From Odontesthes bonariensis (taxonomy: Eukaryota > Chordata > Actinopteri > Atheriniformes > Atherinopsidae), in NCBI RefSeq assembly GCF_027942865.1, contig NC_134510.1, positions 24,545,209 through 24,609,208 of the forward strand: a DNA stretch of 64,000 nt, in the 5' to 3' direction. Each line of letters starts with the position of its first letter. The first letter of the stretch is position 1. Shown here piece after piece: positions 1 to 64,000 of the stretch. Under the pieces are notes generated by a model that saw only the letters and a program-made list of their open reading frames with translations, made no database searches and was not told the DNA's origin. The position numbers and the translations under genes are program-made.

Positions 1-1
1 T

Positions 2-208
2 GTTAATGGAGCCAAGAGACATGTCTTTGTGCTGCCAGAAAAGGAGCAGCTTGTTGAAGTGTGCCACTATGAGCCAGAGGGACACGGCCCTGCAGGGGGT
101 GGGGGTAAAAGGACAGAGGGCAGCAGGGTGACAAGCTGTCTACGTGTAGATGAAACAATGGCAAGTGTTAACAAGCTCAAGCAAGCAGTAATGAAAGAGG
201 ATGAATGA
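2..208 (+). CDS. possible 3' end of an unidentified upstream gene (partial)
   Basis: Frame 2 is open from the window edge to a TGA at 206-208, giving 68 residues with no initiating methionine needed. The codons look coding (many C or G third positions), and the peptide mixes charged and hydrophobic residues without repeats, starting VNGAKRHVFVLPEKEQLVEV and ending KQAVMKEDE. I do not recognise the family. An open frame of this length arises by chance fairly often when six frames are considered (a few percent per frame), so this is only suggestive. If real, it is the last exon of a gene that lies left of the window and is transcribed in the same direction as efna1. Confidence 0.35.
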   Translation, partial: VNGAKRHVFVLPEKEQLVEVCHYEPEGHGPAGGGGKRTEGSRVTSCLRVDETMASVNKLKQAVMKEDE

Positions 209-3200
209 ACATAAAGCAGCTATTTGAAATACAATCTGTGATCAGCTAGTTTCAATATGGGGCATATTACAGTGATTTTGGCCTTTTTGAGCCAATTTAT
301 ATCTCATTCTTTTCCATTGCCAGGTAAGGCCTTTTCTCCTTAGAAGAGGTTAGTGTGTAGGCTGATAAATGCAAAACTCAACAACACTTGGAAAAAAACC
401 CAACAGACTCAAAAGTTGTGATATTAACAATACCACAAAAAAAAAATAACAAACACAACACTAAATAACACATCAATTCAGAACGGAAATAACAAAAAGC
501 ACAATATCTCTTGGAAAATACAACATTTATAGAAAGCACACGCAGAAAAAAAAAAACAGAAAACATGGTAGCACTTCACAAACGCAAAAGCATGACGGTA
601 AAAAAACACAAAAGCAGAGCATAATAGAAAAATACAACAGCAATACAAAATAAGAAAAAAACTCTGAAAAATGCAAATAACACAATAACATTTCAGAGAG
701 CGTGTTTCCTAAAATGTGGTATTTGGTGAAAGGAGGTTTTCAATTTTGTTATATTTTGTTCAATGCGGCCACGTTTTTGCACCTCTGAGCTGCAGCGTGG
801 GTTGGCGAGGAGAGGCACGATACAGTAGCAGCAGAGGTTGGAGCTCCAGGGCACGCCGTGTGATGACTCGATAGGGCCACGCCAAAAAAACACGTCAGAC
901 GTGTAGTCGGCAGGATAACATCGCACCTCTGCTAATGCAACAACAATAGACACACAGCATCAGGGCCCAATTTAAAAAAGATTTATTCATACACTCATTT
1001 AAACAACTGCCAAGCAGTTCCTCTACCAACCTTGTGCATTCTTTGTTATGTTGTAGTTTAGCTTACGCCCACTGTTTTCCATTCTCTCCTTTCAGTAACA
1101 CTCCTCTGTCACTGTTCTTTTCAGAGTTTCACTCCACCTTGTTTTGATTGATTCTCTCCTCTCTATGAAGCCCTCTTTCTTCATATTTCCTTCATGCTGA
1201 TTTTGAAGAAACCCCTCCAAATCTTTAGACACGAGACCATAGCCAGGTCTGATCCCTGCCTGAGGCCGACAGGATGCAAGCTGAGAGAAGGCGGCAGTCT
1301 CCCACATACCCCTCTTTTTTCTCTGACACCATGCGTTTTTATTTTCTGGACATCTTCACTTGGTCAAAACACTGCTGCGTGTTACACTTTCGTTGAAAGT
1401 GATCATTTGATATTGGCCATTGAAAATAAACACCTCACAAGCTCTGTCTGCGTTAATCAAGCAAGTTATGTAATTGTGGGATTTCCACATCATGGTGAAA
1501 AACTTGCGGCAGATACTGTGACACCTGGAGACGAGCCTCTTGGAAATAAACAAGCTGGTTTGTGGTGGTTGAATAGTTTGTATGGTTGTCAGGTCTTCCC
1601 CCGACTTCCTTTACTCCACTTTTAGAACTGTCAAGTTTTCCATCTTCTCAAACACTTTTTTTTTTTTAGGCCATCTAGTTTTCTCTGCCCAGAAACCCAG
1701 ATCTTCCCGGTCTCTGCGTGCCAGTATGGGCTGTGGGAGGATTGAGTCTCACCCTTGAGTCTCATCTGTGGTATCTCCTGGCAACAACACTGTCAAAGAG
1801 CCAGCAGGGACTTTCGTGTTTGTGTGCATCGATGGCATGCATGTTTATTGGTGAGATAGGAGATCCCTGCCATGTGACTGTTGTCTGCAACAGCAGAGAG
1901 GAGGTGTATCTGTAGGTTGGGAATTTCTAAATTGGTGTTTCTGCCTTGTTACCGGGTGGCCATGTGTTAGATGCGCCCATTATGAGGAGATCCCAAGTAT
2001 GAGCAGCGGAAGTCTGCTGGCGGTCAGAGACACTCAGAAGCCCCTCAAAGTGTTGTGTTTGAGTGAGAACTAGGATCCTGTTGCTGGTAGTCTGAGGTCA
2101 GTGAATCACTGGCTAGTTTTGGAGTGGCTGGGACAGTATTTGCATTTCTGTCATTCCAAAAAGAACATTGATGCCTTAGACAGGTTAGAAGAAGTTTCTT
2201 GTCTCACAAGAACTAAGCGAAAGACATTGAATATGTGGTTTTGCATAACAAGTTTTTACCAAGAAATGAGAAATACTACAGTGCATCATCTAATGCCTTT
2301 TTCCTCCTCCTTCTCTGTTGCCTCTTTTTTGGGGGGATGTTAGACTGGAAAAACTCCCTGAGCTACGATTAACCCCCTACTGCTTGCAGCATCTACAGTC
2401 ATGTGTAAGTATGTGTGTCTGCATATGTGATCAGAGTGCTACATGTGTGTGCTTGCCCAACCAAGCCTTGGGACAATCAGACCGTCTACAAATGAAACAT
2501 ACACACACACACACACACTCAATGCCCCCTCCCTTTTTCCTAAGCTCTGGAGCTCTGAACCAGATCGGCCCGGCATGCATCCGTCCATGCCCGAGGGGAG
2601 CCCACTCCTGCTGAGGCCACAATCCCGCAGACACTCCATGGTCTGGACTTTATCCTCTCCATCTGCGAGGTTGTTTTCTGCAGTTACCTGTCTGGTGACA
2701 GAGCCACGTGGAGACTACAAGATTAGACTGACTGATAAGAAGGTAATAACTCTTTACTATCTGACAATTGTAATCAGTTCACCTGTGTGCCTGAACAGCA
2801 ACCTGCATGAAAATAGTGTTCATACCTCTCTGCAAAGGGTTCACAAATGACCGAACAAGTTACGGAACAGCCAGGGCCAAAACCTGGAAGCACGTTTCAA
2901 AATAAAGTACAATGCGTTACAGCTAAACACAGTGCAATGAATTGCAACATAAAGTATGTCACAAAGATATGCAACACAACCTGAAGCAACTTATAAGGGT
3001 GTTACAACACAACAATAACAACAGATGCTCGCACAAAACACTGCACCAACAATAGAGATCAAAACAAATCAATATCTGCAGGAATTCATCTAATTTGTTG
3101 GCTGAATTTTCCAGTGACTTAACACGAATATATTTTAAATCAAATAGTCAAGTACAGCACTTGTAATCAGACCATATTTGTTCTTTATTTGAGTATTTCC

Positions 3201-3950
3201 ATTTCATGTTACTGTACAAACTAAAGTACACCTTAGCAGGAGTTATTGTCCTTCTTATGGTTTATTTATGTATCACCTTTCTCAGATAACAATCATAAAG
3301 TGATTCACAATATGATACAGTAAGAGTGAGGAAAAAATTTTGAAAACAGAGAATGGAAATACAGTAAAGGACATCAAAACAAAAACACCAGAAAAAAAAA
3401 ACACGAGATAAAATATCCTCTAAGCCTGTCTAGATTTAAAAAACAAACAACAAAAAAAAAACATTTTCAGCTGCTTTTCTTCCTTAAACTGGTTTGTAGT
3501 TATTTTTCACAACACGATTTCATTTGAGACCTACTACTTAAGACATATGATTAGTTTATGCAACATTATAGTTAAGCCGTTTTATAACGAACTGCTAAAA
3601 CATAAAAGTAATAATTACATGTTTTGACAGAGGTAATTATTATCCACAATAATGTTATGTTATAACACAGACTGGGGATGTATTTCTTTCGCTTTTTTAC
3701 TGTTGGTACATTTTGTTCCAAGTACTTGACTGCAAGATTTTAAGATCCAGTGGAGTAGCCTACTTTACTGTGGTATTACTACCTTTCAGTAAAATCTTCG
3801 TTACATTATCTGAGTACAGATCTGACCAGCACACCATGCTTATCATAAAAAGTTTTCCTTCTTTTACATAACACAATATTTCCCTTCGCGGTAAAAATGT
3901 TATTCTTATTTCCACTGGAGATGTTTTTGTGTTTTGTTGTGTTTCTTGTC
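209..3950. other. intergenic stretch upstream of efna1
   Basis: No supportable gene. An A/C-rich low-complexity tract spans about 370-690. A short CA run lies near 2502-2518. A repeat-like A-rich block is at about 2870-3080, and an L2-type LINE tail at about 3255-3310. The open frames in this stretch show no family resemblance and no splice context. Confidence 0.6.
3255..3310 (-). repeat. L2-type LINE 3' tail fragment
   Basis: The stretch reading TTTATTTATGTATCACCTTT followed by AAAGTGATTCACAA resembles, in reverse orientation, the conserved 3' tail of teleost L2-like retroposons (a GCGCTATATAAATA-type end). Only the tail is recognisable. Confidence 0.4.
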
Positions 3951-3984
3951 TGACTGTGGACAGCCGGAGGGCGCGTTTCCAGGC

Positions 3985-4055
3985 GCAGCGGTGGGCGGGG
4001 GCATTTAGATTGCGGCGCTGCTATTGGTTGACAGTCCAACAGGGGGCGGAGCCAC
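3985..4055 (+). promoter_or_regulatory. efna1 proximal promoter elements
   Basis: About 200-260 bp upstream of the efna1 start codon are a GC box (GGTGGGCGGGGG, near 3990), an inverted CCAAT box (CTATTGGTTG, near 4021) and a second GC box (GGGGGCGGAGCC, near 4042). No TATA box is evident. The grouping fits a TATA-less CCAAT/GC promoter. The transcription start is inferred to lie between here and 4250. Confidence 0.5.
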
Positions 4056-4250
4056 AGGCAGACAAAACAGAAAAGTTGCGCTCATGTGGGGCAGTCAACA
4101 ACTGTGATAGTGCTGTAGCAACGTCGTTGTACCTGCTTAGTATTTCATAGAGCGACAAATCATCGATTGCTTTCAGTGTGCTCATTTACCGGCAATTAAA
4201 TATTCAACAAGGAAGTTTTTCATCTCAAGTTCAGGTGGAGAAGAGAAACG

Positions 4251-4838
4251 ATGGATGTGGTGTATCTGGTGTGTTTGGCGCTGACCGTGGGTGCCTGGTT
4301 TGCCTCCGCGGAGAGACACAGCGTCTACTGGAACGGCTCAAACGCAAAGTAAGTACTGATCTGTTAAAGCTGCCAAATATGTGTCCGGTAGTGTCGGCTC
4401 ATTCATGCTCTACTACTCTGTGTGACTGTGTGTCTCCCGGTGTCTCCTTTCCAAATGCGAGCAGTTGTGACTTCTAACTTTTTTTTTTTTTTTTTTTTTG
4501 CGGCTTCACACTTTCTAAAGGCTCACCCCGCAGTCTGCGTTGTTTCTACTCGGGTATCTGCACTTGTTGTTTTCATTCATGAGATAGTTAAAGGTCCTCG
4601 CGACCGAGGTCTGGGCTGTGTGATGTCCCTTTAAAACGGACAGATTTGACATATTAGATCACAGAGCAGCAGCCGGGTGTAAAAGCAGAAGATTGTGAGC
4701 GGATGCCCGACAGATGGACAGATTCACCACTATATTTAACCGCAACGCACAGACTCAGACATACTCTAATAGTAGAAAATAGACCGACGAGAATGAACTT
4801 GGCCAACGCTGTCTGCAGAGTTTGCACCTGTGTATTTA

Positions 4839-4892
<54 letters not shown>

Positions 4893-6682
4893 TGCGCAGT
4901 GTGCGTGTGTGCGTGTGTTATGGAAAACACGGGTCTGTTTTGCCTATATAAATGAATAACTGGACCTGATTGCTTGATACATCATTTATCAAGAGGCTGC
5001 CACACCAAGGCTCTGTAAAAGTCTTTTTACAGAGGCGAGGAGGAGATATGGCACGGAGATAGTGTGAGGGCCACTGTAGTGCTGATGATATGGTTTTGAG
5101 GTCAGAAATGTAATGCTATCCGACCACTCAAGGGGATCGATCGAGTTTGACATCGGCCTATCGCAGCGAGATTTATTGAGCTTTTAGCGTTGGGGCGAAT
5201 GATCCCATCGCGTATTAATTTAAAATCGAGCTGAAACAGAAGAATGGTGTTTTGTTTTGTTTTTTACTTGCTTTTTTCCCTGCTGCACAGAGAGAACCAA
5301 CCACTGAGAAGCAACAAGGACAAAAGCGATTATGGCGTTTTAGTGTGGGCCACTTCATTACATTACTGGCTCTCTAATTACCCTTTAACAATGATAATAG
5401 GCTGGGGGTTTAAAAAAAGAGCCCTGCAAAAGGGAAAACTGTTTCCCTCATAACGGGAGAGGGAGTTTAGAGGAAAAGTCCTAACGTCATGAGCAATGCT
5501 TGTGTCATCAACCCAGGTTTGGCCCACCTGAGTTTTACACCTGAGTCATCACAGACAGAAGGGGGGGAAAGGTTTCTCAGGTGAGAAATGAGGGGAAAGG
5601 TAACTTCACAGAGGGAGACGTGTAAACCAGATTCTGTTTGGAAAAGCTCTCCATAAAAGAGGGATATTTGATCCCCAAGATTTGATTGAAATAAAGCAAG
5701 CAGGAAAAGAGGGGGGTGGGTGGTAGGAAGAGAGAATGGCGTGGCTTAATACAGTCAGATCTGTTTTAGCTGTCTCTAATCCGACCCCGGACTATTTCTG
5801 ATGTCAAATGGAAGTTACGCAACTAAAAGAAAAATAATAAAATAACACTAATCCCTTCTGCTGCCGGGGCTAAACATAAACTGACACAGATAGACGAACA
5901 TTAACTGAACACATCAACAAGCAAACTGACGTGTTCAAAAATTCCAAAGTCAAGTGCTTGCTTTCAGATTTACTGAAAACATGTCTGGCTGACCTGCAGA
6001 CACCACTTGATTATACTTCTTTCACATTTTGCCTGATCTTCTTTCACTCTCACTCCATTGAGTTGTCCTTTCTTCTCCATCGTCTCTCTTGCGTCCTGCT
6101 TCTCAGCTTCCATAGCAGGCCCACCTGCCCAGAGCCATCCCCAAGTTATCAATCAGTCACCTATTCACTGGATTACGAAGATCTATCAGTGAACTCTGAC
6201 GGAGGCAGGCCGCGGATAATTGATGTTAATTGATTCTTGGTGTAACTGTGAGCGGGAGTGATTTGTCTTATATGAGGAGGACAGTAGCCAGATGGCAGCA
6301 GTCTGTTCATTCAGGTTTGGGAGCACAGAGCTGTGAAGCACAGGCAGCAGCCTACAGTAGCTTGTGTCTTCACACACAATCTACTGTGCGTGTCTGCCTT
6401 TCTTCGTCAACTTGTCAGTCCGACTTGATGAAGATGGCTAAATCCAGTGTTTCAAGTCTTGTGCGGATTTGATACGCTGACTGTGTTCGAGTGCTACCTT
6501 TGTAACTGACAGGTGGAGTCTGGTCCGGTCTTGTTTTTAAACGACATGTCTGTGCTTGTGTCAACTTTATTAGCACGTAAGAGCGAGAGGTTGAACTTGT
6601 GCTGCCCCAAACTGTATTTTAACTGGTCGCAGCCTTATTTGTGTTGTGGACTGGTTGCACATGACTGTGTCTTAGAGTGTAT

Positions 6683-6725
<43 letters not shown>

Positions 6726-9413
6726 TGTTTCTCAACGTCGGAGTAGAACAGGGAGTGGCTGTTACCGTAGACAGCCTGACCAAGCCATGATAAATGTGTG
6801 ACTCACACTTACACACACTGGGGGGCTAGAGGGAGAACCAGGATGTTAATATTAGCTACAGCCAGCATTCCACCCTACTGTTACTATACTGAACTCTGTC
6901 AGCTGTGCTTATGAGTGTGTTACTCTCTTCATACCTGTCTGTTTCTCTACACGTCTTTCCACTCTAGCAGCTGGCTTTCCTTCTGAACTGGCTGCCAGTT
7001 TTCTTACTAATTCAAGCTAAATTTCCCCCTTGGTTGCTGTTAACACTCTACTTCACCGTATCTCTATGATAAGGCTGTCTTCATCCATCTTCGGTGACCT
7101 GGGTGGATGGTCCATGCTTACAGTGTGTGAGCAGATATCTTTAATCGGGAGTTTAGTGTAATGTAATATTCTGTTTACCTCAGCCTGTGTCTGGTTCTGC
7201 CTGCCCTTTTCTGCTATCGAAACAGCCGGGCCTGCCTCTACATGTTACTGCAAGGATGATTTTGAGGTGAAGGTGGACGATGTGACTCCCACCCGCATTT
7301 CAACTCCATGCATTTTGTTTCACGTCTTTCCCTGTCTTTGTTTTTGCTCATTACTTCCCTCCTCCCCCAGCCCGCATCTAGTCTAGTTGTTGGCCTCCAA
7401 TCTCAGCAGGATGAGAACACACACACACACACGCACACACACACAAACAAACCGAGAGATTAGAGACAGCTTGCAATCAGACCACCTGACCCACAGACAC
7501 AAAACCATCATCCTGCTGGCCTTGTAGTATCTGGGTATATGATTATTGTGATCCTGTGATGTAACCACTGATCTGTCAGAAGCTGCATAATCTCCCTGAT
7601 GGACTTCATCATACGTCAGAACAATCAATTGCAAGCAGCATTTACACTTAGCTTACCCATTCATTATCAGAGGGATTTACTAGTATCTACTGCTGATATA
7701 ACTGTCCTCTCATCAAGTGCACTTAGAAATGGGCGCATGTACCTCCATCACCGCAGATGTAAACAGTATAAACTGTGCTGTACTGTACTTCTGGTTTGTA
7801 GACCTCATCATCACCCCATCACGGTATACATGCACCTCTTGTTTTTTCTCTCTTCTCTTCCTCTCGCCTCCTTATCTGTGGTCCAGACTTCCTCCCCCTC
7901 CCCACTCTCCCTCAGCCCCCCCGTCTCTCACAGACCTTCCTCTGTTTCTGCCTTAGTAGTTTTCCACCGGAGGAGAACAGAGCACCTCTCAGCCGTGGCT
8001 CTGCTAACATTAGAGGGGCCTGCTTTCACCCACTGTTATCGCACAAAGTGTAGGCAAGCATGCGTACATGTGTGTATGAATGTGTGTGTACGCTGCTCAT
8101 TCATAGCATTTCAGGCATACCTCGGCATTATTGTCCACTCGAAGCTCGCTATCGCCCCCAACGACAGACTGCAGAACAAATGGACTTCTTCCATTCGAAG
8201 ATGTTTTGCGTCTATTGCTTAAACATTTATTCTCATTATTAAAAAGTTGTACACTTGTTTTGTACATTCGTAGCTCTATCTCAGCTAGCCAGGCAAACAG
8301 ATTAACTCTCCATGACCAACCCCCAGCATATTAAACCAAGCTTGATACCATTTGGCTTTTTTCTATTCATCACAGACAGAATAGGAGGCTACAAAACAAG
8401 GGGACGGGTGAAAAGATTTTCAGGGACGATGAGGAGAAGGGGGAGTAGAGGCATGGGTGCAGGGTGAGGGAAGGCTGAGGTGGAGAAAGGGATCTGTGCT
8501 ATGAAATGAGCCCCGATGAAGAGCTTTGGTTTATTATGTCAGTGTTAAGAGACAGAACAAAACAGGAGATAGAGCCGGGGGATGGGCTGGTCTTTTAGAA
8601 GAATGAAAGAGAGGCAGACAGAGGGAGGAGAGAGTGGACAATGATGGATGGAGGGAGGGAAGAAGTTTGGAAATGAATAAGTGAGAAACACCATTGTTGA
8701 CAATTGTTAAGGTCATCATCCTGCAGGAGGTATATGAGGACCCTAACCATATCCTGAATGCATGTACAAACACAAAGTCAACTGCAAACACTTGAAATTG
8801 CAAAGTTTTGTGTTGGAATTGTAACAATATGGCCAGCAAGATTGATAAGTGCATAGTGGAGGGAGATCTCTCCCTTGTTAGACTACACTGTAGGCTAATA
8901 TAGAAAGACTTTTAATTTTGTATTAGATTGGCTCTATATAGCAGCCTACTATGAGCAGCTAAACCCATTAAAACGTCTGACAGCCCCCCAGCCTGTGTGG
9001 AAGGTGTGAATGTGTCATACCACAGCAAATTAATCGGGTATTAAGTGTGCAGCCCGTACTAAAAGTGTGTGAGAGTGGGATAAGAAATTTGATGAGTGCG
9101 CCCTGTGAGAACCATCCAAACCGCAGCCCCCTGTTGAGACATTCCAGAGTGTGTGCACTTACTACTGATTACCTGTGCAGCAAATGGAGGAGGAGGAGGG
9201 GTGGGTGCATCTGTTTGGTGTTTTCAGTGGTGCTGACTCGCTCCTTGAATGTGTTGTGTTGTGTTTGTGAAGCATATATCATCGGAGCTGACTCGGATGG
9301 TAGCGTCTGCGAGCAGTTGCGACTCTGAACTCCAACCCTTTGACCTGGCTGCCAGTTTAAAACTCTCCCTGGAGAGATGGTGATAGACAGAAGTTCCTGT
9401 GTTTAGTGTGTGT

Positions 9414-9444
<31 letters not shown>

Positions 9445-12400
9445 GGGGGTGTTGGAAATGAGGAAAAGGAAAGAGGGATGGCAGGAAAAAGAAGAGAACA
9501 AGAGTAGTGTATGGACAATGTGAAGACTTCAAAGCCTCAGAAAGGAAAGGCAAGTGTTGAAAAAGTCGCCTGCCGTAATAACCATCAACGCTGGAACTAT
9601 TTACTATCTTATAACCTTATGACACACGCTGACGCAAAAGCTAGAGTAGCTCTATAGTGAGAAATGTCCTGCGGAGGGGAACAAAGAGTTCAACCTTCGC
9701 TGTTTACCCACACATCAGTCAGATGTAAGACAAACACACAAGAGACTCCTCTATGCCCTGACAAACAGATGTGTTCATGAGCCTGGGGCACGAGACGCCC
9801 TCAATAAGTGTCTTCAGAGAATCTCATATGTGCGCACACACAGAAACAGACACATAGGAGGAGGATGCTGTTTGGAAAGTAGGTTTGCAGCGACTCGCAC
9901 ACCTGGCTCTCAGTTTCACAAAGGACACAGCTATCACGTTCATGTGAATCTCACTCTCCCGAGAGATGTCGGTCCGAGGCGAGCGCACATGCAGGGCGAT
10001 GCAAGAGTGGAGAGCTTTGATGAGTGAAGACTGGATGGAGGAAGAGGACTGGGAGAGATGGGGTTGTCCGTATTTCCTTACTTGAAGTCACATTAAGAGT
10101 TGCCCCATAAACAAAATTTTGGACAACTGAGATGATAGTGTTAAACCTTTAAAAGCACACTCAGCCATATGGACTCGCACATTAAGACATACAGACATTA
10201 GTCAGGGTGGTGAAAGCTCCACGGGGGTTTGGTAGAGGGGTTGAAGGGGCCCTGTAGCCCTCAGGCATTCTGTCTTTTGGGAGGCAAAGGGTATAATTAC
10301 ACCCTATTCATTCCTCCTCCCCTCCTTTTCTACAGAACACATTGGCCCCAGACCCCTAACAGATTTTAATTAGCCAGGCCAATGGAGGAGAGGAGGAGGG
10401 GAAATGAGGAGGTGAAGAGAAGGATAGAAAGAGAGTTTTCCTAAAAGCGTGATATGTGAATGAAATTAGCAACAGAATCTTCCTGTTTTCTTGGCTTTTG
10501 ACAAGCCTGTGTTTTCATGTGGAGGGAGAGCAGAGCGCTAACAAGGACACAGTGTGGGGACAAGGTGTATCCTGTCCAATTTACTTCAGAAGGAACCACT
10601 TGAGACCTCCAATCGTCTTGTTTGCTCCAACCCTGCTATTACTGGTTTGTCTGAAGAAACCAGTAAAGAGAGAACTAGATGAGATCAGAGATGATTTGGC
10701 CAATTAGGCTTCAACAGACGTGTCTCCTTTCTTTTTACTTAAACACTCGCCCTGGCAGACATGCACACACAACTATGTTTATACACACCTGTGCAGAAGT
10801 GTGAATGCTTGCAAAGGCTCTATGCTTAGAGAAAGCACTGATTACAAGCAGGGGTAGTGATCAGCCTATTAGCCCCGGATAACAAGTGTTGAGCTGTGCT
10901 CTGCTAACAAAGCGTGTTTTGACAGGTATGTTAGCGCTAACCAATACATTACAGGCAAACAGTCTTCAGAGAAAGAGGAGGAAGGAAGGAGGGGTTAGAG
11001 GCCCTCATTTGGAGCCAGTTTGTCTGTGACTTAGCCAGGGGGGTCCTAACAGGAGCCACAACAACAAGACTGGAAGGTGTGGGGGGTTAGAGACACCACG
11101 TCTCAAGCTTTGATGGTGGGGGGGGGGGGGCACACAGACATCACAGCCCATGTAAACAGCGGCAGACACACAGGAGCTGTTTTCTTGTCACTTTCATTCT
11201 CTACAACATGCCAAACACCAAAGTATTGAGAAGCAGCACCCTCAGTTCAAGCCCTGATTGGATTTGCGGATTAGAGCCTGCAGCCCCACGAGGTTGTAAT
11301 GGGAGTAACTCCCAAATAAAAATCTTTCTTCGCCTCCTGGCTTTCGGCGGATCTCACAGCAGGAATAACACGCTGGCCAGCTGCACCTCACATGCATGGC
11401 CTCACTCGCATCGTGTTTACTGTAAAGGGAAAAAAAACAAACGTAGACATGTGAACCTGAAAGTTGACACTGGTTCATTAAATTTTTACACATACGTTAT
11501 TTTTCCCCTTTGCCCCAGTAAATCTGCTCCTAACCTGGGAGTCGCTACTCAATAACTGAAAGCAAAAGCTTTACTCAGGTGAAAATGTAACACAGCTGTC
11601 TGATTTCTGGCCTTTGTATTCTCTCTTAACGTCACAAACTCAAATGCGCAGTGGGACTGCTCAAGATTTCTGCTCCTTTTTCACCACCGCTCGCTACTTG
11701 GAAGTAGAGGATGTGAGGTAAGAGGAGACGGGAAGGCTTGAAAACAGCCGTAAAACTAAATAAGGGGAAAGATGAAAAGAGGGAACTCAACTTCACCCCC
11801 TTCCCTCTGTCTTGAAATTGGCACACATGGACAAACATCCAAGTGAAGAAACTGATGTGACAACAACAGTTTAAAAAGACTTGACATAAGGTTTCACTGG
11901 GTTGTGCAGATAAAACGGTGATTCTATCTGTTCTGACTTTTGCGGAGGAGTGAGCTGTCATTTACAATCTCATCTGCTTGTTAGCAGGTGAGAGGTGAGG
12001 CTGTCCTGAAGGGAAAAGAGAAAGAAAGGCATGTGAGTGGGATGGTGGTAGGGCTTTACACGATTCTGGGTGTGCTCTCTCATTGAAAAACAAAATGAAC
12101 AAGTCCGGCCTGATCAGGCTCTTTCTAATTCTGTTACACAGATGGGTTTGCACAGGCAAGCCGAGACACAAACATTCACACTTTCTAGCTTTACCTGTAA
12201 GTTGATGCGTGGCTTTTGGGTGAAAGGGTTTTTGTTTTTTTCGTATCGTATGTGTCCGTGTCACACATGCAAGAAACAAATACATGACATCCACCCTGTT
12301 TATTGATTCAATTTGAAAAAAAAAATAAAATTTCCTTGATAGAAATGGACATTTGACATTAACCTCCACTCTCTCTCTCTGTCTCCCTGCAGCTTCCTGT

Positions 12401-13258
12401 GGGACGATTATACAGTGGAAGTGCGCATCAATGACTATCTGGACATCATCTGCCCCCACTACACCCATGCAGAGGTGTCATCGCATGCAGCTGAACGCTA
12501 TGTGCTGTACATGGTGGAGAAGGAGGACTACGAAGTGTGCAAACCTCACTCTTTTGATCAGCTCCGCTGGGAGTGCTCACGGCCCTTCGCTCCGCACGCT
12601 CCAGAAAAATTCTCCGAAAAGTTCCAGCGCTTCACGCCGTTCACCCTGGGCAAGGAGTTCAAGCAGGGGGAGAGCTATTATTATATCTGTAAGTCTAACA
12701 GTTAGCTCCTGGTTTCTTTTTTTTCTTAAATCCACCTGCTGTAATCTTTTGAGTTGTTTCTTCTATTAAAATGTTCCCCTTCTTTTTGACTTTGCCAGCC
12801 AAGCCAATGCATCACCATGGTAAGGATTGTCTGAAGCTGAAGGTGGATGTAGTCGGGCATAAAGGCGCTGAAAAACTGCACCTCGACAAATCCAAGGCAG
12901 AGGAGAAAGGAAAAGGCTTAGATGGAGGAAAAGGGAAGTTCCCTGCTGCTGGAGGAGTTCACAACCCGACTAACCGGCTCCCAGCAGGTGAGGATTCTTT
13001 TTTTTAAAAATGGCCAGACACATAAAAAATAGTCACAGGGGTGCCATGTCTAAGTCAAGCTCAGCTGGGTTTGTTTACCATTCCTGAGTGATGAAACCCT
13101 GTGCTGACTGTCTCTCTCTCTCGTCTCTTCTCTCAGATGACCCTGATGTGATGGAGCCAAATGTCCAGAGGAGCATTGGCAGCTCTGCAGCACAGCTGGT
13201 GTCTCTGTCGCTCTTCTTTACCATGATCCCAGTCTTATTAGCCCCGATGCTACGCTGA
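4251..13258 (+). CDS. efna1: ephrin-A1 (GPI-anchored Eph receptor ligand)
   Basis: Four coding exons, 4251-4348, 12393-12688, 12799-12987 and 13137-13258, join in frame to 234 residues, against about 205 for human ephrin-A1. Residues 1-20 form a signal peptide ending near ASAERH. The receptor-binding domain follows (about 21-150), with the family hallmarks YWNGSN, NDYLDIICPHY, the G-H loop region and FQRFTPFTLGKEF, plus the cysteines expected for the two disulfides. Exon 3 encodes a Lys/Gly-rich linker that is longer than in mammals. Exon 4 ends in a hydrophobic stretch (SLSLFFTMIPVLLAPML) suited to GPI anchoring. Ephrin-A1 signals through EphA receptors in guidance and vascular patterning. 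FTPFTLGKEF, the DDP...RSIG motif near the C-terminus and the position next to slc50a1 favour A1 over A3 or A4. Whether this is the fish a or b copy cannot be told. Confidence 0.93.
4842..4889. repeat. (GT)n microsatellite
   Basis: An almost pure GT run of about 48 bp in efna1 intron 1, followed by an imperfect GT/GC stretch to about 4918. Confidence 0.95.
6690..6722. repeat. (GT)n microsatellite
   Basis: A pure GT run in efna1 intron 1. The apparent open frames on both strands here are products of the repeat. Confidence 0.93.
9400..9449. repeat. (TG)n followed by a 22-base G run
   Basis: A TG microsatellite runs directly into an uninterrupted G tract (9428-9449) in efna1 intron 1. The length of the G run may be affected by sequencing slippage. 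Confidence 0.9.
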
Positions 13259-14430
13259 AACCCACCAAGACACCAAAAACAGAGACTATTCTAACCCGAT
13301 GCTGGTTATCGGGACACGATCACTCCGATTTTTTTTTTTTTTTACAAAGATTTTTTTTATACGAGCGTGGACGGTGTGTGTTGGTCATTGTGTGTTTGAC
13401 GTGTTTTGTTTGTGTGAATGTGGAGCGTGGATCGCTCCAAAGAAGAGGACCTTTTTCTTACTTTATTTTGAGGATGGGAATTCTCAAGTTTGACCATTTA
13501 AGATGCACACTTTTTTTTTTTAGTCATAACATCCAAAACTAAGAGCAAAATGATCAAAATTTAAGTCGGAAATGACAGCAACATTACATTACCTTCATCA
13601 TCACGTGTTTTCAGGTGTTCATACCATTGGTACTGCTGTGCATTGTTTTACCAAACACATTTTCTTCCTCTACATGTAGAGAAATTATTGTTGTTGTTTT
13701 TGTGTGTGTGTGTGTGTGTATTGTTGTCGACCCTGGCCAAAGTGGTATAGATAATGTAGGATATTTGTCATGTTGTGTAGCACTCAGCTCCTGGTTATAA
13801 CTCTTCTTGTTGAATCTCCTTTTTTTCCCCCTTTTAGTTATACAGCATTTACAAGATAAATTGTCCAATTCAAAACGGTGATTTTCATTCACTTGCTCTC
13901 ATTGTTATCTGGCTAGATAAACCTTAAAGTAAAGTGCTCATGCTACTGAAAAGTTTTTTTCAAGTTAATCTGATTTTAATTTTCCGCGAATGTATTTAGG
14001 GTAAATGATGATTCAAAGTACATTGAAGGTATTAAGATTCTTTAAATGTTTGTTTTTCTTGCCCAGGTTTTTTGTCTGTCAGTTTCATTGTTCTTACAAT
14101 GTTGAGAGACACTGATTCAACTGAGGGAAACAGAAGAAAAAAAATCGAAGACTAACAGGAGTTTCAGGAGCTGAGCTTCATCAGTACTGCATCTCATTCA
14201 CTAATTTATACAGTGTTGATGGTATCATGGTACACTGGTTAATGTTTGCAGAAGTCATCCTGCTTGCACGTCATCAAACCTCAAAGTGAAAGGGCTTCCC
14301 GGAATCCATTTGTCTGTTTTCATGTTAAACAAGCTTGCATTGTTTTGTTTGTGTTAATATGTAAATTTGTACATAAAGAAAACTATAAGAAGCTGTTTTA
14401 AGATGTGAAAAAAATCTTCAGTGAAATAAA
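13259..14430 (+). other. efna1 3' untranslated region
   Basis: From the efna1 stop codon to a clear AATAAA polyadenylation signal at 14425-14430 (GTGAAATAAAAAATGTG), giving a 3' UTR of about 1.2 kb. It is AT-rich, with several T runs and a short GT run near 13700-13717. The end point is inferred from the signal. Confidence 0.6.
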
Positions 14431-14449
14431 AAATGTGATGTAATGAAAA

Positions 14450-17200
14450 AAAATCTGTCTGGTTTTTATCAGCCGTGGGGAAATTTCTTATTGCAATAAC
14501 CTACCTTAGATGTTCAAGACCCACTGAGATCATAAAGATTTTGATGGGTGACACAATGTTTTGGCAAAGCCATACGTCTCCCGCCCGATGAGGTCTCTCC
14601 AGCTCCTTCCAGGTTTCCACCCTTAGGTCTTTTCTAAACCCAGTTTTCTCATTCCCTCTTCTCTGCCCTCCCTTTCATCCCCAGCGTACAACATGACCTG
14701 GCTTGAATTTCACAGTCTGAAAACCAAACACAAGAACCAAGAGGTCGCATAAGAAGGAACAAGAGAGTCCAGTGGGAGAGGGGCCCACAAGCAAACTGAC
14801 AACTGGGTGTGAAGGTGTCACTCTCGCGTCCTTGCTCTCAGTCTTTCACCCCCACTTTTTTTTTTTAAACTTCTCTCTACACCTTCTTCTGATGTAAAAC
14901 TGAACATCCGCCTACACAGCAGTATGTTGGAATGAGGAGGTTTGGGAAAAGTTCATACCTGCAAACCTCGAAGCTGACTGAAAACTGTCAAAAGTCACCA
15001 TCGCTTGTAAAACCACGCAGCATACACACTCAAAATCTGAACATAAAACAGAGCTGTTTGTTTTTCCGCAATAACGTCATGGCTTAAATTCACTGCAGAT
15101 GATCACACAGTCTCAGAAATCTTGTGTAATGCAGTACCATGTGTTCAGTTTGCCTGAACAGACCAAACATGGAAGTAATACTGTGGGCTACATTCATGTC
15201 CCGGTGCAATCTTGTGCCAACCACCATGTGCAAACATTGGTCTGCACTTAGCAATGAAATCAATACGACATAAGATGAATTGCTAGTCTTGAAGGACTAT
15301 TGAAGTCAATTAATTATGTAAATATTGCAAACCAAAAGTACATTTGTTTTTAAAAAGTTAACTTAAATCCCTCTGGGTGATTTCTGATTAGCTGATAGTT
15401 TTTAAGCTTGTATATAATAAAAATTCCCTAAAAAAAAACTTGGCTATAGGTTTATGGTTTTTATGTGAGTGTTGTGTTTAAATTCTTATAGGCCTCTGAG
15501 TACAGAAGTTCTGGACGAAGGACACGATTTTCCCCAGAAATGCAGAGCTGTAAGAGTAATAAAACTGTAAATCATTACAGTGGACAAAAGTGAAGCGAGT
15601 GAACTTTGAGGTATGTTTTAATGTTTTATGTCTGGAATTTATAATCTGTTATGCAAAGAACATAAAAAGAATAAAAGGCATCCAAATATTGAGACTGTTT
15701 AATTTGAGCAGTTTCACTTAAAGAACACAAAAAAGGGAAAAAAGAATTACTAATAGCATAAATCACAGAAATAATCTAAATACAACAGGATACCATAAAA
15801 TATGAGTGGAAGAAAAGTCAAGTAGATACAAAACAAGGACGTACAAGAAAAAAATAGAGGAAAAGAAGCTGTAGCATTAAAGTACATCAAAGTTCGAAAA
15901 ATGCGAACAGAGAGTCCTGACACGAAGGGGGGAGTAGTCAGGTGCTCTGAGAGGAACTGAGGCAAGCAGGGGCAGAGAAAGTTAATGACCAATTTGTTGT
16001 GACAGTGTTGCACCACCTCTTCTTTTAACAACATAACAAGCCTTTGGGGACTGAGGAGACCACGTACTTTTGAATGTGAGATGTTTTCCCATTCTAGCGT
16101 GGAATAGGATCTAAACTAAAGAGCTGTACCAGGCCTCCTTTTAGGATATTTTCAGTTTAATAACAGACAGGTAGTTTCAGTGCTTGGCAGGTCAGTTTCA
16201 CACCTGGACTCTACTACGAAGCCACGCGTTTGTAATGCTGTACAATATGGTTTTGCATTGACTTGCTTAAAAGAGCAAGACCTTTCCTGAAAAAGATGTC
16301 ACCTGGATGGCAGCATACTGTGCAGCATTAATAATACCATTACAGATGTGGTTCATCATTCATGACATATACATGAATGTGGATATATATTCATGAAACT
16401 TGATGGAGAATTGTAGCGTGGGGAAAAGAAGTACGTGTTGCTTTCTGGTGTGGATCTGAATCAATTAAGTAAAATGATGAAATACAACACTGGCCTTTGT
16501 GGAGGATCTTGTTAAACATTTTGCTCTCACAGTCTTTCACAGAGTGTTGAGCTCCTCCCTATCTTTGTTCCTGGAAGACTCAATCTCTCTGGGATCTTCT
16601 TTTTATTTATTTTATTTATTATTAACCCTTTTTTCAATTATTAGAGAATTAGGCACAGTATCCAACTTTTTGGATTGTATACAGGATTATATAAAAACAA
16701 AGCTATATTTCCACATGACCCCTTTTTCACATTTTTTTTTTTTTTTTTTTTTTGCTTCAGAGAGTGGACAAAGAGTCTAACAGTTAAAAAATGAGTCCAC
16801 CCTGAAAAAGCAAAGACTAATAAGAAAACATCTGGTCTATTTTGTGCAGCTGAAACATGTTATTTATTTTCTCTTTCCCATTGTTCTAAAGTATACAATT
16901 ACATATATATCACTTTGGAAAAATCTCAATTAAAACTGCATCATCATTCATCATTTTGCTCATCTCGGCTCTTATTTTCGAACGCATGGTGTTTAGTGAT
17001 TTCGTTAAATTACTTTTTTTCTTTTACTTCAGTTGATAAAATCACAGAAATTTGGATGAATAAAGTTTGCTTTAACCGAAATGAACTCCCACTTCTTTAC
17101 TTTTTGAGCTGTCTGGCAAATTAACTGTCCCTAACGATCCTCCGTCCTGTTGCACAAAATTTAATTCCTCCATCCACGTGTGTAGTGGAGCTTAAAAAAA
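14450..17200. other. intergenic stretch between efna1 and slc50a1
   Basis: AT-rich DNA with no supportable gene, RNA gene or recognised repeat. It contains a T run at 16733-16753. The listed open frames lack family resemblance. Confidence 0.6.
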
Positions 17201-17215
17201 TAATGTTTCGGCAAC

Positions 17216-17305
17216 GTGATGACATCACTTTAACGTTTACTATCGTATCAACATCCTATTGGATAGATCCGCCCTTCTTGTATAATCCCATAGCCAATCA
17301 GAGGG
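17216..17305 (+). promoter_or_regulatory. slc50a1 proximal promoter elements
   Basis: Within 250 bp upstream of the slc50a1 start are a CRE-like site inside an inverted repeat (GTGATGACATCAC, 17216-17228), an inverted CCAAT box (CCTATTGGATA, near 17257) and a forward CCAAT box (AGCCAATCAGAG, near 17291). No TATA box is placed convincingly. The arrangement fits a housekeeping-type promoter. Confidence 0.5.
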
Positions 17306-17459
17306 TAGGAAAGCTAAGCACACTGATTGCAAATACGGAAATACAGTGAGAGCATCCTTGTAGTTATTTTCCGTATTTTCCTGCACTTTAAGAACCTGTG
17401 GTTAAAAAACATAGACTAAACGTAGAGTGTTAAACAACTAGTGTTTTCTCTTCCGCCTT

Positions 17460-20400
17460 ATGGATTTGTTGCAGCTTCTATCATGGGCCTGCATCGTGTT
17501 CACAATCTGGATGTTCTCGACTGGACTGTAAGTTGAGCTTTTCAATAATGTCTCGCAAGCTGGCGGTAGTCTACGTCGTGGTTTAACTCTCAGATTTATT
17601 AAAAAATACCACAGGAGGATCGGTTGGACAGTGATCATAACTTTCTCATAAGAAATGCAATGGATCAGTGAGAAATATTTTCCTCTCACCTTTTTGTCTT
17701 CTTTTATATACTTTCAGGACCGACCTAAAGAAAATGCGAGAATCCAAAAGTGCCGAAAACATCCAGTTTCTCCCTTTCCTCACCACATGTCTAAAGTGAC
17801 TTTTTTAAAATTTAAAATTTTATTTGACTCATCCTTCAGTCTTTCACTGTGATCAGCTCATTCATTGCTCTTATTGTTCTGCTCTGGTTGGCACATGTAA
17901 CACCCCTCCTGTTTCCATAGTAACCTAGGCTGGTTGTCATATGGGTTTCTGAAGGAAGATCAGACGATTGTCCTGGTCAACATCATTGGAGCTTTTCTCC
18001 AGATCCTCTACATCGTCATGTACTTCCACTACACAAAAGATAAGGTAAACACGTGGTCAGTGTAGACCTGCAGAATCCTTGCTGTGGCTTAAACTTGACT
18101 TCCTTTCACTTATTGCTTCCAGAGGCTGGTGATGCTCCAGACTGTCGCTGCAGGAACGGTGCTGGCCTGCGGCTGGCTATACTTCACCACCTTTCTAACT
18201 GAAGGAGAGGCTCGGCTCAGCCAGCTAGGACTCACCTGCAGCGTGGTTACCATCAGCATGTACATGTCGCCGCTCACCGACCTGGTAACGCGTTACACTC
18301 ACAGCATGTAGAGAGTATGACCAAATATTTTGTCCTCTGGTCAGGAATACAGCCACAGCCCCCAAATAAGAAGAAGTTGGGACAGAGTAGAAAATACAAA
18401 AAAAAAAAAAGAAATGTGGTGGTTCCTATATTTGCTTTGGCTTTTATTTAGTTTAATTTGTTTAATTAATTAGTTAGTATGCATTCATTTTAACATCTCA
18501 GGCCTGCAGCATATTCAAATAAACATTTGGGCGGGTGCAGTTAAGAGCTTGTAACGACTTTATTGAAACAGGTAAAGTCAACAGGTGGTTGTAGTTGAAA
18601 GAGCAAATATGGGCCAGTGATCTCCAACTTGATAACAAATGTGTTAAAAAAGATCATAAAACCATTGAAAGACAATCTTCCTTAAAAAAAAAAAAAGACC
18701 AAAATGGGTCTGCATATTTTCCCCTCTACGGTTCATAAAAACATTTAATAATTCAAGCTATCTGTAGGAAATTTAATTTTTTAAAAGGCAAGTGTGCCAA
18801 CTAAAGCTGAACCCCTGTGATCTTTGACCCTTCTGTGATATAATGCATCAAGATGCCTCATTTATCAGTAGTTGATATGACCACATCATCAAGGGATTAC
18901 TTTGGAAACCTTTGTCCAGCTCGACTATACAGTTACATTCACAAATGTAGTATAAAACTTCACTGTGCAATAACAAAGCCGTATATTAACCTTATTTGGA
19001 AACTGTGTAAAAGCATCTGTAGATGGACACATCAAACAGTGGAATGTGTATTGTGATCGTTACAATTATTTTTTGGAAGAAGTGGACGGACTGAAGTCGA
19101 AAGGGACGCTCGTGACTGTTGTCAGCTGCGTCTTCAATAGTATGGGGTCGTAACAGTGGCTTTGGCAGAGCTCATTTACCCAGCTGTCATGGTAGCATTG
19201 ATGCTGAAGAGTTTATTTCAGAGAAATATTTGCTGCTTTCAAGATCACATCTTTTCCATGAATGTCCGTGCATTTTTCAGCGAGACACTGTAAAACCATA
19301 TCCGATTGCAAAGGCATGGCTGAGGAAAAAAAGATTCTCCTTAGCAGCAGCAGCAGCAGCCCCCCCCCCCTGTAGAAAATGTTGGAGAGTTATGAAAGAA
19401 AAAGTGCTACAATTACGACCCCGTGCTGTGGACCACCTCAAGGTGTGATTGCAGAAAGAATGGGACAGAAATGACACCTGAAGAACCTATATTTCCCCAT
19501 ATATCCATCGGTGTCCTCAATGCCAGGATGTCTTGTGATTTCTATAAAGTGATAAAAGCTTTGCTGTTTTTCTAGAAAGTGCATCAGTTCTGAAATTGAA
19601 TTGATGTGCATTCACAAGTCAGATGGGTTGAATGAGAAAAAAAAACCCACGGGCTTATCTCTTGGCCATACTGTCTGCGAACAAATAAAAGTCGTTTGAG
19701 TTTTCGTGCCATCCCAACTTTTTTTTCTGATTTGGAGTTCTGTGACTATTCGTGGAAATGTCAAGCTGTTTATGAAACAAAAAAAAAAGTTAATATTAAT
19801 CGTGATAGAAATCCTTTGAGGTCAGATTAACTTGTGCTGAAAGAATTCTCGGGAGGCGTCAGTGCCTTAAGCAGTGAGGTCAGGCGCGGCTTTTCTACCA
19901 TTGGGTCAGCTTAAAGAGATATTGGTTTGCATGTCCACTCTCCTCAGATTAGATGGAACCTCATCTTGGGGACACTGTGACCCAGACATACAGGCACTAC
20001 ACAAACTCAAGCAATATATACTCTGTACAGGCTCTAAATGGGAGAAATTCTAAGTCTGTTTGCTAGATTAAGCTCCACTCTGACCCAAACAGAACAGACA
20101 TTATCTAGAAATTATTTGTTAATATGGATGTAATGAAGTCGACATCCATAACAGATGACACTTGCTCATTTAGCTTAGTGACATAACTTTTATCTATTTT
20201 TTTTTTTTTTTTTTTTGCCCGAAAGACACTGGTCTCAGCCTTTAACGAAGTGTGTCACAGTTGATTGTTAAATTCCTTCTTTCTGTGCCATTTCTTTTTG
20301 TCATTAAACAGGATTTAAGGGATCGGTCAGTTCTTCGAAGTAGATTTGTACGACGTCATTTTCATAAAATATGCTAAATGTGCTGTGTGCTGTTCTGTTT

Positions 20401-23400
20401 TGTGGGCCTATTTTTGGTGGCTGATGTATGTCTTGTTGCTTTCCCCTCATAGCAGCTCATTGCTTAGCTCTTACGTTGGCCCCTGCGCACTGCGGTGTAC
20501 TGCTGGTGATGCACTAACCGGGGATCGGTCCCTCATACAAGCACACATCGAAGAAATCTCTCTATTTCGTTATAACGCTACCAATTAGTTACATATAAAT
20601 GTATTAACTACAACCTTAATAGATGTCAAATTGATGTTTATGTTGTAGCAATAGCAACAGTCTTTTGATTTGACACAATACTTTCATAATAAGCCTCTTA
20701 TATTTCATTTTTTCCTGAAACCTTTGTTTAGTAAGACATCTTGCTTACTCATCACAATAGTAGTATCAGTAATTAAACCTGCAGTAATTCCTATGAAAGG
20801 ATCGTCACTGTGATTATTGAGTCATTAGCATTGTTTTTCAAGGTCAAAGGTTTTTAAGATTAAATGAGGAAATATGAACAAAAGAGCCTTTTTTTTTCTT
20901 TTTTTTTTAAATGCATCTAAAGATATTGAAGGTGAGGACATAGTGGCCCTCATTTATCAAACTTGCGTAAGACGAAAAACATGCGTAGGTCGTGTGTACG
21001 TTCTTTTCTGCGCAAAGGTTGGCATTTATCAAATCCATCGTGAGCGCAGGAAAGATGAAATCGCCACGACAGGTCTGAAGCCGTGTACGCACTTTTCCAT
21101 TTTGACTTGCGGTGACTGCAATAGCATACATAAACAGCAGCGTCACTAGTGCGTGCCTCATGAGTCGCAACAAATCCCTAGGTTAAAATTACAGACTTAT
21201 CACTTCAAAGAAGGCCCATGTTTTATTTGACTTCAACATAAATATAAACATAAACGCAAATTAAATAAATTAAACAAGTACAACTCCGTAATTGGAAGAG
21301 TGATGGCTCATTATTCAACCTCACACCCTCACACCGAACGCATACGCGCACGCGTGCCACTGTGGAGAGGTTAGGGCTCCTAAAGGGCAGGTGGATCTGT
21401 CTCTCGGCTGCGGGGGGAACCCTTCTATATACGCCCGAAAAGGTATGCAATATTATTATTGCATGCGGGGTTCTCCATACATTGCCCAAAAAAATGGAGT
21501 GCCATTTCCAGATGTACATCCAGAGGACCCCGTACCCAGAGATCCACCAGCCTGCACAGCCAAGAGCGCTCAGGAGGAGAGAGGAACTTATTCAGCGATT
21601 CTGACTTTTGGTAAGCATTCTGTTATTCAAGGAAAAAAGACGTAGCTCCGATCAGGCCAGCCACCCTCTCCTCCAAGGCACTCAAATCTAAACCTGGATC
21701 GGAGCCCCCTCCCCCCCCCCCCCCCGTTTGTGACATGCTGCGTCGGAGAGCTGCGACCTTCTTTGGTGGCAAATTTCATATCGGACCACTTCTTCCTGAT
21801 CTTATTGGAGAAAAAGTAAAACATCGTTCAATTTTAGATTTCATTTAATCTGGAGTTTATCACATTTTATTGACCATCACAGTAGGGGAAAATACATAAC
21901 TCGTCCGGTCTGCGATTTACATCGCCAACGCTGTTGACAGCGTTTCTTTGCCGCCTTTCGTCTATCCATGTTGCAAATTCTAGAGGTGCGGCCTCTCAAC
22001 CCCTTTTGTAGAAGGCGTGATTAGGATAATTACGATGGATTTCAGCCGCCGGATTTATCAACAGCCGCTCGGTCTTACAATGGGATTGGTGTGGTACGCA
22101 TGTTCTGTAAATCTCACTTGAGCCTCTGTGTACGACGAGTTCTCTGCTCATATCAACGATGCTTTCTACGACGGCTTGATAAATGAGGGCCAGTGTGCTT
22201 AAACAGAAGACACTCTGGTGGGATTACTTTCTTTGCGTTGATTACTCCAGGGTGTGTGAATGTCGACGTCCAAACTTTGCTCGTGCACCAAAGAAAGGAC
22301 AGAAACCACGTGGAAAATCGGAGGAATTCAGGTTCCGCAGCCCGAACATCATTATTTATTAATTAGTATTTCGTTAAAGTTCTCATCTAAATGTGTCAGT
22401 TCAAAGGAAATTACATTATTCACCGAAACAATCCGATTACAACAGCAGCTGCACATTTAACTTTTTTAATCTTAACTTTTTTACTGTGTTGAGCTTTGCT
22501 TCTTTACGAAGGCCAGGCAGCAACAGTTCATTTTAGTTCATCTCAGGTTAAACACATCCCCTCAGGGTGCCTGTGCACCAGTGAGGGGATAAGTCTGCTG
22601 TTGTCTCTCTTTCCTTTCTGTCGCTTCACGTCATCTTGTGGTTCTGTCTTCTATCCTGTTTGTCTCCTTCCCTCCATCTGCCTCGCTGCTCCGAATGACC
22701 CCCGGTCAGTTTCCTGTCTTTCTTTCCCTCGTCTGTCTTCCTGTTATTCTGAATCCCTGTCTGTCTGTGCCCTGTGCCCCTGTTTGGGACATCTTGTTTT
22801 CTCCTTACATTTTACACGATATGAAGTTGGCAATGCACACTTTTGTGAACCCAAAAGAGCCTTAACATTGCAGGCCTTCATGGAAATGCAGCCGTTTTTA
22901 AATAAAAATTCCATATTGAAACATTTGTCGCATAAAAAGACTCAGTAGCTGAGACTTTGGACAATTGAAAAGGAAATTAGATGCAGGAATAATCTTTAAT
23001 AAAAAAAGAGACAGACAGTCACTCTGTATGCAAATGCAAGTTAAAACTCTACCACACGAAATGAATGTATATGAAAGTCTAAGCAAGATCCATAATGTGC
23101 ACGTCCTCTCGCTCAAGTGTATCCAAGTAAGACGGAGATAAAGTGAAAAAACTGAAGGTGTTTTTGCAAATCATGGCTGCTTTGTCATCCAGGCTATAGA
23201 GGAGAGGGACCATCCCACCTGTTATCAGCACACAGTTAAAATAATCAGCATCTGTGATGGTATTGGGGGTGCGCTAGTGCTCACAGTGTGGGAAACTTGG
23301 AGATCTGTTAAGGCACTTTTGAATAAGGCAGTTTTAAGTTTAATTTGTTTAGTAAGTGTTTCTTTCCTCCTCCTCTTCTCTCTCAGGTGAAAATAGTGCG

Positions 23401-23698
23401 CAGCGGTAATGTGCAGTGCTTGTCCTTCCCTCTGACTGTAGCCACCTTCTTCACTTCAACCTCCTGGGTCCTCTACGGCCTTCAGCTGAACGACTACTAT
23501 GTGATGGTAAGACATCGGACTCGGAGCATAAACGCCTTTCCAAGCTGTTTCGGGATTGAAATAGATCTCTCTTGTGCGTGTTTGTTTCAGGTCCCGAACA
23601 CGCCCGGCATCTTCACCAGCCTGGTTCGATTTTATCTGTTTTGGAAATTTGCATCGGTCGATCAAAGCTTGCCTCCCTACAAGTCTCTGCAGATATGA
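17460..23698 (+). CDS. slc50a1: SLC50A1, SWEET-family sugar transporter
   Basis: Six coding exons, 17460-17527, 17718-17795, 17921-18044, 18123-18284, 23387-23506 and 23591-23698, join in frame to 219 residues, close to the 221 of human SLC50A1. The protein has seven predicted membrane segments arranged as two MtN3/saliva (PQ-loop) triple-helix repeats. Hallmarks are NIQFLPFLTT and LGWLSYG in the first repeat, and TISMYMSPLTDL, CLSFPLTVAT, TSTSWVLYG and NTPGIFTSLVRFYLFW in the second. The product should sit in Golgi and plasma membranes and move monosaccharides by facilitated diffusion. The start is the first ATG after the CCAAT promoter and gives the expected short N-terminus. Intron 4 is enlarged to 5.1 kb by transposons while the other introns are short. 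The gene follows efna1 in the same orientation, as in mammals. Confidence 0.94.
18360..19737 (+). mobile_element. decayed Tc1-like (IS630-type) DNA transposon
   Basis: Lies in slc50a1 intron 4. The ends are inverted: the left end reads CCCAAATAAGAAG then AGTTGGGAC, and the right end complements to CTCCAAATCAGAA then AAGTTGGGA. Around 19280-19440 a broken frame retains transposase-like pieces: QRDTVKPYPIAKAWLRKKR, resembling the QQDNAKPH...AWL catalytic block, and after a GCA/C-run expansion, WRVMKEKVLQLRPRAVDHLK, resembling the WRIMKRKIRQRRPRTVEQLK segment of these elements. The aspartate that should be followed by Asn is followed by Thr, and the reading frame is interrupted, so it is inactive. 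The assignment to this superfamily rests on remembered motifs. Confidence 0.6.
20945..22191 (+). mobile_element. PIF/Harbinger transposon, internally deleted
   Basis: A 1247-bp element in slc50a1 intron 4. Its ends are perfect 16-bp inverted repeats (GGCCCTCATTTATCAA), flanked by a 3-bp target duplication AGT at 20942-20944 and 22192-22194, the size used by Harbinger elements. The plus strand at 21362-21604 keeps the C-terminus of a HARBI1-like transposase (ERLGLLKGRW, GGTLLYTPEKVCNIIIACGV, final RREELIQRF). The minus strand near 21720-21820 keeps a piece resembling the Myb/SANT-like accessory protein (IRKKWSDMKFATKE). The two remnants converge, as in full-length elements, but the catalytic core is missing. 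A C run lies at 21710-21725. Confidence 0.85.
21362..21604 (+). pseudogene. Harbinger transposase C-terminal remnant
   Basis: An 80-codon open frame inside the Harbinger element matches the end of HARBI1-type transposases: the region after the last catalytic acidic residue, including LLYTPEKVC and the IIACGVLH block, where Asn would usually follow His but Thr is present. The upstream DDE core is absent, so this cannot encode a working transposase. Confidence 0.7.
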
Positions 23699-24565
23699 GG
23701 ATAGAAGTGCGACAGAAAAAAAACAAAACTGAAAGAAATTTTAAATCTGCTGATCCCACGAAGGCTTGGCAGCTTGGCCCCCTGCTCGTCCTGTCTTTGC
23801 AGTGGAGACGGACAGAGAGCCGCATATCGACAAACAAACAAACCGAACGACACTACATGCAAAGTGGTGATAAGGACCATTATGATGTGTAGAATAGAGT
23901 CCAAATGCTATTTTTCTGCAGCTATGTGTTAAACATGGGACCTTTGTCTCGTCTCTGTGTCTCTAAGTGCCTTACGTTAGCTCATGTTTGCCATTAGATT
24001 TCAATGGTATGAACTGATCATGTCAGGAAAATATCTGTTCACTATTGAAACTCATTCCATACTAGCCAAAGATTTTGTGATGTAACTTGTCTGCTGCTAT
24101 TGTAATTCGGTATTTTTGTCTGTTCCCCCGGTACTCGTGTATTGAACACATTGGAGTGTATTGTTCCGTATTTTTCTGCACAGCATTGGCGGAGTGATTC
24201 ATATCTGTTCTGGGTTGGTACTCATGCCTCTGTGTAACCATGTATGCAGGCTGTATGTCTTAAGAGTGGCAGTAATAACTTTTCAGGACCGTTCTCTGAA
24301 TATTTGGGTCTGAACCTTTTTATACAGGATGCGCTTGTTGAGCCAATGTTCAGCAGCAAATAGCATTTACTTATTTTGTCAGTCTATTTTTATAACTTGA
24401 ATATGGGATCGACTAAAATGCAAGACAAATTAACATTTTTTTTAGGTTGAATGATGTTTGACTCTCTTATGGCTGTGTGTCTCCTTGTTATTGAATATAA
24501 TATGGACATTACTGATTTGCTCACTTCTTAAGGATGTCACATTCTACAAGTGCCATTTCAATAAA
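23699..24565 (+). other. slc50a1 3' untranslated region
   Basis: From the stop codon to the AATAAA signal at 24560-24565 (TTTCAATAAATGAAAT). It includes a long stretch free of repeats. The end is inferred from the signal only. Confidence 0.6.
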
Positions 24566-24589
24566 TGAAATATTTACCATAATGATCAG

Positions 24590-27500
24590 TGATCTATACA
24601 AACGTATTGTTTGTCATGTGAACATGGTGGTGTGTGTGTGTGTGTTTGGGGGTTTTCTTTCCCCCTCACTTGTTGAGAAAGTTGAACTTGACCTTTGAAG
24701 TAGGAGGATCTGCGCGTCTGTGTGGAGGTTTTGTTTTGGTTGCTGTAATGAGCTTGCATGCAGATGTGTGGAGATAAGTGCGTGTATGTGTGTAGCCGCG
24801 GCGCTTGAACAAGCGAGACAAAGGCCCGTTTGATGGTGCAGCAGCGCGAGCAGGCTTGTTTGTGCGAGTGTGTTGATACAGAGAGGGCAGCGGTGGGAAA
24901 GGCCACGCCAGAGGTTCTCATCCCTTGTGTGTGTGTGTGTGTGTTATGCTGGCTTCTCTTCCTGAGCTCAAAGAGCCTGCCCCTGACAGAGAGCACACAT
25001 TGATAACGCAGTGTTGTGCAAAAATGGAGTGTTTTGTAGAATCTGAGAAAAGAGTGGAGGTGGAGGAACATGAGCTGCAGGTGTAAGGCCAAAAGAAAAA
25101 GAAAACAAGATAAAAAGCTCGAAGGAAAGGATGTATGCGTGAAAAAAGTGGAAAAACCGGAAACTTTGGACGGTAATGAGAGCTCCAAGGTGAAATTTAG
25201 TTCTGGCTTGTTTTGTTTGTCTAGATTCGTGTACCATTTCTTTAAATGTTCCAATACTGATATTTATTTTATGCTGAGAAGGAAACCATGTTACCCATGT
25301 TTGATCTACAAATGTCAAACTAACTAACCTTTCTACCCCCTGAAGTTGAACATGTTTCTGTCTGTGTTGTGTACTGAGAGATATCGCTTGAGTGATATAC
25401 CAGTTATAGCAGCCCAGCCACAGAATAAAAACGCAGCATTTCAAGAAAAATAAAAACCCAAACAGTGTAAGGATGCGTATATGTATTCTGAAAGTTTCTC
25501 ACGCTGCTATTTTCAAGTTCTACATTTAGCGAAGAGTCGGGTGGTGGTGATGGAACAAGTCATTGGATGGACCCACATCCACGAAAACCTGTTTTGGCTC
25601 AGACCAAACCATGTGCACAACACTCCCAGCCTCTTTTTTTCCTTTCCGTTGACAGAGAGATAGAATTTACTCACCAACTCTACTTATTTGGGGTTAGAAA
25701 AAGAGCGTGGTCTTGCTTTAAATACAGCCTGTTAAAGCCTTGCACCTTCCCCACAAAAGACTCGTATAAAAGTTTAGAGTAAACACAAAGTGAACTTTGG
25801 AAACATTGTCAAAGGGAAGTCAGCTTCATTGAGGTGGACACACGGCTTTGCTTATTATAGTGTCTATTGTAGTGTTTGTATAGATTACTTCCCAAACTGC
25901 TTTTGTACAAAAATTCACCTTACAGTACAGGAAGGGATGGTGACGGAACAGTAAAAGTGTGAGATTCTTACCCACTGAGACGCTGGTTCAGGCCTTTTTA
26001 CATAAGTATAGTTGGTGTTTGGTCACTGAAAGCTGAATTAACAGGTTCACTCAGGTACATTTAACTCTCCCTTTTAGTCTGTGTTTCGTTAGGTGTTGTG
26101 AAATATATGGGTCGGGTAACCAGATTTAGATTCCTGCCCTCATCCTCCTTTGACTGAATTGGGCAATTTCCTACCAAAGTCTGACAGCAATTTCAGCCCT
26201 CAGTTTCACTCATAAAATGTATAATTTAGCATGACCTGTCGCACAAAAAAAAAACTACAGGATTTTTTTGTAACTTTTATGGCTATAACAAATCTGGCCC
26301 TCTTCAAAATAGTTCAGACACCAGTGGGATAGGTGACAGAGATTGTTTGGGATCTTTCACCCTTGTAATCAAGTTACTGGAGGAGAAGCTTGTTGCTCCT
26401 TGGTACAGACGTATAATTTTCATCCATTACAGTATCTCTGCTGTGTAATGCTGTATATAGTCATGTTCTTTCATGTTTTCCGTGAGACAAGCCTGATCGC
26501 AAACTGGAGAAGCCCTTACGTAACCAGAAGGGAAATCACTCATGTTAAGTCTAAACTTTACTTGGACATAACCAGAGATGAAATTGGGCTCTCTAGGGTC
26601 CAGCCCCTTTCCATATGCTCTATGAACATGGGTTGCCCAACAATCCATTTCTATCAGTGTTTTGCTACACATGGGATGCCTAACTTTGCGTAACTTTAAT
26701 GACATTCAGTATAAACTTTCAAAACCTTTCTCAAAAGCATGTAAAGCCGGAATTTTGCATGACTGCTTACCATCCTTATCGAACTCGGGCCCTCTATCCT
26801 GACTCTGCCAGTTTAAGGGCTTCACAGGACTCCCGGTGAGAGTCGCAGAACAAAACCAAACCTCAGAAAAAATAAAGAGGACCTAATTTCGCGACTGACT
26901 AACAGTGGTTACGCTCTAAAGTGCGTGAGAATACATCCTGTCCTCTGCACACGTGCTTAACAAACCCTTTTCTCTCTTAACAGTTTTATCAAGCGCATCA
27001 GCGACCTCGGTCACTTCTCATTCAGTCACACATGACAGACAGACCGATAGCTGAATGACAGTTGGGTGGAAAGTCAAAAGAAACATTTTGTTCATGAAAT
27101 AATGTTTAGACGTCATGAAATCATTAATTTGTTTATTTATTTTTCATATCTGCTTTATTCAATTCAGTGTCATGGGGGGAACCGGAGCTGATGTCAGCTG
27201 CCATCAGGCGAGAGCTTTACAAAATCATATTGTGTTTAAATGCAAGATTTGAGGCTCGTTTCCTCTTAGTGAACCCTTATTTGAAATAAAGTGTAAAGAA
27301 AGCTAGCTGAAAATCTCCCAACATCTATAAGATCTTTGGTGGTCTGAGTAAATTACACCATGGTGATGTGATGGTGCCAATTGAACCAGTTTCATTAAAT
27401 GAGACTGTCCTTTAATTAGCCTACAGTATTAGACTTTTTTCTTTTCTTTTCTTTTCCTTTCCTTTCTTTTTTTTTGCTTTGTTTTGTCCTAAGAAGGCTT

Positions 27501-30500
27501 GTTTCAATATTCTTTATTGTGAATTTTATACCCTCATTTCTACACATATCATGTATGTTTCAGAAATGTGTTTCCCTTCAATGTTTTAGGTCCAGAGCTA
27601 CATGTAGAACATTTATCTTAGCATGTTCTTAGCATCTTTTTTGTCTTTTGTAATATGTTCATTTATCCACAGAGTTTTCAACATTGGGAAAGAGTGGTGA
27701 TTTTATTCTGACTCTGACAAGTCATGGAAAACTCTGGAAATTTTAAAGGCGTATGTAGCCCGTATGTTTTTGCAATATTGTGTGGTATAATCCATTTTGG
27801 GGCTTCACAGTGATGTGGTCTAAGGCTAAGTTTGAGCGCCGTGTTTGAAAACGTGCAAAATTGCGGGTTTTTATGCCTTTAAGCCTGAAAAAGTTGTTGG
27901 AAGATGCACTTTGTTAAAGTTATGCAAAGTTAAGCACCGCTTGATAAGAAACTATGTGTATAAACCCAGTTTAACCCCTGGTTGCAGCTCAGCTAAAGCC
28001 CTTTTCACAGTCCGTTGAAGGAGAGACTCGTGCCCCTTGATGTTCTGTTTCTAAGGTACATGGGTTGGTAGTGGGGTCAACTATGATGGCTCCCTTGAGC
28101 CAACAGTAGAAGTTGTCACAGAGTCAGATCTGGGTTGAAACAGCAGAACACAGTGCTTTGGACACCAAGGCTGTTTTCACTCCTCTGCTTCCACAATGCT
28201 GGCGTGATATTTGAAATCACATACCGAGGCAGCAGCTTACCACCTTTGTTTAGGCAGTATAAACAAGCAAAGGCGAACAAAACCGTCTGGGGCGTCTTCT
28301 TTGCTGCATTACAACCTGATCTCTGCGTGACATGGGCCTACTGTAAGTCTTTCACTCTTATTTTCAACAACTCATTTGGCTTTATTGCGTTTTAATCCCT
28401 TGTCCCACTTTCATACCATATGCTCTTGTTCGTGAGCTCATGAGTGCATATGTTCAGTCCCAGTTTGTTTTCCAGCTACACACAGTTACAGCACGCCTTT
28501 ATATGCCTCACTACTCTCACTGACCATAATTGATGAGGAGAGCGGCTTCCAAGTCATATGTGTGACAAGACGAGTAGAAGAGTGAGACGAAACTGTCCTG
28601 TGGAGTGAAGATGAATGGGAGTGTATAGGTCTGAATGGCGCAGTCCCGTTGGATAAAGAATTCAGTGGGTTTTAAATGTCACACCAATGAAGTCATCTAA
28701 GTAGAAAAGAAAAGGATTTTTTTTAAAGGAACAAATTGATATCTTTACTATTTTCGAATTTTCCTACATGCTATCAAATGGTACCAAACACAAGTGGAGG
28801 TTAATAGGAATTTGATTTGTTAAATGGTAAGTAATTAGTCATCAAAACTCCAAAAATATAGTGGTTCACTTGTTAAGTTTGAGGTTTTTGCTTCTATAAG
28901 ATACCTTTTATCAGAGTAGTAGAAACAGTGTCAGAAATGCTGATCTCCCTTGTTGTTTTACTTCACTTTGTCACTTAATTCAAATCAGCATTGGTCTTAT
29001 TAGACAGCGTTTCATCTGCATATTTAAACGTAACATTTCTAGAGAACTTGAAATGCAAAAAGAAAAAAAACAAAAACAAAGACGCCAATTCTAATTTAGT
29101 AATGAACTCTATAAATTAGAAATGCAACTTGCTGTTCCTTAAATGTTTCATGACAAATCCTTTGTGCACTTTATTGCATTGACCTGTCCCGCATGGAAGT
29201 TTTTCCTTTTTTATAATCTTGGCTTAGTTATACAGAAACACTTTGTGTATGATTCTTAATCTTTTTTTATATATTTTTTATATACTTTCACTCTGGGAAC
29301 ATTTTTACAGAGCGGTTTCTGGCAGATTAAACCTCTTAAGTCTTTTGATCTCAAAAACAACTTAAGAGAACAAAAATGAGCAAGAAAACTTGAATAATTT
29401 GATTAATAAATTGATACAGTATAATTCAAAAAGAATGTGAGGACTCTACTCATCTTTAAAGACTCATTAGTTTATGACAATATGGACCTATTGTAAATAT
29501 TAAATCATTTTCAGAGAGAACGGCTTAATCCTCTGGGTACCAAGAAGATATTCAACTCCAACTTTATACAACTTTATTTATACAGCACCTTTCCCGTTGA
29601 ACAATCAAATATTCATCCATAAATAAAAATTAGAATCGGTCCGAAATCAGTGGCAATTCATGAACATGTACACTCCGTCTAACAGAACAACAAACTGGGA
29701 CAGGATAGTGCAGGCGGGATGAGTCAGAGTTGAGCGATAAGTATGAGCCTTGTGTCTGGTAAGTAGTCATTTATAAGGAAAAGCAGGGGGGTGTAGCTGT
29801 AAAAAAAGAAGAAGAAAAAAAGTAGTAAATGATGAGTTCTGGAGAGGATAAGGGAGTGTTTACTGCTGTTCGTTTCTCTATTGAAAGGAGACAGACAACA
29901 CAATGCAGGGAGTCAGATAGACTGCTCAGACACACCCTTCATTAGAAGCTGTGGCTTTTACTGTGAAGAGACAACGGGCTAAGTGTTGCTCAGGAAATCA
30001 AAGCACAGTACTAATGCTTATCAGTGCACGTCTTTGGTCGAAAGCCAAATGGTAAATGGTAAAATGAGTGTGTATGTTGCACTGATGAGGGGTGGGTGAG
30101 CAGCTGAACAATGAGTGCAACTCACAAACAGGATCCCTCTGTTTCCTGAAGTTGAGACTGTCTCCCTAAACAACACAAGCTGACTCTTGTACTTTTGCAC
30201 ACATCCTCTTAAACACAGGCGCACACATGTTATATGTACAGCATGTTGTGTCTCAGACACTCCCAAAGGCTCCCCCCCAACAAACACCATGTGCATATTC
30301 AGATGTCTATTTCTGTCCTTATGGGCAAAGTTTGATCTATGGATTTTGTTTCCCCCATAATTATACACAACAAAGCCTCATCTAACATGAAGTCTGCATC
30401 CAGGCACTGTGCAAACTCAGCATATAAACACACACAGCACACTGGGAGGCAGTGAGCAGCTTGTGGACATTCTGCCATCAGTAAAAGCACACCTGTCCCA

Positions 30501-33500
30501 GCTGCTGTTTTGAAGAGAATAAGGGACAAAAAGGAATGTGTTTCCCCCAGTTTTCCTGTCAGCCCCTCACCCTCCCCGGCATCCTCTGTCATCCTCGACG
30601 TGTTTTTGTCTTATTGTTCCTATGGTCAGATATGTTTCCTTCTCTTCCTCCAGCGTATTTCTTCCGCTCTCTTTTCCTAAGTCATGTTATCTTGGTACTA
30701 TGGTGCAAACACGGCAACCAAAAAACACCACCACAAAATAAAAATAAAAGGTTTTGTGTTTCATCTAATGCTGTGTTTTGCGCTCTGTGGCCATCTCTAA
30801 TATCCATTTGATAGTATAATTACTCCTTCTCAGTTTCCTCAGACTTACTCTCACGTTCACTAACTGCTGTCATAGCTAACCACTGTGTCTTGTAAAATCA
30901 GGTCATCTGCAGTTAAAATTGAGTCTTCCTTCTAAAATTGTTGACCACTGAAATCTTTATATCCATTTTATAAGCAGAGGAGGGTGAGTTTTACATTTTA
31001 AATCAGGAACAAAAAAGACTTCATGCTTTTTTAAGATGCATCAGATTTTACAGATAAAAGTCACCTATAACATTCATGCCAAGGGTTTCAAGTCATAGTT
31101 TTTTACTGACGTACGCGTGCATGCAAGCATTCCTTGTTTGTAAATGCAGTTGGTGATAGGTATTTATGGTGAAGGCTTTTAACAAGGAGCAAGTGTCTTT
31201 CTGTCCCCAGTTCAACCAGCTTCTACTCTTGTTTTGATTCTATAATCAGCATTTCTCCCAGAGCGCGCAGGTTGCTCTGCCGAGGGGCTCACACAAGAAC
31301 TTAATGCATGCATCATAGGCTGCGCACAAAGCCCCCTTCTTTTTTCTTACCCACACGCACAATCAGTTACAAAAATGTGACTCCTCAGCTCTTTCACTTT
31401 TAGCAGCTGCTGCTGGAAGACCTTTGCTCTGCAGCCCTCTGTTGCCAAGGAAAAAAGATTAACAGGCAGAACCTCCAGTGTGTCTTAAGGGATGACTGTG
31501 GTTCGGTATGTCCTGTCAGTCTTCCAGAATGTTTTGCTTCCTCCTTCCTCCAATTCTTGCCTCTGCCTCCCTTCACTACTGAGCAGTGAGTGGAGTGATA
31601 TTGTGGACAGCTAGTCATTAAGCTGTCAGTGGAGAGCCTTAGGACCAAAACTCTGTCAGCAGGGATGAATATACACATTTCACTTTTGATACAAATCAAC
31701 TGTCAGCTATACCTCTGTTTAACCAGCAGTACACATCTCAGATTCACAGACTGTGTGTGCGATACCAGTTCATCGAACAACTGCTGCATTACAAGAGTCC
31801 AACACATTATTTATATTACTTGTTTGTTTTTTAAACAACAAAATGGTAAAACTGTGTAGAGAATAGAGCCACACAGCAGTTTGAACGCTGTGAAGAACAC
31901 AGTAAAGTTAATGACTTTGACGAACAAATGTTTTTCCAGTCTAAAAATGACACACGCTGAGACATAAATACCCATATAACCTAAGGAGCATTGGTCCTGT
32001 CTGAGCACGTCTTCTCGCTGTTGGCATCCATCCAGAACACACGCGTGTTATAGATATGTGTGCATGTGTGTGTGTGTGCGTGTCACAGCGGTTTTAGACA
32101 TGTTTTTGAATGGAAACCCAGACAGACAGAACTGCAGTGCATGTGGGATCCAGTGCAGCGAGAATCAAAAATGGCTTTGAGACCAGTGACAGAAATCCAT
32201 TTGGTTCAAGAGTTTTACAAACTTTCCCTCACTGGAAAATGGGCACTCCAGTTGGAACTTGTGAAGTTGTTAAGGAGCTGTTAGTAGAATGTCTGTGTTT
32301 GAAGGACTTCCACACACATCCAGGGCTGAACACAGGTGCTGAGGACAGACAGAAGACACAGCTGTTTTGGGGGACTTGGAGTCTGCTTGCATTAGCAATC
32401 ACTCCTGTGGATTCTTGCATTGTATCCACATCTTGTTATGAATGGAACCTATTCTGTATGGCACTCAGCATTTTAATCTTTCTTTTTAGTAAACTCTAAA
32501 CATGAAACAGCTTTAATGGCTTTTCTAATACACTTGTTTTATTTAGTTCTGATTTGTAATAATTTATAAATTACAACTTAATGTGTTTTGAGATACAAAA
32601 CAGTCTTCCTTTTAGTTCCAGTTTCATATTCGTCAGAAATTCAATGATGTACTTATATTTCATGTTATTGCTTTTTCCAAACTGGCTTGTCTACTGATTC
32701 TTATCGTCATCAGCATGGATCACATGTGACTAAATTTAATCAGAATCTCACGCAGTAAACTGTAAAACAGAATTGTTTGGGGAATTCCAGTTACTCAATA
32801 CATGCCTGCACGTAAACAACACAAACAAATACTGCCTTAACTTTTGAAGGACAAGTGTCATCTGACAAAGGCGTGTAAAAGCTGAGCTGTATCTAAGAAA
32901 TCATGCACTGGAGGCAAGCAGTGATGGAGTTTAAAGCAGAGATATAAAACATTTCAGTTTAATGCTTTAGGGGAGACAACTGTGGTTTTTGATTTTCTAC
33001 TCTGCTGTTTGTTTTATCTGTTACAATATACAGCCTTCAGTTATGTATGAGTATACATGTGAAAAGAAAGCAGATGACATCAAAGTTTTGGCAAATGATA
33101 GTACATGTTCATTTGATTGATATCAATTCATGTGGATTGCCGCTAACAAATAAGTGTTAAAAGATCAAAAAGAAGTGGGGTATTCTTTAAGGTCAAACAA
33201 ATTACTAAAGGCACAGATTTTGTCTCTGATAAATAAAAATAAAAACACTTAAAAGCCCCTCTTGTCTTGCAGTGTCTGACGTGTCACAGATTTGTGACCA
33301 GACCAGTTGACACTGGGTGCACCTGTCGCTTTATTCCCTTTTCAAAAGGCAGAAAAAGCATAAAACCACAGAGCATAAACAATGTTGCCTCCTAGTGGTA
33401 GTTTTTTGTTTTTCAACTTTGCAAACCTAAGCTCCAGAAGAGCTGCAAGTCTGGTATTAATGCACCGTCTCCCTTCGTGACTATAAACCATTCTGCTGTT

Positions 33501-34370
33501 ATGTAATATCCATTTGTTTTTTTTAACTGTTGTAAAACATACCTTCATGTCACTTTGTCTGGCTAATAACAGCCTGTTAGAACAGTTGTCCTAACCACAA
33601 GTTTAACGTGCTCACGTCATCTTGTCTGGTGCTCACACACTATGAAATACAGCTGTTGACCTCTCTGTTGACCTCTGTCCTCTGTCGAAGGTGTCAGGTG
33701 TCCTAACGTGAGTCTTGCAAAATAGGCGGATTATATTTGATCCCTGTAGCAATTTATCTGTTCAAGCAGCTCTGGCACACTTGCCCTTACACGCAAACTG
33801 GCACCATACTCCGTCAGAGACATCAGCTTTTTTCCATGTTATCCAAACAAAGAGGGTTTGTTTTTATAATCCCTGTAAGAGCACTGTTCTGCTGTTTACT
33901 GTCAACCTTCATGTGACAGTTTTATATAGCAGGCAACAATCTAGCTAGCAAGTGCATCGACCAAAACATGTTTTTAATTCTTGTTTTATGGCAGGGGCAC
34001 GACAGTTAGTGATGACAACAAAACAGGTTTACAACTGAGAGACTTACCTGAGATACAAGTAAGTTTACACCTCGTGAAGAACCAAAGAGTACATACAAAT
34101 GTTACAGTACATTCAATGTTCGACACAACGTGACCCCATGTCGCAGTTGTCAGTATTTTATTGTTTGTTTTTTTCTCATGACATGATGGAAACATTCTGC
34201 CAGCAAGACAATTTCAAAATTTAGATTCTGAAATGCTACAATTTAAAGTCATTCAAGTGCTTTGCTGGCACACAAGTAGAGGGAAGCCATTCAGGACAGA
34301 CACACATGGACAGATCATTGAACAGGCTCAGGGACCAAATGTCTTATCCCAGACATGCAGACACGTGTCC
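24590..34370. other. gene-poor interval between slc50a1 and trim46
   Basis: Nearly 10 kb with no coding region I can support. All open frames are short, lack family motifs, and several come from GT/CA runs (24620-24650, 24920-24945). Present are a pyrimidine-rich CTTTT tract at about 27430-27476 and an L2-type tail near 29564-29602. In mammals DPM3 lies between SLC50A1 and KRTCAP2; no DPM3-like frame is visible here. Confidence 0.6.
29564..29602 (-). repeat. L2-type LINE 3' tail fragment
   Basis: CAACTTTATTTATACAGCAC followed by CTTTCCCG is the reverse complement of the common teleost retroposon tail (GGTGCTGTATAAATAAAGTTG type). The rest of the element is not recognisable. Confidence 0.5.
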
Positions 34371-34371
34371 A

Positions 34372-34718
34372 AAAATGAGACCCTAAACAACCAAAATGAG
34401 AAAGAGATGCAAATTAATCATATGTAAAATGATCACAAAGACATATTCAAAGAACAAAACGACACCAAAGCAACCATTAAGCATACCTAAAGCAATATAG
34501 CATGACTACAGTGATGAAAAATGACTTAAATGGGAGACATAATTATCACAGTGATGCAAATAAATCCCCCACAATGACTTCAGAGAGATAGAATGGCAAC
34601 AAATACACACACAATGATAAAAATGTGACATAAAAATCTAGAAAAATGTGTGCTAATGACGCATAAAACGTTCACCAAATGATGCAAACTTACCACAAAG
34701 AGACAAACTAAATGTTCG
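34372..34718. repeat. decayed minisatellite of A/C-rich units
   Basis: A series of degenerate units of roughly 15-20 bp built on patterns such as AAAATGACCACAAAGAGAC (examples: AAAATGATCACAAAGACA near 34425, ACCACAAAGAGACAAAC near 34691). Units vary heavily, so this is an old tandem array. It lies just beyond the predicted 3' end of trim46. Confidence 0.6.
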
Positions 34719-34720
34719 TC

Positions 34721-35978
34721 TTTATTGAGAGTTACAATAATCAAAATGGCAACTGTGAAAAATAATATCTAATAATAATAATAATCTCTAATATGCACAT
34801 GATACATACTCTATCTGCATGGTGGTTGTGGTTGTTTTTCTTTCATTGTGGGTGCCTTTGTCCTCGGTGGGATGATTGGGGGATAATTTGATACATCTAA
34901 GCCAAGAGGCCTGTTTTTTCATGATCTGTCCATGGAGACACGTATACATACCACAGAAAACCATATCACTCATGAAAATATGGCCTAACCATATAATCTC
35001 TGAAATAATATATCACCAGGCTCTTACATTCCCCAAACATGAAATTAAATAACTTTAGTAAACAAATAGTTAAAACAGTTATCCTTCAGTTAATTGCCAC
35101 AAAGATATGGGAAAAAATTTCGTAAACCAAAGTTTAGGAAACAGCTTCAGCTGTTCACTCCTTATTAATACGTTTACTTAAACCAATCGTCAATCCACTC
35201 CAACACCACAATTCCAAAAATCGGACAATCAACATTTGTATCAAAATATTTAACACTGAAATGTATTCAAATGCTTATAAGTCAGCAAATATAAAGAGAG
35301 CATCATTCATTCAGAATGTTTTCACACCGACTTGGGTTGTAATCTGAAAACACAAAGGCAACCTTTTGAAAACACAGACCCTAAAAAGAGAAAAAAAACC
35401 AATGGGCTGTTCAGATTGTTGTTACATGTGACTTGGACTGATGCAGCAGCAAAAATACTGAAATTTCTCTATTTCTGGGTTATATTCACACCAACACGTC
35501 CTTGAGCTACATAAAAAAATGAAGATAGAAAATTAGACATACAGTATATCTGAGGTGTTTTATCTGCATATATGTAAATCATGAATCCTTGTTACACTCA
35601 CATGCAACTTTTATTGTCCTGTCATTCTGGGACAAAAGAGGAGAACATCTTAACCTGCTATGAAGGGGATTTACTTGCCCCGTCAACAGAATTCTGCATA
35701 GTCTAAAATCACTTCAGCCATAGTGTCCGCAGGAGCATTGAAAGTTTGAGGAAGTTAAATAATTTAAAGTTTTCAGGCAAAGTGCAAATACAGAAGAACG
35801 TGAGATATTTGTAGTCAGCTCTCAAAAATCCCACTGAAAGAAAAACTATCACCATATTTTAACAGCGACTGTTCAGTCCAATGTTTGGTGAGATCAAATA
35901 AACAATCAATCCCCCTTTAACTTTACACGTGGAAAAAAAAAAACCTTGATCTCTGAATGAACTGTGTCCATAAGCAGT
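34721..35978 (-). other. probable trim46 3' untranslated region
   Basis: On the minus strand, 1.25 kb follow the trim46 stop codon before an AATAAA signal (TTTATT on the plus strand at 34721-34726). The stretch is AT-rich with no coding frame. The 3' end is an inference from that signal. Confidence 0.4.
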
Positions 35979-38900
35979 TTATTTACCCCGCATTGTTGCT
36001 CGTGTTTGGATGGTTACCCTCCGCGGTGGCGTCTCCTCGATGCTCCGATTGGCCACAAGGTCTTGTAGCTGTAGCGCTCCACCGCCAATGAAACAAAACG
36101 CGGGACACACCGGAGCGGAGCAATCCACATGTCCCTCCCACAGAATACGCAAGGAGTGGGCATCGTAGAAGGTGACACGTCCTCTGTCACAGTCCAGACA
36201 CACTCCCAGTCGGGGCGGGAGAGGAGCAGTGTGAGGCATGTTACCGTGGCCGCTGCTGTGGGAGTGCAGTCCTCCCTGGCTCTGGCTGTCACCATGGCTC
36301 TTAGTGTGACCGTGGCCTTGAGGGAGCAGGATCTTGCCCATGCCCACGGTGAGGAAGCAGAGGGGAGGGGAGTCCTGGCCATCCTCTGCCTCACTGTCAT
36401 GTCCACTGTCTGGGTCACAGCTAGGAGGGGGCAGAGGGGAAGGATAACATTAGTATGAACTGGACAAGAATGAATAAAAGAGATAAAATCAACCTGTTTT
36501 CAAAGAACAGGATTAAATACAATATGATCTGAAGAGGTGAAACACACGTTTAATGGTGGCCTTCTACCTCACAATATGAGTTTCCTTTCATTTCAGTGTT
36601 CTAGCAACTCACAATTTTAGTTATTGACAGTCTGCACACCACTATCAACTAGTCCTCCCATTTATAACTTAAAGGGTGGAGGGATGCAGTGCCTTATCAT
36701 CACAATGCTTTAATACAGTCTCACAAACTGCTGCACCGAGAGCATGGAAAGTATTTCTCCAGTTTGTCCAGCTTCTCATCACTGGCTCCCTGTGAAATCC
36801 AGAACTCCAGATATTAAAGTCTTTTCCTCTCATGTAGGGCCCTTAATGTCCAAACTCCATTGCATCTTTAAGATTTCATTGTACCACGTTGTCCCTCAAA
36901 ATGACTTCACTCTCACAGTGAAGGCTTACTACTGGAGTTTCCAAAAGTAATATGGAAGTAGATCCTCAGCTACCTCGCTCCTGTAGAACCAGATTTGGTT
37001 TGGGAGGAAACCTTCTCTATTTCTAAGACTAAGGTGAAAACTTTCCTTTTTGATAAAGCTTATAGTTAGGGCTGGCTCAGGTAACCCTGAACCATCCATA
37101 GTTAGACTGCTATACAAGGTCCAGATTGCTGAGCGACTTCCCATGATGCACTGCGCACCTTTTCTACTCCAATCTTTATTACTTTGGATTTCATTAATGG
37201 TGTCGTACTCCTCCCCGAACCTTTCAGCAGGTATCTCTGGCTCCAGGACTTCATTTCTCTGATTCACCGCTACTGTGCCGACCCACCTGCCCACCCACTG
37301 TTTGCCTCAACCACTTTCTTGCTGTCTCCTCATCCAAACTGGATGAAGCAGACAGCCACCCTCCCCTTCTTATTGTTAAAATGAGCAGTTTTTTTTTGTT
37401 TGTTTGTTTTTTAATCTGCAAAAGTGCATCCTCAAAGTCAATTGCTGGGCCTGTGTCTATGCAAAGTGCCTGAAGATGACTTTTTGTTTTAAGTTGGCAC
37501 GAAATAAATAAAGCAGAGTTAAATTCTGCTCTGTTCCTCATAGCAGGCAATAATAAATCAAAGCATGATGATATGCTTCCCCCTAGAGGCCAAGAATATT
37601 TTAAAAATCCCTCTGCAGGGTTACGAGAACAGTTGAGTCAAACTATGGGGCAACACTGGAGACGCTGTGAGAATATATTCAAAGCATTCTGCTGCTTCTA
37701 ACTGTCTCTGTGGGACATCTTTGTACATGTAAGTGTAACTGAATTCCCTCCACAGATATGGAAGTTTTTCTGTGTCATCAGAGTTTGAATACGAATTTCT
37801 AATATTGAATTTTTACAGCATCAAAATCAGACTTTGAATTTGAAAAACCAACAGTGTAAAAAAAATCAATTTCTAAAAACAAAAATCAGTGTAAAAAAAT
37901 TCAACATCTAAAAAATTAAATGGAGTTGAAATATTTGAAGTTGAATTTTTTTACACTGAATTTTTTTTTAGATGTTGATTTTTTTTTTTACACTGTTGGT
38001 TTTTCAAATTCAAAGTCTTATTTTGATGCTGTAAAAATTCAATATTAGAAATTCGTATTCAAACTCTGATGGCACAGAAAAACTTCCATACACAGACGTT
38101 TTCTTTAAGTTACTCGAATGGCGGTTTTGTCAGATGATGCTGGGTTTAAGAAATGAGGATATTACTGGAGCCTGGAAGTGGTCTGGAAATGGTTTAAGCG
38201 ACCACAAGTTGACACAAACTGATTTTTTAAGTCACGATTTCTAACACCGTCTGACAAAGGAAACGGAAAAACACGGGAATGAGAGCAGCTTTACTGGGAA
38301 TTGGTTGTATTGATATACAATTCAACTTTTTTTTTTCACAAAAAAATGCCAAAAGATGGAACTTTGGGATATTTTAGGAGTGCCTTGTTCCAATCGAGTC
38401 TAGTTGGGTTATGCATGCAGAATGATTTGAATCCTCACCCACATAATCTCGGAGAGTTTGAGAGACTCAATTTTAAAAGCTTCGTGTCGGACTAACAAGT
38501 TTAGAAAAGTTTCAAAAGACCCATTTTGATCAGACTTAACACAATAACAACTTTTTTCTAGAGTCATGTAAACATACTTAACATATTTAACGAATGCCTG
38601 TTTTGTCGCGGTTTTTATGACAACAAATGCCCCTACATGAGATCCACCAATCAATGACAGATGTTCATCTAAAGTGCAATTTTGCCGTGGTGTATTGTAT
38701 ATGTACACAGAGCATTTTGAAACAGACTTGTTTTTAAAGTTCAGTTATTCAAAAGACAATTATTTTATTTTTGAGATTTAGTTACCGAGGGCTTGCCATG
38801 TCCTGAGGGATATGGAACCACTCTTGTAGTTTAGCTTCCTGCCCAACTCCCACCTGCAAATGAGACGAACAAAAAGACGAATACAGGCAAAACCAGAAAG

Positions 38901-41900
38901 CTTTGGTCAGTAAAAGCCCATTCCATAAATACAACCCGCTGTTACATCAAAGCAAAGACTTCCTCTCACCTTCACCAAGTAGGACCCAGGCTCCACAGAG
39001 CATGCCCAGTAGTGTCTGCCTTGAGAGATAGCCAAGTCTGCCACTAGCAGGTCAGAGGTCAAGTGGCAAGAGGTGAGGGCGCGGTCGGCAGCCTGCAGGA
39101 GGGAAAGGCCTGGCACGCTGCGGGCGTAGGTCTGGCCTTTACCCAGGGCCACGCGTTCAGCATGCAAACCCCAGCGAGAATCCAAGGAGAAACTCAAGAC
39201 TGGGAGGACAGAAAAAGGAGGTAAACCCAGAAGAAAAGGAAGAGTTCAAAAAAAGAGAGAAGGTAAGGGAAAGTGTCAGGAAGGACGAGGGGTCAGATCC
39301 TGAAGTTGAAACAGAGTGAGACCAGCGAGTCTTAATATATAATGAAAAAGGAGCTAGAAATAGGCTGAGGTGAACACTTTATGAAAGCGAATCAAAAGAA
39401 AAGGTCGTATTCAAGGGAAAAAACAAAAAGAAGTGACTTTACAAGAGGAAGGAAACACAAAAAAAAAACAGATAAAGAATAAGCACAACATCCAATCTGT
39501 GTATGTAATGTTCTAAGAGATTAGTAAAATTTGGAATACATGTTTTGGAAGTTGTGATTTTGCAGTAAAAGTTCAAGACAGAAAATAACAAAGAATTTTT
39601 GAAAGAGCAATATGACAGACCTGTGGCTAGAGAGACAGAAGCAGAGATGTAATGACTGTGATGACACTGGAATGCAGAGCAAAAAAGGAAGGCTTTGTGC
39701 AGAAACTAAAAAAAAGTAGGAATGGAGAACATCATGGGATGGAGAGAAAAGAAATATCAAGATTAGTCAGTCAATTGAAAAATGATATTAATGAAAAAAC
39801 ATCCACCTTCAAATACTTCCTCTCCAAACATTTTGTCTGTATTTCCACATCAAACAAATTTGTTTTTAAGTTTTTTCATACAAAATTCCTCCAGTCTTTA
39901 AATACATATCCCAATAAAACTGCATTGGGAACAAGAAATGGCCACACCTGCTTTTAGAAGAGTTTTTGCAATGAGCAAGGTGAACATAACCTACCAGGTG
40001 CAGGTGGGGTGTGGAGGTAAACCTCTTCACTGTACTCTCCAAACCCAGCCTTGTTGCAGCCTCTCACCCTGAGCACATACACGCTGTCCATCTGCAGCCG
40101 GTCAATCACGGCACTGGTCCCTTTCACTTCATTCAGTCGCTGCCATGGTGTTGAGGAGTTAGGGGAGCTGGTGCCACCCCACGCAGCTCCGGCTCCTCCA
40201 GCTCGTCGCTGGTATTCAACAGAAAAATGCCAAGCCTGGGCTGAGTCCTGAGGGAGGCGCCAGCACAAAAACAGCTGGTCGTAAGCCAGTGTCTTCTGAG
40301 TGTCAATCACTGGAGCCAACGGCGCTGTGGAGCAGAAAAAAAAGCACAAAGATATACCAGCCACACTATTGATCTCCCAAAACAATAATGCCACTTTTAA
40401 ATGGTTCTCAAACAGGGGTTGAGACCCCACCTTGTATGAACTGCAAGCTGTTGATAAGCTTAACCTCTTTGGATGCATCAAGGTGAAAGTGTCTGAAAGA
40501 GGGATCAGCAGCAAGACAGAAACACTGCAGATGTTCTATGGCCTTAATCAGCCTGTAGGGAGACAGAGAGACAGACAACACGAAGAGGAAAGAAACAAAA
40601 AACAAAAACAGACATGAAAAATCAATGAGTGAAAGAAAGCTAAAAAGGCAACTCAATCCACTTCCTTCCACTTGAGTTCAGGGTTGAGCTAAACAGGCAT
40701 GCGTTACCTATTGTGTGTTACTCTCGCAGCCTGAACAAAGCAGGGCGCATCTGCCTCTTTGAGCAGCTCCTGGGTGTACGTCATCAGACCAGCCTGCTCC
40801 AACAGGCCTTGCTTCTCAAAGACCTGACCGGACAGGGCCTCCTGTCTCCTGCTTCGGGATCCCTCCAGGGCCACGGCTAAAGTGCCCTGCCGCTCAGCGA
40901 CAGCCGCTCCCAGCTCTCGGATACTGTGAGTCAGCTGCTGCAGAGCTACTGCACTATTAGCCTGCAGGAAAACCGAGGAGACACCAAAGAGTGAGGAGGA
41001 TCCACAGACACCTGAGAAACTTTCGCTGCAGATACACTCTGATTGATTCCCGTCATATCGCTTCCATCCATTTTAGATTCTACTTTCAAGCTCAGAACAG
41101 ACCTGAGGCAGATTTTCAGGTAGATTATCTATTCTTCTGATTTTATAAAGATCCCCAAACCTACACCAACTTCAACATCAATTGGAATAAGACAGATTTT
41201 GCCAGATGCAGTCTGGCAAAACAAGGATTCAAAGGTTTTATTAATAATTTATGTGCAAACGGCACACTGTTATTTCTGCTGTACATTGACTTCACTGGTC
41301 AAAGGTTAGGCCGTCCAGAGCATTCATTCCCAAAGACCCATTAGTGGGGGTTTCTGTTTGTTTTTTATTGACTATAGGGAGAAAAACAAAGTATTAACTG
41401 ACTTATTTTGTTTCATTAAGTCTACATTGTGTAAATTGTACTGATGAGAATATAAAAACAATGAGATGCCCTGTCAACTCTTCTGAGATGCATTTATTTC
41501 ACCTCTCTGCATTTTAAGTATATATTGTCAAGAATGGCTAGTTTAAGAGAACTGCTGCTTAACTGGCAATTAAAAATAGTCCTAAATGTTTGTTAACTCT
41601 CTTTTCAAGAAACTAGGCCCAGTGTAAATTGGGTCACGAGGATTTATCAACTTTAAAAAGTGGGTCCCCAGAATGAAAGCTTGGGAAACACTGGTCTCGA
41701 ATTAGATGGAAGATGGATTTGTCCAAAGCAGTGGCAAATTTCTGGCAAATGCTTTTTAACACTTTCTCTAGAATAATGCAGAAGCTACTGGATCCATTCC
41801 CTCTGATTGCTTTGTTATGTAATGTGGCACAAAGTGGACCTCTGAGTAACCATAAGTATTGTGAGCTGGTCTTTACCAGCCTGACAGCTCACACTGCCAC

Positions 41901-44900
41901 ACTCAAAGACCCACACTTCAACATACATTCTAGAGAGAGTTAGGGTTAAACCAGAGAGATGAGATATTCTCTTCAGGGATCTGCCATGACATTTATGCAA
42001 CCTTTCTTCCCATTTATATGAGAAATGGAATCAATGATTGCATGTGAGTTTCAACTCATTTTGTTTTCTCTGCAAATAGGAAGTGACCAGTTTGCATTTG
42101 TTTATGTAGTGACGTAGGTCTGGTGGGCAGGTGGGCAACTTATTGGTGGTTAGGCAGAGTGACACTGGGGATTAAAATGGGAACTGCAATACTCTTTGCT
42201 CTGTCTGCATCACATGATATTTGAGAACATTACAAACAGACTTTGTTTAAAAAACTTTGGCTCGAAATATTGATGGATTTTTAATGACACATAAGGAACC
42301 TCCGTTCAAGATTTCTCTTTCTGCAGATTGGTGAGCAAGTAGATATATATTTCTGAGAAGCATGAAATTAGAAACATTTGCCTTTTTATTTATTTTATTT
42401 GTTTTATAAAAACAAGAAATAATTTGTGCTGTGGTAAGTGCTTACCAAGTACCTCTCTGGTAAGTGTCAGAGTCTTTTGATGAGACTCTTTGTGCCTCTT
42501 GACAAAGTCCAATGTGGATTTTAAGATCTGATTAGGATCATTATTGTCATTATTATAGCTTATCAATATTCATTATCATTAATCTACTGGTTTCCTTTTG
42601 AATCCATTCTTCCCTGGAGTGAAAAGCCTCTTGTGCCATAGGCTTTGTCAAAAGTCCAAAATAAAGATTTAGATCAGAGCACCACCACTCCGGTCCGCTA
42701 AATCTTCCTGAAGGTTTTTGCCGTCAAACAGGGTTTGCCTTCTTGCAATTACTGAGTTGGCTTGGCACGTTTTGTCTAGTCTGTCAGACCTCAATTTGAC
42801 CTCAGTCTTTTCTGTTAATTGCCTTTTCATAATTACATTAGAGACTAAAGGAACAGCAACCTGCAACAGTTTTCCAGTCTTCTGACTGTATTTTTCTTCT
42901 TTGTGGGCATTAGGTAATTTTATTTTCAGAGTGCTTGATTAAGGAGTGATTGTTGGGACATAGTTTGAGGAGGCAGGGTATTTAGAAACTGTGAATTATA
43001 CATGACCTACCCATGATTGTACCCATGATAAGGTCTGGCATATTGAAAAAAAAGTTATCTGAAAGCTAAGATCTCTTGGGAAACCTTCAAAAAAAAAAAA
43101 AGCCACACAACCTTTGAATAGTGTAATATTGGCAAATAAATTCTCTGCAAAATGATGTTGTGTCACGTGTTGCACGTGCACGTAGATAAGGTTAGAAAGA
43201 CTGCGCACCTCCATCTGCTTGATGGCAGCTTCCAGCTGAGTGATCTGACTCTGTATGATCTCCTGATTGGCCAAGATGAAGCTGACTCCCTTGGTAATCT
43301 TGTCCTGTAAAGCCAAACATAAGGTTGACATTGCAAGGTTGCTAACATTAGGGTTTTAACACGCTTGAAACTGACTACCTGCACGCTCACCTTGAGGGCC
43401 TGATAGGCCTGTGCTATTGGCAAAACTTTGTGTCCATGGTGGACGCGCCGGAGTTTACAAAGCTGACACAGCAACCTCTGGCAGTTACGGCAATACCATT
43501 GCATTCTCTCCTGCTCGTGTTCTGTACATGTAAGGACCTAGAGCACAAACTGGAATATTAGAACGATACAAAAGAAGCTACAGTGTACCTCGTGCTTAAC
43601 ACAAAAAAACAGACAAACCTTTGGCCTAAAGTTGTTGGTGGGTAGAATATGTTCGTGCTGAGCTCGCGGAGTTCCCCAGGGATGGTAGAGTTTGAAACAC
43701 TCATTGCAGAAGTTTGACTTGCAGTCAGCACAGCCCTTAGTGGCCTCCAGAGATTGAGGAGGTTTACAGAACGCACACATAATCGCCACGCTGCCAAGAC
43801 TTATTGTGTGCCTGTACCTAAAGGACAGACATGTATACAAGGAGATAAGGACAGTTCTGCAGCAAAGAAGAAAGTACACAAAAAGAGCCTATTATGAAAG
43901 GGAAGACTGAGCTTGTGTGTGAATGTCCTGCTCTCATTGCAGCAGTTAAGCATCCAACTCTTTTAACAGCCTGACCTGGTTATGTACACCAGCAACTGCT
44001 TTGCTAGTGCATCCTGCGCAGTGAAACATGCAGCATCCCATTTTCTTGACCAATGTGCCTGGAGAGGGAGCAGCTGGGTCCATCAAACGACGGCATATCC
44101 CCATCACCCTCTAACCCAAGCTCACACGTTCTCAAAAGCAGATCCTCTCACTTTGATCTTCCCTGTTTGAACTGATTTAGAAAATGGATAATAGGAAGGC
44201 TACAATGTTTTGTTTTTTTTAAACTTCAATCTTGTTCACACAACTTGAAATTAAAATCAAAGTATATCAAGCTGCCTATATTAACTCTGTTGTTGTCACA
44301 TATTGCACTGCAGTTTTTTAAGCTGTCCCTGCAAACTTCTATCAGGCTTTGCCTTTGATCAGGAGTAAAAGAGAGATTCATTATTGAAACTCCTTCCAGC
44401 TAATGATTTCCTGTCTCATTTATAAAGCAGTATTGACTTAACTCTTTAGTCGCTGCTCCTCTTCACTGAGTTAAGGTTTTTTCTTTTTCCAAGACCGTGA
44501 TTATTTAGTCTATTTCCATCAATAAGATGATGATAAGATGTTGCCACAGGATGAAATAAAAACACACCATGAGTAAAGCTTAAGAGTTCGATGTCGACTC
44601 CTAACACGCGTGATCTGAGATCCTTTCTGCTACAGCACACAACACAATATTTATGGTATTTCTGTACATGCAAACCTCTCCACAATGCGCTCCAGAGTGA
44701 GGTTGCGGAGGCAGTCTGCTAGGCCTTTCTCCCCGAGCTCGACGTCCTGCTGACAGGAAGGGCAGGGGAACAGCATGGGGGGAGTGGTTGCGTCTTTCCG
44801 CCTGCGCCCTGGGTATGTCCCACACACTGGGAGAAGGATACAGGTGTAAAGGAGAAGAAGGCAAAAGAGACATGGACAAAAGGGAGAGAAAAAGAAAAAA

Positions 44901-46498
44901 AATCTAAGTTATGAACTGGAGAGAGAATCTCCAAGCAGAATTATTAAGAGGTTATTTCACAGTGGAAAAAATGCTATTCACTTACACTCTGAAAACACAT
45001 CAGCTGGACAGATACCCACTGCCTTTTTCTTTTTGTCTCTCTGCTTACGTGGCTTTTTTTTTTCTCTACATGTACCTAAATAATTCATAAGGCACGAAAC
45101 TCTGGATGTACAGCAAGACACTGAAGGGCCAGCTAAGAGGGCAGTGATGTCATCCCACATCATCATCTCTGCATTTTTACATGACAACATCACTCTTTAG
45201 TCACTCGAATGCTGAAATCATTCAGTTCTTCTCTCACATTTGAGCAAAACATCCCGCTAAGTCTTCTAAAATCCCTGAAAGGTTTTTCCGTCACCTGTTC
45301 TGAGGACCCGCTCCAGCCGGTCAGGCGTCTTGGGCACAGGTCTGCGTGCCTGTCGTGGGGACCGAGAGTTGGGTGTGGTGGCTGGTGAATTGGGTTCCGG
45401 AGGGAGATCTGGAGGAGGATAGCCTCTTTGTACCAACACCTCGGCTGCACACAGCAGACACACACTGTGTTGGCACGGGAGAAGGATGGGCTGCTTCACC
45501 ATCTCATCACACACAGGGCAAAGCAGCTCCTGTTCCATACTCTTCATGTTGGACTGGAGAAAAGAGGCGAGGGTGGGAGAGATTCAGGAAGAGAACCATG
45601 AGAGGAGTCAGATTAAATAAGAGCTGAGTCACTAAAATAGATGAGGATTCTAACATTGTCGACATTGTGCACTGCCTGTCAACTTAGAAGAATGCATCCA
45701 AAATGTGTGGGAGTAAACAGGGAGAAGGGGAGATGAGCATTGCTTATGTAGGCTGATGTCTGATACAGAGCAAAAGCAGGGCAAATCAGGAGGGGAAAAA
45801 ATTGATTGCGGTGGACTTGTGGTATGTGTTTTACAGCCTTTCTGTAAATGGGGTCTCGCTTTACCTTCCCTGGTAAAGGGGGGGGGGGGGGGGGGGGGGG
45901 GGAATAAAACAGGAGCAAAAATAATTAATAAGCATTAAGGAGACTGGAGATTTTTACATCAAATTTGAGTTTTTTCTCTTAATTTATGGCATCTTGCCTC
46001 AGTTTTTACTGGTTGTGGTGGCCTCTTTCCATTGCTGCAGATACAAAGGGCAGCATCCCGTTTCTATGACAACGTGTATCCTCTCTCATCCTCTCTGCCT
46101 TCTCATCGTGCGCGGCCTGGAGCCCTATATGCTATCTGTCAACATATTTAGTTCACTATAATCGTCAAAGACCCAGTTAATCTACTGTCATTTTTGCACT
46201 CGTTGGTAACTGTTCTTTGCCAAAGAACAGACCTATGTGATTCATTGGATGCGAAAAAATATTTTTAAAAGAGAGAAATGCCTAATATTCCTCCTCAGAG
46301 TAACTGTGCAGTTAGAAGTGTCGAGAACTAATATTGCTATTGTCATATGCACAAATGGATACAAAATATGCTTATGATAAATCCTTTACAAACAGCACAC
46401 ATGGTGAAAATAACCAATACAACCAGCGTCACACTTACACTAATGCGAACCAGCGCGTCCATGATAGAGGTAAAGGTTTGTAAATCGGCTTCTGCCAT
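35979..46498 (-). CDS. trim46: TRIM46, neuronal microtubule-bundling TRIM protein
   Basis: Twelve coding exons on the minus strand (46498-46439, 45553-45295, 44826-44676, 43817-43619, 43537-43391, 43304-43209, 40961-40708, 40552-40431, 40324-39995, 39199-38970, 38853-38786, 36420-35979) join in frame to 785 residues (human about 759). Order: N-terminus [24 protein letters not shown] split by a linker (Cys32, Cys35, Cys47, His49, Cys52, Cys55, then FPCPSC at 126-131); B-boxes (about 169-260); coiled coil (about 270-390); COS-like region; fibronectin III (about 430-540, [12 protein letters not shown] and [20 protein letters not shown]); SPRY (about 540-785, ending in [15 protein letters not shown]). 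TRIM46 organises parallel microtubules in the proximal axon. The final exon carries a His/Ser/Gly-rich insertion (672-704). Intron 11 holds a LINE fragment and a fold-back element. Confidence 0.94.
36700..37525 (+). repeat. L2/Rex-like LINE 3' fragment in trim46 intron 11
   Basis: Near 36778 the sequence encodes HWLPVKS, the conserved end of the reverse-transcriptase region in L2-like LINEs (usually LHWLPVK). About 250 bp further, the stretch TTTTTGATAAAGCTTATAG plus TTAGGGCTGGCTCAGG is the familiar teleost LINE tail region. The fragment ends at AAATAAATAAAGCAGAGTTA, matching the usual ATAAATAAA terminal repeat. Frames are broken throughout, so it is dead. Confidence 0.7.
37757..38090. mobile_element. 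fold-back (palindromic) MITE, 334 bp
   Basis: Two arms of about 110 bp or more, from TATGGAAGTTTTTCTGTG at 37757 and its complement ending at 38090, are near-perfect inverted copies around a short AT-rich centre. Only scattered mismatches are seen (for example GTGTCATC against GTGCCATC). The element is bounded by CACAGA on both sides (37751-37756 and 38091-38096). It could equally be read as a TA target duplication with TGGAAG ends. There is no coding capacity. It lies in trim46 intron 11. Confidence 0.8.
40962..43208 (-). other. trim46 intron 6
   Basis: A 2.2 kb intron, the second largest of the gene. About 41600-41697, read on the minus strand as CAGTGTTTCCCAAGCTTTC, resembles one terminus of a hAT-type non-autonomous element. 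A partner end near 41316 is only weakly similar, so no element is called. The rest shows nothing recognisable. Confidence 0.5.
43818..44675 (-). other. trim46 intron 3
   Basis: An intron of 858 bp with good donor and acceptor dinucleotides on the minus strand. No gene, RNA or recognised repeat is seen within it. Confidence 0.6.
45878..45902. repeat. 25-base G run in trim46 intron 1
   Basis: An uninterrupted poly-G tract. On the transcribed strand of trim46 it becomes poly-C. Its exact length is uncertain, as homopolymers are often miscounted. Confidence 0.9.
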
Positions 46499-47482
46499 TC
46501 TCTCTCGATGTGTCCGCGATCCTGGAGGAAGGACGTGTTCTCTGGAGGCAGCTCTGGCAGGTTATCGTAGCTACGTCAAAGAAGCAAAGGCCAGGCCTTA
46601 ACTGGTGGAGCGTCACCATAAAGATGCTGTGCTTGTGATGTGCTGCTGCACACGCGCCGATGCTGTGCCGTCTGTCTGTGTCGAGGACAGATTCGACTGG
46701 TGGAAAAAATAAGATGGGAGGAGGGTGGGGGTGGTTATCAACGGCTTGGTTCAATTTATCTGCCGCAGCCGCATTGCTTGGATTTAACAGCGATTCTGCG
46801 AGTATCATACACAAAAGCGAAAAAAAAAATGTCAGCATAAATTCGTTTTAATCTCAATGTAGTGTCCCTATATAATATAATTTATTATGCGGCTTTTTAC
46901 ACAACCATATTAAACATAATCACTTCAACACTGGACTGTTTTTCGGGTTTTTGTCTTGGGACGTGGGATTCGTCGGAACCATACGCCACATTGTTTGTGA
47001 CCCAGTTTTTATTTGACCATTAGATGGCAGTCTTGTGTAATTAAAATACAAAGGCGTCATTGCTCAACCGTTGTTTGTGTGTGAGCCCGGAACCTTTAAA
47101 TGTTAGTTGTTCGTCCGGTCAGTAATATCGAATGTACCGGCTCGGTGGTTGTTGTAGCAACCGTCTGTAGCGTCGGAGCTGATTGTAACACCTTAAAAGT
47201 AAAGTACTTAACAGCGTTTTTAGATAGAAAATAACACAGTATTTTGAAGTGCGGGTTTATGTAGGTTAAAACAGTACTTGATGTTAAGCCAACATAGGTT
47301 TAGCCGCGAGTTCAGCTTAGCTAATTTAAATTAGCACTACACAGTAACTTAACACAACAATAAGTGCCAGGCACATTGAAGTTGGACTAAAACTATACTT
47401 TTGTTTATCCAGCCGTGGCTGCTCATTGTATTAGTTGTCGTTTGTTTACGCTTTGTCTGACGTTAGCAGTTCCAGCTATAGC
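46499..47482. promoter_or_regulatory. divergent promoter region of trim46 and tmem107
   Basis: The start codons of trim46 (minus) and tmem107 (plus) are 984 bp apart in head-to-head orientation with no gene between them, so both promoters must lie here. The segment is AT-rich in its middle (46840-46920). It has GC-richer patches near 46650-46740 and 47080-47180, and an X-box-like site at 47148-47161. Neither transcription start can be fixed from sequence alone. Confidence 0.7.
47148..47161 (+). promoter_or_regulatory. RFX X-box-like site upstream of tmem107
   Basis: GTTGTTGTAGCAAC matches 10 of 14 positions of the ideal X-box GTTGCCATGGCAAC, including both outer half-sites (GTTG and GCAAC) at the right spacing. 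RFX factors drive ciliary genes through such sites, usually within a few hundred bases of the start, and TMEM107 is a ciliary gene. It lies 322 bp upstream of the tmem107 ATG. Confidence 0.5.
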
Positions 47483-49404
47483 ATGTCAGCCGTAAGTAGT
47501 CTCGTCCCTGCACGGTTTCTCACCATCACAGCTCACCTTGTCATCGTCATCACCATATTTTGGTCGAGGGTAAGTAAACGCAAAAGGGAAAAGAAAACAA
47601 AGTTGCGAAACTGTTAGGTATTTGAGTTCCTGTGTGTTTTGTAGCATGTTGTCAGTTTATGAGATGCAGAAGAAGCTCTCCGATCTCCCATTTCCGTAGT
47701 TAAACCACACGCTGAAAATATCCTTCTAAAAATCAAGCCAGGATACACAAAATTTTGTTCTGTTATTTCAGTAACTTATATTGCTTTATATACTGCTGGG
47801 TAATTTTAAGTTTCAACAATGCAGCATGTTCCATATGATCATCGTGTGTATGTGGTTGTGCTTATCCGCTCAGGACCACATATCTTTAAAAAGTCAGATT
47901 TTAATGATCTTAGCAACAGCCCTGTTTTTCAGTCGTGTAACAACATGTGTCCCAGCTTGAATCCAAAAATATGATCCTAAGGCTGTAAGGCAAACGCAGC
48001 ACTAAAAAGTGGAATGTTTGCCCTTAAGATGCAGTTTATCAGAAGTTTAAAGATGCTCGATAGAAAATATCAAGTAAAATTCAAAAGTTAACCTTGTGCT
48101 TAAGTGGGGTCTTTGAATGAATGTGTTTAGCTAAATTCCAACACAGCATACTAACCGCTACTGTTAAATTATGTCCTGAAAAGTTGTCATGTGACTTTGT
48201 CTTAAAGGAAAATAACGTGAAGGCGAGTTTACCTTTGGTTTTCACGCAGGAGCAGTTTGACACTGAAGACAGAAAGTAAGTAAATGTTTGATGAACACAT
48301 CTGACGCACAGTTGCATACACACGCCCTCTAAGAAGTGTCCCTTCTTTCAGGTTGGTGGTGGCATTGGCAGTCACCCTCGGTCTGTTTGCTATAGAGCTG
48401 GCTGGTTTCTTTTCAGGAGTGTCCATGTTCAACTGCAGCCAGGGTCTCCTGTGTATCCTTTCCACTGACAGTGTGGGTCCATCATTGATGATAACCATAG
48501 ACATTCATAAGAGTCATGCTGAACAGTCAGTATATTTTTGGCTAGAGGTGTGTCCAGTTGATTCCGGTTTCTAATTGGTATTTGAACATGTTGCGTAACT
48601 ACATCATCTGTGGTTTCGTTTCACCTGGATACATTTGTTTCTTTGTGAAGCCTTAGTTTCCTTTCTAAGGAAGCTGCTCACTTCCATGCAAATGCAAACA
48701 TGGGAGGTGAAGATCGAGGCTGGGCTCCAACTGATGACGGTCGAGAAATCACTATCAAATGAAACATCTCTTTAGAATCAAACTGTAAAAACAAATTGAA
48801 ATGTGAGCGATATTAAAAAGTCACCGTGGGCATCAGTTACAGTTCCATGACGACAAACTCCCATTTATTTGATGCTTCTCCTACAATAGCAACAGGAGTC
48901 CATGCCAGTGCCTCTGTGGCTCTGCTTTTCTTTCTCTTTGAGCAGTGGGAGTGTGACATCTACTGGGGGATCCTTGCCATTTGCAGGTTAGTGTATACAT
49001 GCGTGATAATCTGTGTGTTAGGGTGTACTTTGCGGAAGTTGTTTTTTTTCCCTAACAGATGTTTTCCCCAGCATTGGCTGTCCACTGCAGCGCATCTGTG
49101 TCCTTGTCTTTCTTTGTGTTTGAGAAGTGGGAATGTTGGACTTACTGGGTGATATTTGCCACCTGCAGGTTGGTGTGTCTGTGTTTTACTTTCTGATGAA
49201 TTATTAGTTTTCAGGGAGTTATGCGGTAGAAGCTTGTGACGATGAGGATGAGTGAGTAGGAACGCTTTTAGGTACCATGGCTCCGCCCCAGTGGTTATCC
49301 CTACATTTTTCTCTCTGTCTGTCTCTCTCCCCAGTGTCCTGCCTGCCTTTGTGGAGGTTCTTCTGTTTATAGCGGTTTTTGGACTGAAGAAGAAGCCACT
49401 ATAA
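47483..49404 (+). CDS. tmem107: TMEM107, ciliary transition-zone membrane protein
   Basis: Coding exons 47483-47569, 48208-48275, 48352-48452, then either 48890-48986 (4a) or 49072-49168 (4b), and 49335-49404. Using one exon 4, the product is 140 residues, the same as human TMEM107. It has four predicted membrane segments: LVPARFLTITAHLVIVITIF at the N-terminus; LVVALAVTLGLFAIELAGFF; the exon-4 segment; and LPAFVEVLLFIAVFGLKKKP at the end. TMEM107 belongs to the MKS module of the transition zone and is needed for ciliary protein sorting and Hedgehog signalling. An AATAAA at 49637-49642 marks the likely 3' end. A second tmem107 paralogue elsewhere in the fish genome is possible, so the symbol could be a tmem107-like form. 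Confidence 0.93.
48890..48986 (+). other. tmem107: tmem107 alternative exon 4a
   Basis: A 97-bp exon with acceptor TACAATAG and donor AG|GTTAGTG, entering in phase 1 and leaving in phase 2. It encodes STGVHASASVALLFF, then LFEQWECDIYWG and ILAICS. It shares 21 of 33 residues (hand count) with exon 4b but has Ala where human TMEM107 and 4b have Cys (HCSAS). Confidence 0.85.
49072..49168 (+). other. tmem107: tmem107 alternative exon 4b
   Basis: A second 97-bp exon, starting 85 bp after 4a ends, with a stronger pyrimidine tract (TTTTCCCCAG) and donor AG|GTTGGTG. It has the same phases as 4a. It encodes SLAVHCSASVSLSFF, then VFEKWECWTYWV and IFATCS, and is closer to the human segment than 4a is. 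Confidence 0.85.
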
Positions 49405-50320
49405 AAGACAGTTCTGACAAGAAGCGAATTAGGCTCGTGCGCACATGGACTCCCGTCATTGCATCAACAGATACTGTTGAGACAGCACCTGTGAGTCACA
49501 AATGATGAACAGACTAATAAGCTGACAAAAATGTTTGATAGTCAGACAGCACGATCAGACATGGCACCAGCAGATGTCAGTGGGCTACAGGAGCCTGTTT
49601 CCATATTTTCGTTCAACATTTTTTTCATACATTTTGAATAAAACGGATGCACAACAAGTATTTGTTTTGTGTTGTTTATCTGAACATGTTGGTGATATTA
49701 GTTTACAAAGGCATGTGCTTGGGTTAAGAATTTTAATTTTCTCATAACTTTGTCAAGAGAAGTCACATGAAAGAAAACAATGATTTTATATTATGTCTGG
49801 AAGATTATTAAATACTACACTTGTCTTGAAATGCTTTACTTTTTTTTGGCACACCTTTTTCACAGTGCGTGTGCAGATATTCTTTCTTTTACCCTGATTA
49901 TTTATCATGACAATGAATCCAGTAATATCAGCGTTGTCTCAGATTTTTGGATTTAGGTAAAAAAAAAAGTTGGATTTCGGGGGTAAAAACTGAAGGTTTT
50001 ATGCATTGATTTACAGGAAACTAATAGTTACCACTGTCTAAGTCGACCAAAACACAAGTCTGCCTAGCCAGAATAAAGCTTGAATGTATATTGGATGGAA
50101 AATAAAAAAAAAGAAACTAAACTAAACCACATTATGAGAGGAATTTAAATTAAAATATGATCACGTGGTGAGTTCACGGACCCGCCCACTGATGGTCTCC
50201 TTCCGACATTTAGAGCCCGCTTCGTGAGACTAGTTCCTAGAGCCGGTGCAATATTCTGGCTCTGCGAAGGCCAACCTACTTACCTGTGTTTCTTCATAAG
50301 GAGTCTCACTTAACATCAAA
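49405..50320 (+). other. tmem107 3' UTR and krtcap2 promoter interval
   Basis: The tmem107 3' UTR runs to an AATAAA at 49637-49642. The remainder up to krtcap2 is AT-rich until about 50160. There a CACGTG E-box (near 50163) and a GC-rich patch (GGACCCGCCCACTG, near 50178) suggest the krtcap2 promoter, about 150 bp before its start codon. No TATA box is seen. Confidence 0.5.
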
Positions 50321-50322
50321 TC

Positions 50323-51976
<1,654 letters not shown>

Positions 51977-52489
51977 TGAATTAATCCAGTCACACTTGCA
52001 TCCTGCTAACCAGTCATTATTGAAAAGGCGCTGATGATCATTGTAAAGCAGCTGTATCATATTTTTGTCACAACCTCTTAAATCCACGAACCAAGTTTGA
52101 GTAAGGGTACTTTTATAAGGAACTGTTTTTGTGAAGATGACCCAAGAATTGCTAATTTACCGCCAATGTTTAAAATTATAAAGAAGTGCCCCATGTCGAC
52201 ATAAGGCCTTATAGTGAACACCTAAATGGTTCTTTACATTCCATCCTTCCCCTTTATCTCAGCACTGGTGGCTGCAAAGAGATTCAAAAGTCCTGTAATG
52301 TTTTCTGTACATCCATCAGCACTTGAAATTGCTTTTTGTTTCATCCATTTTTTTTTTTTTGTAATTAAAAGTTTTGGTAAAACTTTGAAGGTGTTGTTCA
52401 TTTTGGAAACTGTCTCAAAATCAAACCAGCAGAGGTGTCACGAGCCGCCCCGTGGTGCGTTCTGTACAGTAGTGTGTGTGTGACGAGAC

Positions 52490-52743
52490 ATAGGACGGGA
52501 GGAAGTCTGCCGATCTGCAACGTTGGTGGTTTGATTCCCGGCTTCCCTAGACCACACGCTAAAGTGTCATCAGGCAGGACGGTGAACCTCACGTTGCCTC
52601 TGATGTGTGCGATGGAGCCTGTAACACTGTATAGACTCAAGATGTGCTGAATGAGTGTGTGTTTGTGAATGTGGTTTGTAGTGTCAAAACACTGAGTGGT
52701 CTACCAGACAAGAAAAGTGCTATATAAGTACAGTCCATTTACC
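52490..52743 (+). repeat. tRNA-derived SINE
   Basis: A B-box-like stretch (GGTGGTTTGATTCCCGGC, 52526-52543) is followed by the body GCCTCTGATG and the fish SINE end GTGAATGTGGTTTGTAGTG, ACTGAGTGGTCTACCAGAC and GAAAAGTGCTATATAAGTAC, finishing in CAGTCCATTTACC. These are characteristic of a common teleost SINE family whose tail is shared with a partner LINE. The family name is not certain. Confidence 0.75.
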
Positions 52744-52744
52744 A

Positions 52745-53640
52745 TATTTGGGAATGCCGTGGTGCACAGCTGTCTTATCTCCGTTAATAGACCAGAACAA
52801 TTCTGAACTGTGGAATTTCCTGTCCTTGAAACATTTATTTTACTCTGAAAATGTTGTGGGATAAGAGTTTTACAGAGAATTCTTCAAACAGCAGTCATAA
52901 TACTCTCGAGTATTAGGAGAATTCTCTTTGAGGTGACAAAGAATCATAATGGCAATATGTACAGAGTCTACCAAAATGTTTCTTCTCTAATGTTTTTTGT
53001 TCATTTAATGGAATTTCTATTAAAAAAGTGATTTGGTGGTATGTATGTGGAAGAAAATGCTTGTGAACAGCATGGCACAGAACACCTCGAGCTTAGAAGC
53101 AGCCTTGTAAAACCGATTGGGACAAAGTGGAATCGCTGAGGTGCCCCTGAGCAAGTTTCCCCAAGCCAGCTGCAGTAAAGTAGCCCCATGCTGACAGCCA
53201 GTGTTAACAGGGTGTTTCTTAATCTGCGAGCAAATTTAGAGTGTGGAGGGTAAACAAATTAAATGTAAGAGCGGATCAGAGCAAGCAGCCAGGAACTCTG
53301 ACTAAATGTTGATAGGAGTGCTTGACTCTCTGTTATAAAGCTCTGGACTTACAGATAATCAGCAGGTCCCACTCTACGAGCTGTTTGTGTCCTTTGATTG
53401 ATATGTAATGTGCAGATGTTACTGCTAACAGCTCTTGGTTTTACGGAGTCTGATTTTTTTCTTTTGTGTGGAGGATGTCACTCTAAAATCTAATGTTTTT
53501 TCAGATGTGAAACACTTAATCCCATGCTGTGACATTCATGTGGGAAAACATGGGAAGGGATGGTGCTCTCTTCTGTTATTTGCTCTCACTGCCTCTCTGT
53601 ATCCCTCCCTTTCCCTTTCCCTCCCCGTTTTGTTGGGCGT
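52745..53640. other. spacer between krtcap2 and the first S100 gene
   Basis: No gene is supported. Around 53135-53175 the stretch GGAATCGCTGAGGTGCCCCT and following bases resemble the body of a fish SINE (GAGGTGCCCTTGAGCAAGGC type), so a second, older SINE fragment is possible. Confidence 0.5.
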
Positions 53641-53652
53641 TTCCTGGATGAC

Positions 53653-53731
53653 TATAAAATGCCTGAATAAACTTTCAGCGAGTCCCAGCACTCTTCACTG
53701 AAGCTCATAGTTTCTTCCTCATCCTGACCTG
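53653..53731 (+). promoter_or_regulatory. TATA box and non-coding first exon of S100 gene 1
   Basis: A TATAAA at 53653-53658 is followed about 30 bp later by AGTCCCAGCACTCTTCACTG and a good splice donor after 53731 (CCTG|GTAAGG). S100 genes typically have an untranslated first exon, and the coding ATG here lies in the next exon at 54358. The transcription start near 53683 is inferred from TATA spacing. Confidence 0.6.
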
Positions 53732-54357
53732 GTAAGGCTTTTTCCGATCATTTATACTCCAAAACCTTTGTTTTCTTTATTATTTCATTGTAGTTTGAAG
53801 CTCATAGATACATAATGATACATATTCTCCTGGAAATCCCTCCCTAAAGGGATTTCTTTCTTCTTTTCCTTTAATGTCTGCATGCCTCGTTTTTGGGAGA
53901 CTCAACTAGAGTTTATACGGAGAAGAGAGTGAGAGAAGAAAAGTGATACAGATTTCCGTTTATGTGCCAAACCGTGATGTCTGTCCGAAAGAATTTGCTT
54001 TGAGTGCCAGTAAAACCAACACCCACATCCTAACTTAACACTGAGAAAACACTGCAGCTGGCTGTACAACTTGAATACAACCTTATTTTCAATCAAAATG
54101 AACATAGTCTGTTTCAGTGTAAGAATATCATAAACTATAGTTAAAGTATATATATTTAATATATATATAGTATATATAGTTAATGTGGCTAAAAAAGTTG
54201 GAAGTTGTCGACTTAAAACTGTTGCAGGGCGTCAGTTCTTAAGCTCATCTGTCTGTCAAATCATTTTTTTTCATCAGATAAGTGCTGAGACAAAAAATGA
54301 ATGTGAAATTGATTTCCAGCCCTGTCTCTCCCACTATTAGAGCTGATCTCTGCAGCC

Positions 54358-54786
54358 ATGACTGAGTTGGAAAAATCCATGGAGTCCATGATCACGGTGT
54401 TTCACCACTATGCCAAAGAAGGCGGCAATAAAAACACCTTGAACAAGAAGGAACTGAAAAAGCTAATTGAGAGCGAATTACCCAACTTCTTAACAGTAAG
54501 AAAGTTTTGTCTCCTGTCAGTCCTGAGCTCACTTCTCATTCATAATCAGTGGTGAACCTCTTGCTCTTGTTTTGAGTTTGCGTCATGAGCTTTTCCTGTG
54601 TTCATTCTGTTTCAGACCCAGAAGACCCCCGATACTCTGGACCGTATCATGAAAGATCTGGACCAAAACAAAGACGACGAGTTGGACTTTGAAGAATTTG
54701 TAGCCTTTGTCGCCGGCCTCTCAGTTGCCTGTGAGAAGCATTTCTCTTTGCTCCCTGAAAAGAAGGCGCACACAGGGAAGAAATAA
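54358..54786 (+). CDS. S100 calcium-binding protein, S100A1-like
   Basis: Two coding exons, 54358-54495 and 54616-54786, separated by a phase-0 intron between the EF-hands as is standard for S100 genes; 102 residues. The N-terminal pseudo-EF-hand loop is 14 residues (AKEGGNKNTLNKKE). The C-terminal canonical loop is DQNKDDELDFEE with acidic residues at the calcium-binding positions and the final Glu. The helix following reads VAGLSVACEKHF, close to the end of S100A1, and a basic tail KKAHTGKK extends it. S100 proteins are dimeric calcium sensors that bind target peptides after opening the C-terminal hand. Resemblance to S100A1 (ELEKSMESMITVFH, NKKELKKLIESEL) is clear, but which fish S100 it is cannot be settled. 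Confidence 0.9.
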
Positions 54787-57261
54787 AAAAACAAGATTAT
54801 TTGTCTGTAGATGGAAAGTGTGCCCCACAGTTATGTGTCAGATTCACATTAAAAACAACCTTTGACGACATTTCCTGTTTGCTTGATTGATCCTGTGTTC
54901 AGGGTTGCTCGAAAACATTTGTCAACTTAAGAGATGGCTGCTTTCAAATTGCATTATGCATTACTACACCGTGTGTGATAGCTGATATCTTAGACACATG
55001 CAATCATTTTAGTCTAGAAGAATTCTGCCAATGCCAGAAAATGCCTCTGAAAGTACTTGGAGTTTTGACAAGCTCACATCTGATACACATCATTTCAAAC
55101 AGAAATCCTCACTGAATCTTCAGCTGAGGCAGCTGTTTTATAAAGGACTGCTATTATCAGGTGTGAGAAAAAAAAAGATTTGGTGAGGGTTAAAGGCTTC
55201 TCTGGTGGATCTCTTCAGTTTTTCTGCCAAACTTCTTGCTCCCCGTGCTTTTATGATAGTGCATGTTCTTCTGCTATCAGTTATTGAGCACCACATTCCA
55301 GGCTGAACCATTTCTGCGCGTGGAAATCGACGAGGAAGAAAACAGGCAGCAAAGAATGTTAAAGTACAGCCAAAAATACACGTCAAACTGCAATATATGG
55401 CGCAACGATTATTAAGAGGAATCAAAATTGAAGGTCCACATTTGTGAGTATAAGGGAGTCATTTAAAAAGAGTGGTTACTAATGTCAGATAGTAATTACT
55501 TAATTTTCTGCCTGATTTACTGGATCGTCAATAGATCAGTTACTATAAATTTCTGTGAAAAAAAGATATGCAACCTCTAAATTGTGGGAAAAGCCATGTC
55601 TGTGATTGCTAAAGATACCTTAAAGCTGTAACATGGTAAATGTTTTTAACAACAGACATTCGAACTGAGGCAGCAGTTTATAAAGTTTACACTGGCTCCC
55701 TGTAAGTCATGAGCCTGTGAAACAGAAGAAAGAAACTTTGACCATATTTGTAAATGGAGCGACGGCTGAGAACTAGTTCAGACAGGTTACTCAAGCTGCT
55801 CTGCTGCCTCCTACGTGACATGTCTCCCACTCTACGTGCTACTTATTAAACACACCCCCTCCAATCTGGGTGGTCTGTTCAAGCTGCAAAACTCTCTTTT
55901 CCTCATGCTGGCTGCCCACCGCTGCTGCTGCTATTGACCTTCAACGCTGCACACTGCCTGGATTTCAGCCCCTACACCACCCCAATTTAACACCAGTGGA
56001 CTCCGGGGCAATAAGTGTTTCACTCATAACTCCAAAAAATTTACTTTTATGCCTCCTCTATAAGCTTTTAAAAAAAAAGTTCCTGTTAAAAAGCCCACTG
56101 AAAAAATGAAGAGGCTTCCAGACCACTGATTATCCAGATATCAAACCTTGATTCGGACAACAGGAAAAATATTTAATGCCCATCAGTGTCTCACATTGAA
56201 AGCTGTTTGTTGTAGTTAATGTTGAACGAATGCCAGAGTTCCAGCCATGCAGACAATAAATCACACACTATCCGGGTTATTTTAAAGGAAGCCTATGATT
56301 GGATTGGCGTTTATTTTTATTTTATTAGCATATTTAGAGGGCAGCAGATTGCTGACCAGTGGCCCTGTGGGCTGACACATGAAGACTGACAACCATTGAC
56401 ATTCATCAGCTCGCCTGCAGATTTGAAAATAGGATCCTCTGGCTACAAAGGTTTTACAAAGCCAGCGGTGGCACATTTTTTCCAAAAGTTTATTGAGTCA
56501 TGTTAGGTGTCTAAGTGTGCACTTTTAATTACCAGCATGTATTATTAACAGCATATTTCATTAGTTAAAGACAAACTGAATGTAGCATTTTCTCCATAGC
56601 AGGGTGTGACTGTTTCCTTGTTACATTTTAATTATCTAGTTTATTTGTTGTGTGATGCTAAACAAATTGGATACATCAATGTGCCAAAGGGCGTCGTTTA
56701 CTGTGAAATTAAATGTGTGCCCCACCATCTGAAATATCCAGAAAAGGCCCACTGAGACAGTGTTGTCTCTGCGTGAGTATTTATAGTTTAAAAGGTGAAG
56801 CACCTCCTTGGATTTCTTAAAAATATAGAAGCTCCCTTTAAGAAAACTTGTCGTTTCTTTATTAAAACATTGCAAAGATGACATGTAATTACAAAAATAT
56901 GCTGATATGTTGCAATTGAACATGAAAATAATGAGCAAAGGCAGAGTCACTTATTCTGGAAAAATCTTACAAGTATAAGTTGTATTCACTCGCATCCCTC
57001 TCAGTGTGCTGATGCTGGCTGCAAAAAGCCACAAAGGTGACAAACAAAAGTCTTTTATAACCCCCTGTGGCTGACAAGTGGAAGTCATTCCTGTCTGTAC
57101 GCTTCCTTTTTAACCCAGAAATTAAAGCTGTGGGTTTAAATAATTGGCATATTTTGAGTTCTGAAAACAAAGTGAGAAAAAAACAAAACACAAAAGTAGC
57201 AGACAGGATGCAACTTGCTGATCATCTTTTTTGAATTTACGTTTGAATGTTTTTCTTTAGG

Positions 57262-57390
57262 CTCTGCTGCGATGGACTGCAAGTCATCCAGGGTGAACAC
57301 CGCCTTTTGCCCAGAGGCAGCTGGGATAAGCTCCATCCCCTCATGACCCTAAATTGGATTAAGTGAGTATAGAAAACAGATGGATGGGTT
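57262..57390 (+). repeat. teleost retroposon tail
   Basis: GCTGCGATGGACTGCAAGTC, CCAGGGTGAACACCGCCTTT, GCCCAGAGGCAGCTGGGATA, AGCTCCATCCCC and GAGTATAGAAAACAGATGGA follow in order. This is the very common fish repeat (GACCTGTCCAGGGTGAACCC...GGATAGGCTCCAGC...GGATGGATGG). It is usually the 3' end of a SINE or LINE. Confidence 0.75.
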
Positions 57391-58665
57391 TTTAGATGTT
57401 AACCAGAGGATGGTTGAAAAGATAGCAGGCAACTCATGTGAGAAAGCAGATGGAATGCAACTACTAAATAATGTATTCATTTTTTTTTTCTATTTCAAAT
57501 TCACGATGACTTGTGTGATTTTTAATCATTTGTATAAAGGTTTCTTCTACCCGCTGCTGTTGTTTGAACAAATAGTTATAACTCTACGCAAACAAGAAAC
57601 TAATGAAAACCTATTGTTGGTGAAGCTTCTCCATCAACATGAAAAAATTGTGACCTGAATGATGTGTCAGTTCTTCAGCACTTTTCAGCCTCAGCTACAC
57701 TGCATTTTTATGACTGAAACGGTAAAATGGGTTCAGGCTAAAACTATTTGAACAACAAGGAGCTGCAAACACAATTACTTGAACATATGAAATCATCAGC
57801 AAGTGGAATTAAAATGGGAATAACAGAAAATGACAATCTAAAGCCCAGAAGCGTCTTGAATCAGAGGGCCGGGATGTTGACTTCTGACATTAGGAAACAA
57901 AATCCATACAAATAAAACAATCATTCAAATTCAGAAGAGCAAACTGCAGTGACAAAAAGGTGCCCACAAGAATCCTGCATGACTATACTGCGCTTAGGGC
58001 CACTGCTGTTTCACTGGACCATCTTTAAATGCTCCATATGGAAACTGCATTTGATTTGCACTAAACATAGTACAATTGTGTCACTCAAAATGTTTCTGTG
58101 TCTCGATTTTTGTAAAAGGAATAACATTTTATGAGTTTGATTTGACACAATAGAAAACAACCGATGTCACTAATCAAAAAAAATATTTGACAACATTTGT
58201 AAGTAGTCAGACCATACCCTGTCGGCCAGCACAGCAAGTCGAATAAGCACTGAGAAGTCAGTTAAAAGTGCTGCATTGGTCGTAAAAACAGGGACTGCGA
58301 TAACAGATTTTCACCACTGGATGTCATAAGATCACCGAAAGCCTTGTAGACACTTTTGTGACCCTCTCTCTATGCCTCATTTCTAAAACTCAGTTTAAGT
58401 TGGTTTGTACAGGGATGACACTCCCTACTGCTCTGTGAGGCCAGGTGGACTGAAGCAGGCTGCTGCAGTTGCAGGTTGATTAGGTTTCTTCAGCTGTATC
58501 TAATAGAAGATTATTGGAGTGTTTTTCTATTATAGCCGAGAGCGTATGAGGCTAAAGGGTACAATTATACACAAAAATAGGCCAAGGATGCTTTTAACCT
58601 TCTTTCACAACTCCTAAAAAATGTAGAGAAACCTGCATATGACACCCATGAATTAGAGGCAAAGG

Positions 58666-58787
<122 letters not shown>

Positions 58788-60795
58788 AGTGTGTAAGTAA
58801 CCCTACCCATGTATTTTGAAGAAATAGAAAAATGCTAGGACTGTGAAAAATGTTGTATAGGATGGGCCCCAAACTGTGGGTCCAATGAATGGAAGTCTAC
58901 GCCCCTATCCAGCCCTGCCCATTCTCCTGATAACCATTTTTGGCCATATCAAGTGCAAAGCACCTGCACTTCATCACATAGTGAAAAAGTAAAATGTGAA
59001 CCTGGTGATGAACATAGGGAGACGTAGAAAGAATATTTTATCAAATGATATGCTTGATATTACTAAACATAAGGGGAAATCTGTCCTTTCAATTAAAAGT
59101 CTAATTTTAACCTCTCAAATGGTTTTATTCCATTGTTCTAGAGCTTTTGTGAACAGGTTTAAGTTGTTTTGGGTTTTTTTGTGAATGAAAGGAAGCTTTA
59201 GGAATGTAAAGCTCTCCTTGATTCCCAAGTACTGCTTTTTTAATCTATTTTTGTTACAATACTTGCAAAGTTTTTCAAACAAAACTTTAGTGGGTCTCTA
59301 CTAATCCACAGCTTTAGCTGTGGATATTCCAGAAACATGCTTAAATTCACATGTTAATTTGACACATAGCCTCTTGTATATACTGATAATAAACCTTATA
59401 TTCTTCCAAGACTTTTAAAGTACATGACAAACTAAAGTACATCAGAAACTATTGAGAAGCTTGATGATCTGCTTTGTTGTAAAATGAAAGGACAATTGAC
59501 TAAATTATTCTCTCTCCCAAAAAGTTCTGCCCAAGCCAAAATCCACACCAATTTAGACAGTGTTTAAACCAGTCAAACCACAGGCCTGTTCTTCAGGCTG
59601 CAGACAGGAATATCACGTATGGAGGTACATAATTTATGGCATGGTTTGTATGTTTGGGCCACCATAGAGAAATAACACTGCAACATGGCAGGCACCACAG
59701 GGAAGTACATGTGCTTTTTATAGATCAAAATGGATTGTTGAAGGTATCAGAAATATTAAACGTTCTTATTTTTATGTGATTCTACACCAATAAAATCTTA
59801 GTTCTGGATAATAAACTTAATTTTGTTCTGCCTATAAAAAAAATAAAAAAAAACACCTCTGCACAGCAGAACCTCTCCAGCAGGGAAACTGTAACACTTA
59901 TCCTGGCCAACAGAGTGTGGAAAGATGAACTTTTTTGTAACACCACACGATGCTTAGTCTCCATTTCCTTTCCCTCTCCTGCAAAGGAAATCTGATAGTT
60001 CTCAATAAGTGAAAGTAATATGGCCCGACTGAAGAGAGTGATCTGACCCACGGCGGGAACTTGACGGGGGTTGGACAGAAAAAGGAAAAATGCTTTCCTT
60101 TCTGCTACTTTGGAACTGACGAGTGGAAAATGGAGAACGAGTTGGCCGAGTCAAGCGGGATGAAATGAAATGAAATGACTTACGTCAGAATCCAACATTT
60201 TGGAACACACAGTTAGGGCACTGACACTGGGATATGCTTAGCTTCAAAAACAGACTTTTAACAGCTGTGGGGGTTATTTAGTACAACAGAGTTTAAGTAG
60301 GACACTCACAAATGCAATTAAGCTTAATGGTAGAGAACAGCAAAACAAAACCTTTACTGTGCTTTCCATGGAATCCTTGAAAATATGAATATCTCAATTA
60401 GAAACATGCGTCCAATCATGTACTCAGCTTAGAAACTTAAGCAATATTTTACAGTTGGACAGAACTTGTCTCCTCTTGTTAACATAGTAGGCACGCGCAT
60501 GTGTGGGAAGAAGAAAAAAATTATTTCCATGCCTTGGTTTTCTCCATCTGTCACAGAATATTTCACACACCAACAAATCTGCACGTAAAACAGATAATTA
60601 ACCATTGATTTTAACCATTCTGTCTGTATCCAAACAAATGTAATGTTCTATTTTTACTGCAAGTCTGTAAAGCTTGTATGGGTGGAGTAGGGCACATTTC
60701 AAAGGTATGAATCACTGCTGGTGTGTGTGTCGTATACATGAGTGTGTGTGTCCAACACAGTACGTCTACTCTTTAAGAGACCGCCTTCCCTGCAG

Positions 60796-60873
60796 GCTGA
60801 CAGCAGTCTCAGCCTGAACCGAGCTGGTGATACAGACGGGATCTCTCTTCACCTGGTGAACGCAAACTCTCAG
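60796..60873 (+). other. candidate first exon of S100 gene 2
   Basis: The segment ends in a strong splice donor (TCTCAG|GTGAGT). It begins either at an acceptor-like CCCTGCAG (60795) or, more likely, at a transcription start about 25-30 bp after a TATA-like TTTAAG near 60773. It lies about 300 bp upstream of the acceptor (TTTTTGTCCAG, 61189) of the exon carrying the S100 start codon. It is open in one frame for 26 codons, which may be chance. Confidence 0.45.
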
Positions 60874-61197
60874 GTGAGTACTCATGGAAGTGGAGGTGAC
60901 AGAATATCTGCGGGATTTTTGTTTTACATAAAAGTATTTCCCGCCATCTGCTGCAATTCAATTCATTCAAAAGAAAACTTTGGCATTCAGAACAGTGTTA
61001 ATTCAACCAACTGACTTCTGCTTCTCATATTCATGTGCATGAGCACTAAGCTTGTGACATGAGTCTGAAGCTGCAACGTTTACCAAAATCTCTAGAATTC
61101 TTCACAGTTATCTTTTGTGCATCCTTTGTGGCTACAGTGTCCTGTTTCTCTGTCGATAACTCACACTCTATAAGAATCTTTTTGTCCAGCTGCAACC

Positions 61198-61641
61198 ATG
61201 GCACGTCTGGATCAGGTCATTACAAACATTGTGGACATCTTCATGGAATATACTGACGATGGAGGCAAGAAACGCCAGTTAAACAAAGACGAGCTGAAGA
61301 AGTTGTTAGAGCAAGAGATGCAAAGCTCTGAGTTGAAGGTATTTGAATGAAATGAGCCCATAAAAGAACAAACTATTCATCTTCTAATTCACCGTCACAG
61401 TTTACCCTTTGTGTTTTGTGCTGTCATCTAACTTTGAGAATGTGTTCTCCAGGGTAACATTAATGCAAACGATATCGAGGAAGCCATGGAGATGCTGGAC
61501 AAGAACCACGATGGTGAGGTGAACTTCCGCGAGTTTTGTCGGTGCATCTCCGTACTTGCTAAATGCTACTACCAGAAGAAGACAGGCAAGGGTGGGAAGA
61601 AAGGCAAGGGTAAAGAACAGGGGGGAGAGCAGGAAGGATGA
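61198..61641 (+). CDS. S100 calcium-binding protein with Lys/Gly-rich tail
   Basis: Two coding exons, 61198-61338 and 61453-61641, with a phase-0 intron; 109 residues. The pseudo-EF-hand loop is TDDGGKKRQLNKDE, and the canonical loop is DKNHDGEVNFRE with all the expected calcium ligands. The flanking helices (ARLDQVITNIVDIFMEY and FCRCISVLAKCYY) fit the S100 dimer fold. The C-terminus is a basic tail rich in Lys and Gly (KKTGKGGKKGKGKEQ) not found in most mammalian S100s. AATAAA signals are at 61649-61654 and 61718-61723. It resembles a fish-type S100 rather than a specific human member. Together with the gene at 54358 it forms part of an S100 cluster in the same orientation. Confidence 0.9.
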
Positions 61642-61724
61642 CGTCTCTAATAAAAGTATATGTTGTGTGTGAAAATGTCTCTATTTGTTGAAGAAGTGTG
61701 CATACTGGCTCAAAATTAATAAAG

Positions 61725-62348
61725 CCTTCTAAGTGTGCGTGACTGTTGGCTTTCTTTTCTTTTTATCGCAATCACTGCACGTGTGGCTGCTGGGTGTGTT
61801 GTGTCATGTGAGGAAACATGCATGGGCTCATCAAACATTCAACAGACACAACTCACTGTGGGCACATTCCTGACAGTCCCTCCTCAATGGAAATGTCCAA
61901 TACGTTGTCTACTCTTACTAACATAATCCCCAAATCCTTCAAAATTGATGAGCTAAAAGTCATTAGCATTGGAAAATGACTGCTTTTTCTTTTATAAATA
62001 TAAATAGGAGAATGCTTCATGGATGAAAGTGCAATTAAACTTTTCATGCTCAAGTAAACAAAACAGGGGGCATTTAGCAAATGTCAAAGGGATAGCTTGG
62101 GTTTAGGTTAGTGATGTGTGTGCGTTTGTGATGTGAAGTAAACAATAGTCTTATGCAATAGTGATGCAATATAAGAAAAAGCTATATTGTAGCATTTGCT
62201 GAACAAAATAGCGTAAATTCACTCTTTTTCTGTCACTGCTCTCAGTAGCTCGGCTCCCCCGTGAGAGCGAACTACTAATTCATAAAGTACTTTACACAAC
62301 GACACAAAATATGAGCTATTCGTTCAGTATTTTGCTATTAGATCAGTG
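61725..62348. other. spacer before the hAT element
   Basis: AT-rich DNA beyond the S100 polyadenylation signals. No gene, RNA or recognised repeat is seen. Confidence 0.5.
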
Positions 62349-62707
62349 ATTGAGGTCAAGGCCGGCCCGTGGCATAGGCGGTATAGGCAAATGCTAAGGG
62401 CGCCGCACATCCAGGGGGCGCCAAAAATGGAGAAAAAAAAAATAAATTAAAAAATAAATTTAAAAAAATCCGCAGTTACGAGTTAAGGTTCTGACTGATA
62501 CTCGGTGTGTATGTCTCGTCATTACAATTATGTCTTAATAAGAAAAGAATAAGCCCACATTAATTTAACTGCATAGCAAAGCCTACTAAGTAATAGTAGT
62601 AATAATACTAGGTGGGCGCCTATATTTCACCCCTCCCGACTATTCAGAATTTAGGCGCCTACCTGTTACGTGGTTGTGTTTTTTGATGGGTCAAACGCAA
62701 CTAGACT

Positions 62708-62932
62708 TTGAACACATCAATATGTCGAAACATCCAAATAAAATGTCTGGTGCCCAGGGGAGGAAAAGAAGAAAAGAAGAGGAGGAAAAACTCGACATCG
62801 TCTCAACGTCTCACTGGACTTGCCATCATAAGCATAAACCATGTGGTCTCAAAGCAGTTGTCATATGATGATGTTGGGGATGACTTTGCTGCAAGAAAAA
62901 CCAGGAGAGTGAACCTGCAGAAGGTTGTGTGA
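62708..62932 (+). pseudogene. hAT transposase remnant, N- and C-termini joined
   Basis: A 74-codon frame inside the hAT element, in which the start region of the transposase (basic, Glu/Lys-rich) and its dimerisation-domain end are brought together by an internal deletion. The reading frame appears to shift between the two pieces: the basic N-terminal run is best in the overlapping frame at 62674-62868. No catalytic residues remain. Confidence 0.65.
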
Positions 62933-62986
62933 TGTTGAGGAGGTTGTGGTGTAGTTTAGTAATTATTTAGTAGTCATTCAAGTTAA

Positions 62987-63384
62987 CCTCTCAACACACG
63001 CTGTCCCGTGAACGGGACGCTGACACCATTTTGTTTACAAATTTTTAACGAAATTGATGTCATACGGCATGTACACCAACATATAATTGTAATGCCGCAT
63101 ACCGTTTGAAAGCGGAAACCGTCAGCTATCGTTTGAGCCCAACCACGAAGAACAACACTCTCCACAGCACTAACAGTAGTGTGATCTTCTCTGTATGTGG
63201 CCCCATGGTATTTGCAACTGAAAACAATGCAATTGACACTTCAGGCATAAACCTGGAAGTGTTACCTTTCCAATGGTATCAAGTACGTGCATGTATCTAC
63301 AACCATGTGGGATCTCTGCTACTTTCAAGTTGGGTGTGCTAATTTCGCAAATGAAGTTTGAAAAAGGGGGTGTGTTCTAAAGGG
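62987..63384. mobile_element. TTAA-flanked (piggyBac-type) non-autonomous element, nested
   Basis: Bounded by TTAA at 62983-62986 and 63385-63388, the target site used by piggyBac elements. The ends are loosely inverted (CCTCTCAACACACGC on the left, CCCTTTAGAACACACCC as the complement of the right). A small hairpin (GTCCCGTGAACGGGAC) lies just inside the left end. There is no credible coding frame. It sits wholly within the hAT element, so it inserted later. Confidence 0.5.
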
Positions 63385-64000
63385 TTAAGGCAGTAGTACC
63401 AAAAACACCACTAGAGGTCTTTGTAAGATCATTTAAAAAAAAGAATTAAATCCTTGTTATTTTTTGTGCCCACTGGTTTCGTTCATATCTGATTTTGCAC
63501 AGTGTCTTATTTATACTGTATTCTTAAGTTAATGTAATTTGTTTACACTTTTTATTTTGGGAATATTTAAATCTAATACTTGAAGTATTTTGAATGTGCA
63601 ATTGCTTTATTTAAATAAAAGAATGTTCAAGACAAAGCTATTCAGTGTCTTGTGAGCATACAATAGCAGGGAAGTGTAATGCGATACAAGGGGGCACCAC
63701 CTAAAATCTTGCCTAGGGCACCAAATTGGTTAGGGCCGGGCCTGATTGAGGTCACCCACAGAATTTCTCTCAGATTTGAACGGCTGAGAAAACTGCACAG
63801 TCAGAACAGGATGTGTATGTTTACCTGGTTCAAATGCCTCAAACAGTACAATAAGTGAGAGGATCTAAGATTTGTTCTTTGGATAAGTCAGAGTGACTTA
63901 ATAACTTTCTTGTCCAAAGAGGGACTCTGTTACAGGTCTGCGCTGCTGTTTCTGATTTTGACGAGTGTAATGAAAAATCGTGACAATGTTCCACACTTGC

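Follow-up and report, generated by a model that had tools for sequence, protein, structure and literature searches.

The window (the whole 64-kb stretch of DNA analysed here, from a source genome of 945 Mb in 187 contigs) carries on its + strand tmem107, a ciliary gene probably of a fish, in which exon 4 is present in two versions, 4a and 4b (Table 1). By in silico splicing, use of either version alone gives a protein of 140 aa, and the 4a and 4b isoforms match the TMEM107 family profile (PF14995; gathering cut-off, 26 bits) with 159.8 and 161.0 bits, respectively. Hydropathy places the third transmembrane segment (TM3), a turn and the beginning of TM4 in exon 4.

Table 1. Features of the tmem107 locus (window coordinates)
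Feature	Position	Strand	Remarks
Coding exon 1	47483..47569	+	ATG to AGG/gtaagt; in silico splicing
Exon 2	48208..48275	+	In silico splicing
Exon 3	48352..48452	+	Last base is the first of a split codon; PF14995 match
Intron 3 5' splice site, apparently U12-type, GTATCCTTT	48453..48461	+	9/9 to RTATCCTTT
Best candidate U12 branch point of 4a, TTATTTGAT	48865..48873	+	A at -18; weak
Exon 4a (97 bp)	48890..48986	+	STGVHASAS version; TM3, turn, TM4 start
Putative U12-type branch point of 4b, TTCCCTAAC	49048..49056	+	A at 49055, -17; TTCCYTRAC
Exon 4b (97 bp)	49072..49168	+	SLAVHCSAS version
Double-inclusion TGA	49121..49123	+	Reached only with 4a + 4b; genomic place by hand
Exon 5, last coding	49335..49404	+	Ends in TAA; U2-like acceptor, rich in pyrimidines

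Gene structure and genomic surroundings

A preceding sequence-only reading of this DNA had described the pair as two 97-bp exons, 85 bp apart, with AG acceptors, GT donors and identical phases (1 in, 2 out), either of which yields a 140-residue protein, and had predicted that inclusion of both shifts the frame into a TGA within 4b. All of this was reproduced, the product with both exons being 134 aa long with an altered C-terminal end. Omission of both leaves 97 aa, with a stop in the last exon. The decay that the same reading expected for the mRNA containing both exons is doubtful. Nonsense-mediated decay (NMD) usually needs a stop more than 50–55 nt upstream of the last junction; since 45 nt separate the end of the double-inclusion stop from the last (4b-5) junction, which is inside this limit, NMD can hardly be relied on as a safeguard.

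In a whole-genome search with the TMEM107 profile, 27 candidates were scored and 3 matched at E <= 0.001, namely exons 3, 4a and 4b of this locus; neither a second tmem107 locus nor a further exon 4 was found in this search, which can miss short or diverged exons, as exons 1, 2 and 5 of tmem107 itself went undetected. The DNA of the region matched nothing but itself in the source genome. A paralogue as the origin of 4a found no support, the three genome profile matches at E <= 0.001 all lying at the tmem107 locus. Searches of a genome-contig and a viral-contig collection, neither of them from fish, returned 63 and 4 pattern stretches, respectively, none of which was confirmed as a relative, and there were no matches among solved-structure chains at E up to 1. 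Human TMEM107 is overlapped by SNORD118; over the window, no structured-RNA match was obtained at Rfam gathering scores.

The gene is located between a TRIM-like gene and krtcap2. Between 12343 and 51400 the window holds together one exon each of an ephrin and of a SWEET-type sugar transporter, stretches of B-box, fn3 and SPRY on the - strand (SPRY at 22.4 bits does not reach its cut-off of 26.3) and krtcap2. This grouping resembles the human EFNA-SLC50A1-KRTCAP2-TRIM46 cluster. Human TMEM107 is on a different chromosome from that cluster.

Homology and coding constraint of exons 4a and 4b

The two adjacent exons are homologous and of the same length and phase; one intact protein results from each singly and none from both together. 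They share 21 of 33 residues (19 of the 31 full codons plus 2 split-codon serines), in agreement with the earlier hand count, and their local alignment score of 43 was equalled by none of 500 shuffles. The 12 differing residues include Ala/Cys 91, Asp/Trp 108 and Gly/Val 112 (4a/4b), and Phe99, Phe100 and Phe102 are common to both versions. Each exon also matches PF14995 on its own (35.0 bits for 4a, 35.4 bits for 4b; cut-off 26). The flanking introns, compared over 85 nt upstream and downstream, show no homology above shuffles (0.994 and 0.264 of 500), and therefore either the duplication is old or the exon alone has been retained.

At the nucleotide level, 29 of the 93 compared bases differ, with no change of length in 97 bp. 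There are about 12 synonymous differences over 20.4 sites and 17 non-synonymous differences over 72.6 sites, giving dS 1.17, dN 0.28 and a dN/dS ratio close to 0.24; Fisher's test on the rounded counts gave p 0.0028. When equal numbers of changes were placed at random on either exon (50,000 trials each), an identity as high as that observed arose in 0.15–0.3% of trials, and a stop in 62–71%. In a stricter simulation, 4b was kept constrained and 4a was left neutral since the duplication, and accepted runs were counted under 6 settings: a non-synonymous count as low as or lower than that observed, with no stop, occurred in 1.4–4.2% of accepted runs, or in 2.8–8.4% when stops were ignored. With 4a constrained as well (omega 0.5 to 0.1, 24 settings), the figure was 19–98%. 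Depending on the test, the P values for constraint span 0.0015–0.08, on only 31 full codons.

Drifted versions of 4b served as controls for the profile score. After 15 changes, 8 of 10 still matched PF14995 (best 26.9 bits), and after 29 changes 2 of 10 did (best 15.8 bits), so that half of the 20 matched but none exceeded 26.9 bits, versus 35.0 bits for 4a. Since the score of 4a is at full strength and those of the drifted controls are lower, 4a appears to have been long retained as coding sequence. We consider that, through most of its history, 4a was probably retained as an exon of TMEM107, a reading based on 31 codons and one that would accommodate a recent loss. Taken together, the comparisons support a tandem duplication of exon 4 that left two apparently constrained, interchangeable coding versions. 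To this extent the sequence-only interpretation stands, and it is the frameshift/NMD mechanism attached to it that is weak.

Splice-site classes around exon 4

The consensus of the U12 5' splice site is RTATCCTTT and that of the U12 branch point is TTCCTTRAC. The donor of exon 3, TGT/GTATCCTTT, matches the U12 consensus at all 9 positions. As a U2 site it is poor, with a matrix score of -2.6, the 30th percentile of the GTs on the + strand of the window. The donors of 4a (CAG/GTTAGT) and 4b (CAG/GTTGGT) are U2-type, at the 99th and 96th percentiles of window GTs, respectively, each with 3 of 9 matches to the U12 consensus. Position -1 of exon 3 is T; G is disfavoured at this position in U12-type GU-AG introns, and among 7 misclassified introns from a table of the same paper (PMC10853781) 5 have AG before the donor. 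Intron 3 thus looks to be of the U12 (minor) type, a feature absent from the sequence-only reading. A passage of PMC13216214 places human TMEM107 among the minor-intron-containing genes, the intron itself not being named, and so speaks for a minor intron of old standing in the gene. A U2-type donor for exon 3 was ruled out on the score given above, and hand inspection found no nearby U2 donor that would keep the phase for 4a.

RTATCCTTT occurs twice in the 64 kb on both strands, versus 1.24 copies expected, which is no more than shuffles predict. Both copies lie exactly at exon ends, one at exon 3 of tmem107 and the other in the neighbouring krtcap2. The latter gene has an apparent U12-type intron (51111-51321; next exon start 51322), with the donor ACT/GTATCCTTT after 51110 and the U12-like branch point CACCTTAAT 11 nt upstream of the acceptor. 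Pfam Keratin_assoc extends across this junction with 99.3 bits, and the intron serves as an internal control.

Upstream of 4b, TTCCCTAAC agrees with the branch-point consensus at 8 of 9 positions, as expected of a U12-type branch point. The pattern TTCCYTRAC, drawn up after this site had been seen and matching it at one change from TTCCTTRAC, has a single copy when both strands of the 64 kb are counted, against 2.82 expected, and this is the site 17 nt upstream of 4b. Neither its count nor that of RTATCCTTT is remarkable, and only their places are informative. On an approximate U12 matrix, a branch point as good as that of 4b precedes 0.26% of the 4210 AGs on the + strand of the window. Its distance of 17 nt is longer than the optimum of 11–13 nt given in the available excerpts of PMC3584512. 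For 4a no U12 branch point above chance was found, the best candidate, TTATTTGAT, being equalled or beaten at 17.5% of these 4210 AGs on the approximate matrix.

The intron between 4a and 4b appears to pair the U2-type donor of 4a with a branch point of U12 type, yet the 4b acceptor has U2-like features too, among them a CTAAC that is a candidate U2 branch point. A distinct polypyrimidine tract before the acceptor is not expected of a U12-type intron. Pyrimidines occupy 7, 6 and 8 of the 8 positions from -12 to -5 for 4b, 4a and exon 5, respectively, and 10, 11 and 14 of the 16 positions from -20 to -5. The 4b acceptor might therefore take U2 splicing, and an incompatibility of the two classes would then be leaky or weaker. 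Since the acceptor of 4a is without an above-chance U12 branch point, this exon may seldom be spliced in or may be on its way to loss; judged from these sites, it is probably the weaker partner if it is used, and its use may be declining.

The stretch 48830-48914 contains six AGs. One is the acceptor of the exon start at 48890, two others keep the frame and three are off frame. Three in-frame acceptors of 4a are thus close together in 48888-48899. The competing one 6 nt downstream (exon start 48896) would create a TGA across the junction with exon 3, a possible off state, and the one with exon start 48899 would leave an open frame and an exon shorter by 3 codons.

Proposed mutually exclusive splicing and its relation to known systems

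In the mechanism that we propose, an ancestral exon 4 would have lain between a U12-type intron upstream and a U2-type intron downstream, and its tandem duplication would have produced two copies that both still code. The minor spliceosome would join the U12 donor of exon 3 to the acceptor of either 4a or 4b, and the major spliceosome would join whichever exon is chosen, through its U2 donor, to exon 5. Joining of 4a to 4b would be disfavoured, as the 85-bp intron carries a donor of one class and a branch point of the other, and mutual exclusion would be inherent in the splice-site classes. With its strong U12 branch point, 4b is the predicted default, and 4a, with a weak one, is predicted to be a minor or tissue-restricted choice. 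Two TMEM107 proteins of 140 residues would result, with differences at 12 of the 33 positions that cover TM3, the turn and the beginning of TM4. The U2 and U12 classes are generally incompatible, as stated in the available part of PMC3584512; since 4a-4b joining would mix them, spliceosome incompatibility, by analogy with MAPK8/9, appears to be the likeliest enforcer. Mutually exclusive use of the two exons is plausible on these features, and that it is enforced by splice-site class, in a pair duplicated beside a minor intron, we regard as an evenly balanced proposition, though the most likely of the readings considered. The exons, their frames, the coding constraint, the U12-type donor and the U12-like branch point of 4b are read from the sequence itself; actual use of 4a, incompatibility of the two classes in vivo and any difference between the two proteins in function are inferred.

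The main rival to class-enforced exclusion is that 4a is dead or dying: long used and still intact in its code, it would have lost its U12 branch point to decay in this lineage, with 4b alone being spliced. The exon 3 donor, U12-type and poor as U2, together with a 4a acceptor that lacks an above-chance U12 branch point, accords with such a loss, as does the strong branch point belonging to 4b. Against it stand the frame, the donor and the profile score of 4a, all intact, and a dN/dS well below 1; an exon neutral since the duplication fits poorly with the simulations, and a recent loss is the form in which this explanation, somewhat unlikely in our view, would best survive. Another reading, in which splicing to 4a is an error product only and its apparent constraint an accident of short sequence, could draw on the small number of codons and the spread of the P values. 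It is very improbable, given the profile score of 4a above all 20 drifted controls, the 97 bp kept without a change of length and the intact donor and acceptor dinucleotides.

Exclusion might instead come from ordinary regulation (splicing factors, the short intron, the loss of frame) rather than spliceosome class, with the 4b acceptor serving both spliceosomes. The intron of 85 bp, the CTAAC and the run of 7 pyrimidines in 8 at the 4b acceptor, and the frame lost on double inclusion are all in keeping with this. However, the distance from the 4a donor to the 4b branch point is 68 nt, and since this exceeds the 50 nt that Hatje et al. took as the steric limit (available text of PMC5740500), steric exclusion is less likely; the double-inclusion stop is too close to the last junction for reliable NMD, and the exon 3 donor is a full U12 match. 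We consider exclusion by ordinary regulation unlikely.

If class-enforced exclusion is true, i) tmem107 would be a natural case of exclusive splicing set by the class of the splice sites, in which the minor intron lies upstream, in the opposite order to MAPK8/9 and TMEM87 as these are described in the excerpts cited below, ii) two natural versions of TM3 of TMEM107 would be available for comparison, and iii) the link between the minor spliceosome and ciliary disease would be easy to read from the 4a/4b ratio. The human deletion p.Phe106del, which affects exon 4 and thereby the third transmembrane domain of TMEM107, is reported in orofaciodigital and Joubert-type disease in the available text of PMC8971417, and minor-spliceosome defects are tied to ciliary disease in that of PMC13216214. 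Tentatively, and with more doubt than conviction, we suggest that minor-spliceosome activity might set the 4a/4b ratio, and hence the TM3 composition of TMEM107, through competition for one minor donor, a helix-swap switch in a ciliary-gate protein; more generally, any exon flanked by a minor and a major intron might become a ready-made exclusive pair on duplication, at first free of any regulator.

Exclusion by splice-site class is itself already known; the tmem107 case is new as far as the open-licence PMC matches listed show, no description of the 4a/4b pair having been found in their titles and abstract beginnings. Among the closest likenesses are exons 6a/6b of MAPK8 and MAPK9 (JNK), where, in the parts available of PMC8329584 and PMC3584512, U2 and U12 sites are interlocked in the way proposed here and joining of the pair would mix classes. 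In MAPK8/9, however, an upstream U2 intron is followed by a U12 intron downstream, whereas in tmem107 the U12 intron would be upstream and its single donor would be contested by two acceptors; the JNK isoforms, moreover, are reported in RNA, whereas the tmem107 switch is predicted here from the genomic sequence. Exons 11/11a of TMEM87A and TMEM87B likewise form an exclusive pair at a minor intron, with tissue-specific use according to excerpts of PMC6717393 and PMC8329584, again with U2 upstream and U12 downstream, the reverse of the tmem107 order. Apart from this order, what is described for MAPK8/9 and TMEM87A/B is the mechanism proposed for tmem107. Incompatibility of U2 and U12 acceptors, as suggested here, was also proposed by Hatje et al. 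in 2017 for 5 of 629 human clusters; TMEM107 does not occur in the main text of that paper (PMC5740500), and their five cases may include one with the U12 intron upstream. Exons 4a/4b of OGDH, in the available text of PMC7969005, resemble those of tmem107 as a mutually exclusive coding pair, but exclusion in OGDH is enforced by distant branch points, close to the donor of the intron between the two exons, whereas in tmem107 68 nt separate the candidate from the donor and 17 nt from the acceptor.
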